Assembly: GCA_002706085.1 (NCBI GenBank)
Contig: PAJO01000035.1
Location: 1-64,000 of the forward strand
Origin: Alcanivoracaceae bacterium
GTDB lineage: Bacteria; Pseudomonadota; Gammaproteobacteria; Pseudomonadales; Alcanivoracaceae
DNA length: 64,000 nt
Direction of reading: 5' to 3'
In this document: positions 1-64,000 of the stretch, in pieces
Numbering within the stretch: position 1 is the first letter of the stretch
How the letters are laid out: every line of letters begins with the position of its first letter
The notes under the pieces: model-generated
Databases searched by the model: none
The model's input: only the letters and a program-made list of their open reading frames with translations
Told to the model about the DNA's origin: nothing
Program-made: the position numbers and the translations under genes

Positions 1-92
1 CAAGCTACAAGCTACAAGCTACAAGCTACAAGCTACAAGCTACAAGCTACAAGCTACAAGCTACAAGCTACAAGCTACAAGCTACAAGCTAC
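1..92. repeat. Tandem heptamer tract (CAAGCTA)n
   Basis: About 13 head-to-tail copies of the 7-bp unit CAAGCTA run from the window edge to position 92, so the tract may continue to the left. The same unit in the same orientation forms a second tract at 24381-24448. Degenerate copies make the arms of the inverted-repeat elements near 10.1, 34.6, 46.9 and 56.0 kb. It lies downstream of the minus-strand ParA-like gene and has no coding potential I can support. Confidence 0.95.
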
Positions 93-134
93 GCTTGGTT
101 GGAATGGAAAACCTAAAATAGTTCCGGGGCTTTT

Positions 135-238
135 AGAAGAACGGAAACGCCTTCCAGATCGTTGAGTTCGGCGCCAATAAATAACCTGAGCACTCCGTAG
201 GAGCCATGCTTGCATGGCGAACCGAGCCCAAGCGAGGA
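135..238. repeat. Dispersed repeat, copy 1
   Basis: A stretch of about 104 bases that closely matches 51750-51852. Shared landmarks are GTTGAGTTCGGCGCCAATAA, then CCTGAGC, GTAGGAGC, ATGC, GCATGGCGA and GAGCCCAAGCGAGG. The GTAGGAGC..GCATGGCGA part is half of a palindrome. Copy 2 has a partner arm downstream at 51967-51992, whereas I see none next to copy 1. It lies just downstream of the ParA-like gene. Confidence 0.8.
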
Positions 239-301
239 AGGGATCCCGGAAACATATTCCCCCCTAAACAACGCCTCGCAAAAAAACAGAATCCCAACCC
301 A

Positions 302-1015
302 TCACCGAAACCCCGGCATGGCCTGAATAAGATGGCGCTGAACCTCCAGCCATTCGCCAATTAAACGCCAGTGCTGGCGATCATCCAGATTGCGGGATAC
401 CGCAGCATCCATGATGCCTTCACCATGGCTCATGGCTTGCACATAAAGCTGGGTATCGCGCAGGGTGACCAGATACGGAATCTTCAGGCTAGTCAGGAAC
501 TGACGCAGAGCCGCATACATCTTTGTGCGGGTACGGGCCCGGTTTGCCACCACCGCCAGGCGCCGTGGCCGGCGACGATAGGTCGGGGTGAGCATGACCG
601 CCTGTAGAAAGCGGGTGGTGGCGCGGATGTCGATGGGACTGGGCAATACCGGCACCAGCACGATCTGTGACAAGCGCAGCAAGTGGTCGAGCTCATGGGG
701 GTCTAGCCCCGCGGGAGAATCGATCACTACCAGCTCGCCGGCCTGATCCAGCTTTTGTTGCAGGCGGCCCAGAGAGAGCGGCTCCGACACCGGCCACGCC
801 AGGCCATGAATATGGGTGCTCTTGCGCAGCTTCAGCCATTGGGTCGCCGACTGCTGGGGATCGAGATCCAGCAGGGTCACCGGACGGCCCAGTGCCTCGT
901 AATAACTGACAAGATTGGTGGCAATGGTGGTTTTTCCGCAGCCGCCCTTGCTGTTGGCAACCAGTATAACGGTGCGTTTGACCGTGGTTGCCGGGCTGTT
1001 ATGTGCGCTATTCAT
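302..1015 (-). CDS. ParA/MinD-like P-loop ATPase (orphan)
   Basis: A 237-residue protein when started at MNSAHNSP (codon 1015-1013). Longer upstream starts add residues with no family character. It carries the deviant Walker A motif KGGCGKTT near residue 27 and a VIDSPAG Walker A'/B-like segment near residue 90, as in ParA/MinD/Soj ATPases that dimerise on ATP and move plasmids, chromosomes or protein clusters. No ParB or other partner gene is adjacent, and the next gene is divergent. A role in chromosome or protein positioning is inference; it may be a chromosome-borne relic of a plasmid ParA. Confidence 0.85.
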
Positions 1016-1215
1016 GCGGTTGAGTGCCAAAATTTTCGTATGATTGTACCCATCCTTGCGTTCCGGGCGACTGACATCCCGGAAAACAGTGAATCCCCTC
1101 ACACTTGTCACACTACCGCATCTGACTGAAAAGTGGTGTAAATTGTTGTGCTTTGGGCAATGGCGGCAGGGAACCCTGAGCGATTTCGCTGTCATAAAAG
1201 GGGAAGGAAATCGGG

Positions 1216-1554
1216 ATGCGTTATTTTCTTATCATTGTTGCATTGATCGCCGCGCTGCTGGCAGCCTTGTTCACCATTCCGCTTGGGGGTGACAAGCCGC
1301 TGCTTAACTGGCAGCACGTGAAGGAAAACTGGCAACAACCAGAGCGGTTGTTTGATAAGGGGTTGTCGCCCTGGGTCAGACAATCCGGCGAAACCGAGCT
1401 GTATCGCTGGCGCGACCCGGAAGGAAACTGGCAGTATGGCCAGATTCCGCCGCCGGGGGTGCATGCCGAAGCGGTTACCGTAAAAGATCCCAAGACCATC
1501 AGCGCTGAAGAAATGCGTGGTGGTGAGGGATCGCAACAGACACAACAACAGTAG
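1216..1554 (+). CDS. Small membrane-anchored DUF4124-like protein
   Basis: A 112-residue protein with one N-terminal hydrophobic segment (about residues 3-24, [19 protein letters not shown]) acting as a signal anchor. Residues about 60-80 read [20 protein letters not shown], resembling the DUF4124 pattern (Y-x-W-x-D-x-x-G-x-x-x-Y/F-x-D-x-P-P). The rest is polar with a Gln-rich tail. GGGGAAGG precedes the ATG. It ends 16 bases before the FKBP lipoprotein gene, so the two are probably cotranscribed. The biochemical role of the family is unknown; a periplasmic envelope role is inference. Confidence 0.75.
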
Positions 1555-1570
1555 GCCAATTGGAGGCAGA

Positions 1571-2284
1571 ATGAAGAAATTGGGAATCGTACTGGCAGGC
1601 TCTGTACTGCTGGTCGCCTGTGGTCAGGACAAGGTGGAACTCAAGACTGACGACCAGAAAGCGTCCTATGCACTGGGTTTCCGCAGCGCGGAACAGATGC
1701 GTAGCCTGGACAATCTGGACCTGGATGCCATGGTCGCTGGCCTGCGTGATGGTTTTGAAGAAAGTGGTGAGTCCCGTCTGGGGGAAGAGGATCTGGATCA
1801 GCTGATTCGTGACTTCCAGGGCCGCATGATTGCCGCCGAGCAGAAGAAGATGGAAGAGAAAGCGGGCGCTAACCAGGCAGCCAGCGAGACCTTCCTGAAA
1901 GAGAACGGTGCCCGTGAAGGTGTGACGACCACCGACAGTGGCCTGCAGTATGAAGTGCTGGCCTCCGGTGAAGAAGGTGCCGCGTCCCCGACCCTGGAAG
2001 ACACCGTGGAAGTGCACTACCACGGTACCCTGCCCGATGGCACGGTGTTCGACAGTTCTGTTGATCGCGGCCAGCCGGCCACCTTTGGTCTGCAGCACAT
2101 CATCAAGGGCTGGCAGGAAGCGCTGCCGATGATGAAGGAAGGCGACAAGTGGAAGATCGTTGTGCCGCCGGCGCTGGGTTACGGTGAGCAAGGTGCCGGT
2201 GGAGACATTGGTCCGAACCAGGTGCTGATCTTCGAGATCGAGCTGCTGGACGTGAAAGGCGGTGAAGACGCTGCTGGCGAATAA
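1571..2284 (+). CDS. FKBP-type peptidyl-prolyl isomerase, lipoprotein (FkpA/Mip-like)
   Basis: A 237-residue protein. The N-terminus MKKLGIVLAGSVLLVAC is a lipoprotein signal with lipobox LVAC and acylated Cys17, so the start at 1571 (SD TTGGAGGCAG) is preferred to upstream codons. Residues about 25-110 form the helical FKBP_N dimerisation domain and about 130-228 the FK506-binding isomerase domain (VEVHYHGTLPDGTVFDSS, GWQEALPMM, PPALGYGE). It should catalyse cis-trans prolyl isomerisation and act as a chaperone in the periplasm. A strong terminator follows. Confidence 0.92.
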   Translation: MKKLGIVLAGSVLLVACGQDKVELKTDDQKASYALGFRSAEQMRSLDNLDLDAMVAGLRDGFEESGESRLGEEDLDQLIRDFQGRMIAAEQKKMEEKAGANQAASETFLKENGAREGVTTTDSGLQYEVLASGEEGAASPTLEDTVEVHYHGTLPDGTVFDSSVDRGQPATFGLQHIIKGWQEALPMMKEGDKWKIVVPPALGYGEQGAGGDIGPNQVLIFEIELLDVKGGEDAAGE

Positions 2285-2304
2285 GCGCTGCAGGTTTTTC
2301 GCTG

Positions 2305-2332
2305 AAAAAGGGCGCCTTCGGGCGCCCTTTTT
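2305..2332 (+). terminator. Rho-independent terminator
   Basis: A perfect GGGCGCC-TTCG-GGCGCCC hairpin with a stable UUCG-type loop, flanked by an A run on the left and a T run on the right. It ends the FKBP transcript and can act in the opposite direction for rsd, which ends at 2359. Confidence 0.93.
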
Positions 2333-2358
2333 AATGCCCGGATTATTCTTGCGCGCGT

Positions 2359-2847
2359 CTAGTGCATTGCCTGCTTGAGAGGGGGTTCCTGCTGATGGAT
2401 GCTCAGTATCAGCTGGTCTTCCAGAGAGAAACGTTCCTCCAGGGTTTCCATCAGGCGGCTGATGCGCTGCGGTAGCTCTGCTTTCAGCGTGGCACAGGTG
2501 TCCGGGTTTTCAAAATCCGCGTTAAAGGCCAGGGCTTCGTCGGTGGAGCTGTCCAGCTGGCGAAGAATCTGGTGGGTCAGCCCCGGGTTCTCGCGATGGA
2601 AATGGCGGGCTTCGTTGACCAGCTCGCGATATACCTCGAAATAGCCTGCGCTGATGTAGTCCATCAGCAACTCACAAAAGTGCTGTAATTGCTGTTGTCG
2701 TGGCATGTCGGAACGGGACAGGCCACGGATACCCTGCAGGGCACAAAGCAACACGATCAATTGTTGGCGTTCGTCCAGCCAGGCTTGAACCAGTGCTTCG
2801 ATACGGTGCCATTGGGCCATTGCGGCAGAAGAAGATGAGCTCGCCAT
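2359..2847 (-). CDS. rsd: Anti-sigma-70 regulator Rsd/AlgQ
   Basis: A 162-residue all-helical protein of the Rsd/AlgQ family, which binds RpoD region 4 in stationary phase and shifts RNA polymerase to other sigma factors. Family character is seen in the segment WLDERQQLIVLLCALQGI (residues about 23-40), the FCELLMDYISAGYFEVY segment (about 57-73), and the C-terminal LETLEERFSLEDQLI. Length matches the family (about 150-160). A very strong SD (AAGGAGGG) precedes the ATG at 2847. It is a single gene convergent with the FKBP gene. Confidence 0.85.
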   Translation of the reverse strand: MASSSSSAAMAQWHRIEALVQAWLDERQQLIVLLCALQGIRGLSRSDMPRQQQLQHFCELLMDYISAGYFEVYRELVNEARHFHRENPGLTHQILRQLDSSTDEALAFNADFENPDTCATLKAELPQRISRLMETLEERFSLEDQLILSIHQQEPPLKQAMH

Positions 2848-3087
2848 TGTGTTCCCTCCTTAGTGAATGGCTGCGCGAATTTTGTCGTGGGGCTATCGAG
2901 ACTAGGACGGAGGCAAAGCCCGGTGCAATGGTCAGAATGGGTCGTACCGGGCTCGGTGCCAAGATGAGTGGTAAAAGCTGTGCGGACTCAATGGCTTGCT
3001 GATAAAGACGCATTTGTCATAACGGCGGCCCTTTTTGTGCCGCCGGCATCACACTTTGTGTTGCCCGGGCAGGGGCGGATTGGGAGA

Positions 3088-3819
3088 TTACTGGCCCAGC
3101 CACTGGGCGACCCAGGGCCATATCCAGGGCAATGCCATGGCGGTGACCAGTCCGCACAGGCCCAGGGCCAGGCCGGCAAAGGCGCCGGCTTTTTCGCCGT
3201 ATTCAAAGGCGCGGGCGGTACCGATGGCATGCGCCACCAGCCCGAGGGCGAAGCCCTTGATGCGTTGGTCGTTTACCTTCAGCAGTCGGAAGATGGGGCC
3301 GGCGGTCAGCGCGCCCACAATCCCGGTGATGGCCACCGCGCCGGCTGCCAGTGAGACATATCCTCCGGTGGATTTGACCACTTCTACGGCGATGGGGGTG
3401 GTGATCGACTTCGGCGCCAGCGAGCCCACCACTTCTGCCGGTGCGCCCAGCCACCAGGCCAGACCGACGGCAATGGCAGCGGAAATGGCGGCACCTATCA
3501 GGGTGGCCACCACGATGGGGGTCAGCACGCTGCGTACGGCGTGCAGCTGACGGTACAGGGGCCAGGCCAGTGCCACGGTGGCCGGGCCCAGCAGGAAAGC
3601 GATAAGGCGGGTTTGATCGCGGTATTCCTCATAGTTCACCCCTACCAGAGGGAGAACGATAATGACCGGGATAGAGGCCACCAGGAACGGGTGAAACACT
3701 GGCAGGCTGTTGCTCTTGCCATAGACCCACAAGGCGAACCGGTAGCTGGCCAGCGTCAGCAGGATCCCGAACAGCGGGGTATGGGCCAGTGCCGCCAGGT
3801 TATCCAGTTCAGTGCTCAT
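3088..3819 (-). CDS. lrgB: LrgB/CidB-family membrane protein
   Basis: A 243-residue, highly hydrophobic protein with about seven predicted membrane segments and the conserved family stretch SLAPKSITTPIAVEV (about residues 134-148). It partners with the LrgA/CidA holin-like protein encoded just upstream, with an 11-base overlap (3809-3819). Known family roles are modulation of murein hydrolase activity and autolysis, and in some bacteria and plant plastids export of pyruvate or glycolate. It is the last gene of a probable dsbB-lrgA-lrgB operon. Which of these activities applies here cannot be told from sequence. Confidence 0.9.
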   Translation of the reverse strand: MSTELDNLAALAHTPLFGILLTLASYRFALWVYGKSNSLPVFHPFLVASIPVIIVLPLVGVNYEEYRDQTRLIAFLLGPATVALAWPLYRQLHAVRSVLTPIVVATLIGAAISAAIAVGLAWWLGAPAEVVGSLAPKSITTPIAVEVVKSTGGYVSLAAGAVAITGIVGALTAGPIFRLLKVNDQRIKGFALGLVAHAIGTARAFEYGEKAGAFAGLALGLCGLVTAMALPWIWPWVAQWLGQ

Positions 3820-4165
3820 GGGGATCTCCGGGCTTGCCCATGAGCTTTTTCAGCATCAGGGTCACCAGCAGCATGCTGAGGATGGTGCCGATCACTACGG
3901 CCACGGCCAGTGCCAATGCATAGTCTTCGTAGCGGTGCCACTGCAGCACAATGCCTACCCCCAGAGGGAAAATCAGCAGACTGATGTGCTTGATCAGGGC
4001 GCCGGCCGCCGGGGCGACCCGCTGGGTGAAGGGGGTATTGAGCAGCAATGCGACCAGCAACAGCACCATGCCCACGACGGAGGCGGGCAGGGGGATGCCG
4101 GTCAGGCGAATCAGGATCTCCCCCAGAAACTGGAAGAACAGCAGGATCAGCAGGCCATCGATCAT
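3809..4165 (-). CDS. lrgA: LrgA/CidA-family holin-like protein
   Basis: A 118-residue protein with four hydrophobic segments, small and polytopic like the CidA/LrgA family (about 110-150 residues). The N-terminus GLLILLFFQFLGEILIRLTG and the PLPASVVGMVLLL segment are typical. Its stop overlaps the lrgB start, and its start lies 8 bases after the dsbB stop, so all three genes are likely cotranscribed. The pairing with LrgB is standard; the coupling with dsbB is not. Confidence 0.88.
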   Translation of the reverse strand: MIDGLLILLFFQFLGEILIRLTGIPLPASVVGMVLLLVALLLNTPFTQRVAPAAGALIKHISLLIFPLGVGIVLQWHRYEDYALALAVAVVIGTILSMLLVTLMLKKLMGKPGDPHEH

Positions 4166-4172
4166 TGGGGGA

Positions 4173-4676
4173 TCAACGCGGCAGCGGACGGAACATCTGG
4201 ATCAGGGCGAGCACCAGCAGCCCGGCAAACACCACCAGCGACCAGCTCGGCAGGCTCAGTCCCAGGAAGGACCAGTCCATGTCGGCACATTCTCCGGACC
4301 CGGCCAGCACTTGCTGGATTACGTTCTGCATCGGGAACACATCCATCATGTATTCCAGCCCGGGGCCACAGGCGGGAACCTGGTCCGGTGGCAGATTCTG
4401 CAGCCAGATGTGGCGAATGGCCACTGCGCCACCGCCAATGGCTGCCAGGGCGGTCAGCAGTCCGTAAAGGCGCACCCCGATGCGCTTGGGGCCATGCAGC
4501 GAGGCAACCAGCAACACCAGGGCGGCGGCCATGACGCCAACACGCTGGAAAATGCACAGCGGGCAGGGTTCGAGGCCATCCACATGCTGCAGGTACAAGG
4601 CACCTGCCATGGCGGCAATACAGCCCAGAAGGGCAAGGAAATTCAGCAGACGAGGAGCAGGAATCACAGCAGACAT
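4173..4676 (-). CDS. dsbB: Disulfide bond formation protein DsbB
   Basis: A 167-residue inner-membrane quinone reductase that reoxidises periplasmic DsbA. Four hydrophobic segments are visible. The first redox pair is in EPCPLC (about residues 36-41) and the second pair lies in the periplasmic loop in VPACGPG and GSGECAD. The start at [11 protein letters not shown] (4676) gives the usual family length and puts the first membrane segment at the N-terminus; the longer open frame adds an Arg/Cys/His-rich stretch unlike DsbB. It is the first gene of the probable operon with lrgA and lrgB. Confidence 0.92.
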
Positions 4677-4849
4677 GGCAAGCTCTATCGAACAGGGGTG
4701 GCGGAAGGGTAGGCAAAAGCACCTGTGGCGGCAAGGGTGGAGCGACAACAGAGGTCAGACCGGTGGCAGAGAGTAAGGTTCCTCCCGGGCGTCAGCGTCG
4801 GGTGTCTGCCAGCCTGAAGCCGGGTAAGAAAAGGGGAGGTCGGTCTGGA

Positions 4850-5044
4850 TCAGGCCTGTTGTGCCTGCTGGTTTTTCAGGTTGCGGTCGTGCCAGGCATC
4901 AATGCCGGCTTCCCAGCCCTGAAACCACCATTCGGCCAGTGGTTCGTCTGCACTATAGGGGCAGCGATTACTGTCGCCGCCGCCCATGCCCCACATGCAG
5001 CCCTGATTATAGGCTTTCTCGCACTGCTCCCGATTCGGGGTCAT
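4850..5044 (-). CDS. rmf: Ribosome modulation factor (RMF-like)
   Basis: A 64-residue protein when started at MTPNREQCEKAY (5044). Family features are AYNQGCMWGMGGG, then CPY, then WFQGWEAG, matching RMF (A-x-x-x-G-x-x-x-G-x-x-G..CPY..W-x-x-G-W-x-x-A/G). RMF binds the 30S subunit and drives dimerisation to inactive 100S ribosomes in stationary phase or stress. The protein is acidic-to-neutral and more Cys-rich than the basic E. coli RMF, so it is a divergent member. It is a monocistronic minus-strand gene. Confidence 0.82.
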   Translation of the reverse strand: MTPNREQCEKAYNQGCMWGMGGGDSNRCPYSADEPLAEWWFQGWEAGIDAWHDRNLKNQQAQQA

Positions 5045-5283
5045 GCCATTCTCCCGGTTGATTCCTGTGAGACAGGGTTGCCTCTGCATAACGCCTTGCG
5101 TGCTCAGTCTGGAAAACCCAAGGGGCGCGGCCTGAAGCGTGCAAGGCGTTATTCAGAAGTACACTAGCACTGTGGTGCAAATTGCATAGGGATAGAGTGC
5201 GCATTTTTGTTGAAAAAGTGCGCAGTCGTGCAACGGTTTGTACCTTTTGTCAGCTTGCCGCTTCCTTGGGGGAAAGGCGTTCA

Positions 5284-5358
5284 CCACAGAGGGGCACAGA
5301 GTCCGCAGAGGCGACCTGAAACAGGTTTTTCCTCGGTGATCGCTGTGCCCTCTGTGGT
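5284..5358. repeat. CACAGAG/CTCTGTG palindromic element
   Basis: Left arm ACCACAGAGG..GCACAG (from 5284) and right arm CTGTGCCCTCTGTGGT (5343-5358) are inverted copies with a one-base length difference. The inner motif TTCCTCGGTGA precedes the right arm. Related elements occur at 10162-10214, 28117-28162, 35532-35609 and 39835-39903. It lies between gshA (downstream end) and the rmf upstream region. No coding content. Confidence 0.85.
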
Positions 5359-5375
5359 AAACAGGCCAGGATGAT

Positions 5376-6935
5376 TTAGCGGAAGTAATCCGCCAGATAG
5401 TCTGCGAAAGGCGGTTCGTTCACCGCTTCCCATGCCTTCTGTTCGGTGAGGCTTTGCGCGGCCAGGGTTTCCAGGCGAGTGTTGGTGTCGTCACAACGCT
5501 GGCGGGACAGGAAGTGGTCGCGGTGGGCCAGGGCCTGATTCATGGCGAACTGGAAGAAGGTTTGCTCACGGGATTCCAGTTTTTCCATGATCTGGGCTGA
5601 CGGCGTGGCATCCGGGGTGCGGACTTTTTCCTGCTGGCGGGCCAGCGCATTGGCGTAGTTGTTGCCGCCGTGGGCGCGATCAAACAGCTCAGCGATAGGC
5701 TGCATCTGTTCCAGCTTTTCGCTGGCCCATTCCCCGAAGGAGATGGATTTGCCCCAGTTGTTCAGGGCAATAGAGGTATCGCGGCCGTTGTAGACCACCT
5801 TGCGAAGGTTGTCCTTGCTGGCGTTGAGGTCGCACTTCTCCAGAAGGGGCGATTCGCGCAACAGACAGTAGGTGGCGAACAGATCAAGAAAACGGATTTC
5901 CTGCTGATTGATGCCCACCGGCTCGAACGGGTTCAGATCCAGCGCACGGATTTCAATGTATTCAACGCCGCGTTTCTGCAAGGCAGTGGTAGGGCGCTCG
6001 CCCTTGTTGATGGTGCGCTTGGGGCGAATCGAGGAGTAGTACTCGTTCTCGATCTGCAGGATGTTGGCATTGAGCTGCTGGTACTGGCCCGCGGCATCCA
6101 GCACGCCGATTTTCTCGTAAGCGGGTTCCGGCGTCTTGATGGCATGGGTCAGTGATTCCACATACTCATCGAGGTTGTTGTAGCTGATGGCCAGGGAGGA
6201 CTGGGCATTGTTCTGGTAACCCAGATCGCTCATGCGCAGGCTGGTGGCATGGGGCTTGAACAGGGTGTGGTCAAAGGTGTCGAGCTGGTGCTCGCGACCG
6301 GCCAGGAACGACTTGCACAGTGCCGGTGAGGCGCCGAACAGGTAGACCAGTAGCCAGGAGTAACGCTGGAAATTGCGAGTCAGATCGAAGTAGCGTCGCG
6401 AGATGTAGTCCTGTAATGGTGCGCTGTCGCCTTCCAGTACCTGGTTCAGTTTCCAGAACTCTTCCGGGTAGGAAAAGTTGTAGTGGATGCCGGCGATGGT
6501 CTGCATTTTGCGGCCATAACGGTGACCAAGCCCTTCGCGGTAGACGGTCTTCATACGGCCCACATTGGAGCTGCCGTATTGCGCCACCGGCACATCATTG
6601 TCCTTGCTGATCATGCAAGGCATGGAATTGACCCACAGCACTTCGTCACCGATGTGGCTGTACACATAGCGGTGGAGTTGTTCCAGGAACTCCAGCGGTT
6701 TGTGCAGCTCGGTGGTGGCTGGGGTGATGAACTCCAGCAGGGCTTCCGAATAGTCGGTGGTGATGTAGGGGTGGGTCAGGGCTGAACCCAGTGCCTGCGG
6801 GTGAGGGGTCTGGGCGAGGGTGCCATCGGTGGTAATGCGCAGACTTTCCTTTTCGATGCCGCGACGAATGCCGGCCAGGGTGGCGGCGGCATCGGAATCC
6901 AGCAGGGCACGGATACGTTGTTCAAGTTTGGCCAT
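5376..6935 (-). CDS. gshA: Glutamate-cysteine ligase (type 1)
   Basis: A 519-residue protein, close to E. coli GshA (518), catalysing ATP-dependent gamma-glutamylcysteine formation, the first step of glutathione synthesis in the cytoplasm. Recognisable family blocks are GIRRGIEKESLRI near the N-terminus, HPYITTDYSEALLEFITP (about residues 55-72), GIHYNFSYPEEFW (about 150), YIEIRALDLNPFEPVGI (about 325) and GNNYANALARQQEK (about 425). The start MAKLEQRIR at 6935 is chosen because the longer frame adds 14 atypical residues. It stands alone; tex lies upstream on the same strand. Confidence 0.95.
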   Translation of the reverse strand: MAKLEQRIRALLDSDAAATLAGIRRGIEKESLRITTDGTLAQTPHPQALGSALTHPYITTDYSEALLEFITPATTELHKPLEFLEQLHRYVYSHIGDEVLWVNSMPCMISKDNDVPVAQYGSSNVGRMKTVYREGLGHRYGRKMQTIAGIHYNFSYPEEFWKLNQVLEGDSAPLQDYISRRYFDLTRNFQRYSWLLVYLFGASPALCKSFLAGREHQLDTFDHTLFKPHATSLRMSDLGYQNNAQSSLAISYNNLDEYVESLTHAIKTPEPAYEKIGVLDAAGQYQQLNANILQIENEYYSSIRPKRTINKGERPTTALQKRGVEYIEIRALDLNPFEPVGINQQEIRFLDLFATYCLLRESPLLEKCDLNASKDNLRKVVYNGRDTSIALNNWGKSISFGEWASEKLEQMQPIAELFDRAHGGNNYANALARQQEKVRTPDATPSAQIMEKLESREQTFFQFAMNQALAHRDHFLSRQRCDDTNTRLETLAAQSLTEQKAWEAVNEPPFADYLADYFR

Positions 6936-7050
6936 AACAGGCAGTTCCGTTCTCGATATCCGGGTGGCAGGGGGCACATTGGGCCCCTGCCTACGGGATT
7001 GTCGCCCTACCTTGCATGGTCAGGGCGGCAATCACCAGCGGTTGGCGGGA

Positions 7051-9396
7051 CTATTTTCCCTTCTTTTCAGCCATGGCATTGGCGAGTAGCTGACCAAAGG
7101 AGCCGGTGCCCTTGTTGCCTTGCGGGTTGCCCTGGCCGCGGTTGCCGCCCTGCCGCTGGCCACGGGGGCCATTGTTGCCCTTGCGGGGGGCGCCGCCATT
7201 GCGGGCTGGGGCTGCCCCTTTCTCGGCGGGCTGGTCGTCCATGCGCATGGTCAGACTGATGCGCTTGCGGTCCAGGTCCACATCCAACACTTTTACCTTG
7301 ACGATGTCGCCCGGCTTGGCCACATCGTGCGGGTCTTCCACGAACTTGTCAGACAGGGCCGACACGTGCACCAGGCCATCCTGGTGAACGCCGATGTCCA
7401 CGAAGGCGCCAAAGTTGGTCACGTTGGTCACTGTGCCTTCCAGGATCATGGAAGGTTTCAGGTCCTTGAGGGTTTCGACCCCTTCCTTGAAGACCGCTGC
7501 CTTGAATTCCGGGCGTGGGTCGCGGCCGGGTTTTTCCAGCTCGCTGAGGATGTCGGTCACGGTGGGCAGGCCGAAATTGTCATCGGTGAAATCCACTGCG
7601 TTGACCTTTTTCAGGAAGGGCGCATCGCCGATCAGTTCCTTCAGCGGGCGGCCGTGTTTCTCGGCGATCTTTTCGACCACCGGGTAGGCTTCCGGGTGAA
7701 CGGAAGAGCTATCCAGCGGGTTTGCGCCGTCCATGATGCGCAGGAAACCGGCGGCTTGTTCAAAGGTCTTGTCGCCCAGGCGCGGTACCTGTTTGAGATC
7801 GATACGGGAGCCAAAGGCGCCGTTCTTTTCCCGGTAGGAGACGATGTTGCCTGCAATGGTGGCATTCAGGCCGGCAATGCGTGCCAGCAGCGGGGCGCTG
7901 GCAGTGTTCACGTCTACCCCCACCGAGTTCACACAGTCTTCCACCACGGCGTCCAGCGAGCGGGACAGTTTGACCTGGCTGACGTCGTGCTGGTACTGGC
8001 CCACCCCGATGGCTTTCGGGTCGATTTTCACCAACTCGGCCAGTGGGTCTTGCAGACGGCGGGCGATGGAGACCGCGCCACGGAAGGAAACGTCCAGATC
8101 GGGGAATTCGCGGGCAGCGGTTTCTGAAGCAGAGTACACCGAGGCGCCGGCTTCGGAGACCATGATCTTCTGGATGTTGCCCTTGCTGGCCTTGACCACT
8201 TCACCGGCCAGTTTGTCGGTTTCGCGGCTGGCGGTGCCGTTACCCACTGCGATCAGTTCCACCTTGTGCTTCAGGCACAGGGCCGCGAGTACCGACAGGG
8301 ACTGGTCCCACTGGTTCTTGGGCTGGTGCGGGAAGATGGTGGTGTGTTCCAGCAGTTTACCGGTGGCGTCCACAACCACGACTTTGACCCCGGTACGCAG
8401 GCCGGGATCGAGACCCATGGTGCATTTGGGGCCGGCGGGGGAGGCCATCAGCAGGCTCTTCAGGTTACGGGCGAAGACCTGAATGGCTTCTTCTTCACCC
8501 AGCTCGCGTACGCGGCCCAACAGTTCGGTTTCCAGGTGGGTGTTGAGCTTGATCTTCCAGGTCCAGCGCATCACTTCCTTGAGCCAGTCATCGGCGGCGC
8601 GGCCTTGATGGCTCCAGCCGGATACGGCGGTGACCATGGCTTCACAGGGATGGGGGGCGGCCGTTTCCAGCTCTTCCGGCAGCACCATGGAGACATGCAG
8701 GATGCTCTCGTTGCGGCCACGGAACAGGGCCAGGGCCCGGTGGCTGGGTATATCTTTCAGGGCTTCGCTGTGATCGAAGTAATCGCTGAATTTGGCGCCG
8801 TCCTTCTCTTTGCCATCTGCCAGCTTGGACTGAATCTGTGCCTTGTCCCAGAGGTAGGTACGCAGGCGGGTCAGCAGCTCGGCGTTTTCGGCGAAACGCT
8901 CCATGAGGATCTGCTTGGCGCCGTCCAGGGCGTCTTTGGCGGTGGCGATCTTGTGCTCTTCGTTGAGGTAGCCAGCGGCCAGCGCCTCGGGCTCTTGGGT
9001 GGGATCGTCCAGCAGGGTGTCGGCCAGGGGTTCCAGGCCGGCTTCGCGGGCAATCTGGGCGCGGGTGCGGCGCTTGGGCTTGTAGGGCAGGTAAAGGTCT
9101 TCCAGGCGGGTCTTGGTGTCGGCCGCCTTGATGGCCTTTTCCAGTTCCGGGGTGAGCTTGTCCTGCTCGGCGATGCTCTTGAGGATGGCGTCGCGGCGCT
9201 CTTCCATCTCCCGCAGATAACGCAGTCGTTCTTCCAGATTCCGCAGCTGGGTGTCGTCCAGGCCGCCGGTGACTTCTTTCCGGTAACGGGCAATAAAGGG
9301 GACGGTGGCACCTTCGTCGAGCAGGGCGACGGCAGCGTGGACTTGCCGCTCCTGACAGGAGAGTTCTTCAGCAATGATCTGTTCAATACTACGCAT
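7051..9396 (-). CDS. tex: RNA-binding transcription accessory protein Tex
   Basis: A 781-residue cytoplasmic protein of the Tex/YhgF (Spt6-like) family. Domains in order: helical Tex N-domain (about 1-190), YqgF/RNase H-like fold (about 325-450, starting [16 protein letters not shown]), helix-hairpin-helix region (about 490-620, [17 protein letters not shown]), then an S1 RNA-binding domain (about 645-715, [21 protein letters not shown]). The tail is unusually rich in Gly, Gln, Arg and Asn (about 725-770), a likely extra disordered RNA-binding segment. The family modulates transcription and RNA turnover. Confidence 0.95.
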
Positions 9397-9438
9397 GGAC
9401 TATTCCTTGATGGCCTCGCCGGTCACGCTGGGGCAGGC

Positions 9439-9488
9439 ACGCTTTTAAAACAAAACGACCGGAATCATAGGGAATGATTCCGGTCGTT
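9439..9488 (-). terminator. Terminator downstream of the pilH-like gene
   Basis: A perfect 14-bp stem (arms 9454-9467 and 9475-9488, 7-base loop). Read on the minus strand it is followed by TTTTGTTTTAAAA. It lies 53 bases past the stop of the response-regulator gene at 9542 and separates it from tex. Confidence 0.88.
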
Positions 9489-9541
9489 GATAGATTGACT
9501 TGTAAAAGTGGCTGTGGCTTGGATTCAGCGGCTCACGGGGG

Positions 9542-9904
9542 TTAGCCCAGAGCCTTGTTGATCATGGCCACCAGCTCGGCTTCCACCGGGGGTTTGACCA
9601 CATAGCCAAAGGCGCCCTGGCGTTCGCCCCAGACTTTGTCGGTCTCCTGATCCTTGGTGGTGACCAGAATCACGGGAATGCTCTCGGTGCTGGGATCGCG
9701 GGTAATCTTTCGGGTGGCCTGGAAGCCATTGAGCTCAGGCATGACCACATCCATCAGGATCAGGTCAGGTTGTTCCTGCCGGGCCATCTCGACCCCTTCC
9801 ATGCCGTTGCTGGCGGTGACGACTTCATGGCCCTGGCCCTGGACAATCTTGACCAGGTTGGTCAGTTGGGTCGGGGAGTCGTCCACCACAAGAATTTTTG
9901 CCAT
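9542..9904 (-). CDS. Single-domain response regulator, PilH/CheY-like
   Basis: A 120-residue stand-alone receiver domain. Acidic pocket DD near residues 8-9, phospho-acceptor Asp in LILMDVVMPELNG (about D52), Thr in LVTTKDQ, and the conserved Lys in VVKPP. The stretch RQEQPDLILMDVVMPELNGF, plus TTKDQETDKVWGERQGA, matches PilH, which tunes the Chp system controlling type IV pilus twitching and cAMP. No pilG, pilI or pilJ follows, so it is an isolated copy; the PilH assignment rests on similarity. SD TTGAGGAGAG. Confidence 0.8.
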   Translation of the reverse strand: MAKILVVDDSPTQLTNLVKIVQGQGHEVVTASNGMEGVEMARQEQPDLILMDVVMPELNGFQATRKITRDPSTESIPVILVTTKDQETDKVWGERQGAFGYVVKPPVEAELVAMINKALG

Positions 9905-10064
9905 CTCTTGCTCTCCTCAATGCCGACGTATTTTACGGTCCGGGTCGGCCCAATTCTGTTTTTTTATGTGTGCGGTTCAATCAATCCCGCATGATAGCAG
10001 CCAGCGGGGCAAAGGTAAGCTGTCGAATTCCGGCACCCAGGTGACGCAGAGTGTCGCCAATAGC

Positions 10065-10308
10065 AGCTACAAGCCACAAGCCTCAAGCTGCAACACGGGG
10101 GAGGTCGGTGCCATTCGTTTGGCTCCATACCCGCGTACCAAGTCTGGACTAAAGGCATTTTTACCACAGAGAGTGCAGCGCAGGCGGGATTGTCTCCGTG
10201 CCCGTTGTGGTAACCCCCTTCTTTTACGGGGGCAGGGCCGCCAGGCCCTGAACGCGGGCAGGGCAGATAATTCCGCGCCAGCCCGGCCTGCGTTGCAGCT
10301 TGTAGCTT
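10065..10308. repeat. CAAGCTA-arm element with a nested CACAGAG element
   Basis: The left arm (10065-10101) is a run of degenerate heptamers (CTACAAG, CCACAAG, CCTCAAG, CTGCAA) ending in a GC-rich edge. The right arm (10291-10308, CGTTGCAGCTTGTAGCTT) is its inverted counterpart and ends 5 bases from the RND pump stop codon. Inside, at 10162-10214, sits a second palindrome TTACCACAGAG..TTGTGGTAA. The whole interval from 9905 to 10312 holds no gene. Confidence 0.85.
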
Positions 10309-10312
10309 CCCC

Positions 10313-13300
10313 CTATCTTGTCAGGGTATGAGCACTGCGCCGGGTCCAGAACAGCAGTGGCAGCAACACCAGGGCAATCCACACCGTGGTTTTGGCCTGC
10401 TCCCAGAAAGCCAGAGCCAGAGGGTTCCCTTCAGGCCCGGCCAGCGGGGCAAAGATGGCCATCAGCAGGCCGCCCATCACTACCGCAAGCAGCCAGCGGG
10501 CAGCGCTATGGGGGGCCTGGCGGCGGCGGCGGAACAACTGCCACAGGAAAAACGCACCCAGCCCGGCCATCAGCCCCCACAGTATGCCGCCGGGTATGGC
10601 CAGCGCCAGATGCCCGGCCTGGCCCGCCGCCACGATCAGGGGCAACTTGCCCAGTACCATCAACAGCAGCCACGGGCCGAGGATCATGACCCACCACAGG
10701 TGCCCGCCCAGACCTTCCGGACCGGGTTGCTGGCGGTAGTGGACAGGGTCGAAACGCCACACCTTTCGGGCCAGTTGCCCCCAGTTAGCCGGAGCCAGTC
10801 GCTGGCCCATGCCGCGGAAGTGGTCTCGCTGTTCTTCGATGATCATCAGCATGGCCGGTACCACCAGCAAGATCAGGGCGGTGCCGAAAAACAGCCCGAA
10901 CACGATGCTGATGGCCATGGGTTTGAGGAACTGGGCCTGCAGGGAGGTCTCGAACAGCATCGGGGTCAGACCGGCTACGGTAGTGATGGAGGTCAGCAGC
11001 ACCGCCCGAAGACGCCGCACGCAGGCCTCCACAATAGCCTGAAAACGCTCCATGCCTTCGGCCACCAGTTGCTGGTAAAAACTCACCAGTACGATGGAGT
11101 CGTTGACGATAATGCCCGATAGCCCGAACAGACCCATGGCCGAGAACATGGAGAAATGGATACCAAAGGGGGCGGCGAACAGGTGGCCAATCACGGCTCC
11201 GGTGAGCCCGAAGAAAATGGCGGTCATGATTGCCAGCGGCCAGGAATACGAGCTGAATACCCAAGCCAGCACGATGTAGATAATGGCCAGGCCAAGCAGG
11301 GCGCCGGTAGCCAGATCCCGCAGGTTGTCGGCTTGTTCCTGCAGCTTGCCTTCGTAGCCGATGCCAATACCGTATTTTGCCTGCAGCTCAGGCAGGATGC
11401 CGTTGTTGAGGGTGGCAATGATTTCGTTGGCGTTGCCCTGTTCCGGGTCCAGGTCGGCGTAGATGGTCACCGCCAGTTCGCCATTGACCCGGCGCAACAG
11501 GTCTACCCCCTGGCGGGCCTCGAAGTGCACCACGTCGCGAAGTGGGATCGCTTCGCCCTGGGGGGTGATGATGGGCAGTCGCTCAATGGCGCTGAAGTGA
11601 CGGCGTTCGCTGTCGGGCAGCATGACCCGCACCTCGATCTCGTCGTCCTCTTCGTTATAGAGCTGCGCCAGGCTGCCATCAAAGGCGGCCCGCAGCTGGC
11701 CGGCCACATCATTGAGTGTCAGCCCCAGTGCGCGCCCTTGAGGGGTGAGTTGGAAGGTCAGCTGCTCCTTGCCGTAGGGCAGGTCGTCGTCCACGTTGCT
11801 GACCCCGGAAAACTGCAGAAGCCGTTCCTGCAGTTGCAGTGAGGCTTCCTTGAGTGTGGGAGCATCGGAGCCGGTCAGTTTGACTTCGATGGGCTTGCCC
11901 GGGGGGCCGGCTTCTGGTTGGGCGATGCTGAGCTGGTCCAGGCCCGGCGGCAGGGTGAGCTTGTCACGCCAGGTCTTGATCAGGGTCTCGTTGCTGATGT
12001 CTCGATCGGCGCCGACATACACTTCCACGACCAGGGTGCCGTATTCGTCGCCGAATTTGTCCTGCCTGCCACCGGGGTTGGGGAAGCCGGCGGCGGCGCC
12101 ATGGTGGCTGATGACGGTTTGCACCAGGTTTCCGCCCAGTTCTTCGTTGGCTTCGTTGAGCTTGTCTTCCAGTTGCTTGAGAAACTGGTCTACCTGTCTG
12201 CGGTCGGTGCCAGAGGAGAACTCCACCACGGCTCGCAGTTGATCACCGTCCACATTGGGGAAGAAGGTGAACTTGAGCCAGCCGGTGGAGACCATGGCCA
12301 GCGCAAGCACAAAGGCACACACCGCTGACACCGTCACCAGATGGCGGTGTCGGATGGCCCATTCCACCAGCGGGCGGAAGCGCTCCTCACGTAACTGGTC
12401 GAAGCCGTCGTCGATGCGCTTGCGCATGCCGCTGGCCTTGATCTGCACGCCTCGGAAACTGTGGTGCAAGTGACCGGGCAGGACCAGAAAACATTCCAGC
12501 AACGAGGCCAGAATCACGCAGATCATCACGAAGGGTACGTCAAAGGCAATCTTGCCCATGGCGCCACTCATCATTCCCAGAGGCAGGAAGGCGGCGATGG
12601 TGGTGGTGCTGGAGGCCACCACGGGCCAGAACATGCGCCGGGCACCGCCCAGGGCGGCACGGGTGGCGGATTCGCCTTGCTGTAAGTGCGTGAGGGTGTC
12701 TTCGCCGACCACAATGGCATCGTCGACAATAATCCCCAGGGCCAGGATCAGACCGAACAGACTGATCATGTTGATGGTGCCGCCAAACAGCCAGACCAGA
12801 CCCAGTGTTGCCATGAACGAAACGGGAATGCCCAGCATCACCCACCAGGCAACCCGGGCATTAAGGAAAAAGTAGAGGGTCGCAACCACCAGTAGCAGAC
12901 CCGAAATGCCGTTCCAGAGAAGGGTGGAAATCCGTTCTTCCACCAGCTTCCAAGCCTCGAAATAGAACGTCATTTTCACCCCCTCCGGGAGGGTGTGCTG
13001 GTACTGATCGCCCCACGCGTGCACCTTTTCTGCCAGGCCCAGCATGTCGCCGTCTTCGCCGCGCATGACCTGCAGTTCAATAGCCGGGCTACCCTGATAG
13101 GTCAGGGTGGCCTGATCATCCCGGGGGCGGCGCTCGATAATGGCCACGTCCCCCAGTGATAGCTGCTGACCGTCGGCTGTGGTGAGCAGGGGCAGCTCGG
13201 CAAAGGTTTTTTCGTCGCGCCGCTGGCCCAGTGCTCGTAGCTGTTTGGCCGCATCGTCCCGGCCAACGGTGCCAGCGGGCGTATCCTGACTGAAATTGCG

Positions 13301-13921
13301 AACCTTGTTGCTGATCTCGCCCAGCGTCATGCGCAGATCGTGGAGGGTGCCGGCAGGGATCTGGATCGCCATTTCTTCTTCGGGAAGGCCAATGAATTCG
13401 ACCTTGCCGATCCCCAGCGCCAGCAGCTCGTCTTCCATCTTGCGCACCAGGGGACGCAGTTCTTCCAGAGTGCCGTTTTGAGTGGAAACGAGAATCGAGG
13501 TGACCAGCGAATAGTTGGTGATTTTCTGGATCACCGGCCGCTCGGCATCCTGGGGCAGGTTGCGTACTGAGTCGATGCGCTGGCGCACATCATCCAGTGC
13601 CAGTCCAAGGTCGGTGCCATCCTCAAGCTCGATGAACAGCAGTGACATGCCTTGCTGGGAGCGGGCGATCAATTTCTTGGTGTTGGGCAGGGTGCGAATG
13701 GCCTGCTCAACCGGGATGGTGATGGAGCGTTGAATATCCTCCGGGCTGGCCCCTCGCCAGGGAATGGATACCGAGATGAAATCGAATTCGAAGTTCGGGA
13801 ACAGCTGGGTATTCAGCCGCATCAATCCCAGCCCGCCGAGCAGCAGCATCAGGATCATTAACAGGTTGGCGGCAACCTTGTGTTCGGTGAAGCTGGCGAT
13901 CAGACCGCGAGATTCGCTCAC
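10313..13921 (-). CDS. RND efflux transporter, AcrB/HAE-like, with C-terminal membrane extension
   Basis: A 1202-residue inner-membrane proton-driven pump subunit. The usual RND architecture (first TM at about 15-35, periplasmic loop, TM2-6, second loop, TM8-12) is complete. Charged residues in TM4 are seen in LGIIVDDAIVVGEDTL, and the second repeat has SGIIVNDSIVLVSFY. Beyond about residue 1035 there is an added tail with about four extra hydrophobic segments not found in AcrB (about 1050 residues). Its start overlaps the adaptor gene by 4 bases, so the adaptor is cotranscribed first. Substrates unknown. Confidence 0.9.
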   Translation of the reverse strand: MSESRGLIASFTEHKVAANLLMILMLLLGGLGLMRLNTQLFPNFEFDFISVSIPWRGASPEDIQRSITIPVEQAIRTLPNTKKLIARSQQGMSLLFIELEDGTDLGLALDDVRQRIDSVRNLPQDAERPVIQKITNYSLVTSILVSTQNGTLEELRPLVRKMEDELLALGIGKVEFIGLPEEEMAIQIPAGTLHDLRMTLGEISNKVRNFSQDTPAGTVGRDDAAKQLRALGQRRDEKTFAELPLLTTADGQQLSLGDVAIIERRPRDDQATLTYQGSPAIELQVMRGEDGDMLGLAEKVHAWGDQYQHTLPEGVKMTFYFEAWKLVEERISTLLWNGISGLLLVVATLYFFLNARVAWWVMLGIPVSFMATLGLVWLFGGTINMISLFGLILALGIIVDDAIVVGEDTLTHLQQGESATRAALGGARRMFWPVVASSTTTIAAFLPLGMMSGAMGKIAFDVPFVMICVILASLLECFLVLPGHLHHSFRGVQIKASGMRKRIDDGFDQLREERFRPLVEWAIRHRHLVTVSAVCAFVLALAMVSTGWLKFTFFPNVDGDQLRAVVEFSSGTDRRQVDQFLKQLEDKLNEANEELGGNLVQTVISHHGAAAGFPNPGGRQDKFGDEYGTLVVEVYVGADRDISNETLIKTWRDKLTLPPGLDQLSIAQPEAGPPGKPIEVKLTGSDAPTLKEASLQLQERLLQFSGVSNVDDDLPYGKEQLTFQLTPQGRALGLTLNDVAGQLRAAFDGSLAQLYNEEDDEIEVRVMLPDSERRHFSAIERLPIITPQGEAIPLRDVVHFEARQGVDLLRRVNGELAVTIYADLDPEQGNANEIIATLNNGILPELQAKYGIGIGYEGKLQEQADNLRDLATGALLGLAIIYIVLAWVFSSYSWPLAIMTAIFFGLTGAVIGHLFAAPFGIHFSMFSAMGLFGLSGIIVNDSIVLVSFYQQLVAEGMERFQAIVEACVRRLRAVLLTSITTVAGLTPMLFETSLQAQFLKPMAISIVFGLFFGTALILLVVPAMLMIIEEQRDHFRGMGQRLAPANWGQLARKVWRFDPVHYRQQPGPEGLGGHLWWVMILGPWLLLMVLGKLPLIVAAGQAGHLALAIPGGILWGLMAGLGAFFLWQLFRRRRQAPHSAARWLLAVVMGGLLMAIFAPLAGPEGNPLALAFWEQAKTTVWIALVLLPLLFWTRRSAHTLTR

Positions 13922-15225
13922 GGTGCCTCTCCTGCTGCGTCACTGGCTGCAGGAGCCTGGGTGGGTTTGTCCGCATTGCTGCCGGGAGCCGGCTGCGGGT
14001 CCACAGGCAGCCCCACAATGGCCTGGGGAAGCTGGGTCACCAACACGCGCTCTCCCCCCTGGAGTTCGGGCGCCTTGAGTAGCAACAAGGATGTCTCACC
14101 GTCCATGGCTTCACCGACAATGCTGGCCGGGGTGCGTTGTAGACGATTGTCGTTGTCGATGAGGTAAAGCCGGTTCAGCCCATAGAGCGCCGTCGCGGGC
14201 AGGGCCAGCAAATTCTCTCTGGCTGGCAAGGTGAGAGTAATGGTAATGGGTCTGCCCAGTGCCGCAGACGGGACGCCACCGGCAAATTCAAACAAGCCAT
14301 CGATGCCGCCCCGGGCGTCAGCGGCGTCACCGGCGAGGCGTTTCAGGTTGAGTGACAGGGTGCGGCCTTCCAGTGTGGTGCTGGCGGTCAATGCGCCCTG
14401 CAGCAACCCGTCGCGAACGGCGGGAAGGTGGCGCTCGGGAATCTGCGCGCGCACTTCCAGTTCGGTATCGGCAAACAGGCTGATCAGGGGTTCACCGGGG
14501 CGCACCCGCTCGCCGGGGGCCACGGCCACATTGGTAATGGTGCCATCAAAGGGCGCCATCACACGGGTGCGAGCCAGATCAATTTCCGCTTGCTTGAGTT
14601 GAGCCTCGGCACTGGCAAGGCGGGCTTCCATTCGGGCCAGTTCATTGCGGTAATCGCTGACGCTGAGCTGACGCTGGGCAAGAGACAGGTCCGCGCGGGC
14701 CTTGGCTTCTTCTGCTTCGTCCAGCTGGGTTTGGGAGACCAGTTTCTTGCCGCGCAGCGATTCCAGTCGCTCCAGATTGTTGGCAGCCAGTTGTGCCAGC
14801 TTTTGTTCCAGCGCCAGGTTTTCCTTGTCGCTATCGAAGCGTAATCGGGTGGTCTGCAATTGGGCCTTGGCCTCGTCGCGGCTGGCTTTGGCACGGTCAC
14901 GGGCGAGGGCGGTTTCGGTGTCGTCCAGCTGGATCAGCAGGTCGCCCTCGCTGACCCGGTTGCCCGAGCGCACCGGGATGTCGGCTACATTGGCAGTTAC
15001 CACGGCGGTCAGGCTGGCGGCGCGAGGGGACTGGACGCGGCCGAATAACTGGATCTGGGGTGAACGGGAGGCAGGTTCTGCCAACACAAAACGCACCCGG
15101 TCGTGGTGTTCAGTGACATCGCGGGTTTCTGCGGCGGGCTTGAAGACCGACAGCAAAACAATGACAAAGACGGTGCCCAGGACGACACGGGCAACCGGTG
15201 GAATCTGTTTGAGGCGCTCTCGCAA
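13918..15225 (-). CDS. RND periplasmic adaptor (membrane fusion protein)
   Basis: A 435-residue protein: N-terminal membrane anchor (about residues 12-30), lipoyl/barrel-sandwich halves (ANVADIPVRSGNRVSEGDLLI and VMAPFDGTITNVAVAPGERV) separated by a long coiled coil (about 115-220), then beta-barrel and membrane-proximal domains. The C-tail is Ala/Pro-rich. It bridges the pump to an outer-membrane channel; no TolC-type gene is nearby. The start is a TTG (15225) with SD AAGGGA; no ATG or GTG fits better. A Fur-like box lies 13 bases upstream of it. Confidence 0.88.
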   Translation of the reverse strand: MRERLKQIPPVARVVLGTVFVIVLLSVFKPAAETRDVTEHHDRVRFVLAEPASRSPQIQLFGRVQSPRAASLTAVVTANVADIPVRSGNRVSEGDLLIQLDDTETALARDRAKASRDEAKAQLQTTRLRFDSDKENLALEQKLAQLAANNLERLESLRGKKLVSQTQLDEAEEAKARADLSLAQRQLSVSDYRNELARMEARLASAEAQLKQAEIDLARTRVMAPFDGTITNVAVAPGERVRPGEPLISLFADTELEVRAQIPERHLPAVRDGLLQGALTASTTLEGRTLSLNLKRLAGDAADARGGIDGLFEFAGGVPSAALGRPITITLTLPARENLLALPATALYGLNRLYLIDNDNRLQRTPASIVGEAMDGETSLLLLKAPELQGGERVLVTQLPQAIVGLPVDPQPAPGSNADKPTQAPAASDAAGEAP

Positions 15226-15237
15226 GGTGAATCCCTT

Positions 15238-15256
15238 ATCGATAATGATTCTCAGG
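15238..15256 (-). promoter_or_regulatory. Fur-like operator upstream of the RND operon
   Basis: On the minus strand this reads GAGAATCATTATC, matching 12 of the 13 right-hand positions of the 19-bp Fur consensus (about 13 of 19 overall). It sits just upstream of the adaptor start codon, where bound Fur would block expression. Iron control of this pump is an inference from this match only. Confidence 0.5.
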
Positions 15257-15470
15257 TGGCGTACTGTAGCGACTTTCTCAAGGGGCGCCTAGAGCGTGTT
15301 GCGCGGCTTGCCCATGATCCATCATCCCGCCACGGCAATGTTTTTATACAATCTGGTCAGGCCATTTTCTTGCACGTTCACTGCATAATGCGTAAATCAG
15401 ACCCTGAATTTCCTGAAAATAGCTGATTTCATTGCCTGCGCCAGTGTTGGACGGGCTATCGGGAGGACCA

Positions 15471-16181
15471 GTGAGCGACCAACAAGACAAGATCCTCGTT
15501 GTAGATGACGATGCGCGCCTGCGCAGCCTGCTGCAACGGTTCCTTGAAGAAGCCGGTTATGCCGTCAAGGCGGTGGGCGATGCCGAACAAATGGATCGCG
15601 CCCTGTCCCGTGAAATCTATTCACTGATGGTACTGGATTTGATGTTGCCGGGCGAAGACGGCCTGTCGATTTGTCGACGCCTTCGGGAGGCGGAGAACGC
15701 CATGCCGATCATCATGCTCACCGCCAAGGGGGACGATGCCGAGCGTATCGAAGGGCTCGATGCGGGAGCGGACGATTATCTGCCCAAGCCATTCAATCCC
15801 CGTGAACTGGATGCCCGTATCCGCGCGGTACTGCGTCGGCATATCCGCGAAGTGCCGGGGGCGCCGAGCAAGGAAGAGGGGCGAGTGACCTTCGGCCCCT
15901 GGGAGCTGGATCTGGCTAACCGTACCCTGGCCCGGGAAGGGGATCCGCAGGGGCTGACCACCGGCGAATTCGCAGTGCTCAAGGCGCTGGTACAAAATCC
16001 CCGCGAACCACTGACCCGTGACAAGCTCATGAGTCTGGCTCGTGGTCGCGAATGGTCAGCCATGGAGCGCTCCATTGACGTCCAGGTATCCCGTTTGCGT
16101 CGCCTGTTGGAAGACGATCCTTCCAAGCCCCGTTATATCCAGACGGTGTGGGGTGTGGGCTATGTGTTTGTGCCGGATTAA
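15471..16181 (+). CDS. ompR: Response regulator OmpR
   Basis: A 236-residue regulator started at GTG 15471, preceded by SD GGGAGGA; upstream in-frame codons lack an SD. The receiver domain (about 5-120) has the DDD acidic pocket at 12-14, phospho-acceptor Asp56 in VLDLMLPGEDGLS and Lys in DYLPKPFNPREL. The winged-helix DNA-binding domain is at about 140-235 (LTTGEFAVLKALVQNPREPLTRDKLM, VSRLRRLLEDDP). Similarity to E. coli OmpR is strong through the receiver (AEQMDRALSRE). It probably forms an operon with envZ 94 bases downstream and responds to osmotic or envelope signals. Confidence 0.93.
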   Translation: MSDQQDKILVVDDDARLRSLLQRFLEEAGYAVKAVGDAEQMDRALSREIYSLMVLDLMLPGEDGLSICRRLREAENAMPIIMLTAKGDDAERIEGLDAGADDYLPKPFNPRELDARIRAVLRRHIREVPGAPSKEEGRVTFGPWELDLANRTLAREGDPQGLTTGEFAVLKALVQNPREPLTRDKLMSLARGREWSAMERSIDVQVSRLRRLLEDDPSKPRYIQTVWGVGYVFVPD

Positions 16182-16275
16182 AAGGCGCGTGCACGCAACA
16201 CGCCTGCACGCTTTCACGCGAAAAGCGTAGGATGGCCTTTCCTGTTTTTTCTTTTTTGCGTGCCAGCGAGCCGTT

Positions 16276-17592
16276 ATGAAATTCTACCCCCGCACTGCCT
16301 TCGTCCGTTCTGCCATCGTGGTGGGTCTGGTGATCGGTATCAGTCAGGCGCTTACGTTGTGGTTCTTTGCCCGCAATGCCTACCTGCCCGGAATCCGTGA
16401 GTATGCCCGGCTCACGGTGCTGCAGGCAGAGCTGGCATTTAGCGCCGAGGGGCAGGATGACAATCGTCTGGCAGGGCGCCTGGCCAATGCCACCAGCATC
16501 GAAGTGGCACAACCGCAGAACCTGCATGAGGGAACCATGCTGCTGTCGCAGCCAGTGGTCAGTCGCTTTCGAGAAGAGTTGGAAGAGCGTCTCAACGAAA
16601 CGGTCACCGTCAGGTTGGAAGACAGTCGCCAGCCGGTATTGTGGGTCAGTGCCCCCTCGTTTGAAGGGCGCTGGCTACGGGTGCCGATGGAATTCTTCCG
16701 TGACTATGACCGCTATCTGTTACTGGGCTGGGGGGTGACCGTCCCGCTGCTGGCGATCATTGGTGGTTTGCTGATTGCGCGGGGGCTCAACCTGCCGCTA
16801 CGGCGTCTTGCCCGGGTTGCGCTGAAAGTAGGTCGGGGAGAAGCGGTGCCGGTGCTGGACACCAGCATCGGTCCGGAAGAAATCCAGACGGTGAATACGG
16901 CGTTCAACCGGATGACCAGCGATCTGCAACAGGCCCAGCGTGATCGTGCCCTGTTGCTCGCCGGGGTGTCACATGATCTGCGCACCCCGCTGACCCGTCT
17001 TCGCCTGTCGGCGGAATTCATGCAGGACGAAGAGCTGGCCAAAGGCATCATCGAAGACATCGAAGACATGGATGCCATCCTCGATCAGTTTATTTCCTTC
17101 ATTCGTGATGGTGCAGACGAGCAGCCGGATTTTGAAAATCTCAATGCATTGATCCACGAGGTGGCGGGGAAATACCCTGCCGAGCAAATTCGTTTTGCAC
17201 TGGCCGACCTGCCGAGGCTGATGCTGAAACGACTGACGGTAAAACGGATGTTGGCCAACCTGATCGGCAATGCGCTCAAGTACGGCGCCTCGCCGGTGGA
17301 TATTCGCACGGTAGTCAATGATAACGTGGTGGTGTTGTCAGTGCGGGATCACGGCAAAGGGGTCCGGGAGGAAGATATTCCCCTGCTGCTGCAGCCTTTC
17401 TCCCGTGGTGAAAAAGCCCGGACCTTGAGTGGCAGCGGTCTGGGCCTGGCGATCGTGAAACGGATCGTGGATATGCATCACGGCGAGATTCGTCTGGCGA
17501 ACCATGAGCATGGAGGTTTGTTGGTGGAAATTCGTTTTCCTGTCACCGGCAAATTTGTGCAACCGGTGCCGCTGTCGGCTGGTGTGCGTTAG
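16276..17592 (+). CDS. envZ: Sensor histidine kinase EnvZ
   Basis: A 438-residue inner-membrane kinase. TM1 at about 13-36, a periplasmic domain (about 37-150), TM2 at about 155-175, HAMP (about 175-228), DHp domain with phospho-acceptor His233 in [20 protein letters not shown], and a HATPase domain with N box ([13 protein letters not shown]) and G boxes ([31 protein letters not shown]). The periplasmic sensor is divergent. It phosphorylates and dephosphorylates the OmpR encoded upstream. Confidence 0.93.
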
Positions 17593-17837
17593 CTGCGGCA
17601 GGCGGTTACAAAAAACTGCATTTTGTGCGTGCCAGTGTGGACTGGTGCACAGTTTCAGGGCGCTGCGAGGCGCATGCTGTTTTACAAATTTTACGAGGAG
17701 GCAGGGACGCCGCCTCCTGGGTGTGCAGGCTGTCTGGCGGCATGCTACACCGGGTAATCGCTGACAATAAAAGTGATCAGGCCTAGCCGGGACACACCGG
17801 CAGGCCAAACAACAAAAGGAATTGGGAGAGCGCCATC

Positions 17838-17876
17838 ATGAAGACCCGTCTGTTGCCTGTGCGGCATTTTCATTAA
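17838..17876 (+). CDS. 12-residue leader-like peptide
   Basis: ATG at 17838 to TAA at 17876, encoding MKTRLLPVRHFH, with SD-like AAGGAATTGGGAGAG just upstream. Its basic, His-ending sequence recalls regulatory leader peptides, but it has no run of a single amino acid that would point to a particular biosynthetic attenuator. It sits inside the structured RNA described at 17780-18001. Translation is inferred from SD and context only. Confidence 0.5.
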   Translation: MKTRLLPVRHFH

Positions 17877-17971
17877 CGACCCATCGCTGACTTCTCAAGA
17901 GTGTGTGTCAATGGCACCACTGTGTTGAGATGCCGATAACCTGTTGCCAATGGACTTGGCGACAGGTCGTT

Positions 17972-18001
17972 GGGCCGCACTCCTCGTGCGGCCCTTTTTT
18001 T
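17972..18001 (+). terminator. Rho-independent terminator of the small RNA
   Basis: Stem GGGCCGCAC / GTGCGGCCC (17972-17980 and 17986-17994) with loop TCCTC and seven T residues. It could also stop the envZ transcript, although that gene ends about 380 bases upstream. Confidence 0.93.
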
Positions 18002-18022
18002 GGTCTGCCTGCTGGTGGGCTG

Positions 18023-19231
18023 TTACTCCACAAACCGGTTTTCTCCAGTAGGTATTGGGCTGTCTGCTGTTTCATGCTGTTCCAGCGCCCGGCCCGCGAG
18101 GAAAATCAGTAGCCCGCCAATGGCCAGCGCCGCTCCTACCAAGCCGGTGGTGGACCATTCTGCGCCACTCTTGATCGTGATGCCTGCCAGCCAGGCGCCC
18201 AAGGCGTTGGCCATGTTAAAGGCAGCATGATTCATGGACGCCGCCATGGTCTGTGCGTCTTCGGCCACATCCATCAATCGGGTTTGCAGGGCCGGCCCAA
18301 GCGCCATGCTGGTGCCGACCAGACCGACAAAGACGACCCCGGCCACCACATAGTCGGCCGCCATGAAGAAGCCCGCTTGTACCAGCGCACACCAGATCAG
18401 GATCAGCACAATGGCGCGCAACAGGTTGCCGTCGGCGGCGCGCGCCCCGGCAAAGTTACCCACGATGGTGCCAATGCCGAAGATCATCAGAACCAGCGGC
18501 CCCCAGCGTTCTGCCATGCCTGCCTGCTCGGTGAGGGTGGGCATGACATAGCTGAACACGGCAAACATGCCGCCGAAGCCGATACTGGCCACCCCCAGGG
18601 TGAAGAGCACCCGTTGCTTGACCAGGGCGGAGAGTTCTCTGGCCGGGCTGGCGTTGGGGTCCGGGGCCTGCCAGGGCACCCACAGCCACACCAGCAAGGC
18701 GGTTAGCAGCGCAATGATTCCCACGCCCAGGAAGGCCACTTCCCATCCGAAAAGGTTGCCGGCCCAGGTGGCCAGGGGAGCCCCAACCACAATAGCGATC
18801 GTCAATCCGCTCATGACGCGGGCGACCGCCCGGGCTCGCATGTGATAAGGGACGGCGGCCGCCGCGACGAGGGCGGCTACGCCGAAGTAGGCGCCGTGGG
18901 GCAGGCCGGCAAGAAATCGCAAAAAGACAAACGTCCAGAAATCCGAGGCCAGCGCGCTGGCCATGTTGCCTGCCGCAAATACCAGCATCAGCGAGATAAG
19001 TAGGGCGCGACGGGGCACGCGCGCGGCAAAAGCGGAAATCAGCGGGGCGCCCACGACTACGCCCAGCGCATAACTGCTGATGGCGTAGCCCACATCGGGC
19101 ACGGCCACCTGCAGGTCGGTGGCCACGCGGTTCATCAAACCCATGATGACAAACTCGCCGCTGCCAATGCCAAACCCGCCCAGAGCGAGAGCAAGAGACA
19201 GACGAAGCATCTGGCCTTTACCAAGGGTCAT
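18023..19231 (-). CDS. MFS transporter, AraJ/YdhP-like exporter
   Basis: A 402-residue major facilitator protein with about 12 hydrophobic segments. Start 19231 has a good SD (TTTGGAGATCTC); the longer frame from 19270 has none. Family marks are GSGEFVIMGLMNRVA in TM1 (the GxxEF motif of the DHA1 exporter group), the loop RVPRRALLI after TM2 and GLPHGAYFGVAALVA in TM4. The group includes AraJ, YdhP and chloramphenicol or sugar exporters; the substrate here is unknown. It is monocistronic. Confidence 0.88.
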   Translation of the reverse strand: MTLGKGQMLRLSLALALGGFGIGSGEFVIMGLMNRVATDLQVAVPDVGYAISSYALGVVVGAPLISAFAARVPRRALLISLMLVFAAGNMASALASDFWTFVFLRFLAGLPHGAYFGVAALVAAAAVPYHMRARAVARVMSGLTIAIVVGAPLATWAGNLFGWEVAFLGVGIIALLTALLVWLWVPWQAPDPNASPARELSALVKQRVLFTLGVASIGFGGMFAVFSYVMPTLTEQAGMAERWGPLVLMIFGIGTIVGNFAGARAADGNLLRAIVLILIWCALVQAGFFMAADYVVAGVVFVGLVGTSMALGPALQTRLMDVAEDAQTMAASMNHAAFNMANALGAWLAGITIKSGAEWSTTGLVGAALAIGGLLIFLAGRALEQHETADSPIPTGENRFVE

Positions 19232-19431
19232 GAGATCTCCAAATGGGGCAACATTTTGAACGGGGTTCATTGTAGCGATGCTGGGCGCCGGGAGAAGGCT
19301 TTATCGCTGGAGAAGACAAAAAAATGGCCGTGATGGCAGTCAAACGGTCCGTACGGTGCCGGTGCTGGCCGTTTCGAAGGCCGCACCGACACGCTGGAGC
19401 AGGCGGCCGGGGTATCCGGCCAGGAAGGGGG

Positions 19432-21384
19432 TTACAGGGCGCTGATCGGTACCAGCGGGATATTCACCCGCGATGGCATGGCCGGGGTGCTGTAAATCGT
19501 CATCGCGCCGAGCACGCTGGCGAGAAGGTCTGGTAGCGGGCTCAGACCATGGGGAAGGTCACTGGTGCCGACGCTGATGCGCAGCTTTTCCCCGGCCTGG
19601 ATTACCGCACTGGTGGGGAACACTTCGACATCGGCCCGGAACGGTGTCAGCGGCGTCAGGGTCTTGCGGGATTCTGCGCTGAATGGGTGCCAGGGCTGAA
19701 TCAATTTTCCATTCATGAAGCGAGAGCGGTTGACGTCGAATGCGCTCATGGAGGCCATCTGGATGCCGTGGGTCAGCGGACGGGCAATGCCGTTCTCGCC
19801 TACGACACTGACGCGCACCGTGACATTGCTATCCAGGGCGGTTGTCGAGGCCCAGATCTGACCGGTAATCGGACCGTTGATGGCCATGTCTTCTTCCAGT
19901 GGTTCACTGGTGTAGACCGCTTCGAGCAGATTGGCGACGTTGTCCTGACTGGCACAGGGCGGAAGAATCATGCCGAGCACGCCAGCGGTCCATTGGCTGG
20001 CACTGGCAGAGCAGAGGCCATTAAGCGGGGTCTGCAGCAGGCTGGTGCGGTTGTCGCCGGTGGGGGCTTGCTGGTCGAGGCTGCCAATGAGAGGAGCCGC
20101 AAACTGACCGTGCAGGTAGAAGGTTTCGGCGCGTGCCTGTGGGTGCGGCCAGTCTTCCGCGGTGACATAGCGTTCGGCACCCGTGTAATACTGGGTGACC
20201 GGCGGAAACTGGTTGGCGCCGGTGTCGATGCCTTTCAGGTAGTGGTCGAACCAGGCAAGCCGGATATTGCCAATGCCGGGCACGCCATCGGCAGGCAGCC
20301 CTTCAGCGGAGGAGCCCTGCAGGTGCTCCCAGGGGCCGATCAGGAGTTTGGCATCGGTGTGATCTTTCAGACTTTCATAAATCAGCGGCTCGCCACGCTG
20401 GAAAATATCGTTGAGGCCTCCGACCACAAAGGTGGGGGCGGTAATCCGGTCGATTTTCTCCAGCGGTGAACGGATGCGCCAGAATTCGGTGTCGTATTTG
20501 TTTTCGTCGCCGATCAGTGCACCGGCCACAACGGGCACCTGAAACTCGGTCAGGGCGCCTTCCAGGTGTTGCAGAAGGGTAGAGAGGAAGTAGCCGGGTT
20601 CGTCGTTGTCCAGCCCAGCGGGGGTGGGAATGATGCCGAGACCGGTCACCAGTGTGACCCACAGGGGGATGAACCCCGCGTTGACCTGGCCGCCACTGAA
20701 CACGATATCCCGGTAGGCGTCCCCCATGGGGACGATGGCAAAGATAGCTTGCACGGCGGGGTCTTCCTGGGCCCCGGCCAGTAACCCGGTGATGCCCATG
20801 TATGACGCACCGTTCATGCCGATCTTGCCGTTACTCCAGGGTTGTTGCTTGATGTACTGGATCAGCTCCGCGATGTCGTCATGGTCGGTCTGGCCAAACG
20901 CCTGCCAGCTGCCCTCAGAGGCGCCGGTGCCACGTAGATCCACGGTGATGTAGGCATAGCCCCGGCGTACCAGATCGTTGTCAGCGAAAACCCCCGCAGT
21001 CAAAAACTGGTTGTAACCGGTAAAGGTGGCGATGACCGGGAAACTGCCGTCGATAGCGTTGCCGCTGGCATCGGCCGGCAACGTGACAGTGGCCGACAGG
21101 CGGATGCCATCGCGCAGGGTAATCAGTTGCTGGGGGAGATTAACCGTCGCCGGATACTCGGCCTCGCGTTCATAGGGCTGCGGCCACTGAAGGTTGATAT
21201 CCTGTGGATCAGGGCTGTTTGCATCGCTGTTGTTTGCCGCTGGCGATGGCGCGGGTGCGGTCCCCGTTGTTGTGTCCGTCGGGGTATTATTGCTGCTGCC
21301 GCTGCCACCGCAGGCAGTGAGCATTAAGGCCAGGGCCAGGGTTCCAGTCGCGAGAAACCGGCGGGGCGGGTGAAGGGCGTGCAT
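19432..21384 (-). CDS. CocE/NonD-type (X-Pro dipeptidyl-peptidase-like) hydrolase lipoprotein
   Basis: A 650-residue protein. The signal ends in a lipobox (LMLTAC, Cys about 25) followed by a Ser/Asn/Thr/Pro-rich linker (to about 65). Alpha/beta-hydrolase domain about 75-380: oxyanion-region Tyr in FTGYNQF, nucleophile Ser in GMNGASYMGITG (about residue 195), catalytic Asp in VVGGLNDIFQRGE and His in GPWEHLQG. A C-terminal jelly-roll domain (about 440-640) carries RISVGTSDLPH. Relatives cleave acyl or peptide bonds, e.g. esters or X-Pro substrates. Insertion in the membrane facing the periplasm or outside is inferred; the substrate is unknown. Confidence 0.88.
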   Translation of the reverse strand: MHALHPPRRFLATGTLALALMLTACGGSGSSNNTPTDTTTGTAPAPSPAANNSDANSPDPQDINLQWPQPYEREAEYPATVNLPQQLITLRDGIRLSATVTLPADASGNAIDGSFPVIATFTGYNQFLTAGVFADNDLVRRGYAYITVDLRGTGASEGSWQAFGQTDHDDIAELIQYIKQQPWSNGKIGMNGASYMGITGLLAGAQEDPAVQAIFAIVPMGDAYRDIVFSGGQVNAGFIPLWVTLVTGLGIIPTPAGLDNDEPGYFLSTLLQHLEGALTEFQVPVVAGALIGDENKYDTEFWRIRSPLEKIDRITAPTFVVGGLNDIFQRGEPLIYESLKDHTDAKLLIGPWEHLQGSSAEGLPADGVPGIGNIRLAWFDHYLKGIDTGANQFPPVTQYYTGAERYVTAEDWPHPQARAETFYLHGQFAAPLIGSLDQQAPTGDNRTSLLQTPLNGLCSASASQWTAGVLGMILPPCASQDNVANLLEAVYTSEPLEEDMAINGPITGQIWASTTALDSNVTVRVSVVGENGIARPLTHGIQMASMSAFDVNRSRFMNGKLIQPWHPFSAESRKTLTPLTPFRADVEVFPTSAVIQAGEKLRISVGTSDLPHGLSPLPDLLASVLGAMTIYSTPAMPSRVNIPLVPISAL

Positions 21385-21546
21385 AAGTTGCCTCGTCTTG
21401 TTATGGAATGAACAGGCATAAAGAGTGAACCGGTTTCAGGGTAACCATCCGAATACTGCAACTCTGTTGGTAGGTGGCCGGGGATTGGTTAAGAAAACCG
21501 CAGGTTATGTGAGCGACTGTAAGAGCCGTTTGGGCGGGGAGAGAAA

Positions 21547-24294
21547 ATGACAAAAAGAATGTATTTGGGCGGCGTTCTGCTCTTTTCTGCCGTGATCGTT
21601 CACGGGGAGACATTGGTACAGCGTAACCCGACGGTGGTCCCTCATGATGAGAGTTATTACAAGACGACGGTGCGTAACACCGAGCTGATCTTCACCGAAA
21701 AGAACCAATCCTTCGCCGAGCATGCCGCCGGGGTAGAGCAGCATTTGCAACCGGACTACGAGGCCACCTTCGGTTACCAGATGGACTCGCCGTTATATGT
21801 CGGACTGATCTCTGACAACAACCAGATTGCCAACGGCTTCTCTACCCAGTTTCCCCATAACCGGCAGATAAACTATGTGGGTGGGGCGGCGGCTATCGAC
21901 TATTTCGCCTCAACCTCCTGGCTCGACACCCTGCTGTTTCACGAGACGGCGCACAACTACCAGATCAATGCCAAGGACAACCGGGTTTCCAGCACCTTGC
22001 ATACGGTATTGGGTAACGGCACTTTCATGATGCCGTTTATTCCTGCCATTGTGCCCAACGCATTCGAGTCGTCCTTCATGCTGGAGGGTAATGCGGTGCT
22101 GAATGAGTCCCGTCATGGCAACGGTGGGCGGCTTTATAGCGGCCGTTTTGATGCGCTGGTACATGCCAAGGCAAAGGCCGGTTTGTTGACGCCGGAGCGA
22201 GCCTATAACCAGACCCTGTATTTCCCCTACGGTGAAAACAGCTATGCGCTGGGAAGTCACTATCAGTATTTTCTTGCCGATCATTACGGGATGGATGCTA
22301 CCAACCGTTACTTCAAGATGCGTTCGCGCTACTGGTATCTGCCGTTTGTGACGAATGCCCCCTTGCGGGCCGCCATTGGTAACAACTTTGACAATACCTT
22401 TTCAGACTGGGTAGAGCATGAGACCCGGCAAGCCAGTATGGCGGTAATGTCAGAGGGCGAGCCCCTGATTACCTCAAAACATTTCACTGCGCTAAACAGC
22501 GATGCCGATGACATTTTTTTCCTGGCCAGCCCACAGGATGTGAGAGCGCCATTTCATGTGGTGCTGAACCGCAACACCGGCACGCTGGAAAAAAAACGTT
22601 CCACCTATCGGGCGGGGGAGCTGTTTCGGCACGAGGGTGAAACCTGGTCTATGGCCAGTGCTTATAGTTCGCCCTGGCGTATCACTCAGGGGTTGTACAG
22701 TGAGGGCGTATTCCTGAAAGACGATAGTCGGGGGCGGGTGATTCAGGGCTATACCTCTGCTGAAGTGCCGGTGTATTTCGATGTGGCCAGTTCCTATGAT
22801 CAGCCACAGTTGTATGTGGGTGAGGATTTCTATGGTCAGGTGAATTCCAGCGTCGACGTACAGGGTGATGATCTTTATTACTTTGTACAGGATGGGGCAG
22901 AGCGGACCCTGTATCGAAACCGCACGCCGTTATATCGCTATCAGGGTTATTACGGTGTTGTGGCCGATGTGGACAGTCAGGGGCGTGTTCTTTTTGTCGC
23001 CAACAGTGAGTACGGCTCTGCGTTATATCGGGTGGAAGGAGAAGGAGATGTCAGTCGGGTTCTGCCCGAAGACGATATCGTTGCCGCTCGCTTGCTGGAT
23101 GATGACCGGGTGCTGGCGGTGGCGATTGAAGCGGAACAGTATGGCTATTATCTGAAAACCCTGAATCCTCAGGCCGACTCCCCTTTTGTCCGGGCGTTGC
23201 GCTGGGATACGCCGGAAGGTGAAACAGAGAATCTGACGGTGGACAGTGAGTCGCACCCGGTGGCGCTGGATCATCGTTATCATTCTCTCACCGCCATGCG
23301 ATACAGCGGCACAGACTTGTCACTGGCGCTGTATGCGGAAGAGGACGATGAGGCGACGCCACAGGACGAAGAAGATTTGCATACGCTCTATAACGTGCGG
23401 ATCCGCTTTGCCGATCCACTGGAGCAGAATGAGTTGAGCCTGTTCAGTTACCGAGATAGTGATCTGACAACCCTGGCGGGGGCAGGGTATAGCAACAATC
23501 AGTTTTTCCTGATCGGCGGCGTCAAGCAATACTGGGTGCTGGATGATCAGCTGGATCGCGAAACGCCTCCGGATGAAGCCCGAGATCACGGGCTGAGTGC
23601 AGAGCTGCGGCTGCCGTTCTTGCAGTCCGGCTACTGGTACAGTGAGCTGGCGGGCACCTGGTATCAGGATTATCACCTCAGTGAGCGAGAACCGCTGGCG
23701 GCGCAATGGAGCCTGAGTCGAACCACCCGGTTTGGAAACAGCTACCTGCCTAACAAGCATATCGGGCTGACGGCCTACCAGGTTGATGATCGGGATGACA
23801 CCAGCTATGGCGGTACCCTGAGTGTGATGACAGATCTGCCTGCCGAGTTTTATCTTGGCGCCCGGGGGCAGTTTTCCCGCAGTGATGCCTCTCTGAGCTT
23901 TGTGGACCGCCGGGGGGTGGAGCTGGCGGAGACCCAGGACTATATCGCCAATGATCCTTCTCGTATCGTGATTCCGGCCCTGGATGATACCTACTACGCA
24001 GAGCAGGTGATGGCGGCTGAGGCGAGTGTGTCCAAGGTGATCAATCTGCCCTGGTATTCGTTCAAGGTGCCGTTGTCATTGCGGCGTGAGGCATTGCATC
24101 TGCGCTATCGTCATTACGATCTGGATTTTGGTTTCGCTGAAATTGAGTTGAATCAGGCCATTGTGGGGCTGGACTTCGAACTGTTGCTGTTCCACCGCTC
24201 GCCGCTGCGTTTTGCCTTTGAATACGCCTACACCGATGACGATACCATCACCAGCGAGAACAGTTTCCAGCTGGTGACGTCGGTTGGCTTTTGA
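21547..24294 (+). CDS. HExxH metallopeptidase-like protein with C-terminal outer-membrane barrel
   Basis: A 915-residue protein with an N-terminal signal (MTKRMYLGGVLLFSAVIVHG). Residues 132-136 are HETAH, with LEGNAVLNE at 179-187 supplying a plausible third zinc ligand (Glu180), so the N-terminal third (about 30-300) resembles a gluzincin peptidase. The middle (about 320-620) is repetitive beta sequence rich in Tyr and Asp, propeller-like. The last 300 residues show alternating amphipathic strands and end in Phe (SFQLVTSVGF), as outer-membrane barrels do. The three-part reading is inference. It is divergent from the CocE-like gene, with SD GGGGAGAG. Confidence 0.7.
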   Translation: MTKRMYLGGVLLFSAVIVHGETLVQRNPTVVPHDESYYKTTVRNTELIFTEKNQSFAEHAAGVEQHLQPDYEATFGYQMDSPLYVGLISDNNQIANGFSTQFPHNRQINYVGGAAAIDYFASTSWLDTLLFHETAHNYQINAKDNRVSSTLHTVLGNGTFMMPFIPAIVPNAFESSFMLEGNAVLNESRHGNGGRLYSGRFDALVHAKAKAGLLTPERAYNQTLYFPYGENSYALGSHYQYFLADHYGMDATNRYFKMRSRYWYLPFVTNAPLRAAIGNNFDNTFSDWVEHETRQASMAVMSEGEPLITSKHFTALNSDADDIFFLASPQDVRAPFHVVLNRNTGTLEKKRSTYRAGELFRHEGETWSMASAYSSPWRITQGLYSEGVFLKDDSRGRVIQGYTSAEVPVYFDVASSYDQPQLYVGEDFYGQVNSSVDVQGDDLYYFVQDGAERTLYRNRTPLYRYQGYYGVVADVDSQGRVLFVANSEYGSALYRVEGEGDVSRVLPEDDIVAARLLDDDRVLAVAIEAEQYGYYLKTLNPQADSPFVRALRWDTPEGETENLTVDSESHPVALDHRYHSLTAMRYSGTDLSLALYAEEDDEATPQDEEDLHTLYNVRIRFADPLEQNELSLFSYRDSDLTTLAGAGYSNNQFFLIGGVKQYWVLDDQLDRETPPDEARDHGLSAELRLPFLQSGYWYSELAGTWYQDYHLSEREPLAAQWSLSRTTRFGNSYLPNKHIGLTAYQVDDRDDTSYGGTLSVMTDLPAEFYLGARGQFSRSDASLSFVDRRGVELAETQDYIANDPSRIVIPALDDTYYAEQVMAAEASVSKVINLPWYSFKVPLSLRREALHLRYRHYDLDFGFAEIELNQAIVGLDFELLLFHRSPLRFAFEYAYTDDDTITSENSFQLVTSVGF

Positions 24295-24380
24295 ATGGGC
24301 GAGTAACAAGCTTCGGGTTACGTAGATCCAAAGCGGAAAAGTAAAGGCTTGGGCTTTTGGCTTGAGTGGGGTTCGCTCTT

Positions 24381-24448
24381 ACAAGCTACAAGCTACAAGC
24401 TACAAGCTACAAGCTACAAGCTACAAGCTACAAGCTACAAGCTACAAG
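24381..24448. repeat. Tandem heptamer tract (ACAAGCT)n
   Basis: About 9.7 uninterrupted copies of the same 7-bp unit as the tract at 1-92, in the same orientation. It sits between the convergent ends of the barrel-peptidase gene (stop at 24294) and the PQQ-type dehydrogenase (stop at 24473). Such perfect short tandem arrays are prone to copy-number change. Confidence 0.95.
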
Positions 24449-24472
24449 ATTTGAAACCTCGCTTCTGATTTT

Positions 24473-25606
24473 CTATTCCGCCGGCTCCAGCCGTAACAGC
24501 TTGCCGTTGTTGCTGTCGGTGAGCAGGTAAAGGTAACCGTCAGGTCCTTGTCTCACATCGCGGATCCGCTCGTTACGTTCTTGCAGCAGGCGGATTTCGT
24601 TGAGCGGTTTTTTGCCGTCGAAAGCGACCTTGTTCAGGTGGGTGAGTTTGAGTGCGCCGCTGGCGGTGTGGCCTTTCCAGTCCGGGTAGCGGTCACTGGT
24701 GATAAAGGCCATCCCTGCCGGCGCAATGGATGGGGTCCAGTGCAATAGTGGCTGGGCCATGCCTTTCTTTTCGGTGTCGCCGATGCCGGGGCCGTAATAT
24801 TCGCGTCCGTAGGTGATCACGGGCCAGCCGTAATTGACGCCGGGTTCCGGTGCGTTGATCTCATCACCGCCACGGGGACCGTGCTCGTTTAGCCAGGGTT
24901 GGCCGCTGGAGGGGTGGAGCGCTAGCCCTTGTGGATTGCGGTGCCCCCAACTCCAGATTTCCGTGGCCTTGCCGTCTTGGCCTGCCAGCGGGTTGTCGGC
25001 AGGAATCCGGCCGTCGTCGTGCAGGCGCAGAAGACTGCCGGCGGGGTCATGGGTATCTTGTGCACGCTCGCGCTCACCACGATCACCGATGGTTAAAAAC
25101 AGGTAGCCGTCGTTATCAAACAGGATGCGACCGCCAAAATGCTTGGCCGTATTGGTGCAAGACTTTTCTGCCACATAGATATCCTGAAACTCTTTCAGGG
25201 TGCCCGCTTCATAGATGCCGTAACCCACGGCGGTGGTGCCACCGCCATCGCCGCAGGGTTTGGCATAGCTCAGGTACAGGCGCTGGTTATCGGAAAAGTC
25301 CGGGTGCGGGAGCACATCGAACAGTCCGCCCTGGCCCACGGCGACCACCTCAGGCACGCCTTTTACGGGGGCGTCCTGCAAGGTGCCGGACAGCACCCGA
25401 CGTAATGTGCCGCGCCGCTCGGTAATCAGCCACTCGCTATCGGAGACAAAGCCAAGCGACCACGGATGATGGAGGCCATTGCTGATTTCGGTGGCGGTGA
25501 CGCTATCGTCGCGTTGTGCTTCCAGAGTGGCGGCCGTGTCGGCGCAGGCTGTCACGGCCAGACTGGCCAGCAGGGTGGTGAGAAGCGGGGCGGGGGTGAG
25601 GCGCAT
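24473..25606 (-). CDS. PQQ-dependent sugar dehydrogenase (YliI/sGDH-like)
   Basis: A 377-residue six-bladed beta-propeller of the soluble glucose/sorbosone dehydrogenase family (E. coli YliI about 370). An N-terminal signal ends near residue 22. Family blocks: LHHPWSLGFVSDSEWLITER (about 45), GGRILFDNDGYLFLTIGDRG (about 155), GHRNPQGLALHP (about 220), EHGPRGGDEINAPEPGVNYGW (about 240) and SIAPAGMAFI (about 290). It should oxidise aldose sugars in the periplasm using PQQ and Ca2+; no PQQ genes are in the window. Confidence 0.9.
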   Translation of the reverse strand: MRLTPAPLLTTLLASLAVTACADTAATLEAQRDDSVTATEISNGLHHPWSLGFVSDSEWLITERRGTLRRVLSGTLQDAPVKGVPEVVAVGQGGLFDVLPHPDFSDNQRLYLSYAKPCGDGGGTTAVGYGIYEAGTLKEFQDIYVAEKSCTNTAKHFGGRILFDNDGYLFLTIGDRGERERAQDTHDPAGSLLRLHDDGRIPADNPLAGQDGKATEIWSWGHRNPQGLALHPSSGQPWLNEHGPRGGDEINAPEPGVNYGWPVITYGREYYGPGIGDTEKKGMAQPLLHWTPSIAPAGMAFITSDRYPDWKGHTASGALKLTHLNKVAFDGKKPLNEIRLLQERNERIRDVRQGPDGYLYLLTDSNNGKLLRLEPAE

Positions 25607-25763
25607 GACAGACTCCGGATCGAATGTGATTCAAAGAATGCCATGCGTCTGTGACAGATGAAACCTCGGAAAGGCAGCCCTCAGCACGCCTTGGCCCGCG
25701 ATCATCATGCCGGGCAGGAGAGACCTTGTCCGCTGGGGTTGCCTTGTGTGTTTTCGTGGCCTC

Positions 25764-26984
25764 TCAGGGCAGGATGCCAAGGTGAGTGAGCACATCCTGA
25801 TCCGGAAAGCCGTCGGCAACCATGCCGTTGGCCTGCTGGTAGCGGGCCAGCGCTTTGCGTGTCCCCGGACCAAGCAGACCGTCCACGTCGCCCGCGTCAT
25901 GTCCCAATTGGTTGAGGGTTTCCTGTAGCTTGCTGACCTGCTCACGGTTCAGGCGTGGTGCTGGCACGGGTGCCTGGCGCAGGGCGCCGCCACCGGCGAT
26001 ACGGTCGGCCAGTCGGCCCACCGCAATCGCATAGGATTCGGAACGATTCCAGCCCATGATCACGCGAAAGTTTCCGTAGGCGAGAAAGGCAGGGCCGTTG
26101 TGCCCCGAGGGCACGATGACCGCAGCCTCAAGGTCGGCTACTGGCAAGGCGGCGCCGCCCGGCAAGGTGATACCCAGACGCGCCCATTCGCTCAGCGGCC
26201 GCTGGTTGGCAAAGCCGGTGAGCTGGAAGTCGAACTCCTCAGGCAGGGAGACCTCGCGCCCCCAGCGCTCTTCGCGCTGCCAGCCGAGCCCGCGCAGGAA
26301 GTTGGCGGCGGAGGCTAGCGCATCGCGCTCACTTTCCCACAGATTGCGGCGGCCATCGCCGTCGTCATCAAGGGCGTACTGGAGAAAGATCGCGGGCATG
26401 AACTGGGTCTGTCCCATGGCGCCGGCCCAGGACCCCTTCATGATGTCCCGTTCCACATCGCCCGCTTGCAGGATACGCAGTGCATTGAACAGCTCTCCCT
26501 TGAAGTACTCTCCCCGCCGTCCTTCGCAGGCGAGGGTGGCGAGGGCATCCAGAGTGGGAATGTAACCCAGATAGCCGCCGTAGTTGGTTTCCAGCCCCCA
26601 GAACGCCACCAGATAGTGGCCGGGGATACCGTACTCGCGTGTCAGCCGTTGCAGCAGCGGCTGCAGTGCCTGGTACTTCTTGCGCCCGGTTTCAATGCGT
26701 GTGTCACTGACTCGCCGGGTGTAGTAATCGGCAAAGCTGCTGGTGAATTCCGGTTGGCTGCGATCAAGCTCAATGACTTTGGGGTTGAGCTGGATGTCCT
26801 TGAGATACTGGCTGATGGTCTGGGCGGGAATGTCCTGCTGGTTGGCCTCGGCACGCAGTTCGCCAAGGCAGAGTTGGAAGTCTTCTTCGCTGAGCTCAAT
26901 CTCGGTGCTTTGGGTGTTGGCAAAGACGAGAGGGGAAAGCAGCAGAAAGGAGACTGCAGTAAAAGATTTCAGCAGGTTATTCAT
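25764..26984 (-). CDS. Lytic murein transglycosylase, MltB family, with peptidoglycan-binding domain
   Basis: A 406-residue periplasmic enzyme. The start at MNNLLKSF (26984) places a signal peptide ending at VFA near residue 22. SLT_2-type catalytic domain about 35-325, with catalytic Glu in AFWGLETNYGGYLG (about residue 125) and AGAMGQTQFMP. The C-terminal PG_binding_1 domain (about 345-405) has LNQLGHDAGDVDGLLGPGTRKAL. It cleaves the MurNAc-GlcNAc bond to 1,6-anhydro products. It lacks a lipobox, so it is soluble, unlike MltB itself. Confidence 0.93.
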   Translation of the reverse strand: MNNLLKSFTAVSFLLLSPLVFANTQSTEIELSEEDFQLCLGELRAEANQQDIPAQTISQYLKDIQLNPKVIELDRSQPEFTSSFADYYTRRVSDTRIETGRKKYQALQPLLQRLTREYGIPGHYLVAFWGLETNYGGYLGYIPTLDALATLACEGRRGEYFKGELFNALRILQAGDVERDIMKGSWAGAMGQTQFMPAIFLQYALDDDGDGRRNLWESERDALASAANFLRGLGWQREERWGREVSLPEEFDFQLTGFANQRPLSEWARLGITLPGGAALPVADLEAAVIVPSGHNGPAFLAYGNFRVIMGWNRSESYAIAVGRLADRIAGGGALRQAPVPAPRLNREQVSKLQETLNQLGHDAGDVDGLLGPGTRKALARYQQANGMVADGFPDQDVLTHLGILP

Positions 26985-27095
26985 GACAGTTAAGGTCGCT
27001 CCATGACTCGACATCGATGGGAGAGGGGTGAGTAAGGATACCGTTCCTTGAGTCACGCGGCAGTAGCGACGAAGTAAAATATGAAGTGGAGCGTA

Positions 27096-27995
27096 TTATT
27101 GCAGCCACTCGCGTTTGACCCGGATGGCGGTGCTGCGCGCCTTGATGTGGTGTTGTCGGGCTTCACAGTGGGCGCGCGTCAGGGCGGCGCCAAACAACAG
27201 GATCATTGAGGAGTAGTAAACCCACATCAACAGCACTACCAATGAGCCTGCAGCCCCGTAGGTAGAGGCGGTGGCGGTGTGTGCCAGATACAACCCGATC
27301 AGGGCGCGACCTACGGAGAAAAGCACCGCGGTGATCAGGGCCGCCGGCATCACATCCCGCCAGCCCAGCACCACATCGGGGAGCACCCGGAACATGGTGC
27401 CGAACAGCAAGGCGATGACACCAAGAGATACCAGCATTTCCAGGGCCACCGCGAGGCCACCGTGAAAAGGCAGCCAGTGCTCGGCATAGACCAGCAGGGA
27501 TTGCACAACCACATTCAGCAATAGCGACACCAGCAGCACGAACCCCAATGACACCACCACGGTCAGTGACAGCAGCCGGCTTTTGATCAGCGCGATGATG
27601 GTATTGCGTGAAGGTTTGGGCATGACCTCCCAGATGGAGTTCATGGAACGCTGCATTTGCGCAAACACGGTGGTGGCCCCCACTACCATCACAAGCAGGC
27701 TGAGCAACCCTGCCAGCATGCCCTGGCGGGGTGTCTGGGTATTGGCGATGGCGTTGCGGACTTCTGCAGTGGCGGCGGGGCCGATGGTGCTTTCCAGCTG
27801 GGACAGGATTTCTGTCATGGCCGCGTCGCTCGTCATTACCAGTGAAATGACTTTGACGGCAAGGATAATGACCGGGGCAATGGAGAACAGGGTGAAAAAC
27901 GCCAGTGACCCGGCGTAACTGCCGGCATTGCCCTCCAGCCACAGTGTGGCGCTGCGTTTGAGAATGCCGAACCAGTAGAGAAGAGTGTCTTTCAT
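27096..27995 (-). CDS. YihY/BrkB-family inner-membrane protein
   Basis: A 299-residue protein with six hydrophobic segments, of the YihY family often mislabelled ribonuclease BN. Family marks are GNAGSYAGSLAFFTLFSIAPVI near the N-terminus and GAAGSLVVLLMWVYYSSMILLFGAAL (split here by position, about 245-270). Start 27995 (MKDTLLYW) has SD-like GGTGG; 28013 (MDDGGSM) with AAGG is an alternative. Function of the family is not established; a transport role is inference. It is a single gene. Confidence 0.87.
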   Translation of the reverse strand: MKDTLLYWFGILKRSATLWLEGNAGSYAGSLAFFTLFSIAPVIILAVKVISLVMTSDAAMTEILSQLESTIGPAATAEVRNAIANTQTPRQGMLAGLLSLLVMVVGATTVFAQMQRSMNSIWEVMPKPSRNTIIALIKSRLLSLTVVVSLGFVLLVSLLLNVVVQSLLVYAEHWLPFHGGLAVALEMLVSLGVIALLFGTMFRVLPDVVLGWRDVMPAALITAVLFSVGRALIGLYLAHTATASTYGAAGSLVVLLMWVYYSSMILLFGAALTRAHCEARQHHIKARSTAIRVKREWLQ

Positions 27996-28061
27996 CGAGC
28001 CACCGTCGTCCATGAACCTTGGGCAGTGTAGCGGGGGGGAGAGACGGCTGCCAAGATTTCA

Positions 28062-28223
28062 CCGTAGGAGCGTCGCTCGCGGCGCGAAACCAACCCAAGA
28101 TCAAAAACACTTTCGCCACAGCGTACACAGAGAAAACCCATTTCCCCTCGGCGAACTCTGTGCCCTATAGGGTGATATATTCTTCTAACGCTTTTTATCG
28201 CGCCGCCAGCGACGCTCCTACGG
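28062..28223. repeat. Composite nested palindromic element, copy 1
   Basis: Outer arms 28062-28087 and 28198-28223 (CCGTAGGAGCG..GGCGCGA and its inverse) match at 25 of 26 positions. Between them lies a CACAGAG (28126-28132) / CTCTGTG (28156-28162) core preceded by CCTCGGCGAA, the same core as the elements at 5.3, 35.5 and 39.8 kb. It fills the gap between the YihY gene start and the ndh-like gene stop. No coding content. Confidence 0.88.
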
Positions 28224-28256
28224 CAAGGTGTGTAAGGCCGAAGGAGCGTGGGGCTT

Positions 28257-29549
28257 TTAGTGCAGCTTGAGTCGTGGACGTACCAGTTTGTTGAAGCGAC
28301 CGGCGATCAGCAACATGATGGTGCGTGGCCAGCCGTAGAGCGCGGCCTGATGCATCCGGTACAGGCTGATGTACATCATCCGGGCCAGCCAGCCTTCCAC
28401 AAAGAAGTTACCGCCTTTCAGGTTGCCCATCAGCATGCCCACCGAGCTGTAGTTGGACAGGGAGACCAGCGAGCCGTGATCCTTGTATTCGAACGGTCGG
28501 GGCTCGCGGTGCATCAGTAATTGCTGAAGGCTGCGCGCCACGTGTTGGGCCATTTGCTGGGCGGATTGGGCTCGCGGGGGGATCGGTCGCTCTGCCCCTT
28601 CCGGAATCAGGAAGGCCGCGTCGCCAATGATGAAGATGTTCTTGTGGCCCTTGGCTTGCAGCGTCGGCTCCACTTCCACCTGGTTGATACGATTGGTGGT
28701 CAGCCCCTCAATCTGCCCCAGCCATTGTGGGCACTTTACCCCAGCCGCCCAGACCAGCAAGTCGGCCTTGATGGGGTCGCCATCTTTGGGCACGAACGCC
28801 TCTTCCGTGGCTTCGGACACCATGACGCCGGTGCGCACTTTCACCCCCAGCGCTTCCAGCCGTTCAGTGGCGGTGGCAGAGACCCGTTCACTAAGGACCG
28901 GCAGGATGCGTGGGGCGGCTTCAATGATGTCGACCTGCAGGTGCTTGCGGTCCAGCTTCTCGTGACCGTAGAAGTTGAGCATGGACACGGCATGGTGCAG
29001 CTCGGCGGCCAGTTCCACGCCGGTGGCGCCGCCACCGACAATGGCAACCGACACCGGCTTGCCTTCGTAGTTGGCGTGCAGGCAGGCGTTCAGGAAGCGC
29101 TCGCGAAAGCGCTCGGCCTGGGCGCGGCTGTCCATGAACAGGCAGTTGTCCCGTACCCCGGGGGTGCCAAAGTCGTTGCTCTGGCTCCCGGTGGCCAGCA
29201 CCAGGTAGTCGTAGTCGAGAGTCCGCTCGGGCAGCACTTCCTTGCCGTGTTCATCAAACAGCGGCGCCAGGGTCAGCTGCTGACTGGCGGTATCCACCTG
29301 GGTCAGGGTGCCAGGTTCAAAGCGGTAATGATTAAGCTGGGCGTGGGCGCGGTAGTCCACCGCATCCAGGTCCGCGTCAATGGCGCCGGTGGCGACTTCA
29401 TGAAAGCGCGGTTTCCAGACATGGATGCTGGAGGAATCCACCAGGGTGACGTCCGCTGTGCCGTTGTGGCCGAGCTTGCGGCCCAGTTTGGTGACCAGAG
29501 GCAGGCCGCCGGCACCGCCGCCAACGACAACAATTTTGGGTTTGCTCAT
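28257..29549 (-). CDS. ndh: Type II NADH dehydrogenase (NDH-2)
   Basis: A 430-residue FAD/NAD(P) disulfide-reductase-fold enzyme that passes electrons from NADH to quinone without proton pumping, peripheral on the inner membrane. First dinucleotide fold KIVVVGGGAGGLPLVTKLG (about 4-22), second fold VSVAIVGGGATGVELAAEL (about 165-183), and FAD-binding FIIGDAAFL near 308. A hydrophobic/basic C-terminus (about 370-430) fits membrane attachment as in E. coli Ndh. SD CAGGAGC. It is a single gene downstream of a terminator that isolates it from pckA. Confidence 0.9.
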   Translation of the reverse strand: MSKPKIVVVGGGAGGLPLVTKLGRKLGHNGTADVTLVDSSSIHVWKPRFHEVATGAIDADLDAVDYRAHAQLNHYRFEPGTLTQVDTASQQLTLAPLFDEHGKEVLPERTLDYDYLVLATGSQSNDFGTPGVRDNCLFMDSRAQAERFRERFLNACLHANYEGKPVSVAIVGGGATGVELAAELHHAVSMLNFYGHEKLDRKHLQVDIIEAAPRILPVLSERVSATATERLEALGVKVRTGVMVSEATEEAFVPKDGDPIKADLLVWAAGVKCPQWLGQIEGLTTNRINQVEVEPTLQAKGHKNIFIIGDAAFLIPEGAERPIPPRAQSAQQMAQHVARSLQQLLMHREPRPFEYKDHGSLVSLSNYSSVGMLMGNLKGGNFFVEGWLARMMYISLYRMHQAALYGWPRTIMLLIAGRFNKLVRPRLKLH

Positions 29550-29764
29550 TGAAGCTCCTGTCGGGCTCTCCGGTTAGCGTGGAGCAGCCAGTCAAATTCA
29601 TGTGTCGTTTCTGAATTATTCTTCAAAGGCAGGCCCTTGTGGGGCGGCCGGCGCAGACCTTCCCTGTGCCGGAAATGCAAAGTCTGAGCCAGCGTGGTGC
29701 TTCGGTCCAGACCGGAAAATTCCCTATCTTCCCGTGCACACGGGTCTGTGTGCCGGGCGATAAT

Positions 29765-29793
29765 GAAAAAGCCCGCCGGTGGCGGGCTTTTTC
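29765..29793 (-). terminator. Bidirectional terminator, probable end of the pckA transcript
   Basis: Perfect stem AAGCCCGCC / GGCGGGCTT with a 3-base loop, A-run on one side and T-run on the other. On the minus strand it comes about 285 bases after pckA and about 215 bases before the ndh start, giving pckA a long 3' UTR that includes the palindrome at 29841-29942. Confidence 0.88.
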
Positions 29794-29840
29794 AGCGATT
29801 CACACCACGGGGAGCCTATGAAAAACCCCCTGCGTGCTCA

Positions 29841-29942
29841 GCGTGACCTGAAGGGCCCCATTTGTTGTGTTTTGTTGCGACGAACAGGGTGTCTCCCTCT
29901 TCTAGCGACAAGGCGCAGCTGATGGGGCCCTTCAGGTCACGC
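29841..29942. repeat. Perfect 21-bp inverted repeat around a 60-bp spacer
   Basis: Arms 29841-29861 (begins GCGTGACCTGAAGGG) and 29922-29942 are exact inverse copies; weaker similarity (CCCCTGC / GCAGGG) continues outward. It lies in the 29550-30076 gap downstream of pckA, which otherwise holds only the terminator at 29765-29793. Not one of the other repeat families in the window. Because it is palindromic, both strands give short frames with RDLKGPI, which I do not regard as genes. Confidence 0.85.
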
Positions 29943-30076
29943 CCTGCGGGGCTTCCATGCAGGCTCACACTCGTTGTTGCACTTTCTCGACAGGCAACCA
30001 GCATGCCTTCAAAAGTGCGCCTAGATTGTGAGCCAGCCTGAAAGCCTGAGCAGGCAGGGCGTTTCTCAGAGGCTCC

Positions 30077-31621
30077 CTAGGCCTTGGGGCCAGCGGCGCG
30101 GATCTCGTCGGACACATCCGCGTACTTGTCGGCAAAGTTCTTTTCGAACTGCTCGGCCAGGTCGCGGGCGCGTGCTTCGTAGTTTTCCGGGTTGGCCCAG
30201 GTGTTCTTGGGCTGCAGCAGGTTGCTGTCGACGCCGGGGACGACTTTGGGGACGTCCAGGTTGATGATGTCCAGGTGCTCGGTTTCGGCATTGTCCAGCT
30301 CGCCGGACAGGATGGCGTTGACCACACCACGGGTGGTGGGGATGCTGAAACGCTCGCCTTCACCGTAGGGGCCGCCGGTCCAGCCGGTGTTCACCAGGTA
30401 GACGGTAGAGCCGAATTCTCCCATGCGCTTGATCAGCAGCTCGGCGTATTCGCCGGCACGACGGGGGAAGAACGGTGCGCCGAAGCAGGTAGAGAAGGTG
30501 CTCTTGATGCCGCCACCAGAGCCCATTTCCGTGGAGCCCACCAGTGCGGTGTAGCCACTCAGGAAGTGGTAGGCCGCGGCTTCCTTGGACAGCTTGGAGA
30601 CAGGCGGCAGTACGCCGGTCAGGTCGCAGGTCAGGAAGATGATGTGCTTGGGCTCACCGGCACGGTTTTCATCGACTTTCTTGTCGATGTTTTCCAGCGG
30701 GTAGGCCGCACGGGTGTTCTGGGTCAGGGAGACGTCTGCATAGTCGGCAGTGCGGGTTTCGTCATTGATGATGACGTTTTCCAGTACCGCGCCGAACTTG
30801 ATGGCATCCCAGATAACCGGCTCGTTCTTCTGGCTCAGGTCGATACACTTGGCGTAGCAACCCCCTTCGATGTTGAAGACTACATCCTTGCCCCAGCCGT
30901 GCTCATCGTCACCGATCAGATAACGGGCCGGGTCGGCGGACAGGGTGGTTTTACCGGTGCCGGACAGGCCGAAGAACAGGGCCACGTCGCCGTCTTCGCC
31001 GACGTTGGCAGAGCAGTGCATCGGCAGTACGTCTTTTTCCGGCAGCAGGAAGTTCTGCACGGAGAACATGGCTTTTTTCATTTCACCGGCGTAACGCATG
31101 CCGGCGATCAGGATCTTGCGCTGGGCGAAGTTGAGGATCACGCAGCCATCGGAATTGGTGCCATCACGCTCCGGCTCACACTGGAACTGCGGGGCGTGCA
31201 GGATCTGCCATTCTTCCTTGCTGCGCGGATTGTACTTCTCCGGGCGAATGAACATGGTATTGGCGAACAGATTGTGCCACGCGGTTTGCGCAGTCACTTT
31301 TACGGCCAGGTAATGATCCGCGTCGGCACCCACGTGCAGGTGGGAAACAAAGGTGTCGGTTTCCGCGGTGGCGGCGGCGACACGGTCCCACAGGGCGTCG
31401 AACTTGTCAGCGGGGAACGGGCGGTTAATGGCGCCCCAGTGGATGTGCTCGCTGGTGCTGGGCTCATCGACAATGTAACGGTCCATCGGGGAACGACCTG
31501 TGCGGTGGCCGGTTTCCACTACCAGGGCGCCGGTATCGGACAGGCGGCCTTCGTTACGCTGGACAGCCAGCTCTACCAGCTGGGCCGGGCTGAGGTCGTT
31601 ATAAACAATCGGGTCGGTCAT
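30077..31621 (-). CDS. pckA: Phosphoenolpyruvate carboxykinase (ATP)
   Basis: A 514-residue cytoplasmic enzyme converting oxaloacetate and ATP to PEP, ADP and CO2, the entry to gluconeogenesis. This is needed when growing on alkanes or acids. Kinase-1a P-loop [14 protein letters not shown] (about residue 235), substrate loop [11 protein letters not shown] (about 45), Mn/Mg-binding GDDEHGWG and [11 protein letters not shown]. Start at [10 protein letters not shown] (31621) has SD AGGA at proper spacing; 31627 is the alternative. It follows hslO on the same strand, as in E. coli. Confidence 0.96.
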
Positions 31622-31836
31622 GGTCATTCCTGGGCTCGTAGCCGTGGTGGGCGAGGTGTGCCACACCGGGTTCGCATTGCGGGTAACAGTGCCGGTCTCG
31701 TGCCCGTGACTGCCACCGGGCAAGACCAAAAGGGACTGATGGGACCCCACCAGTCAGCACAGGCGCGCGATTATGCCAGAAAAGAGAATTAGTGGCGATT
31801 CCCCTTCGGACTGATGGGTCACGGCTAGAGGGTTAA

Positions 31837-32002
31837 GTTGACAGTTGATAGTGGACAGTTGACAGCTGCGCGGGGCTGACTCGTGCAGCATTGAAACGCA
31901 AGAGGCCGCGCCCAAGGCATGGGCGCGGCCTCTTGCGTTTCCAGTTGCCGCCTCCTTGGCGTGCGTGTTTTAGCTGTCAACTGTCCACTATCAACTGTCA
32001 AC
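31837..32002. repeat. Nested palindrome (GTTGACAG element) overlapping the hslO stop
   Basis: The outer arms 31837-31867 and 31972-32002 are perfect 31-bp inverse copies made of GTTGACAGTTGATAGTGGAC-type sequence. Within lies a perfect 22-bp hairpin (31893-31914 / 31920-31941) with a 5-base loop, GC-rich and without a T tail. The right arm contains the last codons and TGA of hslO (31991-32002). Likely a mobile or recombining intergenic element that may also act as an RNA 3'-end stabiliser. Confidence 0.92.
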
Positions 32003-32848
32003 TGCCTTGATCATCTCCGCCAGATCCACCGCATCGAAGGTTTCCTGGTGGCGGCAGAAGTCGCAGGTGAGGGTGACCTCGCCGTCTTCGTCCAGCAGGG
32101 TCTGAAGTTCCAGGTTGCCGAGGGACAGCAGGGCGTTACGGTTGCGTTCGCGGGTGCAGGTGCAGCCGAATTGCAGGGCCTGGGCGTCCGGGAGCTGGGG
32201 CGGCGTGTCGTGGAACAGGCGATGGAGGATGGTCTGGTCGTCCAGATTGAGCAGTTCTTCCAGCGTCAGGGTGGTGGCCAGGGCCTCAAGGTGCTCCCAC
32301 ATCTGGGCGTTGGCATCGGTGCCGGCAAGCTGGTTGGGCAGGCGCTGCAGCAATAGTCCGGCGGCGCGATTGTTCCCGCTGGCCAACCACAGCCGGGTGG
32401 GCAGCTGCTCGGATTGCCGGAAGTACGCTTCCAGGCACTGGGCCAGGGTGTCGCCGGTGAGCGGGACGATGCCCTGATATTGCTGGCCTTGCTCGGGAAT
32501 GATGGTGATCACCATGTTGCCGTCGCCGATCAGGGTACGGACATCGCCCTGGCTCCAGTCCTGACCATCACTGTGGCGGGCCACCGCACGCAGCTCGCCC
32601 TCATTGGTGCATTCGGCCAGCAGCAGGGATACCGGGCCATGGCCCTGGGCCTGCAGGGCAAGGCGCCCCTTGAACTTGAGGGTGCTGGCCAGCAGGGCCA
32701 CGGCGGCCACTGCTTCACCGATCAGCCCTTGCACGGGCAGTGGGTAGTTGTGCCCTTCAATAATCCGGCTGACGCTGCTTTCTACCTGTACCAGTTCTCC
32801 GCGGATGTCGGAGTCAGGGAAAAGAAAGCGCTGCTTGTGGTCTTGCAT
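31991..32848 (-). CDS. hslO: Redox-regulated chaperone Hsp33
   Basis: A 285-residue cytoplasmic holdase activated by oxidative unfolding. The zinc-binding redox switch is at the C-terminus: FGCTCT (two Cys) and about 30 residues later LTCDFC (two Cys). The N-terminal core has [16 protein letters not shown] and [15 protein letters not shown]. The last residues AVDS and the stop are encoded by an intergenic repeat arm, so the original C-terminus may have differed by a few residues. It sits between hslR and pckA, as in E. coli. Confidence 0.95.
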
Positions 32849-32896
32849 GTTGCTGTCCTGAGTCGGGTTTTCACGGGGGAGGCCGCCGCGAAAAGG

Positions 32897-33283
32897 TTAT
32901 TCCAGATTGTCTCGTCGGAAGCGCTGGATATCCCGGCGCTCCTTCTTGCTGGGTTTATGGTCGGGTGCGGCTGCGGCTGCCCGGGCCAGTTTGCGCTGTT
33001 CGCTGTTCATTTCCCGTTTGGCCACACTCTCCGGGGTTTCCACGTAGAGGGTCTGGGCCACTTTGGCCGGGCCGCGCTTGCTGCTCAGGTCGCGAACGAT
33101 GACCTCAAAATGTTCAGTGCCCTTGGTAATGGTAACGGTCTGACCGGGCTGCACCGCCTTACTGGGCTTGGTGCGGCTGCCGTCGATATGAACCTTGCCG
33201 CCCTCAATGGCGGTTTTGGCCAGGGTGCGGGTCTTGAAGAAGCGGGCGGCCCACAGCCAGGAATCAATGCGTACGCTTTCCAT
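32897..33283 (-). CDS. hslR: Heat-shock S4-domain RNA-binding protein Hsp15
   Basis: A 128-residue basic protein. An S4 RNA-binding domain spans residues 3-65 (VRIDSWLWAARFFKTRTLAKTA, then VHIDGSRTKPSKAVQPGQTV). The C-terminal half is Lys/Arg-rich. Hsp15 binds free 50S subunits carrying nascent chains after translation arrest and helps recycle them. Start MESVRIDSW at 33283 matches the family; longer frames run into yrfG in another frame. It is 25 bases downstream of yrfG. Confidence 0.93.
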   Translation of the reverse strand: MESVRIDSWLWAARFFKTRTLAKTAIEGGKVHIDGSRTKPSKAVQPGQTVTITKGTEHFEVIVRDLSSKRGPAKVAQTLYVETPESVAKREMNSEQRKLARAAAAAPDHKPSKKERRDIQRFRRDNLE

Positions 33284-33308
33284 CCGTCTCTCTGTCAGGC
33301 CGGTGTAT

Positions 33309-33962
33309 TCAGGGAAGTACCGACGCAAAGTCATCAATGGCCACAAACGGGTCGGTGTGCTCGCGCCGTGGCAGGCTGGAATCCGGGTGCAAGATGCTGA
33401 CCGGTTGCCCGATACCGTATAGCTGCGCGCTGTGCAGCACTGGCAGGGAGTCATCCACCAGCAGCGCTTTGGCCGGATCGAACGGCAAGTGTCGCTGCAA
33501 ATGCTGCCAGAACGACTGGGCTTCCTTGGGGTGGCCATAGTCGTGGCTGGATACCAGCTCATGGAAATAACGGTCGATGCCGGTCTGTTCCAGCTTCACG
33601 TCCAGGGCGTCGCGGTGGGCATTGGTCACCATGACGATCTGCTTGCCGGACTCCTGCAACCGCTGCAGAAAGGTTTCCGCTCCGGGTCGCACCGAGATGC
33701 GGTCACGGGCCTCTCTTTTCAAGCGGGCGATTTCCAGCCCGAGCTCAGCAGTCCAGAAATCCAGACAGTACCAGTTGAGGGTGCCCTGATGGCTGGCGAT
33801 CCAGTCGTGGATGATGCGGTCAGCTTCCTCCTGGTCCAGGCCCAGTTGGCGGGCGTAACAGTAGGGTACGTGGCGCTGCCAGAACCAGTTGTCGAACTGG
33901 AGATCCAGCAGGGTACCGTCCATATCCAGTAACACAGTGTCGACAGAATGCCAGTCAATCAT
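33309..33962 (-). CDS. yrfG: GMP/IMP nucleotidase YrfG (HAD superfamily)
   Basis: A 217-residue HAD hydrolase. Motif I LLDMDGTLLDLQFD (nucleophile Asp13), motif II MVTNAH, motif III Lys in HPKEAQSFW, motif IV LLVDDSLPVL. The characteristic FWQRHVPYCYARQLGL cap sequence matches YrfG, which dephosphorylates GMP and IMP. It is divergent from nudE and heads the yrfG-hslR-hslO-pckA series. Confidence 0.93.
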   Translation of the reverse strand: MIDWHSVDTVLLDMDGTLLDLQFDNWFWQRHVPYCYARQLGLDQEEADRIIHDWIASHQGTLNWYCLDFWTAELGLEIARLKREARDRISVRPGAETFLQRLQESGKQIVMVTNAHRDALDVKLEQTGIDRYFHELVSSHDYGHPKEAQSFWQHLQRHLPFDPAKALLVDDSLPVLHSAQLYGIGQPVSILHPDSSLPRREHTDPFVAIDDFASVLP

Positions 33963-34024
33963 GAATTTCCTGCGGGTTCGGGTTAGTCTTGCCGTCCGGA
34001 AGGTGTCGTCGTTCTGAGGTAATT

Positions 34025-34570
34025 ATGGATGAGAAACCGGAGATTCTCGACACCCGGCTGGTGGCCAAGAGTCGTCTGTTCGGGATTGAGGAGCTGCATT
34101 TGCGCTTCCGCAACGGGGTGGAGCGGACCTATGAACGGTTGCGCACGCCGCCAATCGCGGCGGTAATGATGGTCCCGTTGCTGGATGACGAGACGGTGGT
34201 ACTGATCCGTGAATACGGTGCCGGCACCGAAAGCTATGAGTTGACCTTGCCCAAGGGGGCTTACGAGCATGGTGAAGACTGGCGTGATGCGGCTAACCGG
34301 GAATTAAAGGAAGAGGCCGGTTACGGCGCCCGCAAACTTACCCTGATGAAAGAGCTGACCCTGTCGCCGGGATACATGGGGCACCGTATCAAGGTGGTGC
34401 TGGCCGAGGATCTGTACGCGGAATCCCTGCCTGGCGACGAGCCTGAGGAATTGGAAGTGGTGCCCTGGAAGCTCACTGAACTGGACCGACTGATCGAGCG
34501 GGATGATGTGACCGAGGCGCGTGTGATCGCAGCGTTGCTGATGACAAAGCGGTTGTTGGAGAAGAGATAG
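34025..34570 (+). CDS. nudE: ADP compounds hydrolase NudE
   Basis: A 181-residue Nudix hydrolase acting on ADP-ribose, Ap3A and NADH-type dinucleotides. The Nudix box GAYEHGEDWRDAANRELKEE (continuing AGY) is at about residues 82-104. N-terminal beta sheet with VERTYERLRTPPIAAVMMVP. Start at 34025 (MDEKPEILD) has SD GAGG; the longer frame adds 12 residues. It is divergent from yrfG with a 62-base gap and is followed by cysQ, as in Pseudomonas. Confidence 0.93.
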   Translation: MDEKPEILDTRLVAKSRLFGIEELHLRFRNGVERTYERLRTPPIAAVMMVPLLDDETVVLIREYGAGTESYELTLPKGAYEHGEDWRDAANRELKEEAGYGARKLTLMKELTLSPGYMGHRIKVVLAEDLYAESLPGDEPEELEVVPWKLTELDRLIERDDVTEARVIAALLMTKRLLEKR

Positions 34571-34582
34571 CTGTGAGCGTTG

Positions 34583-34677
34583 AGCTACAAGCTACAAGCT
34601 ACAAGCGGCAACGCGGAGATGAGCCCGGCACGGACTGAAAACTATTGGCTCCGCGCTGCAGCTTGAAGCTTGCCGCT
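34583..34677. repeat. CAAGCTA-arm inverted-repeat element
   Basis: Left arm 34583-34618: three CTACAAG-type heptamers, then CGGCAACGCGGAG. Right arm 34649-34677: CTCCGCGCTGCAGCTTGAAG and GCTTGCCGCT. The arms are inverse with some drift; the spacer is about 30 bp. It begins 12 bases after the nudE stop and ends 33 bases before the cysQ start. Confidence 0.85.
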
Positions 34678-34710
34678 CAGACATGAACTTGAACAAAGGA
34701 AAACCAGAAA

Positions 34711-35526
34711 ATGACCGACTTTAATGCCCTGCTGAACCCGCTTGCCGATATCGCCCGTGAGGCGGGACAAGCCATCCTTGAAGTGTACGAGCGGGATGAC
34801 CTGGGCGTGGAAACCAAGGATGACAAGTCCCCGATTACCGAAGCCGACAAGGCCGCCCATGAAATTATTGAGGCACGCCTGAAAGCGCTGACGCCGGATA
34901 TCCCTGTGTACTCAGAAGAATCGGGTGATATCCCTTATGGCGAGCGTAAGGACTGGCCACAGTTCTGGCTGGTGGATCCGCTCGATGGCACCAAGGAGTT
35001 CATCAAACGCAATGGCGAGTTCACGGTGAATATTGCGCTGGTTCGCGCCGACACTCCGGTGCTGGGAGTGGTGCATGTGCCGGTGACTGGTGTGACCTAC
35101 CTGGGTGGTGAAGGCGTGGGCGCCTTCAAGGAAGACGCCGGTGAGCGTAAAACGATTGCCTGTCGTGCCCGCACTACGCCGGTGGTCATGGTGGCCAGCC
35201 GCAGCCATGGCGGTGAAGCGGTGGAAAAACTGGAAGCCTTCATTCGTGAAGAAGTGGGTGAGGTGGAGCGTGCCTCCATGGGCTCATCGCTGAAACTGTG
35301 CCTGGTGGCCGAGGGTAGCGCAGACATCTACCCGCGACTGGCGCCGACCAGTGAATGGGATACCGCCGCGGCCCATGCGGTGGTGACGGCCGCTGGCGGT
35401 GTGGTGGTGAATACCGCATTCGAACCGCTGCAGTACAACAAGGAAGATATTCTCAATCCGTTCTTCCTGGTGCTGGGCCAGAGCGTAGAAGAATGGCGCT
35501 TTATTGCCCCTGCGATTGAAGGTTAG
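34711..35526 (+). CDS. cysQ: 3'(2'),5'-bisphosphate nucleotidase CysQ
   Basis: A 271-residue Mg2+-dependent, Li+-sensitive phosphatase of the inositol monophosphatase fold that removes pAp formed during sulfate assimilation and ACP turnover. Metal sites: EESG (about residue 70), WLVDPLDGTKEF (about 87-98) and WDTAAAHAV (about 215). SD AAAGGAAAA. The last residues AIEG are compact, as in the family. Confidence 0.94.
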   Translation: MTDFNALLNPLADIAREAGQAILEVYERDDLGVETKDDKSPITEADKAAHEIIEARLKALTPDIPVYSEESGDIPYGERKDWPQFWLVDPLDGTKEFIKRNGEFTVNIALVRADTPVLGVVHVPVTGVTYLGGEGVGAFKEDAGERKTIACRARTTPVVMVASRSHGGEAVEKLEAFIREEVGEVERASMGSSLKLCLVAEGSADIYPRLAPTSEWDTAAAHAVVTAAGGVVVNTAFEPLQYNKEDILNPFFLVLGQSVEEWRFIAPAIEG

Positions 35527-35531
35527 TGTGC

Positions 35532-35609
35532 ATCACAGAGGTCACTGAAAGCACAGGGAAGAGCCCTTCGTGTTTTTCTTTTTTCGGTGAACTCTGTGGT
35601 CTCTGTGGA
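35532..35609. repeat. CACAGAG/CTCTGTG palindromic element
   Basis: ATCACAGAG..CACAGGG on the left and GAACTCTGTGGTCTCTGTGGAT on the right (35588-35609, given here as a degenerate repeat), with the shared inner motif TTCGGTGAACTCTGTG. It lies between the cysQ stop and the alpha/beta-hydrolase start and starts 6 bases past the cysQ stop. Confidence 0.8.
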
Positions 35610-35644
35610 TAGCAGTGTTATCTGCCCTGAATATGGAGCAAGCC

Positions 35645-36538
35645 ATGAGTGAAAAGCGTGAGCTGCGATTTGTCAGCGCGGGTCAGTCCTGTCGCGGGGA
35701 TCTTTATCTCCCTTCCGGGAAGGGGCCCTTCCTGACGGTGGTCATGGGGCACGGGTTTGGCCTGACCAAGGCCTGTGGTCTGGATCCGTTTCGGGATGCT
35801 TTCGTTGAAGCCGGCTACGCGGTGTTCCTGTTTGATTACCGTCATTTCGGTGAAAGCGAGGGCGTGCCTCGGCAGGTACTGATGCCAAACCGGGAGGTAG
35901 CAGATTGGCAAGCCGCGCTGGCCTGTGTGCGCAAGCAGTCGGAGGTGGATAACCAGCGCATTGTGCTCTGGGGGACCTCCTTCGGTGGCGGACTGGTAAC
36001 GGCTGTGGCGGGGCGAGAGCCGGTCGCAGGCATTATTGCTCAGTGCCCGATGATGGATGGGCTGGCGTCGGTACTGGAAGTGATTCGCTATGCCGGTATT
36101 GGTCAGGCGTTGAAGCTGACTGGGGCGGGGCTGCTGGATGTTGCTCGTAGCGCGGTAGGGATGGAGCCGCACCTGATTCCCTCAGCAGGCAAACCGGGGG
36201 AGCTGGCGGCCATGAGCAGCCATGATGCCTGGGAAGGGTATACCGCCCTGATGCCCGGCGAGGTGCCTAACGAGGTGGCTGCGCGCATTGCGTTGGTACT
36301 GCCGTTGTTCCGTCCGGTTATGCAGGCCAGCAAGGTGACCTGCCCGGCACTGGTGTTGATCTGTGAGAAAGATACCGTAGCCCCGGCTTCGTCAGCAGAA
36401 AAGGCCGTGTTGGCTATGGCGCAACCCACGGTAAAACGTTATCCGGTGGGTCACTTTGATGTTTATCAAGGAGACGCGCGCGCTGTTAGCCTGAATGATC
36501 AGTTGGCGTTTCTGGCAGGCTTGGCCGGCGAGGGTTAG
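35645..36538 (+). CDS. Alpha/beta hydrolase (dienelactone-hydrolase/YqkD-like)
   Basis: A 297-residue alpha/beta hydrolase. Oxyanion segment MGHGFGLTKACGLDPFRDAF (about 35-54), nucleophile Ser in LWGTSFGGGLV (about residue 110), catalytic Asp near LICEKDTVAP and His in YPVGHFDVYQGD. Relatives are annotated as X-Pro peptidase-like or uncharacterised hydrolases; the substrate is unknown. Start MSEKRELRF (35645) has SD ATGGAGC. Its stop overlaps that of the convergent small membrane gene at 36535. Confidence 0.85.
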   Translation: MSEKRELRFVSAGQSCRGDLYLPSGKGPFLTVVMGHGFGLTKACGLDPFRDAFVEAGYAVFLFDYRHFGESEGVPRQVLMPNREVADWQAALACVRKQSEVDNQRIVLWGTSFGGGLVTAVAGREPVAGIIAQCPMMDGLASVLEVIRYAGIGQALKLTGAGLLDVARSAVGMEPHLIPSAGKPGELAAMSSHDAWEGYTALMPGEVPNEVAARIALVLPLFRPVMQASKVTCPALVLICEKDTVAPASSAEKAVLAMAQPTVKRYPVGHFDVYQGDARAVSLNDQLAFLAGLAGEG

Positions 36539-36774
36539 CCCGCAAGCAGGGACAGAAAGCTGCCGGTCAGATTGTCAGAGGCGACTACCGCGCTGGTGGC
36601 AATCATGCTCAGGTTGATGCAGGGCATGATCAGGCCGATGGCAATCAGGTTGACGGCGGCGGGCTGGCGGATGCGGCCAAACCACAACAGCACAGACAGC
36701 AGCACAGAAAAGGTCAGCGGGAGTGTGAGCCAGGGGTGCTCGGTGGTCACCGTCCAGAGAGTGGCAAGCTCCAT
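36535..36774 (-). CDS. Small two/three-TM membrane protein, paralog A
   Basis: A 79-residue, very hydrophobic protein with about two to three membrane segments and one basic loop FGRIRQP. It aligns with the protein at 37228-37458: both have T-x-HPWL, then a P-L-x-F-S-x-L segment, then W-FGR, and near the end G/A-x-x-A-x-N-x-L-T. Good SD (AGAAGGGAAC). I recognise no family. Convergent with the hydrolase (stops overlap). An upstream hairpin (36813-36837) lies in its 5' region. Confidence 0.72.
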   Translation of the reverse strand: MELATLWTVTTEHPWLTLPLTFSVLLSVLLWFGRIRQPAAVNLIAIGLIMPCINLSMIATSAVVASDNLTGSFLSLLAG

Positions 36775-37227
36775 AATTCAGTTCCCTTCTTTATTCTTTT
36801 TTTCATGGTTATCAGGACTCTCCCCCAGAGAGTCCTGCGCAGTATGCAGGAGCTTTTTGTGGCGCCAGTGTGCCGTTGATCACAATTCCATGATGGCGTC
36901 CTGACATTGGATCGAGCGTGCCAGCTTTTTTATGAAAAAACGGGAATAAGAAATACGAAAAAAACTGAAAAGGGAGACCTTAAAAAGTTTTTTTCAGCTT
37001 TGAGGAAGGCTTGCGAGGACTGTACTGGTCAGACGTCGGAAGTCTGACGCACTAACCAAACCCGCCTGGGTACGGAACACCGAGCTTGTAATGCAGGTGT
37101 GGTGTTGTAGCAGGTCAATTGAGTAAGGTGGTTCGCGAGTTTGGGGTGACAGGTTTTGGCCTTTCGCGTCAGACGTCCGACTTCAGACGTCTGTCCCACC
37201 TGTTTTCCCGCTAATCCGCGATGAACC
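36775..37227. other. Non-coding gap with hairpin and inverted repeats
   Basis: The gap between the two paralogous membrane genes. It holds a perfect 10-bp hairpin CAGGACTCTC / GAGAGTCCTG (36813-36837, 5-base loop), an A/T-rich inverted pair AAAAAAACT / AGTTTTTTT near 36960-37000, and an imperfect inverted pair GTCAGACGTCGGAAG.. (37028-37050) and ..CAGACGTCCGACTTC (37166-37193). AATCCGCGATGAACC near 37212 is a fragment of the motif that ends the composite element at 39.7-40.0 kb. No gene seen. Confidence 0.75.
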
Positions 37228-37458
37228 CTAAAAAGATAGCGTCAGCTGTTCTGTCAGCATGTTGCCGGCCATGATCGCCAGCGGCCCCAGTAACGCCAGT
37301 TGAAGGGAAGGTAGTAGCAAGGCCATGAGCAGAAAGTTCTCGGTGCGGCGGGGGAAGCGGCCGAACCAGATCGCCGTGCTGGTTAACAGGGAAAAAATGA
37401 GGGGCGCAAGCAGCCAAGGGTGAAGGGTGGCGGTACTCCACCAGTCATTCAGTAGCAT
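37228..37458 (-). CDS. Small two/three-TM membrane protein, paralog B
   Basis: A 76-residue protein started at MLLNDWWSTATLHPWL (37458). The longer open frame adds residues with no counterpart in paralog A. Hydrophobic segments flank a basic loop FGRFPRR at the same place as FGRIRQP in paralog A, pointing to duplication. It ends 453 bases upstream of paralog A on the same strand. The spacing suggests either a shared transcript or two promoters. Function unknown. Confidence 0.7.
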   Translation of the reverse strand: MLLNDWWSTATLHPWLLAPLIFSLLTSTAIWFGRFPRRTENFLLMALLLPSLQLALLGPLAIMAGNMLTEQLTLSF

Positions 37459-37604
37459 CGAAATTGTTCCTGTCTGGACGTTGGTGAACCCCCCCGGCCA
37501 CAACGCAGCAGGGAATGTAACGGCATTGTTAACGAGGCAAAAATGCATCCTTGCTATGAGGGCAACAGGCATTGCCTTTCACCTACCAGGAATGGAGATA
37601 TCCC

Positions 37605-37931
37605 ATGAGAGGGTTGTTGGCAGGGGTGTTGTTCTGTCTCGCCGCTGCCGTGCAGGCGGCAGATTTCAACTATTCTCTTGAGCAGTTTGCGCTGATATCC
37701 GGTTATGAAGGGTGTGTGCGTCAACTTGGCAGTGGCATGAGTGCGGGGCAACGAGATGCTCTCACCGATACCTTGCTCCGTGGCAAGGGGATCAGCTACC
37801 AGCCGCGTCGGGTCGCTAACGACCGGCGGTTATGGGCCTACCCGGAGTATGCCAACCAGCGTCGCTTGCTCGGCTACATGACCGAAGCCTACCGGCAGGA
37901 GTGCCTGGAGCAGAATCAGGGCCGCTATTGA
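37605..37931 (+). CDS. Small secreted hypothetical protein
   Basis: A 108-residue protein with a clear signal peptide (MRGLLAGVLFCLAAAVQA, cleavage about 18/19) and SD GGAG. The mature part (about 90 residues) is helical and basic, with two Cys (YEGCVRQLG and RQECLEQN) that could form a disulfide. I recognise no family. It is divergent from paralog B and separated from almA by 253 bases. Periplasmic location is inferred. Confidence 0.72.
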   Translation: MRGLLAGVLFCLAAAVQAADFNYSLEQFALISGYEGCVRQLGSGMSAGQRDALTDTLLRGKGISYQPRRVANDRRLWAYPEYANQRRLLGYMTEAYRQECLEQNQGRY

Positions 37932-38184
37932 GTCTTGTCCGACAACCGGGTGGCCTGATCTGACCACCCGGAAAGCCTTTCAAAGCCCAGTAAATCTGCC
38001 GCTTACGCCTGTCCACGGTCCGCAGCGGCACGGAAACCGGGCTCCACAGCCAATCGACTGTCCCGTTCGGGGCTTTTACCTACTGCCGGGTAGGGCTATT
38101 CTGGGCTCCTGTTAATTGTGACATTGATCAATGTCAATGTTTGCGCGGCTGAGACCAGGCAGCCTGTTGCCAGAGGTAAACGAT

Positions 38185-39684
38185 ATGTCCAACAACCATT
38201 TTGATGTCCTGATTATTGGTGCCGGCCTTTCCGGCATTGGCGCAGCGTGCCACCTGACCCGCAAGTGCCCGAATCATACCTATGCCATTATCGAGCGCCG
38301 TGAGCGCATTGGTGGCACTTGGGATCTGTTCAAGTATCCCGGTATCCGGTCAGACTCCGATATGTTCACTCTCGGCTACAGCTTCCGTCCCTGGACCGAA
38401 TCCAAGGTGCTTGCCGACGGCGCATCCATCCGTAATTACGTGGAAGACACGGCAAAAGAATACGGCGTAACCCGTCATATTCGTTTCGGACGCAAGGTCG
38501 TGACCGCCAACTGGTCCAGTGCTGACAAACGCTGGACGGTGGAAACCACTCATGAAGACAGTGGTGAAACCGAAACCTTTACGGCCAACTTCCTGTTCTC
38601 CTGCACCGGTTACTACAACTACGACCAGGGCTTCCGTCCGGACTTCCCGGGGGAAGACAGCTTCAAGGGGCAGATCATTCATCCGCAGCATTGGCCCGAG
38701 GATCTGCAATGTCAGGGCAAGAAGGTCGTGGTAATCGGTTCTGGTGCCACCGCGGTCACCCTTGTGCCGGCCATGGCCAAGCTTGGGGCGAAAGTCACCA
38801 TGCTGCAGCGCTCGCCAACCTACGTAGCCACCGTGCCAGAGCTGGATCCCATTTCTGCCGGGCTGCGCCGTTTCCTGCCGGAGATGGCGGTGTATCGTTT
38901 AGCGCGTGCGCGCAATATTGGCCTTCAGCGGATGATATTCAAGCTGGCCAAGCAGCGCCCGAAGCTAGTGCGCCGTGCTCTGCTGGCGGCCGCCCGTCGT
39001 CAACTGGGTGATGATTTTGATATGACCCACTTCCGTCCCAGCTATAACCCGTGGGATGAGCGCCTGTGTGCAGTGCCCAATGGCGATTTGTTCAAGAGCC
39101 TGCGCAAGGGTGAGTCGGAAGTGGTCACCGACCATATCGACACCTTTACCGAGAAAGGCATCCTGCTGAAGTCCGGCAAAGAGCTGGAGGCGGACATTAT
39201 CGTCACGGCCACGGGCCTCAACATCCAGATGCTGGGTGGCGTTCAAGGCACCGTTGATGGCAAGCCGGTCAACCCGCAGGACACCATGGTCTATAAAGGG
39301 GCGATGTTGAAGGATGTGCCGAACATGGCGCTGATCTTCGGGTATACCAACTCCTCCTGGACTCTGAAGGCGGATCTGGTGTGCGAATATGTCTGTCGTC
39401 TGCTCAACCACATGGACAAGACCGGAATCCAGGTGGCCACCCCGCGTGACAACGAGGGCTGTGAGACGGATAACAACTTCCTGGAAATGCAGTCAGGTTA
39501 CATTCAGCGCGCCACCAACGAACTGCCACGCCAGGGCTCCCGCCAGCCGTGGCAGGTGGTGCAGAACTACTTCTACGATCTGCCACGCTTGAAAGCTGGC
39601 GCCATCGAAGACGGGGTGCTGGAGTTTTCTGACCGTAAACCGGCCAGGAAAAAAGGATTGGTGGCCTCCCTGCTGGGAGCCTGA
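38185..39684 (+). CDS. almA: Flavin-binding long-chain alkane monooxygenase AlmA-like
   Basis: A 499-residue flavoprotein monooxygenase. FAD fold VLIIGAGLSGIGAACHL (about 7-23), ERRERIGGTWDLFKYPGIRS (about 38-57), NADPH fold VVVIGSGATAVTLVPAMAKL (about 182-201), HPQHWPEDL and the block EADIIVTATGLNIQMLGG. These match AlmA of Acinetobacter and Alcanivorax, which takes part in terminal oxidation of n-alkanes longer than C20. Start MSNNHFDVL (38185) with SD AGAGG. A Baeyer-Villiger type monooxygenase is the alternative. Single gene with its own terminator. Confidence 0.82.
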   Translation: MSNNHFDVLIIGAGLSGIGAACHLTRKCPNHTYAIIERRERIGGTWDLFKYPGIRSDSDMFTLGYSFRPWTESKVLADGASIRNYVEDTAKEYGVTRHIRFGRKVVTANWSSADKRWTVETTHEDSGETETFTANFLFSCTGYYNYDQGFRPDFPGEDSFKGQIIHPQHWPEDLQCQGKKVVVIGSGATAVTLVPAMAKLGAKVTMLQRSPTYVATVPELDPISAGLRRFLPEMAVYRLARARNIGLQRMIFKLAKQRPKLVRRALLAAARRQLGDDFDMTHFRPSYNPWDERLCAVPNGDLFKSLRKGESEVVTDHIDTFTEKGILLKSGKELEADIIVTATGLNIQMLGGVQGTVDGKPVNPQDTMVYKGAMLKDVPNMALIFGYTNSSWTLKADLVCEYVCRLLNHMDKTGIQVATPRDNEGCETDNNFLEMQSGYIQRATNELPRQGSRQPWQVVQNYFYDLPRLKAGAIEDGVLEFSDRKPARKKGLVASLLGA

Positions 39685-39703
39685 TCACCGATCCGGCAAG
39701 ATC

Positions 39704-39737
39704 AAAAGGCTGCCCTGGAAACAGGGTGGCCTTTTTT
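39704..39737 (+). terminator. Terminator of almA
   Basis: Stem AAGGCTGCCCTG / CAGGGTGGCCTT with a GAAA loop (one mismatch), A-run before and T-run (TTTTTT) after, 20 bases past the almA stop. Confidence 0.92.
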
Positions 39738-39742
39738 GGGTC

Positions 39743-40019
39743 CATCGCGGATTAACGGGAATCGTCTACAGAAAACCCCCTTGCCGTAGGAATGTCGCTG
39801 GCGGCGCGATAACCCACGTCGTTAAAGACTGATTTACCACAGGGAGGACAGGGCCCACAGAGGAAAACCGTCTTCCTCAGTGAACCCTGTGCCCTCTGTG
39901 ATGAAAACGCTTTTGATCCAGGCCAGGAATCGCGCCGCGAGCGACGCTCCTACGGCAAACTGGGGGCGACAATTGGCCTATTCCCTCAAATCCGCGATGA
40001 ACCTTTTATGTTCATCGCG
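39743..40019. repeat. Composite nested palindromic element, copy 2
   Basis: Three concentric inverted pairs: CATCGCGGATT (39743-39753) / AATCCGCGATG (39989-39999), GCCGTAGGA..GGCGCGA (39783-39809) / its inverse with three mismatches (39930-39956), and the core ACCACAG..CCCACAGAG / CCCTGTGCCCTCTGTG (about 39835-39902). A separate 10-bp hairpin CGCGATGAAC / GTTCATCGCG (39993-40002 / 40010-40019) closes it. It fills most of the space between almA and the cobalamin riboswitch. Confidence 0.87.
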
Positions 40020-40131
40020 CTGTTGGAGTTCAGGATAGAGGCTGATATCTCGCTCAACTCGTTATGAGTTGCCCTCAAGTTGGCGGCTTTTGATTGCCAA
40101 ATCCCCTCACCATTGGTAATTTCGCGCCACC

Positions 40132-40316
40132 TTTTCGGTGCCCGCCCTGAACACGGGATGGGGTAAACGGGAAGTCGGTGATGCCATCTGGTGGAATCCG
40201 ACGCTGCCCCCGCAACGGTGATTGAGTCAACGACAGTCGAAGTGCCACTGTGCATTATGCATGGGAAGGCGATTGTTGAGAGGTGTCCCCTCGCTCATCA
40301 GCCCGGAGACCGGCCG
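40132..40316 (+). promoter_or_regulatory. Cobalamin riboswitch
   Basis: Has the conserved marks of the AdoCbl-type element: TTTTCGGTGCCCG at the 5' end, AACGGGAAGTCGGTG (40166-40180), the B12 box region GCTGCCCCCGCAACGGTG (40203-40220), and the 3' CAGCCCGGAGACCGGCC (40299-40315). It lies 128 bases ahead of btuB and would shut off expression of the transport and corrin genes when cobalamin is plentiful. Confidence 0.95.
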
Positions 40317-40443
40317 AATTGGAACCAGGCGTTGCGGCGGGCGATGGCGGGGAATCATGGCGTGTCTATCGCCAACCCCATGTTGTGTCTGCCGCGGCTG
40401 AATTCAGGCCGTGCGGGTGGGCACGGCAGAGGGGATCACTTCC

Positions 40444-42276
40444 ATGACGTTTCGCTTTCTGGCTGCCGGTGCAGCTGTTTCCTTTTCCCTGTTGCCGCTG
40501 GCAGCACACTCTCAATCCTCGGATAGTCCGACCCGGGTTGCCATGCTGGATCCGGTGGTGGTCACGCCCACTCTCGCCAGCCGAACGGCCGACGCGTCGT
40601 TGTCTTCGGTGACCGTGGTCGATGAAAAGACGCTACGCGAGCAGCAGCCCACAGACATGGCTGACCTGCTGCGCGGGCAGCCTGGCGTGGATACCACGGG
40701 CAATGGTTCCTTTGGCAAGAATGCCAGCGTGTTCATTCGCGGGACCTCCAGTGATGCCACGTTGTTGCTGGTAGATGGGGTGCGTCTGCGCTCGGCGACC
40801 GCCGGGAGCCCGGCCTGGCAGTACCTGCCACCGCAAATGATGCAGCGGGTAGAAATTGTGCGCGGGCCGCGGGGGAGTCTCTACGGTGCGGATGCCGTGG
40901 GCGGTGTGGTGCAGATTTTTACCCGCGATGAAGGGACCTGGCTGAACATGGGCGGAGGCAGTTTCGACAGCTGGAATCTGGGCGCCGGCAGTTCTATCCG
41001 TCACGGTGGCACCACGGCCACCGTAGGCGCAAATTACTTTGATACCGATGGCACCGAGCTGCGAGAAAACAGTGACGACCGTGGTTATGACAATGCCTCC
41101 GGACTGCTCAAGCTCAGCCACCAGTTTGGCGACAAGGGTAGCGTAGGGGTGTTCGGTTTCCGTACCGAAGGCAATACCGAATACGAAGGCAGTACTCCGG
41201 AAGACCTGCGCGATATCGATTACATGCTGCAGGTGGCCGGGGTGAAAGGGGACCTGTGGCTGACCGACAGTTGGCAGGTCAAGGCCCTGATCAGCGAAGC
41301 GAAAGATGAAAGCGAAGATTTCGATGACGGTTTGAGCAATGGCATCTTCGATACCCGCACTCGTACCGCCAACCTGCAGACCGTTTTTGTGGCAGGTGAC
41401 CACCAGTTCATTGTGGGAGGCGAATACCAGGGTGACGAAATCACCAGCTCCAACGATTACGATGAAACCCGTCGTGACAACAAGGCAGTTTTCGGCCAGG
41501 CGCTGTTGAATTTCGGTGCGCTGGATCTTCAGGGTAGCCTGCGCCATGACGACAACGATGCGTTTGGCAGCAAGGTGACCGGTGCCGCGGCGGTGGGCTA
41601 CAAGCTGGATACCCATCACCGTCTCCGTGCCAGTTATGGCACCGCGTTCAAGGCGCCCACCTTCAACGACCTGTATTTCCCGGACTCGCCGCCGTTCTAC
41701 TACAGCAACCCGAACCTGAAACCGGAATCCTCCGAAACGGGGGAACTGGGTGTGCGCGGCCAGTACAGTGTGTGGTACTGGGATGCGGCGCTGTATCGCA
41801 CCAATATTGACGATCTGATCAGTTACGATGCCAGCCGCGGTTCGTCCTTCAATGTGGCCAAGGCTACTGTGGAAGGCGGCGAACTGGCCATGGGCCTGGA
41901 ATGGCAGCAGTGGCGGGCACGGCTGGCGTTTTCTGCGCTCAAGCCGGAAGACGAAGAGACGGGCAACATCATCGCCCGCCGCGCCCAGCGCATGGGTCGG
42001 GTGGATGTGGATCGCCAGATTGGCCAGTTTTCCCTGGGGGGGACCGCCAGCTTCCAGGGTCACCGCTATAACGATGCGGCCAACACCCAGCGTTTGTCCG
42101 GCTTCGGTCTGCTGGATCTGCGTGCGGGCTGGGAATTTGCCGAGCACTGGACCGGGCGCGTGGTCGTCGAGAACGTACTCGACAAGGAATATGCCACCGC
42201 CCAGAACTTCAGCGGATGGAACTATCTCAACGCCGGGCGTTCGGTAATGGTAAGTGTCAGCTACGATACCCCATAA
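40444..42276 (+). CDS. btuB: TonB-dependent vitamin B12 receptor BtuB
   Basis: A 610-residue outer-membrane receptor. Signal peptide MTFRFLAAGAAVSFSLLPLAAHS, TonB-box/plug entry (DPVVVTPTLASRTA, then DMADLLRGQPGVD, FIRGTSSDATLLLVDGVRL), and a 22-strand barrel ending in an aromatic strand. Family plug marks VEIVRGPRGSLYGADAVGGVVQ fit cobalamin receptors, and the riboswitch upstream supports it. Start 40444 chosen from the signal peptide. It probably leads the operon with btuF onward (53-base gap). Confidence 0.93.
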   Translation: MTFRFLAAGAAVSFSLLPLAAHSQSSDSPTRVAMLDPVVVTPTLASRTADASLSSVTVVDEKTLREQQPTDMADLLRGQPGVDTTGNGSFGKNASVFIRGTSSDATLLLVDGVRLRSATAGSPAWQYLPPQMMQRVEIVRGPRGSLYGADAVGGVVQIFTRDEGTWLNMGGGSFDSWNLGAGSSIRHGGTTATVGANYFDTDGTELRENSDDRGYDNASGLLKLSHQFGDKGSVGVFGFRTEGNTEYEGSTPEDLRDIDYMLQVAGVKGDLWLTDSWQVKALISEAKDESEDFDDGLSNGIFDTRTRTANLQTVFVAGDHQFIVGGEYQGDEITSSNDYDETRRDNKAVFGQALLNFGALDLQGSLRHDDNDAFGSKVTGAAAVGYKLDTHHRLRASYGTAFKAPTFNDLYFPDSPPFYYSNPNLKPESSETGELGVRGQYSVWYWDAALYRTNIDDLISYDASRGSSFNVAKATVEGGELAMGLEWQQWRARLAFSALKPEDEETGNIIARRAQRMGRVDVDRQIGQFSLGGTASFQGHRYNDAANTQRLSGFGLLDLRAGWEFAEHWTGRVVVENVLDKEYATAQNFSGWNYLNAGRSVMVSVSYDTP

Positions 42277-42329
42277 CGGACTGACCGGCGGAGACACCAT
42301 ACCTCTCCGCCTTTGACTGCAGGGTGATG

Positions 42330-43217
42330 ATGACGTTTCGCAGAACGATGTTGATTGGTTTGGTGATGCTGCTTGGCTTGCCGCTACCGGCGATAGCCCG
42401 GGTGTGTGTGCAGGACGATGCAAGCCAACGGGTCTGCCTGGAGCAGCCTGCGCGCCGAATCATCGCCCTGTCCCCCGGTGCCACCGAACTGCTGTTTGCC
42501 GCCGGGGCCGGGGAGCAACTGGCCGCCGCGGTGAGCTTCAGTGATTATCCGCCCGCGGCGAAGCAGTTGCCCCGGGTGGGGAGCTATCAGCGGCTGGATC
42601 TGGAAGCCATCGTGGCCCTCAAGCCGGACCTGATCGTGGCCTGGCGAAGTGGCAACCCCATGGCGGATGTGGCGCGACTTCAGGACATGGGATTCCCGGT
42701 CTACATCAGTGAGCCCCGGCAGTTCGAGGATGTGAGCGCCACGCTGGAACGGTTTGGAGTGCTGGCTGGCACTGAATCGGCCGCCCAGGGTGCGGCAAAC
42801 GGGTTTCGAGCCGGCATTGCCGCCCTGCGCGAGCGTTATGCTGATGCGGCTCCGGTGACGGTGTTCTATCAGGTCTGGGACGACCCACTGATGACAGTCA
42901 ACGACAGCCACCTGATCAGTGAAGCCATTCGTATCTGTGGCGGCGTCAATGTCTTCGGGGATCTGGACGCCCTGGCCCCGCGTATCAGTCGTGAGGCCGT
43001 GCTGGAAAAAAATCCCCAGGCCATCGTGGCGGGCGGAATGGGGGAAGATAACCCGGCCTGGCTGACTCCCTGGAAAGCCTTCCCGTCGATGCTGGCGGTG
43101 CAGAAAGGCAACCTCTTCTTTGTGGCTCCTTCCACCTTGCAGCGGCCCTCTCCGCAGATGCTGGCAGGCACCCGCACCCTGTGCCGTCACCTGGATAGCG
43201 CCCGTGCCCGGCACTAG
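42330..43217 (+). CDS. btuF: Cobalamin ABC transporter substrate-binding protein BtuF
   Basis: A 295-residue periplasmic binding protein with signal MTFRRTMLIGLVMLLGLPLPAIA. BtuF-like helical-backbone fold: RRIIALSPGATELLFAAGAG (about 34-53), VGSYQRLDLEAIVALKPDLIV (about 82-102) and the late NPQAIVAGG. GTG, ATG and ATG codons are stacked at 42324-42332; the third gives the best SD spacing. It delivers B12 to BtuCD. Its end overlaps the btuC start. Confidence 0.92.
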   Translation: MTFRRTMLIGLVMLLGLPLPAIARVCVQDDASQRVCLEQPARRIIALSPGATELLFAAGAGEQLAAAVSFSDYPPAAKQLPRVGSYQRLDLEAIVALKPDLIVAWRSGNPMADVARLQDMGFPVYISEPRQFEDVSATLERFGVLAGTESAAQGAANGFRAGIAALRERYADAAPVTVFYQVWDDPLMTVNDSHLISEAIRICGGVNVFGDLDALAPRISREAVLEKNPQAIVAGGMGEDNPAWLTPWKAFPSMLAVQKGNLFFVAPSTLQRPSPQMLAGTRTLCRHLDSARARH

Positions 43218-44184
43218 GCACCGCCCGCTGCCGGCGTTGGTGGCACTGGGGCTGGCCGGGTTGTTGGCGCTGATGGTGGCGCTGTCGGTGGGCAGTGTCT
43301 CGATGTCGCTGCAGGAGTTGTGGGCCGTGTTGCTGGGGCGCGGTAATGCCTTGCATGACACCCTGGTGTTTTCCTTGCGTGCCCCCCGTGCCTTGTCGGC
43401 GTTTGCCACCGGCGGCTTGCTGGCGTTGGCTGGGGCGCTGATGCAGGTGCTGTTACGCAATCCTCTGGCAGATCCTTATGTGCTGGGAATTTCCGGCGGT
43501 GCCGCAGTGGGGGCGTTGTTGGCCATGCTGCTGGGGCTTGGGACCGTGCTGGTGTCGGGCTCGGCGTTTACGGGAGCACTGCTGTCCACGGTGCTGGTAT
43601 TTGGTCTGGCTCAGGGACGAGGCAGCTGGACACCCACCCGGTTGCTGCTGACCGGGGTAGTGATTGCAGCCGGCTGGGGGGCGGTGATTACCTTCATGCT
43701 GACACTGAGCCCCACGGAAAAACTGCCCGGCATGCTGTACTGGCTGATGGGTGACCTCAGCTATGCGGATTCGCCACAGGTGGCCTGGTTGGTGTTGGTG
43801 CCGGCGGTGTTGCTGACCCTGCCGCTGGGGCGCAGCCTGAACGTGCTTGCCCGCGGGCCGTTACAGGCGGCGGCGTTGGGCGTGGCGGTCAAGCCGCTGG
43901 AGTGGGGCGTGTATGGGCTGGCCAGCCTGCTCACGGCGGTGGCTGTGACCACCGCAGGCAGTGTCGGTTTTGTGGGGCTGATCGTTCCGCATATGCTGCG
44001 GCTGGTGCTGGGCAACGATCAGCGCATCATTCTGCCGGCCAGCGTGCTGGCAGGCGGCGCCCTGCTGACCTTTGCCGACACCCTGGCGCGTACACTGATG
44101 GCCCCGGAGCAATTGCCGGTGGGCGTCATCACGGCGCTGTTGGGGGTGCCGACCTTCCTCTTCCTTCTGTACCGGAGCCGTTGA
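43204..44184 (+). CDS. btuC: Cobalamin ABC transporter permease BtuC
   Basis: A 326-residue FecCD-type permease with about ten membrane segments. Family marks: LRAPRALSAFATGGLLALAGA (about 54-74), LRNPLADPYVLGISGGAAVG (about 80-99) and GSVGFVGLIVPHMLRLVLG (about 255-273). The start is taken as GTG 43204, overlapping btuF by 14 bases; an ATG is absent at this point, and the longer frame is antisense-like to BtuF sense sequence. The stop overlaps the btuD ATG. Confidence 0.92.
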   Translation: MPGTRHRPLPALVALGLAGLLALMVALSVGSVSMSLQELWAVLLGRGNALHDTLVFSLRAPRALSAFATGGLLALAGALMQVLLRNPLADPYVLGISGGAAVGALLAMLLGLGTVLVSGSAFTGALLSTVLVFGLAQGRGSWTPTRLLLTGVVIAAGWGAVITFMLTLSPTEKLPGMLYWLMGDLSYADSPQVAWLVLVPAVLLTLPLGRSLNVLARGPLQAAALGVAVKPLEWGVYGLASLLTAVAVTTAGSVGFVGLIVPHMLRLVLGNDQRIILPASVLAGGALLTFADTLARTLMAPEQLPVGVITALLGVPTFLFLLYRSR

Positions 44185-44948
44185 TGAGCGTACTCGAAGC
44201 CCGGGAGCTGGTGGTGGATATTCCCGGCAGGCAGGGTGGCGATCCATTGACAGCACGGATCCTTCCCGGGCAACGCTGGGGAGTGTTGGGGCCCAATGGG
44301 GCAGGCAAGACCAGCTTGCTGCATACCCTGGCCGGGTTGCGGCCGCCGCGTTCCGGCACGGTGCTGGTCGATGGCGAGCCGCTGGCATCGCTGCGCAGAC
44401 GGACCTTGGCGCAGACCTTGGCGGTGGTGTTTCAGGAGCGACAGGACAGTTTCCCCGCCACCGTACTGGAGACCGTGCTGATCGGCCGTCACCCCTTTCT
44501 GTCGCCCTGGCAGCGCGAGGGCGCGGATGATGTGCGGTTGGCCCATCAAGCGCTGGATGCTTTGTCGTTGTCTACCTTGAAGGATCGGCTGGTCAGCACC
44601 CTGTCCGGGGGCGAGCGCCAGCGGGTGGCCATTGCCACGGCCCTTACCCAGCAACCGGGGGTCTGGCTGGCAGACGAGCCCACCAACCATCTCGACCTGC
44701 ATCACCAGGTGGCAGTGATGGAGCTGCTGCACCAGCAGGCGGAGGCCGGCGCGGGGGTGTTCCTGTGTCTGCATGACCTCAATCTGGCTGCGCGCTGGTG
44801 TGACCACATTCTGCTGCTCTATCCCGACGGGGAGCTGTGCTTTGGCCCGGCGGATACCATGCTGGTGCCCGAGGCACTGGAACGCCTCTATGACCAGAGC
44901 TTGTCGGTGGTCACGGTGAACGGTAAACCGGTGTTCGTGCCGACATGA
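44184..44948 (+). CDS. btuD: Cobalamin ABC transporter ATPase BtuD
   Basis: A 254-residue ABC ATPase: Walker A GVLGPNGAGKTSLLHTLAGL (about 33-52), Q-loop in VVFQERQDSF, signature LSGGERQRVAIATAL (about 140-154), Walker B VWLADEPTNHLDL and switch His in FLCLHDLNLAARW. It is ATG-TGA coupled to btuC and to cbiA at either end. It powers B12 import. Confidence 0.93.
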   Translation: MSVLEARELVVDIPGRQGGDPLTARILPGQRWGVLGPNGAGKTSLLHTLAGLRPPRSGTVLVDGEPLASLRRRTLAQTLAVVFQERQDSFPATVLETVLIGRHPFLSPWQREGADDVRLAHQALDALSLSTLKDRLVSTLSGGERQRVAIATALTQQPGVWLADEPTNHLDLHHQVAVMELLHQQAEAGAGVFLCLHDLNLAARWCDHILLLYPDGELCFGPADTMLVPEALERLYDQSLSVVTVNGKPVFVPT

Positions 44949-46291
44949 CAGAGACCCCTACGATGACCACGGCTTCTCCCTCATCTGCTTTTCAGGGAAC
45001 GGTCCCTGCTGCCCTGATCAGTGCGCCGGGGTCGGGGCAGGGCAAGTCGCTGGTGACAGCCGCGCTGGCGCGGCTGCATCGCAATGCCGGCCGGCGTGTG
45101 CGGGTGTTCAAATTCGGGCCGGACTATCTGGACCCCATGGTGCTGGAGGTAGCCAGCGGAGCACCGGTCTATCAGTTACAGCCCTTGATGACCGGCGAAG
45201 AGGAATGCCGCTGGCGGCTGGCCCAGGCGGCCAGCGAGGCAGACCTGATTCTGGTGGAAGGGGCCATGGGCCTGTTCGATGGCACGCCGTCCAGTGCCGA
45301 TCTGGCGGTGCTGGCGGGGATCCCGGCGATTCCGGTGATTGATGCCTGGGGGATGGCCCAGACCTTCGGGGCGGTGGCACTGGGGCTGGCCCGGTACCGT
45401 GAGGCCTTGCAGGTGACCGAAGTGATTGCCAACCGGGTGGCCAGTGACCGTCACGCGGCCTTGCTGGCGCAAGGGTTGCCCGCGAGCCTGTCGCTGCTGG
45501 GGGCGATCCCCCGCCATGAAGCCATGACCCTGCCTGAGCGACACCTCGGTCTGGTACAGGCCGGAGAATTGAGCGATCTGGAGACTCGGCTGGATGAGGC
45601 GGCCACGGTACTTGAACAGGCCGGATTGGGGCGGTTGCCCGCGCCGGTAAACTTTTCCGCTCCGCCGCCGGAACCGGTCCCTGCCCTGTTGGCGGGCTGC
45701 CGCATTGGTATCGCACGGGATGCGGCCTTCGCGTTCCTGTATCCCGCCAACCTGGACCTGCTGCGCGCCATGGGGGCGGAGCTGGTGTTCTTCTCGCCGT
45801 TGGCGGACAGCCGCCTGCCTGCTGTGGATGCGGTGTGGTTGCCGGGCGGTTACCCGGAACTGCACGGGGAAACGCTGGCGAACAATGTCGCCATGCGCCA
45901 TGCCTTGCAGGCGCACCACCAGGCGGGCAAGCCCCTGCTGGCAGAGTGCGGTGGCTTGATGGCCTGCCTGACAACCCTGGTGGACGGTGAGGGGCGTCAG
46001 CATGCCGGATTCGGTTTGCTGCCGGGTACCGCCACCCTGACCCGGAAATTACAGGGGCTGGGCATGCACGCCTGGCATCATGGCGGTGTTCAGCTACGCG
46101 GCCACACCTTTCATCACGCCGTGGTGGACACCGCATTGCCTCCCACCTGGCACAGTGAAAAACAATCCGGCACCGGGGGAGAAGCGATCTATCGGCAAGG
46201 CCATCTGTTGGCCAGCTTCTTCCACGGTTATTTCCCGTCTGCCCCCTCGCTGGTGGCAGATATCTTTACCGGTCGGTTGACCGCATCGTAA
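44945..46291 (+). CDS. cobB: Cobyrinate a,c-diamide synthase (CobB/CbiA)
   Basis: A 448-residue amidotransferase: P-loop LISAPGSGQGKSLVTAALARL (about 23-43, quoted in part), FKFGPDYLDPMVLEVASG, VEGAMGLFDG, and a C-terminal class I glutamine amidotransferase domain with WLPGGYPELH and catalytic Cys in LLAECGGLMACL (about residue 335). It amidates corrinoid side chains a and c. CobB (aerobic, hydrogenobyrinate) and CbiA (anaerobic) cannot be told apart safely here. Start overlaps the btuD stop. Confidence 0.9.
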   Translation: MTETPTMTTASPSSAFQGTVPAALISAPGSGQGKSLVTAALARLHRNAGRRVRVFKFGPDYLDPMVLEVASGAPVYQLQPLMTGEEECRWRLAQAASEADLILVEGAMGLFDGTPSSADLAVLAGIPAIPVIDAWGMAQTFGAVALGLARYREALQVTEVIANRVASDRHAALLAQGLPASLSLLGAIPRHEAMTLPERHLGLVQAGELSDLETRLDEAATVLEQAGLGRLPAPVNFSAPPPEPVPALLAGCRIGIARDAAFAFLYPANLDLLRAMGAELVFFSPLADSRLPAVDAVWLPGGYPELHGETLANNVAMRHALQAHHQAGKPLLAECGGLMACLTTLVDGEGRQHAGFGLLPGTATLTRKLQGLGMHAWHHGGVQLRGHTFHHAVVDTALPPTWHSEKQSGTGGEAIYRQGHLLASFFHGYFPSAPSLVADIFTGRLTAS

Positions 46292-46313
46292 TTCACAGAC
46301 AACGGGGCATCTC

Positions 46314-46925
46314 ATGAAACCAGACCCGAAAAGCCAGGAGCGCCACGCGTGGCGGATGGCAAAAAAACAGGAAATCATGCGTGAGCGCATTGCCAACGCG
46401 GACAAGGACCAGGGGGTGTTGCTGGTGCTCACTGGCCCCGGTAAGGGCAAGAGCAGTTCCGGCTTTGGCATGGTGGCACGGGCGCTGGGGCACGGCATGA
46501 AGGTGGGGGTCGTGCAATTTATCAAGGGCGCGTTCAGCACCGGCGAAGAGGCCTTTTTTCGTGACCTGCCCAGCGTGGATTATCACGTCATGGGCGAAGG
46601 CTACACTTGGGATACTCAGGACCGCGAGCGCGATGTGGCCGCCGCCAATGCCGCCTGGGATATCGCCGCGAAGATGCTCAAGGACGACCACTATGATCTC
46701 ATTTTGCTCGACGAACTGAACATCGCGTTGCGCTACGAGTACCTCGACCTGGACCGGGTACTGGATGATCTGCAAAACCGGCCTGCCATGCAGCATGCTG
46801 TGGTGACGGGACGCTATGCCCCCAAAGAACTGATCGAGCTGGCCGACACCGTCACGGAAATGAAAGTGGTGAAGCATGCTTTCAAGGATCAGGGAGTGCG
46901 GGCGCAGAAAGGAATTGAGCTGTGA
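46314..46925 (+). CDS. cobO: Cob(I)yrinate a,c-diamide adenosyltransferase (CobO/BtuR)
   Basis: A 203-residue CobA/CobO/BtuR-type ATP:corrinoid adenosyltransferase. P-loop LTGPGKGKSSSGFGMVARAL (about 40-59), VQFIKGAF, and the Walker B-like LILLDELNIAL (about 124-134). Uses ATP to adenosylate cobalt in corrinoids taken up or made. 22 bases after cbiA; the interspersed repeat starts 5 bases after its stop. Confidence 0.94.
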   Translation: MKPDPKSQERHAWRMAKKQEIMRERIANADKDQGVLLVLTGPGKGKSSSGFGMVARALGHGMKVGVVQFIKGAFSTGEEAFFRDLPSVDYHVMGEGYTWDTQDRERDVAAANAAWDIAAKMLKDDHYDLILLDELNIALRYEYLDLDRVLDDLQNRPAMQHAVVTGRYAPKELIELADTVTEMKVVKHAFKDQGVRAQKGIEL

Positions 46926-46929
46926 AGAC

Positions 46930-47090
46930 AGCTACAAGCTACAAGCTGCAAGCTACAACGCGTGAAGGCGATTACAGGCTGAAATGTCATAAGACGCGAA
47001 TAGGCTCAGAACTCTGCGTCGCGGCGATATTGGTGTCATTTGCACCACGCCTCGCCCCGTGTTGCAGCTTGCAGCTTGAGGCTTGCAGCG
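46930..47090. repeat. CAAGCTA-arm inverted-repeat element inside the cobalamin operon
   Basis: Left arm 46930-46962 (AGCTACAAG repeated, then CTGCAAG, CTACAACGCG) and right arm 47060-47090 (TGTTGCAGCTTGCAGCTTGA, ending GGCTTGCAGCG). The right arm ends one base before the cobQ ATG and its TTGAGG is the only SD-like sequence for cobQ. The internal 100 bases (about 46963-47059) hold no gene. Confidence 0.87.
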
Positions 47091-47091
47091 C

Positions 47092-48564
47092 ATGATTGCA
47101 CTGATGGTTCAGGGCTGCACCTCCGATGCGGGGAAGAGCACGGTGGTGGCGGCGTTGTGTCGGTGGTTTGCGCGGCGGGGGTATTCGGTGGCGCCGTTCA
47201 AGCCGCAGAACATGGCGCTCAATAGTGCGGTAACGGTGGATGGCGGGGAGATCGGGCGTTCTACTGCTTTGCAGGCGTTGGCCTGTGGTGTTGAACCGCA
47301 TAGCGACATGAACCCGGTGTTGCTCAAGCCGCAAACCGATATGGGTGCGCAGGTGATTATTCGCGGTCAGGTGCTGGGCAATATGCAGGCGCTGGATTAT
47401 CACGCTTATAAAAAAACGGCGCGCGATGCGGTGCTGGCGGCCTGGCAGGATTTATCGTCCCGTTTTGATGTGATCATTGTGGAAGGGGCGGGGAGTCCGG
47501 CGGAAATCAATCTGCGTGACAACGACATTGCCAACATGGGTTTTGCCGAGATGGTGGATTGCCCGGTGATACTGGTGGCAGACATTGATCGCGGCGGTGT
47601 CTTTGCTCATCTCACCGGTACGCTGGATCTGCTGTCGGAAAGCGAGCAACAGCGCACGCTGGGATTTGTCATTAACCGCTTTAGGGGCGATCTGTCGCTA
47701 TTGCAGGGTGGCCTGGACTGGCTGGAAGCGCGCACCGGTAAACCGGTTTTCGGGGTGCTGCCTTACCTGCATGGTTTGACCCTCGATGCCGAAGATGCGG
47801 TGGATGAACAGGGTGGCCATGAAAACGATGCGCTCAATGTGGTGGTGCCGATGCTGCCGCGCATGAGCAATCACAACGACTTTGATCCGCTGCGTCTGCA
47901 CCCTGGCGTGAACCTGCGCTTTGTGAAAATGGGTGAAGCCTGGCCACCGGCGGATCTCGTGATTTTGCCCGGCAGCAAGGCTACCCGTTCGGATCTGGCC
48001 TTTGTTCGCGAACAGGGCTGGGATCGGGACATCGAAAGACACCTTCGTTATGGCGGCAAGCTGCTTGGCATCTGTGGTGGTTTTCAGATGCTGGGTGCGC
48101 GTATTGATGATCCGGACGGACTGGAGAGTGAGTCAGGCAGTAGCGTAGGGCTCGGCTGGCTGGACATGACAACCCGACTGGTACCCGGCAAGCAGCTACG
48201 CAATGTGCAGGGGCAATTCCTGCTCGCCGGTACGCCCATTCGCGGTTATGAAATTCATAACGGCGTCACGGAGGGCGAAGCGCTGCAGTCCCCTATGCTG
48301 CGGCTGGATGGCCATGAGGATGGTGCCGTTTCCGACGACGGCGCCGTCATGGGTTGCTACCTCCATGGCCTGTTTGATTCGCCGCAAAGTACCGATGCCA
48401 TGCTTGCCTGGGCAGGGCTGGATGCAAACGCGAGTGTTGACTACGCCATGCATCGCGAGCAGCAGCTGGATCGGTTGGCCGACATGCTGGAGGGGCATAT
48501 GGATATGACCTTGTTGAAGGAAAAAACAGAAAGGCTGCAGGCAGGGTTTGACGCGCTGAGCTAA
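47092..48564 (+). CDS. cobQ: Cobyric acid synthase CobQ/CbiP
   Basis: A 490-residue ATP- and glutamine-dependent enzyme that amidates four remaining corrin carboxylates. P-loop [19 protein letters not shown] (about 5-23), [29 protein letters not shown] (about 130-149), and a class I amidotransferase domain with catalytic Cys in [11 protein letters not shown] (about 325-335) and His in [10 protein letters not shown]. The start at ATG 47092 is chosen; a TTG at 47083 is in frame within the repeat. The repeat separates it from cobO but it is likely in the same transcript. Confidence 0.94.
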
Positions 48565-48596
48565 GCTGAGGGTTTTCTCAGGATGGAGAAACCTTC

Positions 48597-49391
48597 ATGC
48601 ACAAGGATGCTGCACATGCCGGTCAGGCCATTTATACACCCCTGACCCTGGCGCTCTACGATCAGGCGGTGTTGGGGGTGTCTTGTCGCGGGTTGTGGCG
48701 CTGCCCTTCTCACGAGTTGTTGGCCAATTATCAGCGTCATATTCGTCCTGATCACCTCGATGTAGGTGTAGGTACGGGGTATTTTCTGGACAAGGTCTCG
48801 TTCTCCGGGCGAGCCCCGAGAATTGCCTTGATGGACCTGAATCCAGACAGCCTGTCTGCGTGCGCAAAACGAATCCGGCGTTATCAACCGGTAACGCACC
48901 AGTGCAATGTGCTAGAGCCTGTGACGTTTCCCGGTGAACGGTTTGGCTCGCTGGGCATGAATCTTTTACTGCATTGTCTGCCGGGCGAGATGAGCGATAA
49001 AGCCTGCGCGCTGGATAATTTGCTGCCCTTGATGAACCCGGGAGCGACGGTGTTCGGGGCGACGTTATTGCAGGGCGGAGTTGAGCGATCGGTGATGGCG
49101 AAGGGGTTGATGGCGCTCTATAACGCCAAGGGGGTTTTCAATAATGCGGGAGATTCCCTGGCAGGCCTCAGACATGAGCTGGAGTGTCGCCTCGACACTG
49201 TGTCGGTAAAAGCGGTGGGATGTATGGGGGGGTTAGTGGAACGGTGCGGCAGTCTGATTCTGTTTAGACTCTCGGCTGATCGGATTCAACAAAAAAGGCT
49301 CCCATTGGGAGCCTTTTTGCGAAGCTGTCAACGATCAGTGATCGTGACCGCCCGGGCCGTGTACGTGGCCGTGTTCTTTTTCTTCGGCTGA
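48597..49391 (+). CDS. Class I SAM-dependent methyltransferase, ORF running through a terminator
   Basis: A 264-codon frame. Residues about 50-150 form the Rossmann SAM site: LDVGVGTGYFLDKV (motif I), ALMDLNPDSL, NLLLHCLP, LNPGATVFGATLL-type strand. The fold seems finished by about residue 225 (GSLILFRLSA). The frame then runs through a strong hairpin-T terminator at 49291-49319 and on into the 3' end of slyD on the other strand (stop 49391), giving a tail AFLRSCQRSVIVTARAV.. unlike a domain. It is 33 bases after cobQ. Substrate unknown. Confidence 0.7.
   Translation: MHKDAAHAGQAIYTPLTLALYDQAVLGVSCRGLWRCPSHELLANYQRHIRPDHLDVGVGTGYFLDKVSFSGRAPRIALMDLNPDSLSACAKRIRRYQPVTHQCNVLEPVTFPGERFGSLGMNLLLHCLPGEMSDKACALDNLLPLMNPGATVFGATLLQGGVERSVMAKGLMALYNAKGVFNNAGDSLAGLRHELECRLDTVSVKAVGCMGGLVERCGSLILFRLSADRIQQKRLPLGAFLRSCQRSVIVTARAVYVAVFFFFG
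49291..49319 (-). terminator. Bidirectional terminator between methyltransferase and slyD
   Basis: Perfect AAGGCTCCCA / TGGGAGCCTT stem-loop with A-run on the left and T-run on the right; on the minus strand it follows the slyD stop by 16 bases. On the plus strand it lies within the open frame of the methyltransferase, before that frame's stop codon. Confidence 0.92.
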
Positions 49392-49823
49392 GGCTTCGCG
49401 TACTTCGGTGATTTCCACGGCGAAGTTCAGGGTCTCACCAGCCAGCGGGTGGTTGCCGTCTACGGTGACTTCATCGCCTTCCACGGCGGTGATGGTGAAG
49501 ATGCGCGGACCGGCTTCGGTCTGGGCCTGGAACTGCATGCCCGGCTGCAGGTTGTCTTCGTTGCCTTCGAAGGCGGTTTTCGGCACCTGCTGGATCAGTT
49601 GTTCGTGACGCTCGCCGTAGCCTTCTTCCGGGGTGACGGTCACATCCAGCTTGTCGCCAGCCTGCTTGCCCAGCAGCGCCTTTTCCAGGCCCGGGATGAT
49701 GTTGCCGGCACCGTGCAGGTAGGCCAGGGGTTCACCACGCTCGACAGAAGAGTCGATGGTCTGGCCGGCGTTGTTGGTCAGGGTGTAGTGGATGGACACT
49801 ACGGCATTTTCAGAGATTTGCAT
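49335..49823 (-). CDS. slyD: SlyD-like FKBP-type peptidyl-prolyl isomerase
   Basis: A 162-residue cytoplasmic isomerase and chaperone. FKBP part about 3-70 and 130-145 (VVSIHYTLTNNAGQTIDSS, LHGAGNIIPGLEKALLGK), an inserted flap (VTPEEGYGERHEQLIQQVPK, about 70-125), and a C-terminal His-rich metal tail HGHVHGPGGHDH. Such proteins bind Ni and help hydrogenase or other metalloenzyme assembly. Start MQISENAVV at 49823 has SD AAGGG; an upstream in-frame ATG is weaker. Confidence 0.93.
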   Translation of the reverse strand: MQISENAVVSIHYTLTNNAGQTIDSSVERGEPLAYLHGAGNIIPGLEKALLGKQAGDKLDVTVTPEEGYGERHEQLIQQVPKTAFEGNEDNLQPGMQFQAQTEAGPRIFTITAVEGDEVTVDGNHPLAGETLNFAVEITEVREASAEEKEHGHVHGPGGHDH

Positions 49824-49994
49824 GGAAACCCTTTTGGGGTAGATGAATTTGGAATGCAGGGCCATGACAACGCCCCTACACCCGGAAAGACGGCCATTCT
49901 AACAACAGCACGGCGGGGCTGACCAACCGGGGGGCCGCTGAACCGATAAACGCGGCCACGACGGTCGGGCATGCGGTTTGCTAAAGTAGGGGCC

Positions 49995-51008
49995 ATGACG
50001 CATCCGGATTCCCCTTCGTCCCCGGTCCTTGAGGACCGTTTCGGACGCACCATCGACTACGTACGGCTGTCGGTCACCGATCGCTGTGACTTTCGCTGTG
50101 TGTACTGCATGGCGGAGGATATGACCTTTGTGCCGCGGGCGCAGGTGCTGACCCTGGAAGAAATGGGGCGATTGGCCAGGGTGCTGGTGGCACTGGGGGT
50201 CAAACGCATTCGCCTCACTGGGGGGGAGCCGCTGGTGCGCAAGGATGTAGCGCATCTGGTGCGCGATATTGGTGCAATTTCTGGGCTGCGTGAACTGAAT
50301 CTGACCACCAATGGCTCGCGGCTGGACCGGTTTGCCTCCGAGCTAAAGGCGGGCGGGCTGGATCGTATCAATATCAGTCTTGATTCCCTGAACCCGGACC
50401 GTTTTCGCGAGCTGACCCGCACCGGCGATCTGGCGCAGGTACTCAGAGGCATTGATGCGGCGCGGCAGGCGGGCTTCCAGCGGATCAAGTTGAACAGCGT
50501 TATCTTGCGTGGCCGCAATCACGACGAGGTGCCGGCGTTGGTAGACTTCGCCCTGGAGAAAGGGCTGGATATCGCGTTTATCGAGGAAATGCCGCTGGGG
50601 CAGATCACCGAGCATGATCGGGGGCTGGAGTTCGTATCCTCCGAGGAGCTGCGAGATGACTTGTCGCAGAGGCTGAATCTGGTTCCGCTGGCGGAGAAAA
50701 CGGGCGGCCCGTCACGTTACTGGCAGGTGCCGGGAAGTGACAGTCGCATTGGCTTTATTTCCCCCCACTCACAAAACTTTTGCCATTTGTGTAATCGGGT
50801 GCGGATCACTGCTGAGGGGCGTATGCTTTTGTGCCTGGGTCATGAGCACAGCGTGGACCTGCGCGCGGTGCTGCGAGCCCACCCGGACGACGATACTCCC
50901 CTTCGCAATGCCATTGTCGATGCCATGGCCATCAAGCCCGAGCGCCATGACTTCACCCTGGATCCGGGTGAGCAGCTGGTACGATTCATGAATATGACCG
51001 GCGGTTAA
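49995..51008 (+). CDS. moaA: GTP 3',8-cyclase MoaA
   Basis: A 337-residue radical SAM enzyme that starts molybdenum cofactor synthesis. N-terminal cluster CDFRCVYC (CxxxCxxC, about residues 32-39), GGEPLVRKD, a C-terminal cluster with [20 protein letters not shown] (CxxC..C, about 255-274), and the conserved C-terminal GG (NMTGG). Start at 49995 (MTHPDSPSS) with AGGGG as SD. 21 bases ahead of the carbonic anhydrase gene. Confidence 0.95.
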
Positions 51009-51029
51009 ATACGGAATAAGCGAGAGACC

Positions 51030-51677
51030 ATGAAATCCCTGCCTGAACTGTTTTCCAACAACGAAAAGTGGCGTCACGAGATTGAGCAGCAGCACCCTGG
51101 CTTTTTCAAGGCGCTGGGCGAGCAGCAGAGCCCGGAGTATCTGTGGATTGGCTGTGCAGACTCCCGGGTGCCGGCGAACGAAGTCGTGGGCCTGATGCCC
51201 GGTGAGCTGTTTGTTCACCGTAACGTGGCGAACCTGGTCAACCATACTGACTTGAACCTGCTGTCGGTGCTGCAATTTGCCGTGGACGTGCTCAAGGTGA
51301 AGCACATCATGGTGGTGGGCCACTACGGCTGTGGTGGCGTCAAGGCCTCCATGGAAGACGCCCCTCACGGCCTGATCGACAACTGGCTGCGCCAGGTGCG
51401 CGAGCTGTACCTGCGCAATCGCAAGAATCTGGCGGAGCTGCCGGATGACCAGGCGCGCCTGGACAAGATGTGCGAGCTGAATGTCGCCCGTCAGGTGATC
51501 AATGTGTCCAACACCACGGTTGTCCAGGAAGCCTGGCGTCGTGATCAGCCGCTGACCATTCATGGCTGGATCTACGGTATTGGCGATGGCTGCCTGCGTG
51601 ATCTGGATATCCAGATTCAGGGCAACCAGGAGCTGCGTACCCTGGAAGCAGATGAATACGGCAGCTGCTCCAGCTGA
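51030..51677 (+). CDS. can: Beta-class carbonic anhydrase
   Basis: A 215-residue zinc enzyme converting CO2 and bicarbonate. Zinc ligands in IGCADSRVP (Cys42, Asp44/Arg46 dyad) and GHYGCGGV (His98, Cys101 by approximate count). C-terminal LRTLEADEYGSCSS. Resembles E. coli Can (220 residues). It probably supplies bicarbonate at ambient CO2. Followed by an 11-bp hairpin (51685-51710). Confidence 0.94.
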   Translation: MKSLPELFSNNEKWRHEIEQQHPGFFKALGEQQSPEYLWIGCADSRVPANEVVGLMPGELFVHRNVANLVNHTDLNLLSVLQFAVDVLKVKHIMVVGHYGCGGVKASMEDAPHGLIDNWLRQVRELYLRNRKNLAELPDDQARLDKMCELNVARQVINVSNTTVVQEAWRRDQPLTIHGWIYGIGDGCLRDLDIQIQGNQELRTLEADEYGSCSS

Positions 51678-51684
51678 TGAAGCC

Positions 51685-51710
51685 GCAGGGCGGCAATGCT
51701 GCCGCCCTGC
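51685..51710 (+). terminator. Hairpin after the carbonic anhydrase gene
   Basis: Perfect 11-bp GC-rich stem GCAGGGCGGCA / TGCCGCCCTGC with a 4-base loop, 8 bases after the stop. No T-run follows, so it may be an RNA 3'-end stabiliser rather than a strict intrinsic terminator. Confidence 0.6.
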
Positions 51711-51749
51711 ACCCCAACGGATTGGAAATCCATCCCTCCCGAGCTTCCT

Positions 51750-51992
51750 CAAAGAACGGAAAAACCTCTCAGCTCGTTGAGTTCGGCGCCAATAAATATC
51801 CTGAGCCCCCGGTAGGAGCTATGCTCGCATGGCGATCCGAGCCCAAGCGAGGCAATCGTTCCAGCTCCCGCCCCCCTCTCAAAATGCCGCAGAAAAACCG
51901 CAACATGGTACTGACCGAACGGGTTCGGGTATGCCAAGAGGGTGTGCCAGCCTCACTGAGACGCGTTATCGCTATGCAAGCATAGCTCCTGC
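51750..51992. repeat. Dispersed repeat, copy 2, with inverted partner arm
   Basis: 51750-51852 matches 135-238. The internal motif TAGGAGCTATGC..GCATGGCGA (51813-51835) has an inverse at 51967-51992 (TATCGCTATGCAAGCATAGC, then TCCTGC), about 20 of 22 positions matching. So the unit is bounded by a diverged form of the GTAGGAG ends seen in the composite elements. The gap 51711-52112 contains nothing else I can support. Confidence 0.8.
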
Positions 51993-52112
51993 GGCGGGGT
52001 GATAGTGGAGGGATCAGCCGGGCGATGCAGGTTGCCTGTTCGTGTTCAGCTGCTGTTGCCAGACATCCCGCATCTCCCGCTGTTTTCACCGCCCCTTAGC
52101 GTGTCCTGTCCC

Positions 52113-52847
52113 TCAAAACCAGAAGCGCAGTCCCGCCACCAGCATGCCTTGTTCGGTTTTTTCGCCACTGGCGCGGGCCAGGTCGGCGGTGTCGCCGTAG
52201 CGCTTTTCCCAGTGAACGCCGATATAGGGTGCGATCTCGCGGCGGATTTCGTAGCGCAGCCTGAGCCCGGCTTCCAGACGGGTGAGTCCGTTGCCTACAC
52301 GTAGCTCCTCATCTTCCTTGCCGTAGACACTGGCCTCCAGACTGGGTGAAAGCACCCATTTCTGGGTCAGCATCAGCTCGTATTCGGCTTCGACCCTTAG
52401 TTCGGTCAGGCCGTCTTCGCCGATGAACAGATTGGTGTCCATTTCAAACTGATAAGGTGCGACGCCCTGCAGGCCAATGCTGGCCCAGTCCCGGTTGGGA
52501 TCATCGGGCTGCCAGTCCCGGCGTACGCCCAGCTGCCAATCCCAGAAGGGCGCAAAGGCGCGGCTCCAGGCCAGTCGGGTTTCCGCGCTTTCAGTGGCGG
52601 GGCGCTCGTCGTCGTGTTCCGGTGACATGAGCCGTTCGCCTTCGCTGGAAAAGAACAGCTTGTTGATGTCGCCGCCGTACCAGGCTCCCACTTCCCACCC
52701 CATCACGCGGCCTTCGTCGCTGTCACGGGCTTCCAGTTGATCAACCATGACGCGGCCGAAACGTTGGGGGTGTTCGCTCATGGCATACAGGGCGGGGCTG
52801 GTCGCACTCAAGCCCACCAGCATCAGTAACGAGGTAAAACGTTTCAT
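52113..52847 (-). CDS. copB: Copper resistance outer-membrane protein CopB (short form)
   Basis: A 244-residue protein. Signal peptide MKRFTSLLMLVGLSATSPALYA, then beta strands with WEVGAWYGGDINKLFFSSEG and a C-terminal barrel ending GMLVAGLRFWF (terminal Phe). The His/Met-rich N-terminal repeat of classical CopB (300 or more residues) is missing; only a short MSEH remains. Start overlaps the copA stop (ATGA), so it is translationally coupled. It is thought to bind or export copper at the outer membrane. Confidence 0.9.
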   Translation of the reverse strand: MKRFTSLLMLVGLSATSPALYAMSEHPQRFGRVMVDQLEARDSDEGRVMGWEVGAWYGGDINKLFFSSEGERLMSPEHDDERPATESAETRLAWSRAFAPFWDWQLGVRRDWQPDDPNRDWASIGLQGVAPYQFEMDTNLFIGEDGLTELRVEAEYELMLTQKWVLSPSLEASVYGKEDEELRVGNGLTRLEAGLRLRYEIRREIAPYIGVHWEKRYGDTADLARASGEKTEQGMLVAGLRFWF

Positions 52848-54745
52848 CAGTGGTGTCCTCCATGCCGGGCGTGGGGATCGTCGGGCGGCTCGCCTGCTGC
52901 GTTTGGGTGGGGGGCGGGTACCACGCGTACTTCCCGGAACATGCCTGCTTCCATGTGGTAGAGCAGGTGACAGTGGTAGGCCCAGCGGCCGAGGGCGTCG
53001 GCGCGGACCAGATAACTGAGCTTTTCGCCGGGTTTGACGGTGATGGTGTGTTTGCGCAACAGCTTGCCGTTGCCCAGCTCCAGGTCGCTCCACAGGCCAT
53101 GCAGGTGGATGGGGTGGGTCATCATGGTGTCGTTCACCAGCGTGATGCGCACCCGTTCGTTGTGGTACAGCTCCAGGGGCTCGGCGTCGGCGAACGCAAT
53201 GCCATTGAAGCTCCACATGTAGCGGCTCATGTTGCCGGTCAGGTGCAGCACGATTTCACGGTCCGCGTGAAGACTGTCGACAGGGTTATCGACGGTGCTG
53301 CCGAGGGTGGTCATGTCCGCGTAGGTGAGCACTTTCCACGGCCGGTCGCGCAGGCCGATGCCCGGGTCGGCAAGCATGTCGCCGGGGGCCATGGCGCGCA
53401 TGTCCACGCCGGGTCCGTATTCGCTGGGAGGATGCTCAATGGCGCTACCCCGTGGGGGCAGGTCCGGGTTGCTGTTGTCGACGGCGAAGGGGGGCGGCGG
53501 GGGCGTTGATGTTTTGGCGCCATGATGCTCATGGCCCATGGCGCTGTGATCCATTCCGTCCATCTTGCCCCCGTTGCCGTGCTGCATGCCGCCATGGCCG
53601 CTTTCGCCATGCATGGCTCCCATCCCCATTTCTGTGTGTCCGAGCAGGGGCGGCGGATCCATCTCCGGCACCTTGGCGGTCAGGCCCGGGGCCGGGGTCA
53701 GGGTGCCGCGGGCATACCCGGAACGGTCGATGCTCTGCGCGAACAGGGTGTAGGCCTGGTGAGCGTCGGGCTCGACGATCACGTCGAGAGTTTCTGCCAC
53801 GCCCAGTCGCACTTCATGAAAAGGCACCGGGGTAACCGGCTGGCCGTCCATGGCAACTACAGTCATGTCCAGGCCGGGGATGCGGATATCAAAGAAGGTC
53901 ATGGCACTGGCGTTGATAAACCGCAGCTTGATGCGTTCACCGGGATTGAACTGGCAGGTCCAGTTGGCGTTTGGGGTCTGGCCGTTCATCAGGTAGGTGT
54001 AGGTATAGCCGGTGACATCGGCCAGGTCGCTCTGGCTCATGCGCATGCTATTCCACATGTGCCGGTCCTTGAGCGTCTGGATCACCCCTTTGTCGCGAAA
54101 GTCCCGCAGGGTGTCGAACACGGTGCGTTCGTTGAAGTTGTAGTAGTGACTCAGTTTCTTGAGCGTGGCGTAGAGCTGTTGCGGGTCTTCGTCGCTCCAG
54201 TCAGACAGCAGCACCACCTGCTCGCGGTCAACCGTGTGGGGATACGGGGTCTTCGGGTCAATGATGATGGAACCATAGAGGCCGGTCTGTTCCTGAAAGC
54301 CGGAGTGGCTGTGGTACCAATAAGTGCCGTTTTGTACTACCGGGAACTGGTAGGTGAACGTTTCCCCCGGTTTGATGCCATCGAAAGACAGGCCGGGAAC
54401 GCCATCCATCTGATAGGGCAGCAGCAGGCCGTGCCAGTGAATAGAGCTGGTTTCAGGCAGCAGGTTGGTGATCTTCAGCGTGACGGTGTCGCCTTCGCGC
54501 CAGCGCAGGGTCGGCCCGGGGATGCCGCCGTTGATGGTGGTAGCCGGTCGGGTCTTGCCGGTGAGGTTCACATCGGCGCCGCCCAGGGTCAGGTGAAAGG
54601 TGTCACCGCGCAGTTCAGGGGCGCCGGTATGGCCCTGACGGGCCAGCAGTTGCCGGGGGGCAAGGCCCAGTCCCAGGCCGGCGGTACCCAGCGCGAGTCC
54701 CTGCACGAAGCGTCGGCGCGGCAGGGAAAATCGGTTCTTTTCCAT
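52847..54745 (-). CDS. copA: Multicopper oxidase CopA (copper resistance)
   Basis: A 632-residue periplasmic oxidase. A twin-arginine signal (PRRRFVQGLALG) with hydrophobic core precedes residue about 40. Copper ligands of the three cupredoxin domains are visible: HWHGLL (about 99), WYHSHSGF (about 140), THPIHLHG (about 545) and YHCHLLYHMEAGMF (about 590). A Met/His-rich segment (MDGMDHSAMGHEHHG, about 390-405) probably binds Cu(I). It oxidises Cu(I) to Cu(II). It follows the copL-like gene and precedes copB. Confidence 0.95.
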   Translation of the reverse strand: MEKNRFSLPRRRFVQGLALGTAGLGLGLAPRQLLARQGHTGAPELRGDTFHLTLGGADVNLTGKTRPATTINGGIPGPTLRWREGDTVTLKITNLLPETSSIHWHGLLLPYQMDGVPGLSFDGIKPGETFTYQFPVVQNGTYWYHSHSGFQEQTGLYGSIIIDPKTPYPHTVDREQVVLLSDWSDEDPQQLYATLKKLSHYYNFNERTVFDTLRDFRDKGVIQTLKDRHMWNSMRMSQSDLADVTGYTYTYLMNGQTPNANWTCQFNPGERIKLRFINASAMTFFDIRIPGLDMTVVAMDGQPVTPVPFHEVRLGVAETLDVIVEPDAHQAYTLFAQSIDRSGYARGTLTPAPGLTAKVPEMDPPPLLGHTEMGMGAMHGESGHGGMQHGNGGKMDGMDHSAMGHEHHGAKTSTPPPPPFAVDNSNPDLPPRGSAIEHPPSEYGPGVDMRAMAPGDMLADPGIGLRDRPWKVLTYADMTTLGSTVDNPVDSLHADREIVLHLTGNMSRYMWSFNGIAFADAEPLELYHNERVRITLVNDTMMTHPIHLHGLWSDLELGNGKLLRKHTITVKPGEKLSYLVRADALGRWAYHCHLLYHMEAGMFREVRVVPAPHPNAAGEPPDDPHARHGGHH

Positions 54746-54778
54746 GTTGGTCTCCAGAAGGTTTGAGGAAAAACGGGC

Positions 54779-55216
54779 TCAAACTTTCCGGGACGGTGGG
54801 CGAAGGGGGAGACGGTGGATGCCGGGAAACTCTTTTGGGGTCGTTGCAGAGTCAAAACGCAGGGCGGGAGGTTCCTGGCTGGCAGGCAAATGCAGCAGCA
54901 AGGCGGTGCTGACCTGACACAGCGTCAGACACTGGCAGGTGTCGCCGTCTTCGCAGTGGGGGCGGTTGTCTTTGGGAGCCGGTCGGTGCAGGGCGTGTTG
55001 GCTGTGCTCCGAGGGGCTGGCAGCGGCGGGTGATGCCTGATGGTGGCAATGGGTCAGGGTGCTGTGATCCATCATCATCGCGCCGGAGGGCGGATGGGGC
55101 CCCGGTGCCATGCTCCCTGCCGTTGCCACAGCATTACCCGTCACCAGCATCAGGGCGGTGACAAGCAGGGCGACCAGGGCCCTGGTGCGGGTGTGGCAAC
55201 GCAGGAACAACATCAT
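54779..55216 (-). CDS. CopL/DUF2946-like copper-binding leader protein
   Basis: A 145-residue protein (148 from 55225). One N-terminal hydrophobic segment (RALVALLVTALMLVTGNAVA), then a His/Cys/Met-rich stretch (MMMDHSTLTHCHHQ.. and HCEDGDTCQCLTLCQVS), as in the small copper-responsive proteins ahead of copAB operons in Xanthomonas and relatives. The copA start is 33 bases downstream. ATG 55225 overlaps the -10 hexamer of the operator-promoter, so ATG 55216 or 55213 is likely used, on an mRNA with almost no leader. Confidence 0.68.
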   Translation of the reverse strand: MMLFLRCHTRTRALVALLVTALMLVTGNAVATAGSMAPGPHPPSGAMMMDHSTLTHCHHQASPAAASPSEHSQHALHRPAPKDNRPHCEDGDTCQCLTLCQVSTALLLHLPASQEPPALRFDSATTPKEFPGIHRLPLRPPSRKV

Positions 55217-55223
55217 GGCAGGC

Positions 55224-55254
55224 ATTATGAACCGGGGGGTTACCCCCAGGTCAA
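55224..55254 (-). promoter_or_regulatory. Copper-type promoter with palindromic operator (copL-copA-copB)
   Basis: Minus strand: -35 TTGACC (55254-55249), 19-bp spacer (55248-55230) centred on GGGGGTAACCCCC, -10 CATAAT (55229-55224). A 19-bp spacer with central dyad is typical of MerR-family (CueR-like) activator promoters. The same arrangement precedes the P-type ATPase gene (60225-60255). It overlaps the 3' end of the LysE-type gene. Confidence 0.75.
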
Positions 55255-55893
55255 TGCTGGCGGATCCAGCCATAGCGTCTGAGTGACGACGCTGCAGGCA
55301 ATCACCACCAGCAGTACGGCGGTGCCCCGTTCCACCCAGTGATGGTGTTCGCGCAACCAGGGTAAAAAGCGGCTGCGACCCAGTAACAGGGCGACCAGCA
55401 CGTACCAGCCACCGTCGATGATCATGGCGGTGAGCGCAATCTGGATTCGGGCGGGCTGGCCCATCTCCGATGACAGGAACTGGCTGAACAGGGCAAGGAA
55501 GAATAGTGCCACTTTGGGATTCAGGAAGGCCACGGCAAAACCGTCCCAGGCAGCGCCATGTATCACGTTGGACGGGGGTGAGGTGTGTGCCGGAGCCTGC
55601 GATTGGCGGCTGGCCTGCCAACTTTTCCAAGCCATCCACAACAAAAAGAGGGCCCCCAGCAAGCTGAAGGCCAATTCCAGTCCCGGGTAGCGTTTGAACA
55701 GCACCGCCATGCCCGCCACGGTGGCGGCTGCCCAGATGCCTACGCCCAGGGCATGGGTGAGGCCGGCAATCGCGCCGGCCCGGGCACCGCCATGCAGGGT
55801 GTGTCGGGTAATCACCGCCAGACTGATGCCTGGCGTCATGGCGCCAAGGGCGCAAATGCTGGCGAGCAACAGCCAGTCGTGTAACGGCAGCAT
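55240..55893 (-). CDS. LysE/RhtB-family exporter
   Basis: A 217-residue protein with about six hydrophobic segments; N-terminal LLASICALGAMTPGISLAVI carries the conserved G-x-x-x-P-G motif of amino-acid exporters, with FAVAFLNPKVALFFLALFSQF (about 120-140) typical for RhtB. Substrate probably an amino acid such as homoserine or threonine; unproven. It is on the same strand as, and just upstream of, the copper operon, but the copper promoter straddles its stop codon. Confidence 0.88.
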   Translation of the reverse strand: MLPLHDWLLLASICALGAMTPGISLAVITRHTLHGGARAGAIAGLTHALGVGIWAAATVAGMAVLFKRYPGLELAFSLLGALFLLWMAWKSWQASRQSQAPAHTSPPSNVIHGAAWDGFAVAFLNPKVALFFLALFSQFLSSEMGQPARIQIALTAMIIDGGWYVLVALLLGRSRFLPWLREHHHWVERGTAVLLVVIACSVVTQTLWLDPPALTWG

Positions 55894-55963
55894 TCAGAGT
55901 CTCGTTAGGTGAAAGCGGGCACTGTAACGGGTTGGTGTGACAGGTTGAAGAGCAGGGCAGAGA

Positions 55964-56110
55964 CAAGCTACAAGCCTCAAGCTGCAAGGCGCGAAAAACG
56001 TGAGAGGGTGATCGACCACTGTGCCCGCGTTTTTAGATTGCAGCGTGGAGCGGAGGCTTAGAATGGACAGCAAGCCTCTCCCCGCGTTGCAGCTTGTAGC
56101 TTGTAGCTTA
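55964..56110. repeat. CAAGCTA-arm inverted-repeat element
   Basis: Left arm 55964-55993 (CAAGCTACAAGCCTCAAGCT, ending GCAAGGCGCG) and right arm 56083-56110 (CGCGTTGCAGCTTGTAGC then TTGTAGCTTA). The right arm supplies the TAA stop of the DUF411 gene (56108-56110). The spacer (55994-56082) has no gene. Confidence 0.87.
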
Positions 56111-56614
56111 ATTCCCCGGATGGTGGCTGAAGACTGCCATGCCGTCTTCATCGAACAACAGCACATCGTAGGTATCTACGCGGTCACCCATTTCCATGCC
56201 CGGGGAACCTACGGGCATACCGGGAACGGTCAGGCCCTTGCCCTCGGGGCGCTCGGCCAGCAGGCGGTCCACGTCGCTGGCGGGGACATGGCCTTCGATC
56301 ACGTAGCCATCAATAAAGGCGGTGTGGCAGGAGCCGCCACCGGGGAGAATGCCGGCTTTTTCCTTGATGGCCTGCATGTTGTCGGTGTCGTGCACTTCCA
56401 CGGTGTAGCCGTGCTCTTTCATATGATCCACCCAGTCACCACAGCAACCGCAAGTGGGCGACTTGTACACTTCCAGCAGCTTGCTGCCGACCTTGTCGTC
56501 GGCGGACGCGTGTTGCTGGGCCTTGGCCGGCTCGCGGGTTTCTGGCTGGGCGGGTTCCTGTTCGCCGCAGGCAGCCATCAACAGAGCAGTTAAAACAACC
56601 AGTATTTTTTTCAC
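56108..56614 (-). CDS. DUF411 metal-binding lipoprotein
   Basis: A 168-residue protein from a GTG start (56614, SD GAGGA). Lipoprotein signal MKKILVVLTALLMAAC with Cys16. DUF411 domain about 48-165: SPTCGCCGDWVDHMKEHGY (CGCC metal site), GGSCHTAFIDGYVIEGHVP, VPGMPVGSPGMEMG. The family is found in copper-resistance loci and likely binds copper in the periplasm. The heptamer tract lies upstream of it; the stop is in a repeat arm. Confidence 0.92.
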   Translation of the reverse strand: MKKILVVLTALLMAACGEQEPAQPETREPAKAQQHASADDKVGSKLLEVYKSPTCGCCGDWVDHMKEHGYTVEVHDTDNMQAIKEKAGILPGGGSCHTAFIDGYVIEGHVPASDVDRLLAERPEGKGLTVPGMPVGSPGMEMGDRVDTYDVLLFDEDGMAVFSHHPGN

Positions 56615-56633
56615 GGCAAGTCCTCATCATTGT

Positions 56634-56686
56634 TTGCGTGTTGCGTGTTGCGTGTTGCGTGTTGCGTGTTGCGTGTTGCGTGTTGC
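56634..56686. repeat. Tandem heptamer tract (TTGCGTG)n
   Basis: Seven perfect copies of TTGCGTG plus a partial copy. It lies between the cupredoxin stop (56689) and the start of the DUF411 gene (56614), so a change in copy number would alter the space between these two copper genes. It has a different unit from the CAAGCTA tracts but the same 7-bp period. Confidence 0.95.
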
Positions 56687-56688
56687 AG

Positions 56689-57057
56689 TCAGTCCACAAC
56701 CAGTCTGCCCTGATACATCTGCATCTGACAGGTGAAACGGTATTCGCCGGCGGCGGGATTATCCAGTGTGATGGTGGTGGTTTTGCCGGTGTCCAGAAAG
56801 GCACTCACGTCCAGCCCGTGAAAGACCACCTGTTCCGCACAGGGGGAGGGATCCTTGCGCTGGAAATGCAGGGTCAACGGTTGCCCGGCCCGGGCATGGA
56901 TGACGGCAGGATCATAGACGCCGTTATCCACGATCACCGTGGCTTCGCTGACGATTTGCTGCGAGCGTGTTTTGCGGCCACCGGGTTGTGACAGCCAGAA
57001 CCAGCCAATGATCAGGGCGATCAGCAGCAGGCCGGCAAGATTGATCAGCAGGGTCAT
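56689..57057 (-). CDS. Membrane-anchored cupredoxin-domain protein
   Basis: A 122-residue protein: one N-terminal TM (about 4-23) then a cupredoxin domain (NGVYDPAVIHARAGQPLTLH, SPCAEQVVFHGLD, and at the C-terminus YRFTCQMQMYQGRLVVD). The Cys and Met at TCQMQM fit a copper site. Overlaps the methyltransferase stop by 4 bases, in the ATPase operon. Probably handles periplasmic copper. Confidence 0.87.
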   Translation of the reverse strand: MTLLINLAGLLLIALIIGWFWLSQPGGRKTRSQQIVSEATVIVDNGVYDPAVIHARAGQPLTLHFQRKDPSPCAEQVVFHGLDVSAFLDTGKTTTITLDNPAAGEYRFTCQMQMYQGRLVVD

Positions 57058-57704
57058 GGTTGGCTCTCCGGTTTTCGGGCGGTGACCACCAACCCGGTTT
57101 TGTGCATGACCTGGCCGAGAACACTGACGCTGTCTTCCGGGTGGCGGGTCATCGCGGGTTGTTCAAAGCCGGCATCGGCCAGTGCCTGCATCAGGTCCGG
57201 TCCTTCGTAGGTCAGGAAGCCATGCTCGAACACGGGCAGGGTCGACATGCTTTGCCGGTCCCGCAAGCCAAGGCAGAGTTGGCCGCCTGGCTTCAGGTGT
57301 CGGTAAATCGCGTGCAGGACAGGCGCGAGAGGTTGCCAGAAATACATCACATTGATTGCCAGAATGCCGTGGTAGTGATTTTCCGGCAGGGGCGCCTGGC
57401 GAATATCACCGTGGGTAAAACGTACTCCGGGCCTGAAGCCGTGCTGGGCATCGGCGGCCTTCACCATGTCGGCGGACAGGTCCAGACCTGTGTAATCAAG
57501 ATCCGGGGCTTGTGCCAGCAACGTGGGTAAATGCCCGGCACTGCCGGGGCCGATTTCCAGCAGCCGTTCGGCACCCTGCAGCGTCAACGCGGCGTAAGTA
57601 TTGGCGATGATCGGTTGATTGCTGGTGTTCATGTTGCCCGCCACGGTGGCGCCGTCGGCGCCTGAGGGCTGGCGTAACTGGGCGGCGAGTTGTTCGGGCG
57701 TCAT
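57054..57704 (-). CDS. SAM-dependent methyltransferase in copper operon
   Basis: A 216-residue class I methyltransferase. SAM motif [17 protein letters not shown] (about 48-63), acidic loop [11 protein letters not shown], motif [14 protein letters not shown]. Start overlaps the ATPase stop by 4 bases (57701-57704). Genes like this occur in copper loci; a substrate has not been assigned to my knowledge, and a copper-related role is inferred from position only. Confidence 0.87.
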
Positions 57705-60187
57705 GATTTGGGTTCCTTGCGAGGGGTGAACAGACGCAGCCGGTTGGCATTGGTGACCACAGTGACGGAGCTGAGAGACATGGCCGCACCGGCAATCACC
57801 GGGCTCAGTAAACTGCCGGTGAAGGGATACAGCACCCCGGCGGCAACTGGTACCCCCAGACTGTTGTAGACGAAGGCGCCAAACAGGTTTTGTTTGATGT
57901 TGCGTACGGTGGCGGTGGAGATCGCCATGGCATCTGCCACCCCGTGCAGGGAACCGCCCATCAGGGTAATGGCGGCGGATTCGATGGCCACGTCGGTGCC
58001 GGTGCCGATGGCAAACCCCACATCCGCCTGGGCCAGTGCCGGGGCATCATTGATACCGTCGCCGACCATGGCCACGGTGCGACCTTCCTGCTGCAGGGCC
58101 AGGACTTTCTTCGCCTTGTCTTCCGGCAGTACCTCGGCCATGACGTCATCGACACCGGCCTGTTTGGCGATGGCTCTGGCGCTGGCTTCGATATCGCCGG
58201 TGATCATGATGACGGTCAGCCCTGCGTCTTTCAGGCGTGCGATGGCCGCCCGGGAATCGTCCTTGATGCGATCGGCGACACCGATGATGCCTAACAGGGT
58301 GTTGCCTTCGGACAGAAACAACGGGGTGGCTCCCTTGTCGGTCAGGGGCTGGCTGTCGAGGGTGATGCTGACCCCCTCACTTTCCAGCCAGCGACGATTG
58401 CCCAGTCGGTACGACTTGCCTGCCAACGTGGCGGTGACCCCCTTGCCGTTGAGTGCCTGAAACTGGCTGGCGCTATCCAGTGACAGCTGTCGCTGTGCGG
58501 CCTCGTTGAGGATGGCCATGGCGAGCGGATGCTCCGAGCCGCTTTCCAGGCTGGCCGCCAGCTGTAGCACAGACGTTTCCTGTTGGCCGTCAGCACAGAC
58601 GATATCGGTGACCGCGGGTTTGCCTTCGGTAATGGTGCCAGTCTTGTCGAGGACGATGGTGTCCAGGGTGCTGCTGGTTTGCAGGGCCTCCCCCTGACGA
58701 ATCAGGATGCCATGCTCGGCCGCTTTGCCGACGCCGACCATTACCGACATGGGCGTGGCAAGACCCAGCGCACAGGGGCAGGCAATGATCAGTACCGTGG
58801 TGGCGCTGATCAGCATGTGGGTGATGCGCGGGTCGGTCCCCAGGTTGAACCAGACCAGGGCCGAGATCACCGCAATGATCATGATGGTGGGGACAAAGAC
58901 CGCGGAGACCTGATCGGCCAGCCGGCCAATGGGGGGCTTGCTGCCCTGGGCTTTTTTTACCAGCGCGACAATTTGCGATAACGCCGTATCGCGCCCCACG
59001 GCAGTGGCTTTGTACAGCAGGGTGCCGCCTTCATTCAGGGTGCCGGCACTGACCCGGTCCCCTGGTGTCTTCTCCACGGGCATAGGTTCACCGGTGAGCA
59101 TGGATTCATCAATACGGCTTTGGCCTTCCTGCACCTCGCCGTCCACGGCAATTTTTTCCCCGGGGCGCACGCGCAGTAGATCGCCAGTTTGCACCTGCTC
59201 CACCGGGATGTCGGTTTCCTTGCCGTCACGCATCACCCGCGCCGTCTTGGCGCCCAGATCCAGCAGTCGTTTCACGGCCGCGCTGGTCTTGCCACGAGCG
59301 CGGACTTCCAATGCCTGACCGAGGTTGATCAGGCCGATGATCATGGCACTGGCCTCGAAGTACACATGCCGGGCGGCCTCAGGCAGGGCGGTTGGCACCA
59401 GCACCACGACCATGGAATACCACCAGGCGGCGCCGGTGCCCAGGGCAATCAGGGTGTCCATGTTGGCGTTGTGATTGCGGAAGGCTTTCCAGGCGCCGAT
59501 GAAAAAGTGGCGCCCGGCGGTTGCCAGGATCGCAAGAGTGGCAACGCCGATCGCCAGCCAGATCCACTGACTGGGCTCGCCCGGGCGTACCATCATGTCA
59601 CCGCCAAGCAGGCCCCAGGCCATCAGGGGGACGCCCAGGCCAAGCCCCAGCCACATGTGGCGCAGCAGTTGGCGGTAGTGCGCCTGTTGCTGGGCCTCTT
59701 GAGCCTCATCGTCGCCCTCATTGGCTTCGCTGGCGCCATAACCGGCGGCCTCGACGGCCTGTATCAAGGTGTCGGGACGGGCGTGGCCGCGGACGCGGGC
59801 AGTGCGATCCGCAAAGTTCATGTCCGCCTGATCGACACCGGGGGTGTTGCGCAGGGCGCTTTCAATGGTGCGTACGCAGGACGCACAGGTCGCCCCGGTA
59901 ATGTTGAGAATGATGTCGGCAGCGTCGCTGGGTTCGGCGGGAGGGTGGGTGGCCTGTGAGGTCGTATGGCATGCCGGAGTCTGCGCAGGGGCATAGCCTG
60001 CCTCTGCAATGGCATCCTGCAGCTGCGCTTTGCTGGTACGGTCGTCGTGCTGATGCACCTGTACCTGTTGCGTCTCCAGGTCCACCTCAATATCCCGAAC
60101 CCCCGGCAGGGTTTGCAGAGCGCGGCGAATCTTGTTGGCGCACCCCTGACAGGTCGCTCCGGCAATGGGAAGAATGTGATGTGACAC
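57701..60187 (-). CDS. Cu(I)-translocating P-type ATPase (CopA/CueA type)
   Basis: An 828-residue P1B-1 ATPase that exports cytoplasmic Cu(I). Two N-terminal HMA domains with GATCQGC (about 10-16) and GATCASC (about 80). Membrane CPC motif in [12 protein letters not shown] (about 475), phosphorylation DKTGTITEG (about 515), [10 protein letters not shown] (HP motif, about 550) and [18 protein letters not shown] (about 700). Starts with GTG (60187), SD AGGGAGA. The symbol copA is avoided here to prevent confusion with the oxidase. First gene of its operon. Confidence 0.95.
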
Positions 60188-60223
60188 GGGTGTTCTCCCT
60201 GATGAAGTGGGTCTCTGTCACAA

Positions 60224-60255
60224 ATTGTCGAACTCGGGGGTAACCCCAAGGTCAA
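60224..60255 (-). promoter_or_regulatory. Copper-type promoter with palindromic operator (P-type ATPase operon)
   Basis: Minus strand: -35 TTGACC (60255-60250), 19-20 bp spacer with GGGGTTACCCCC at its centre, -10 CGACAA or GACAAT (60230-60224). The match with the copL-like promoter is TTGACCT-n-GGGGT-w-ACCCCC-nn-GTT. The transcript would begin about 30 bases before the GTG start. A MerR-family regulator is the likely activator; none is encoded here. Confidence 0.72.
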
Positions 60256-60403
60256 GCCATGCTATAACGCCGCGCCGGCATTGAAAATTTTTATAAAACA
60301 CCGGAAATAACGGAACTGATCCGGGGAAATGCTCTCAATAGAAACACTACACTGAGGCAACTTTGGATGCCGTTGATTCAATTGCGAACGAGGACGACTT
60401 TTT

Positions 60404-60988
60404 ATGTTGAAAAAAACTTTGCTTGTGTCAGGTATTGCACTGGCTGTTTCCGCTCCGGCCATGGCTGAGCAGCGCACTTCTTCCGTGCGTGACAATGGGC
60501 TTTCTTACACCTACGGCCAGCTGGCTTATGACCGTTGGGACTTCGATGGCGATTGGGATGCGGATGCGCTGAGCGCTGAAGGTAGCTTCGGCCTGGATGA
60601 GCATCTGTTTCTGCGTGGTGCCCTGCGTTTCTATGATGGTGACTACGACATTGATGGCAAACAGCTGTCTGCCGGTATTGGTTTTCACACCCCGCTGCAG
60701 CAACGCCTGGATTTCGTGACCAGTGCTGACATCATCTACGATGACCGTGATTATCGTGTTGGCGATGACGATGATGTGGGGTTCGAAATTCGTGGTGGTG
60801 TACGTCATGCCACAACGGAAAAAGTCGAGCTGTCCGGCGGTCTGACGTATATCGATCTGTATGACGACGACTTGGGTGTTTACGGTGAGGGTCTGTTTAA
60901 AGTGACGCCTGCCGTGGATCTCGGTGCCCGGGTTGTTGTTGCCAGCGACCGTGATTCCATTGGTGTGTTTGGCCGCTACAACTTCTAA
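60404..60988 (+). CDS. Small outer-membrane beta-barrel protein
   Basis: A 194-residue protein with signal MLKKTLLVSGIALAVSAPAMA (cleavage near 21/22). The mature part alternates hydrophobic and polar residues, with many Asp/Tyr turns, and ends in Phe (GVFGRYNF), as in eight-stranded barrels. Resembles the diffuse-sequence OmpA-like/Ax21-type small porin-like group; no specific function is recognisable. Monocistronic with a terminator, divergent from the copper ATPase. Confidence 0.82.
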   Translation: MLKKTLLVSGIALAVSAPAMAEQRTSSVRDNGLSYTYGQLAYDRWDFDGDWDADALSAEGSFGLDEHLFLRGALRFYDGDYDIDGKQLSAGIGFHTPLQQRLDFVTSADIIYDDRDYRVGDDDDVGFEIRGGVRHATTEKVELSGGLTYIDLYDDDLGVYGEGLFKVTPAVDLGARVVVASDRDSIGVFGRYNF

Positions 60989-61008
60989 ACCGGTTGTTGT
61001 TGGCGCAT

Positions 61009-61045
61009 AAAAAAGCCCGCCGGGTAACCCCGGCGAGCTTTTTTA
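61009..61045 (+). terminator. Terminator of the barrel gene
   Basis: A-run, stem GCCCGCCGG / CCGGCGAGC (one mismatch) with a 6-base loop, then TTTTTTA. It lies 20 bases after the stop at 60988. Confidence 0.88.
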
Positions 61046-61070
61046 GGTTCTGAGGAAATGGTTTGCAGCA

Positions 61071-61139
61071 CCCTCCTACGGCAAGCAAGGAGGAGTCAAT
61101 CGGGCTTTTCCTGCAAACCTGCGATGAACCTTTTTTATG
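61071..61139. repeat. Fragment of composite palindromic element
   Basis: Contains CTCCTACGGCAAG and, 40 bases on, CTGCGATGAACCTTTTTTAT, in the same order and orientation as TCCTACGGCAA and CCGCGATGAACCTTTTATG at the right end of the element at 39743-40019. It looks like a half-element: the left arm and the CACAGAG core are absent. Confidence 0.6.
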
Positions 61140-61171
61140 CTTATTGTGCAGGCGGCGTGATCATAAGCCGT

Positions 61172-62080
61172 CTACAGGGTGGTGGTTTCCAGCCACTGGA
61201 TAATGGGCTCCCAGCCGCTGCCGTGGCTTTGCTCCAGCGCCTGGCGAATGCCGGGCTGGCTGTTTTCCCATTCGTCCATGACGGTCTCCGGCAGCGCCTG
61301 CAGCCCGGTAAGCAAGTGGCTGTCGAGCCCGTTTCTCGTGCCCTCAGGAATAACCAGTTCGTTGTCTTCCAGAGCGAGTGCCAGTTTTTGATGGCGGCTT
61401 AGCAGGGTCCTTGCACCGCAGTGCAGATCAGCGGCGGTCAGAGTGGCGTCGCTGACCAGTGTCCGGTAATCCGCAATCAGTTGCTCGCTGGCAAGTGCAA
61501 GCCACTGTTGGCGGCGGACTACGCTGTCCTCTTCACCGGTGAACGCGGTCAACGGTTTGGGCGAATCCGCGGTGCCGTTCAGCACCACGAACAGTGCAGC
61601 GAACCCCAGGCTGGCCTCGGCGCTGTCAGTGGCGCCATGCTGGGTACGTAGTGTCTTGCGCGTCATTTCCAGATACGGGTCACTGATCAGACCAGACTCG
61701 GGCCACTCCGGCAGGGCATCGATATAACCGGGGTACAATGGCCAGCTATCCAGACGTTCGAGAATGATTTGTTGCTCCAGCTGGCAGGCACGGGCGGCGG
61801 GTAGCAGGTATTGCCCTGCCAGGGTCGCGTACCACTGCGTTAGCGTGACGCGTAGCGCGTCCAGCGAGTCTTGTTCTGGTGCCTGCCCAAACTGGGTCAG
61901 GGTCTGCTGCCATTGGCTGGCGGCCTGTTCGAACTGATCGCTGCTGGCCTGTTGCCAGTCAGCCACGGGGATACCGGGGAGCAGGGTGTCATGGTGTTCC
62001 GTCTCAGCGGTTTCGGTGTTGTCGGGCTGTTCGCAAGCAACCAGAAGCAAGGCCAGCAGACTGGCCAGCAAGTAACGCAT
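61172..62080 (-). CDS. Imelysin-like lipoprotein (peptidase M75 family, degenerate)
   Basis: A 302-residue protein (ATG 62080; GTG 62089 is an alternative). Lipoprotein signal MRYLLASLLALLLVAC with Cys16. An all-helical imelysin-like domain covers the rest: LDSWPLYPGYIDALPEWPES, SLGFAALFVVLNG and a C-terminal ALEQSHGSG. The GxHxxE motif of classical imelysins is replaced by GFAALF, so the metal or catalytic site looks lost. Function unknown; iron-related roles are known for active relatives only. Confidence 0.65.
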   Translation of the reverse strand: MRYLLASLLALLLVACEQPDNTETAETEHHDTLLPGIPVADWQQASSDQFEQAASQWQQTLTQFGQAPEQDSLDALRVTLTQWYATLAGQYLLPAARACQLEQQIILERLDSWPLYPGYIDALPEWPESGLISDPYLEMTRKTLRTQHGATDSAEASLGFAALFVVLNGTADSPKPLTAFTGEEDSVVRRQQWLALASEQLIADYRTLVSDATLTAADLHCGARTLLSRHQKLALALEDNELVIPEGTRNGLDSHLLTGLQALPETVMDEWENSQPGIRQALEQSHGSGWEPIIQWLETTTL

Positions 62081-62137
62081 GGTTCCCACTTTTTCCTTCG
62101 TTTGTATTAGGGCCTGTTAACAGCCGCTGGTTATTCG

Positions 62138-62791
62138 TTATCTGAGGCTGATGACCGGCCAGCCCCGTTCGCGAGCTTCTCGTTCCAGGGTGGCATCCGG
62201 GTCCACGGCCACCGGGTTGGCTACCTGTTCCAGCAGTGGCAAATCATTGTGGGAGTCACTATAGAAGTAGCTGCCGTCCAGGGTTTCGTCGTGGCTTTCC
62301 AGCCATGCCTGTAAGCGGGTTACCTTGCCTTCCCGGTAGCTCGGGGTGCCATCAATATCGCCGGTGTAGTGTTCCTTGCGGCGCTCGGCCACGGTGGCAA
62401 TCAGGTGTTCAATGCCCAAGCGGTCGGCCAGCGGTGCGGTGACAAAATCGTTGGTGGCGGTAATGATCATCAGGGTGTGACCCTGCTGCCGGTGCTTTTC
62501 TACCAGCTCTGCCGCTTTGGGCAGCCACATGTCATCGAGTTTTTCTGCCAGAAACTGTTCGCGCCAGAAGTGCAGTTGGGCCATGTCGTTATCCGCCAGC
62601 ACTTTCAGGGAAAACCGCAGGTAGGCCATGATGTCCAGTCGACCGTTCTGGTAGTCCACGTAAAACTGGTCGTTGGTTTCCTTGTAGTGCTCGGCGTCGA
62701 CAATGCCTTTTTCCACCAGCCAGTCGCCCCACAGGTGGTCGGAATCGCAGCCGATAAGGGTGTTGTCCAGGTCAAAAATCGCGAGTGTCAT
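62138..62791 (-). CDS. HAD-IB phosphatase (SerB-like)
   Basis: A 217-residue HAD subfamily IB hydrolase. Motif I AIFDLDNTLIGCDSDHLW (nucleophile Asp7, general acid Asp9), motif II LMIITATNDF, motif III Lys in REGKVTRLQAW, motif IV YFYSDSHNDLPLLE. A helical cap lies between. Orthologs occur beside rppH and ptsP in Pseudomonas; some have been reported as histidinol-phosphatase-type enzymes. Substrate uncertain. SD GAGGAGAGG. It is divergent from rppH. Confidence 0.87.
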   Translation of the reverse strand: MTLAIFDLDNTLIGCDSDHLWGDWLVEKGIVDAEHYKETNDQFYVDYQNGRLDIMAYLRFSLKVLADNDMAQLHFWREQFLAEKLDDMWLPKAAELVEKHRQQGHTLMIITATNDFVTAPLADRLGIEHLIATVAERRKEHYTGDIDGTPSYREGKVTRLQAWLESHDETLDGSYFYSDSHNDLPLLEQVANPVAVDPDATLEREARERGWPVISLR

Positions 62792-62947
62792 GGCCTCTCC
62801 TCAGATGAGGGCTCATTCTAGGGGATGCGGATGACAAGTCATAGCGACCGAAAACGGCGGGCAAGCGTAAAAGGTATGAAAGTTGCAGTAATGCGAATTG
62901 ATTGCAGGTTGCCCGACAAGGTTTAATGGGGCAATGACACTCGGATT

Positions 62948-62972
62948 AATCCCCATGAAACGCATGGGGATT
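62948..62972 (+). other. Perfect hairpin in the rppH 5' UTR
   Basis: AATCCCCATG / CATGGGGATT, 10 bp with loop AAACG, 23 bases before the rppH start. A possible promoter (TTGATT, 18 bp, TTTAAT) lies just upstream at 62898-62927. The hairpin would sit near the 5' end of the mRNA, where RppH itself acts on triphosphate ends. Confidence 0.55.
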
Positions 62973-62994
62973 CGAGCCTGACGCCAGAGAGATC

Positions 62995-63573
62995 ATGACA
63001 GGCATTATTGATGACAACGGATTCCGGTTGAATGTCGGGATCATTATTGCCGGCCGGGACGGCCGGGTTTTTTGGGGCCGCCGCATGGGCAATCGCGATG
63101 CCTGGCAATTCCCCCAGGGTGGCATGATGCCCGGTGAAACCCCGGAAGAGACTCTGTTCCGTGAGCTGGAAGAGGAAGTTGGCCTGCGCCCGGAGCACGT
63201 GGAAATCATTGCCAGCACCGAAGGCTGGCTCAGCTACCGTTTGCCGCGCCGTTTTCTGCGTCGCCCGCTCAACCGTCCTGACAGTCGCCCGCACTGCATT
63301 GGTCAGCGCCAGAAGTGGTTTCTGCTGCGCCTGACGGCTGCCGAAGAGGCGATTGACCTGTTTGCGACTGACAGCCCGGAGTTCAAGGCCTGGCGCTGGG
63401 TCAACTACTGGTACCCCATTCGCAAGGTCGTGCATTTCAAGCGCGGTGTGTATGCCCGCGCGTTGCGTGAGTTGGCGCCGGCCCTGAAGAAAGAGGTTGG
63501 GTCGCTGTCGGGCAAGAAAGGGACGCGACAGTGTACCCGGACGGCGAAACCCGGAGGGGCCTCTGATGCTTGA
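62995..63573 (+). CDS. rppH: RNA pyrophosphohydrolase RppH
   Basis: A 192-residue Nudix enzyme that removes pyrophosphate from the 5' end of mRNA and so starts RNase E decay. N-terminal [20 protein letters not shown], Nudix box [20 protein letters not shown] (continuing VGL, about 39-61), [18 protein letters not shown], and Lys/Arg-rich QKWFLLRL. It is longer than Pseudomonas RppH (about 159) due to a basic C-terminal tail after residue about 165. Its stop overlaps the ptsP start. Confidence 0.94.
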
Positions 63574-64000
63574 TACCCTGCGTCGTATTGTTCAGGAAGT
63601 GAATAATGCGCCGGACATTCGTACCGCGCTGGATCTGATGGCGAAGCGCGTGCGCGACGCCATGGGCACCGAGGTCTGTTCCATTTACTTGCGCGACGAA
63701 GATGACCAGCGCTATGTGTTGATGGCCTCTGAGGGCTTGAAACAGGAAGCCGTGGGCAATGTCAGCCTGGGATTGTCGGAAGGGTTGATTGGCCAGGTCG
63801 GCATGCGTGAAGAACCGGTTAACCTGGAAGATGCTTTCTCGCATCCCCGATTCCACTACCTGGCGGAAACCGGGGAAGATCCCTTCCATGCGTTTCTGGG
63901 TGTGCCGGTGATGCACCACGGCAAGGTGCTCGGGGTCATGGTCGTCCAGCAGCGTGACGTGCGCCGCTTTGACCAGAGTGAAGAAGCGTTTCTGGTGACC
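63566..64000 (+). CDS. ptsP: PtsP (nitrogen-PTS enzyme I), N-terminal part
   Basis: Starts at ATG 63566 (SD GGAGGGG), 8 bases before the rppH stop, and runs off the window edge after 145 codons. The visible part is the GAF domain: [20 protein letters not shown], then [29 protein letters not shown] and [20 protein letters not shown]. The phosphotransferase (HPr-phosphorylating) domains should lie beyond the edge. In gammaproteobacteria PtsP phosphorylates NPr and signals nitrogen/carbon status. Confidence 0.93.

Follow-up and report, generated by a model that had tools for sequence, protein, structure and literature searches.

The intergenic region behind the envZ-type kinase gene in 64,000 nucleotides of an Alcanivoracaceae contig (this whole stretch is hereafter called the window) is best explained, with a probability that we put at roughly 0.55, as the locus of a stand-alone, genus-specific regulatory RNA of Alcanivorax, which would be controlled by CRP/Vfr, would probably act by base-pairing with participation of Hfq and would carry a CsrA-type hairpin over its ribosome-binding site. 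The argument is carried by observed conservation and synteny, by the geometry of promoter and terminator sequences, by the lack of conservation in the encoded peptide and by persistence of the RNA after the loss of its neighbor. Five RNA elements, from a 5′ hairpin to an intrinsic terminator, had been placed by the preliminary description within positions 17780-18001, and all of them are present there (Table 1), the region folding more stably than any of 200 dinucleotide shuffles (z -4.7). As for the borders of the element, the 3′ end stood but the 5′ end did not, since a CRP-like dyad and a -10-like element predict a start at ~17685 and leave 17780-18001 as the 3′ two thirds of a ~320-nt RNA. 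For this full predicted RNA of the window the folding z-score is -4.9, with none of 100 shuffles as stable, and the values for three relatives are weaker or modest (-3.1, -1.5, and -1.3). The 3′ end of a convergent MFS gene lies 22 nt past the T run, and the Shine-Dalgarno-like GGGAG of the window stands nine nt ahead of the ATG of the short ORF.

Table 1. Features of the RNA locus and of ompR-envZ, in window coordinates; members are the genomes carrying the RNA.
Feature	Position	Strand	Remarks
ompR	15432-16181	+	Upstream gene of the osmosensor pair ompR-envZ; NCBIfam OmpR equivalog, 419.8 bits (cut-off 331)
envZ-type kinase gene	16276-17592	+	Best NCBIfam model EnvZ, 350.9 bits, under the cut-off of 415; directly 5′ of the RNA, conserved neighbor
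CRP/Vfr-type dyad TGTGGACTGGTGCACA	17636-17651	+	Predicted activator site matching the consensus at 8 of 10 positions
-10-like element CATGCT (family GCGCATTCT)	17673-17678	+	All 15 members have a GYGCATNYT-like element
Predicted RNA	~17685-18001	+	~320 nt; start predicted ~7 nt past the -10-like element
5′ hairpin	17780-17806	+	Absent as a family feature; interval missing in G011
A-rich AAACAACAAAA	17807-17817	+	Contains AACAACAA (17808-17817), starting 10 nt 5′ of GGA; possible Hfq contact
Box hairpin CAA-AAGGAA-UUG	17813-17824	+	ANGGAN hexaloop of CsrA/RsmA type; putative CsrA site
Shine-Dalgarno-like GGGAG	17824-17828	+	Present in 15 of 15 members
12-codon ORF, ATG-TAA (MKTRLLPVRHFH)	17838-17876	+	Start retained in the family, peptide not
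Conserved segment TCGCTGACTTC (family CGCTGATTCC)	17884-17894	+	Pairing with the box possible
Conserved segment GTGTTGAGATGCCGATA (family GTGTTGTGAATGCCGATA)	17922-17938	+	Candidate pairing seed
Hairpin H2	17939-17967	+	Upper stem changes yet stays paired
Intrinsic terminator	17972-17994, T7 17995-18001	+	GC-rich 9-bp stem

BLAST of positions 17750-18020 against 57 genomes revealed the RNA in 15 of 17 Alcanivorax genomes (it is absent from G016 and G005) and in none of 40 outside the genus. In all 15 members it follows envZ in the same orientation, and they have in common the box GGA[C/A]TTGGGAGAG, an ATG, and, in the 3′ part, a conserved segment with a hairpin and an intrinsic terminator. The initial idea of a structured, probably independently transcribed RNA with the start site of a short ORF and a terminator of its own is supported by these relatives. 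When the 3′ part was searched as a covariance model, each member gave one strong copy at E < 1e-15; the members match this model by construction, and it is informative in that the copy is single and strong matches elsewhere are absent, namely from G005, G016, 29 further genomes within the family, and the rest of 145 genomes of the order. Among weak matches of this model (R1) outside the 15 members, the five that were read (L033 of G005, L036, L037, L128, and L130) turned out to be ordinary-looking terminator hairpins. At the envZ 3′ end of G005, G016, and 18 genomes that represent other genera within the family, twenty stretches of ~2 kb were free of the box, and a GCGCATTCT-like element was absent from the first 500 nt of each. 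A pattern scan of wider genome contigs returned 25 stretches, 10 from Alcanivorax, one from a Pseudomonadales MAG, and 14 pattern matches from other taxa ranging from other Pseudomonadota to archaea. Two extra BLAST rows (L016 and L017, in G000 and G015) were set aside as 24-nt matches inside a gene resembling, by eye, that of a mechanosensitive channel, and further copies of the box at two places in the 17 genomes (in G009 with no mismatch, in G015 with one) were by eye taken for coding sequence.

No Rfam family exceeded its gathering threshold over the RNA, the best score in Rfam 15, which fell on H2 and the terminator, being 22.7 bits for suhB/mmgR (threshold 41). Membership in a known Rfam family and homology outside the genus were thus both rejected on the Rfam search and on the BLAST and covariance-model searches, respectively. 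The only family recognized in the window scan was an ordinary cobalamin riboswitch (RF00174, 105 bits) at 40119-40332, which is followed by a TonB-receptor-like ORF (40411-42276, BtuB-like by eye) and then by an ORF that is BtuF-like by eye (42324-43217). Our literature search named no RNA beside envZ of Alcanivorax among the matches listed. Small RNAs of A. dieselolei are mapped in PMC9788540, the main text of which mentions neither envZ nor ompR. On the ompR-envZ tree, where the root is arbitrary, G015 groups with the genome of the window while its RNA resembles that of clade A, which suggests a possible exchange of the RNA segment between lineages.

A scan of 17400-18300 for the sigma-70 consensus revealed no promoter; no -35 was found, and the -10-like element that follows the dyad is poor. 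All 15 members possess upstream of the RNA a dyad similar to TGTGN-N6-NCACA with 6-10 of 10 matches: it is perfect in G015 (TGTGATGCTTTTCACA), reaches 8-10 in the six members of clade A and 8 in the window, and is weak (6-7) in eight members, seven having 7 matches and the worst, G007, having 6; the chance of at least 8 matches per site in random sequence of the same composition is 4e-4. Within the interval from envZ to the box the dyad is the sole best-scoring site in 13 of 15 members and is tied in G007 (6) and G008 (9). In class II CRP promoters the dyad is centered near -41.5. The dyad described here has its center 29 nt (13 members) or 30 nt (two members) before the CATTCT-like -10-like element, and this spacing, with the start assumed 7 nt further downstream, sets it at about -41 to -42, i.e., in the class II geometry. 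An orthologue of CRP/Vfr is encoded in the genome of the window (367 bits with the NCBIfam CRP equivalog against a cut-off of 266, best PDB match Vfr), and a Crp-family match is found in 17 of 17 genomes of the genus. In promoter geometry and in the presence of the regulator the RNA would thus fit the class II CRP-activated type, activation as such being predicted from the arrangement of sites. Since the distance from the -10-like element to the box, counted from the start of the motif, varies from 37 nt (G011) to 225 nt, the 5′ part including the 5′ hairpin is no feature of the family.

The statement that no plus-strand gene follows the RNA is true of the window's genome and three others but not of the remaining 11 of 15 members, in which a gene for a small outer-membrane beta-barrel protein lies downstream on the same strand (the protein of G004 belongs to PF13505, OMP_b-brl). 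This neighborhood and the combination of a start site with a terminator, which is anatomy of leader type, speak for an attenuator of the outer-membrane protein (OMP) gene, where translation of the short ORF or binding of CsrA would decide between termination and read-through and the window would represent a remnant left by gene loss. Nevertheless, the RNA is intact in all four genomes devoid of the gene (G000, G002, G008, and G011, the genome of the window among them), for which whole-genome search found only distant paralogues with 29-36% identity; the distance from the terminator to the OMP start ranges from ~80 to ~1,220 nt over divergent sequence; no alternative antiterminator structure came from RNAalifold; and G005 possesses the OMP gene without the RNA. 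The four genomes stand apart on the ompR-envZ tree, each with a gene-bearing member close by, so that four losses make the simplest account. The intact state of the RNA where the gene is missing, along with the variable and divergent gap, favors a stand-alone RNA. Attenuation was therefore rejected as the main function, a regulated gene being missing in four of 15 members, and we consider it a doubtful explanation of the locus; the earlier conclusion that this is not a standard attenuator holds, on this other ground. G016 has neither the RNA nor a neighboring OMP gene. In G005 the leader between envZ and the OMP gene (L050 / L113) contains CAAGGACACAGGGAGTTTCTGCCATG, in which GGA, GGGAG, and ATG are spaced nearly as in the box of the RNA, and the RNA and an OMP leader may have a common origin. 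Transposase genes lie just past the terminator in G015 (L003, IS30-type by eye), where the OMP gene sits behind the transposase gene, and in G008 (L007, IS110-type by eye), the RNA being intact in both.

The translation start of the short ORF is among the constant parts of the family: the ATG is located 6 nt past the box in 14 members and 7 nt past it in the window, with a spacer of varying sequence. It was the retention of the start codon and of its Shine-Dalgarno spacing in all 15 members, as well as the uniform length of 21 codons in the six members of clade A and the stretch PRIASPP common to four of them, that made a dual-function RNA or a small-protein gene with a functional 12-residue peptide worth considering. 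The products themselves behave otherwise. ORF lengths are 11, 11, 12, 13, 19, 19, 19, 21 (in six members), 23, and 34 codons, and the peptides are unrelated between clades, in disagreement with what is expected of a conserved small protein. Of the 20 columns available for each codon position within clade A, 9, 11, and 8 vary at positions 1, 2, and 3, and every one of the 15 pairs shows more nonsynonymous than synonymous changes (7-21 vs 0-2), codons with more than one change being counted as nonsynonymous. A functional peptide was rejected because of these unrelated sequences and lengths and the lack of synonymous excess, and it appears very improbable; the dual-function RNA of the preliminary description is in this respect not supported. 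It seems to be the RNA rather than the peptide that evolution preserves, and since the start and its spacing are retained without the peptide, selection is likely to act on ribosome binding or on translation as such instead of on the translated product.

Close to the start codon the sequence reads CAA-ANGGAN-UUG (CGA in G011; N is A, T or C across the family), allowing in 15 of 15 members a hairpin of ANGGAN type that, judged by sequence, overlaps or adjoins the Shine-Dalgarno element. ANGGAN hexaloops are found in RsmE ligands, and stems of at most 4 pairs in most CsrA SELEX ligands (PMC7652899); the loop and the stem of at most 4 pairs in the box hairpin match both. All 17 genomes of the genus encode CsrA. 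This distribution of protein and hairpin, together with a second AUGGAC in H2 of the window, might point to a sponge comparable to RsmY/RsmZ/CsrB that titrates CsrA, which we nonetheless hold to be quite improbable. ANGGA occurs once in 13 members and twice in two, close to the expected 0.55-1.12 per RNA, and the total of GGA is 2-6 per RNA instead of the many that a sponge presents, nine and six GGA motifs being given in PMC9788540 for CsrR1 and CsrR2 of a relative. As ANGGA is not enriched, the CsrA idea rests on the position and the conservation of the hairpin.

Next to the Shine-Dalgarno sequence the preliminary description had recognized an A-rich AAnAAnAA motif and related it to Hfq/Crc. 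Within 70 nt 5′ of the box this motif is present in nine of 15 members and missing in six, at no fixed position; shuffles of the same stretches give on average 5.0 members with the motif, and 6 of 200 shuffled sets reach nine, a statistic that is soft because the members are related. Adjacency to the Shine-Dalgarno box is restricted to the window and G012, the motif lying mostly further off in other members, and the literal AACAACAA is found in two of 15. At most two overlapping motifs per RNA occur in the 70-nt stretch scanned. For runs of ARN triplets, no more than 6 of 300 shuffles equal the RNA in seven members, and 29-280 of 300 do so in the other eight. A GC-rich terminator hairpin with a U tail of at least 6, as is characteristic of Hfq-dependent sRNAs, is possessed by all 15 members, and because all 17 genomes encode Hfq, its contact with the RNA is plausible. 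The Crc part of the idea was set aside, since Alcanivorax is stated to have no Crc homologue (PMC9788540); the A-rich motif itself was not rejected.

In the 3′ part, the terminator stem is paired at 99.3% across the 15 members. The CGCTGATTCC segment is able to pair with the box, each pair being possible in 14-15 of 15 members. Compensatory changes in the stems of relatives, on which the first description had made its RNA depend, were detected in part: RNAalifold on the whole alignment gave 0 of 28 pairs with a compensatory change, and in the plain MAFFT alignment of the 3′ part covariation did not clearly exceed that of shuffles (two-sided change in 4 pairs vs 2.6 in shuffles, 104 of 500; 38 of 500 for the covariation score), but some paired changes were seen in H2. 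When this hairpin was arranged by its own arms, the variable upper stem retained 20 of 20 pairs over five hairpin types, the top four pairs being CG/TA (p9), CG/TA/GC (p10), AT/GC (p11), and AT/TG/CG (p12). Such pairing was reached by 2 of 120 arm permutations with the true one included, which is the floor, as two hairpin types share one arm; the arrangement was made by hand, five near-identical clade B hairpins were counted as one type and the six of clade A, with a one-base bulge, were left out. We take the paired changes in H2 as moderate support.

A plainer explanation would be a mere promoter-terminator cassette or the tail of the envZ transcript, in either case with no regulatory function of its own. 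It agrees with the promoter-like element and the terminator being among the best conserved parts and with the outcome of target searches: pairing of the RNA with the OMP start regions of 11 genomes was no better than chance (z from -2.3 to +1.4), and no convincing conserved target of the conserved segment was found in the 17 genomes. It leaves unaccounted the box with its ATG and the segment of 17-18 nt before H2, which are nearly as conserved as the terminator, a terminator alone needing neither, and we regard it as unlikely. In nine of 17 genomes (L114-L122) the conserved segment GTTGTGAATGCCGATARCC is antisense, with at most 3 mismatches, to a coding sequence that by eye is typA/bipA-like (GQVIGIHSRGND); this match was not seen in the genome of the window and falls in a strongly conserved stretch of the protein.

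The favored reading, that of a stand-alone RNA, implies the following order of events. cAMP-CRP of Vfr type would bind the dyad at about -41.5 and activate the promoter behind envZ, from which RNA polymerase would make an RNA of ~200-400 nt, the length being set by the variable 5′ part, and stop at the intrinsic terminator. The 3′ part, comprising the conserved segment, H2, and the terminator with its U tail, may then pair in trans, probably with Hfq, whereas the 5′ box would serve as an RNA-binding platform, an ANGGAN hairpin over the ribosome-binding site of the short ORF, at which CsrA and the 30S subunit could compete. A more daring proposal, to which we give a low probability, is that the RNA retains a translation start irrespective of any product: CRP/Vfr would make the RNA, and the winner between 30S and CsrA at the box would set the fold, the lifetime or the seed exposure of the 3′ part, the peptide being irrelevant. 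If so, the RNA would read the translation/CsrA state of the cell. In case the stand-alone reading is true, the marine oil degraders Alcanivorax, lacking a Crc homologue according to PMC9788540, would possess a small RNA linked to CRP/Vfr. The locus also provides a natural test of why a ribosome-binding site and a start codon are kept while the peptide drifts freely, and the four genomes without the OMP gene separate the RNA from its neighborhood without experiment.

RNAs of CrcZ type are Hfq/Crc decoys of pseudomonads. They are resembled by the Alcanivorax RNA in the AAnAAnAA upstream of the box in nine of 15 members, but the number of overlapping motifs, at most two in the stretch scanned, and the reported lack of Crc (PMC9788540) set it apart. 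With the CsrA-bound leaders considered in PMC7652899 it shares a hairpin of ANGGAN type overlapping the ribosome-binding site, deduced here from sequence, and differs from them in having no long ORF behind, a terminator within ~200 nt and a second GGA a few nt away. Within the same bacterial group, PMC9788540 describes CsrR1, with nine GGA motifs of which five are unpaired and four partly paired, and CsrR2, a CsrA-related sRNA conserved in Alcanivorax, located by a ferredoxin gene and carrying six unpaired GGA; GGA motifs are common to CsrR2 and the RNA studied here, which in contrast is placed beside envZ and contains one or two ANGGA. CRP is known to activate CyaR and to repress Spot 42 and AzuCR (PMC8672173), and CyaR, according to a title in the reference list of the same paper, is CRP-dependent and acts on the outer-membrane protein OmpX. 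Like these, the Alcanivorax RNA is short and has a CRP-type site at its promoter; unlike them, it resides behind ompR-envZ, is confined to one genus and belongs to no Rfam family at the gathering threshold. A parallel in composition, a CRP site in the promoter and a short ORF inside a regulatory RNA, is offered by VcdRP of Vibrio cholerae, a dual-function RNA repressed by CRP, whose VcdP ORF is conserved throughout the species tested for it (PMC8672173), whereas in Alcanivorax the peptide is not conserved and the position of the site fits activation.
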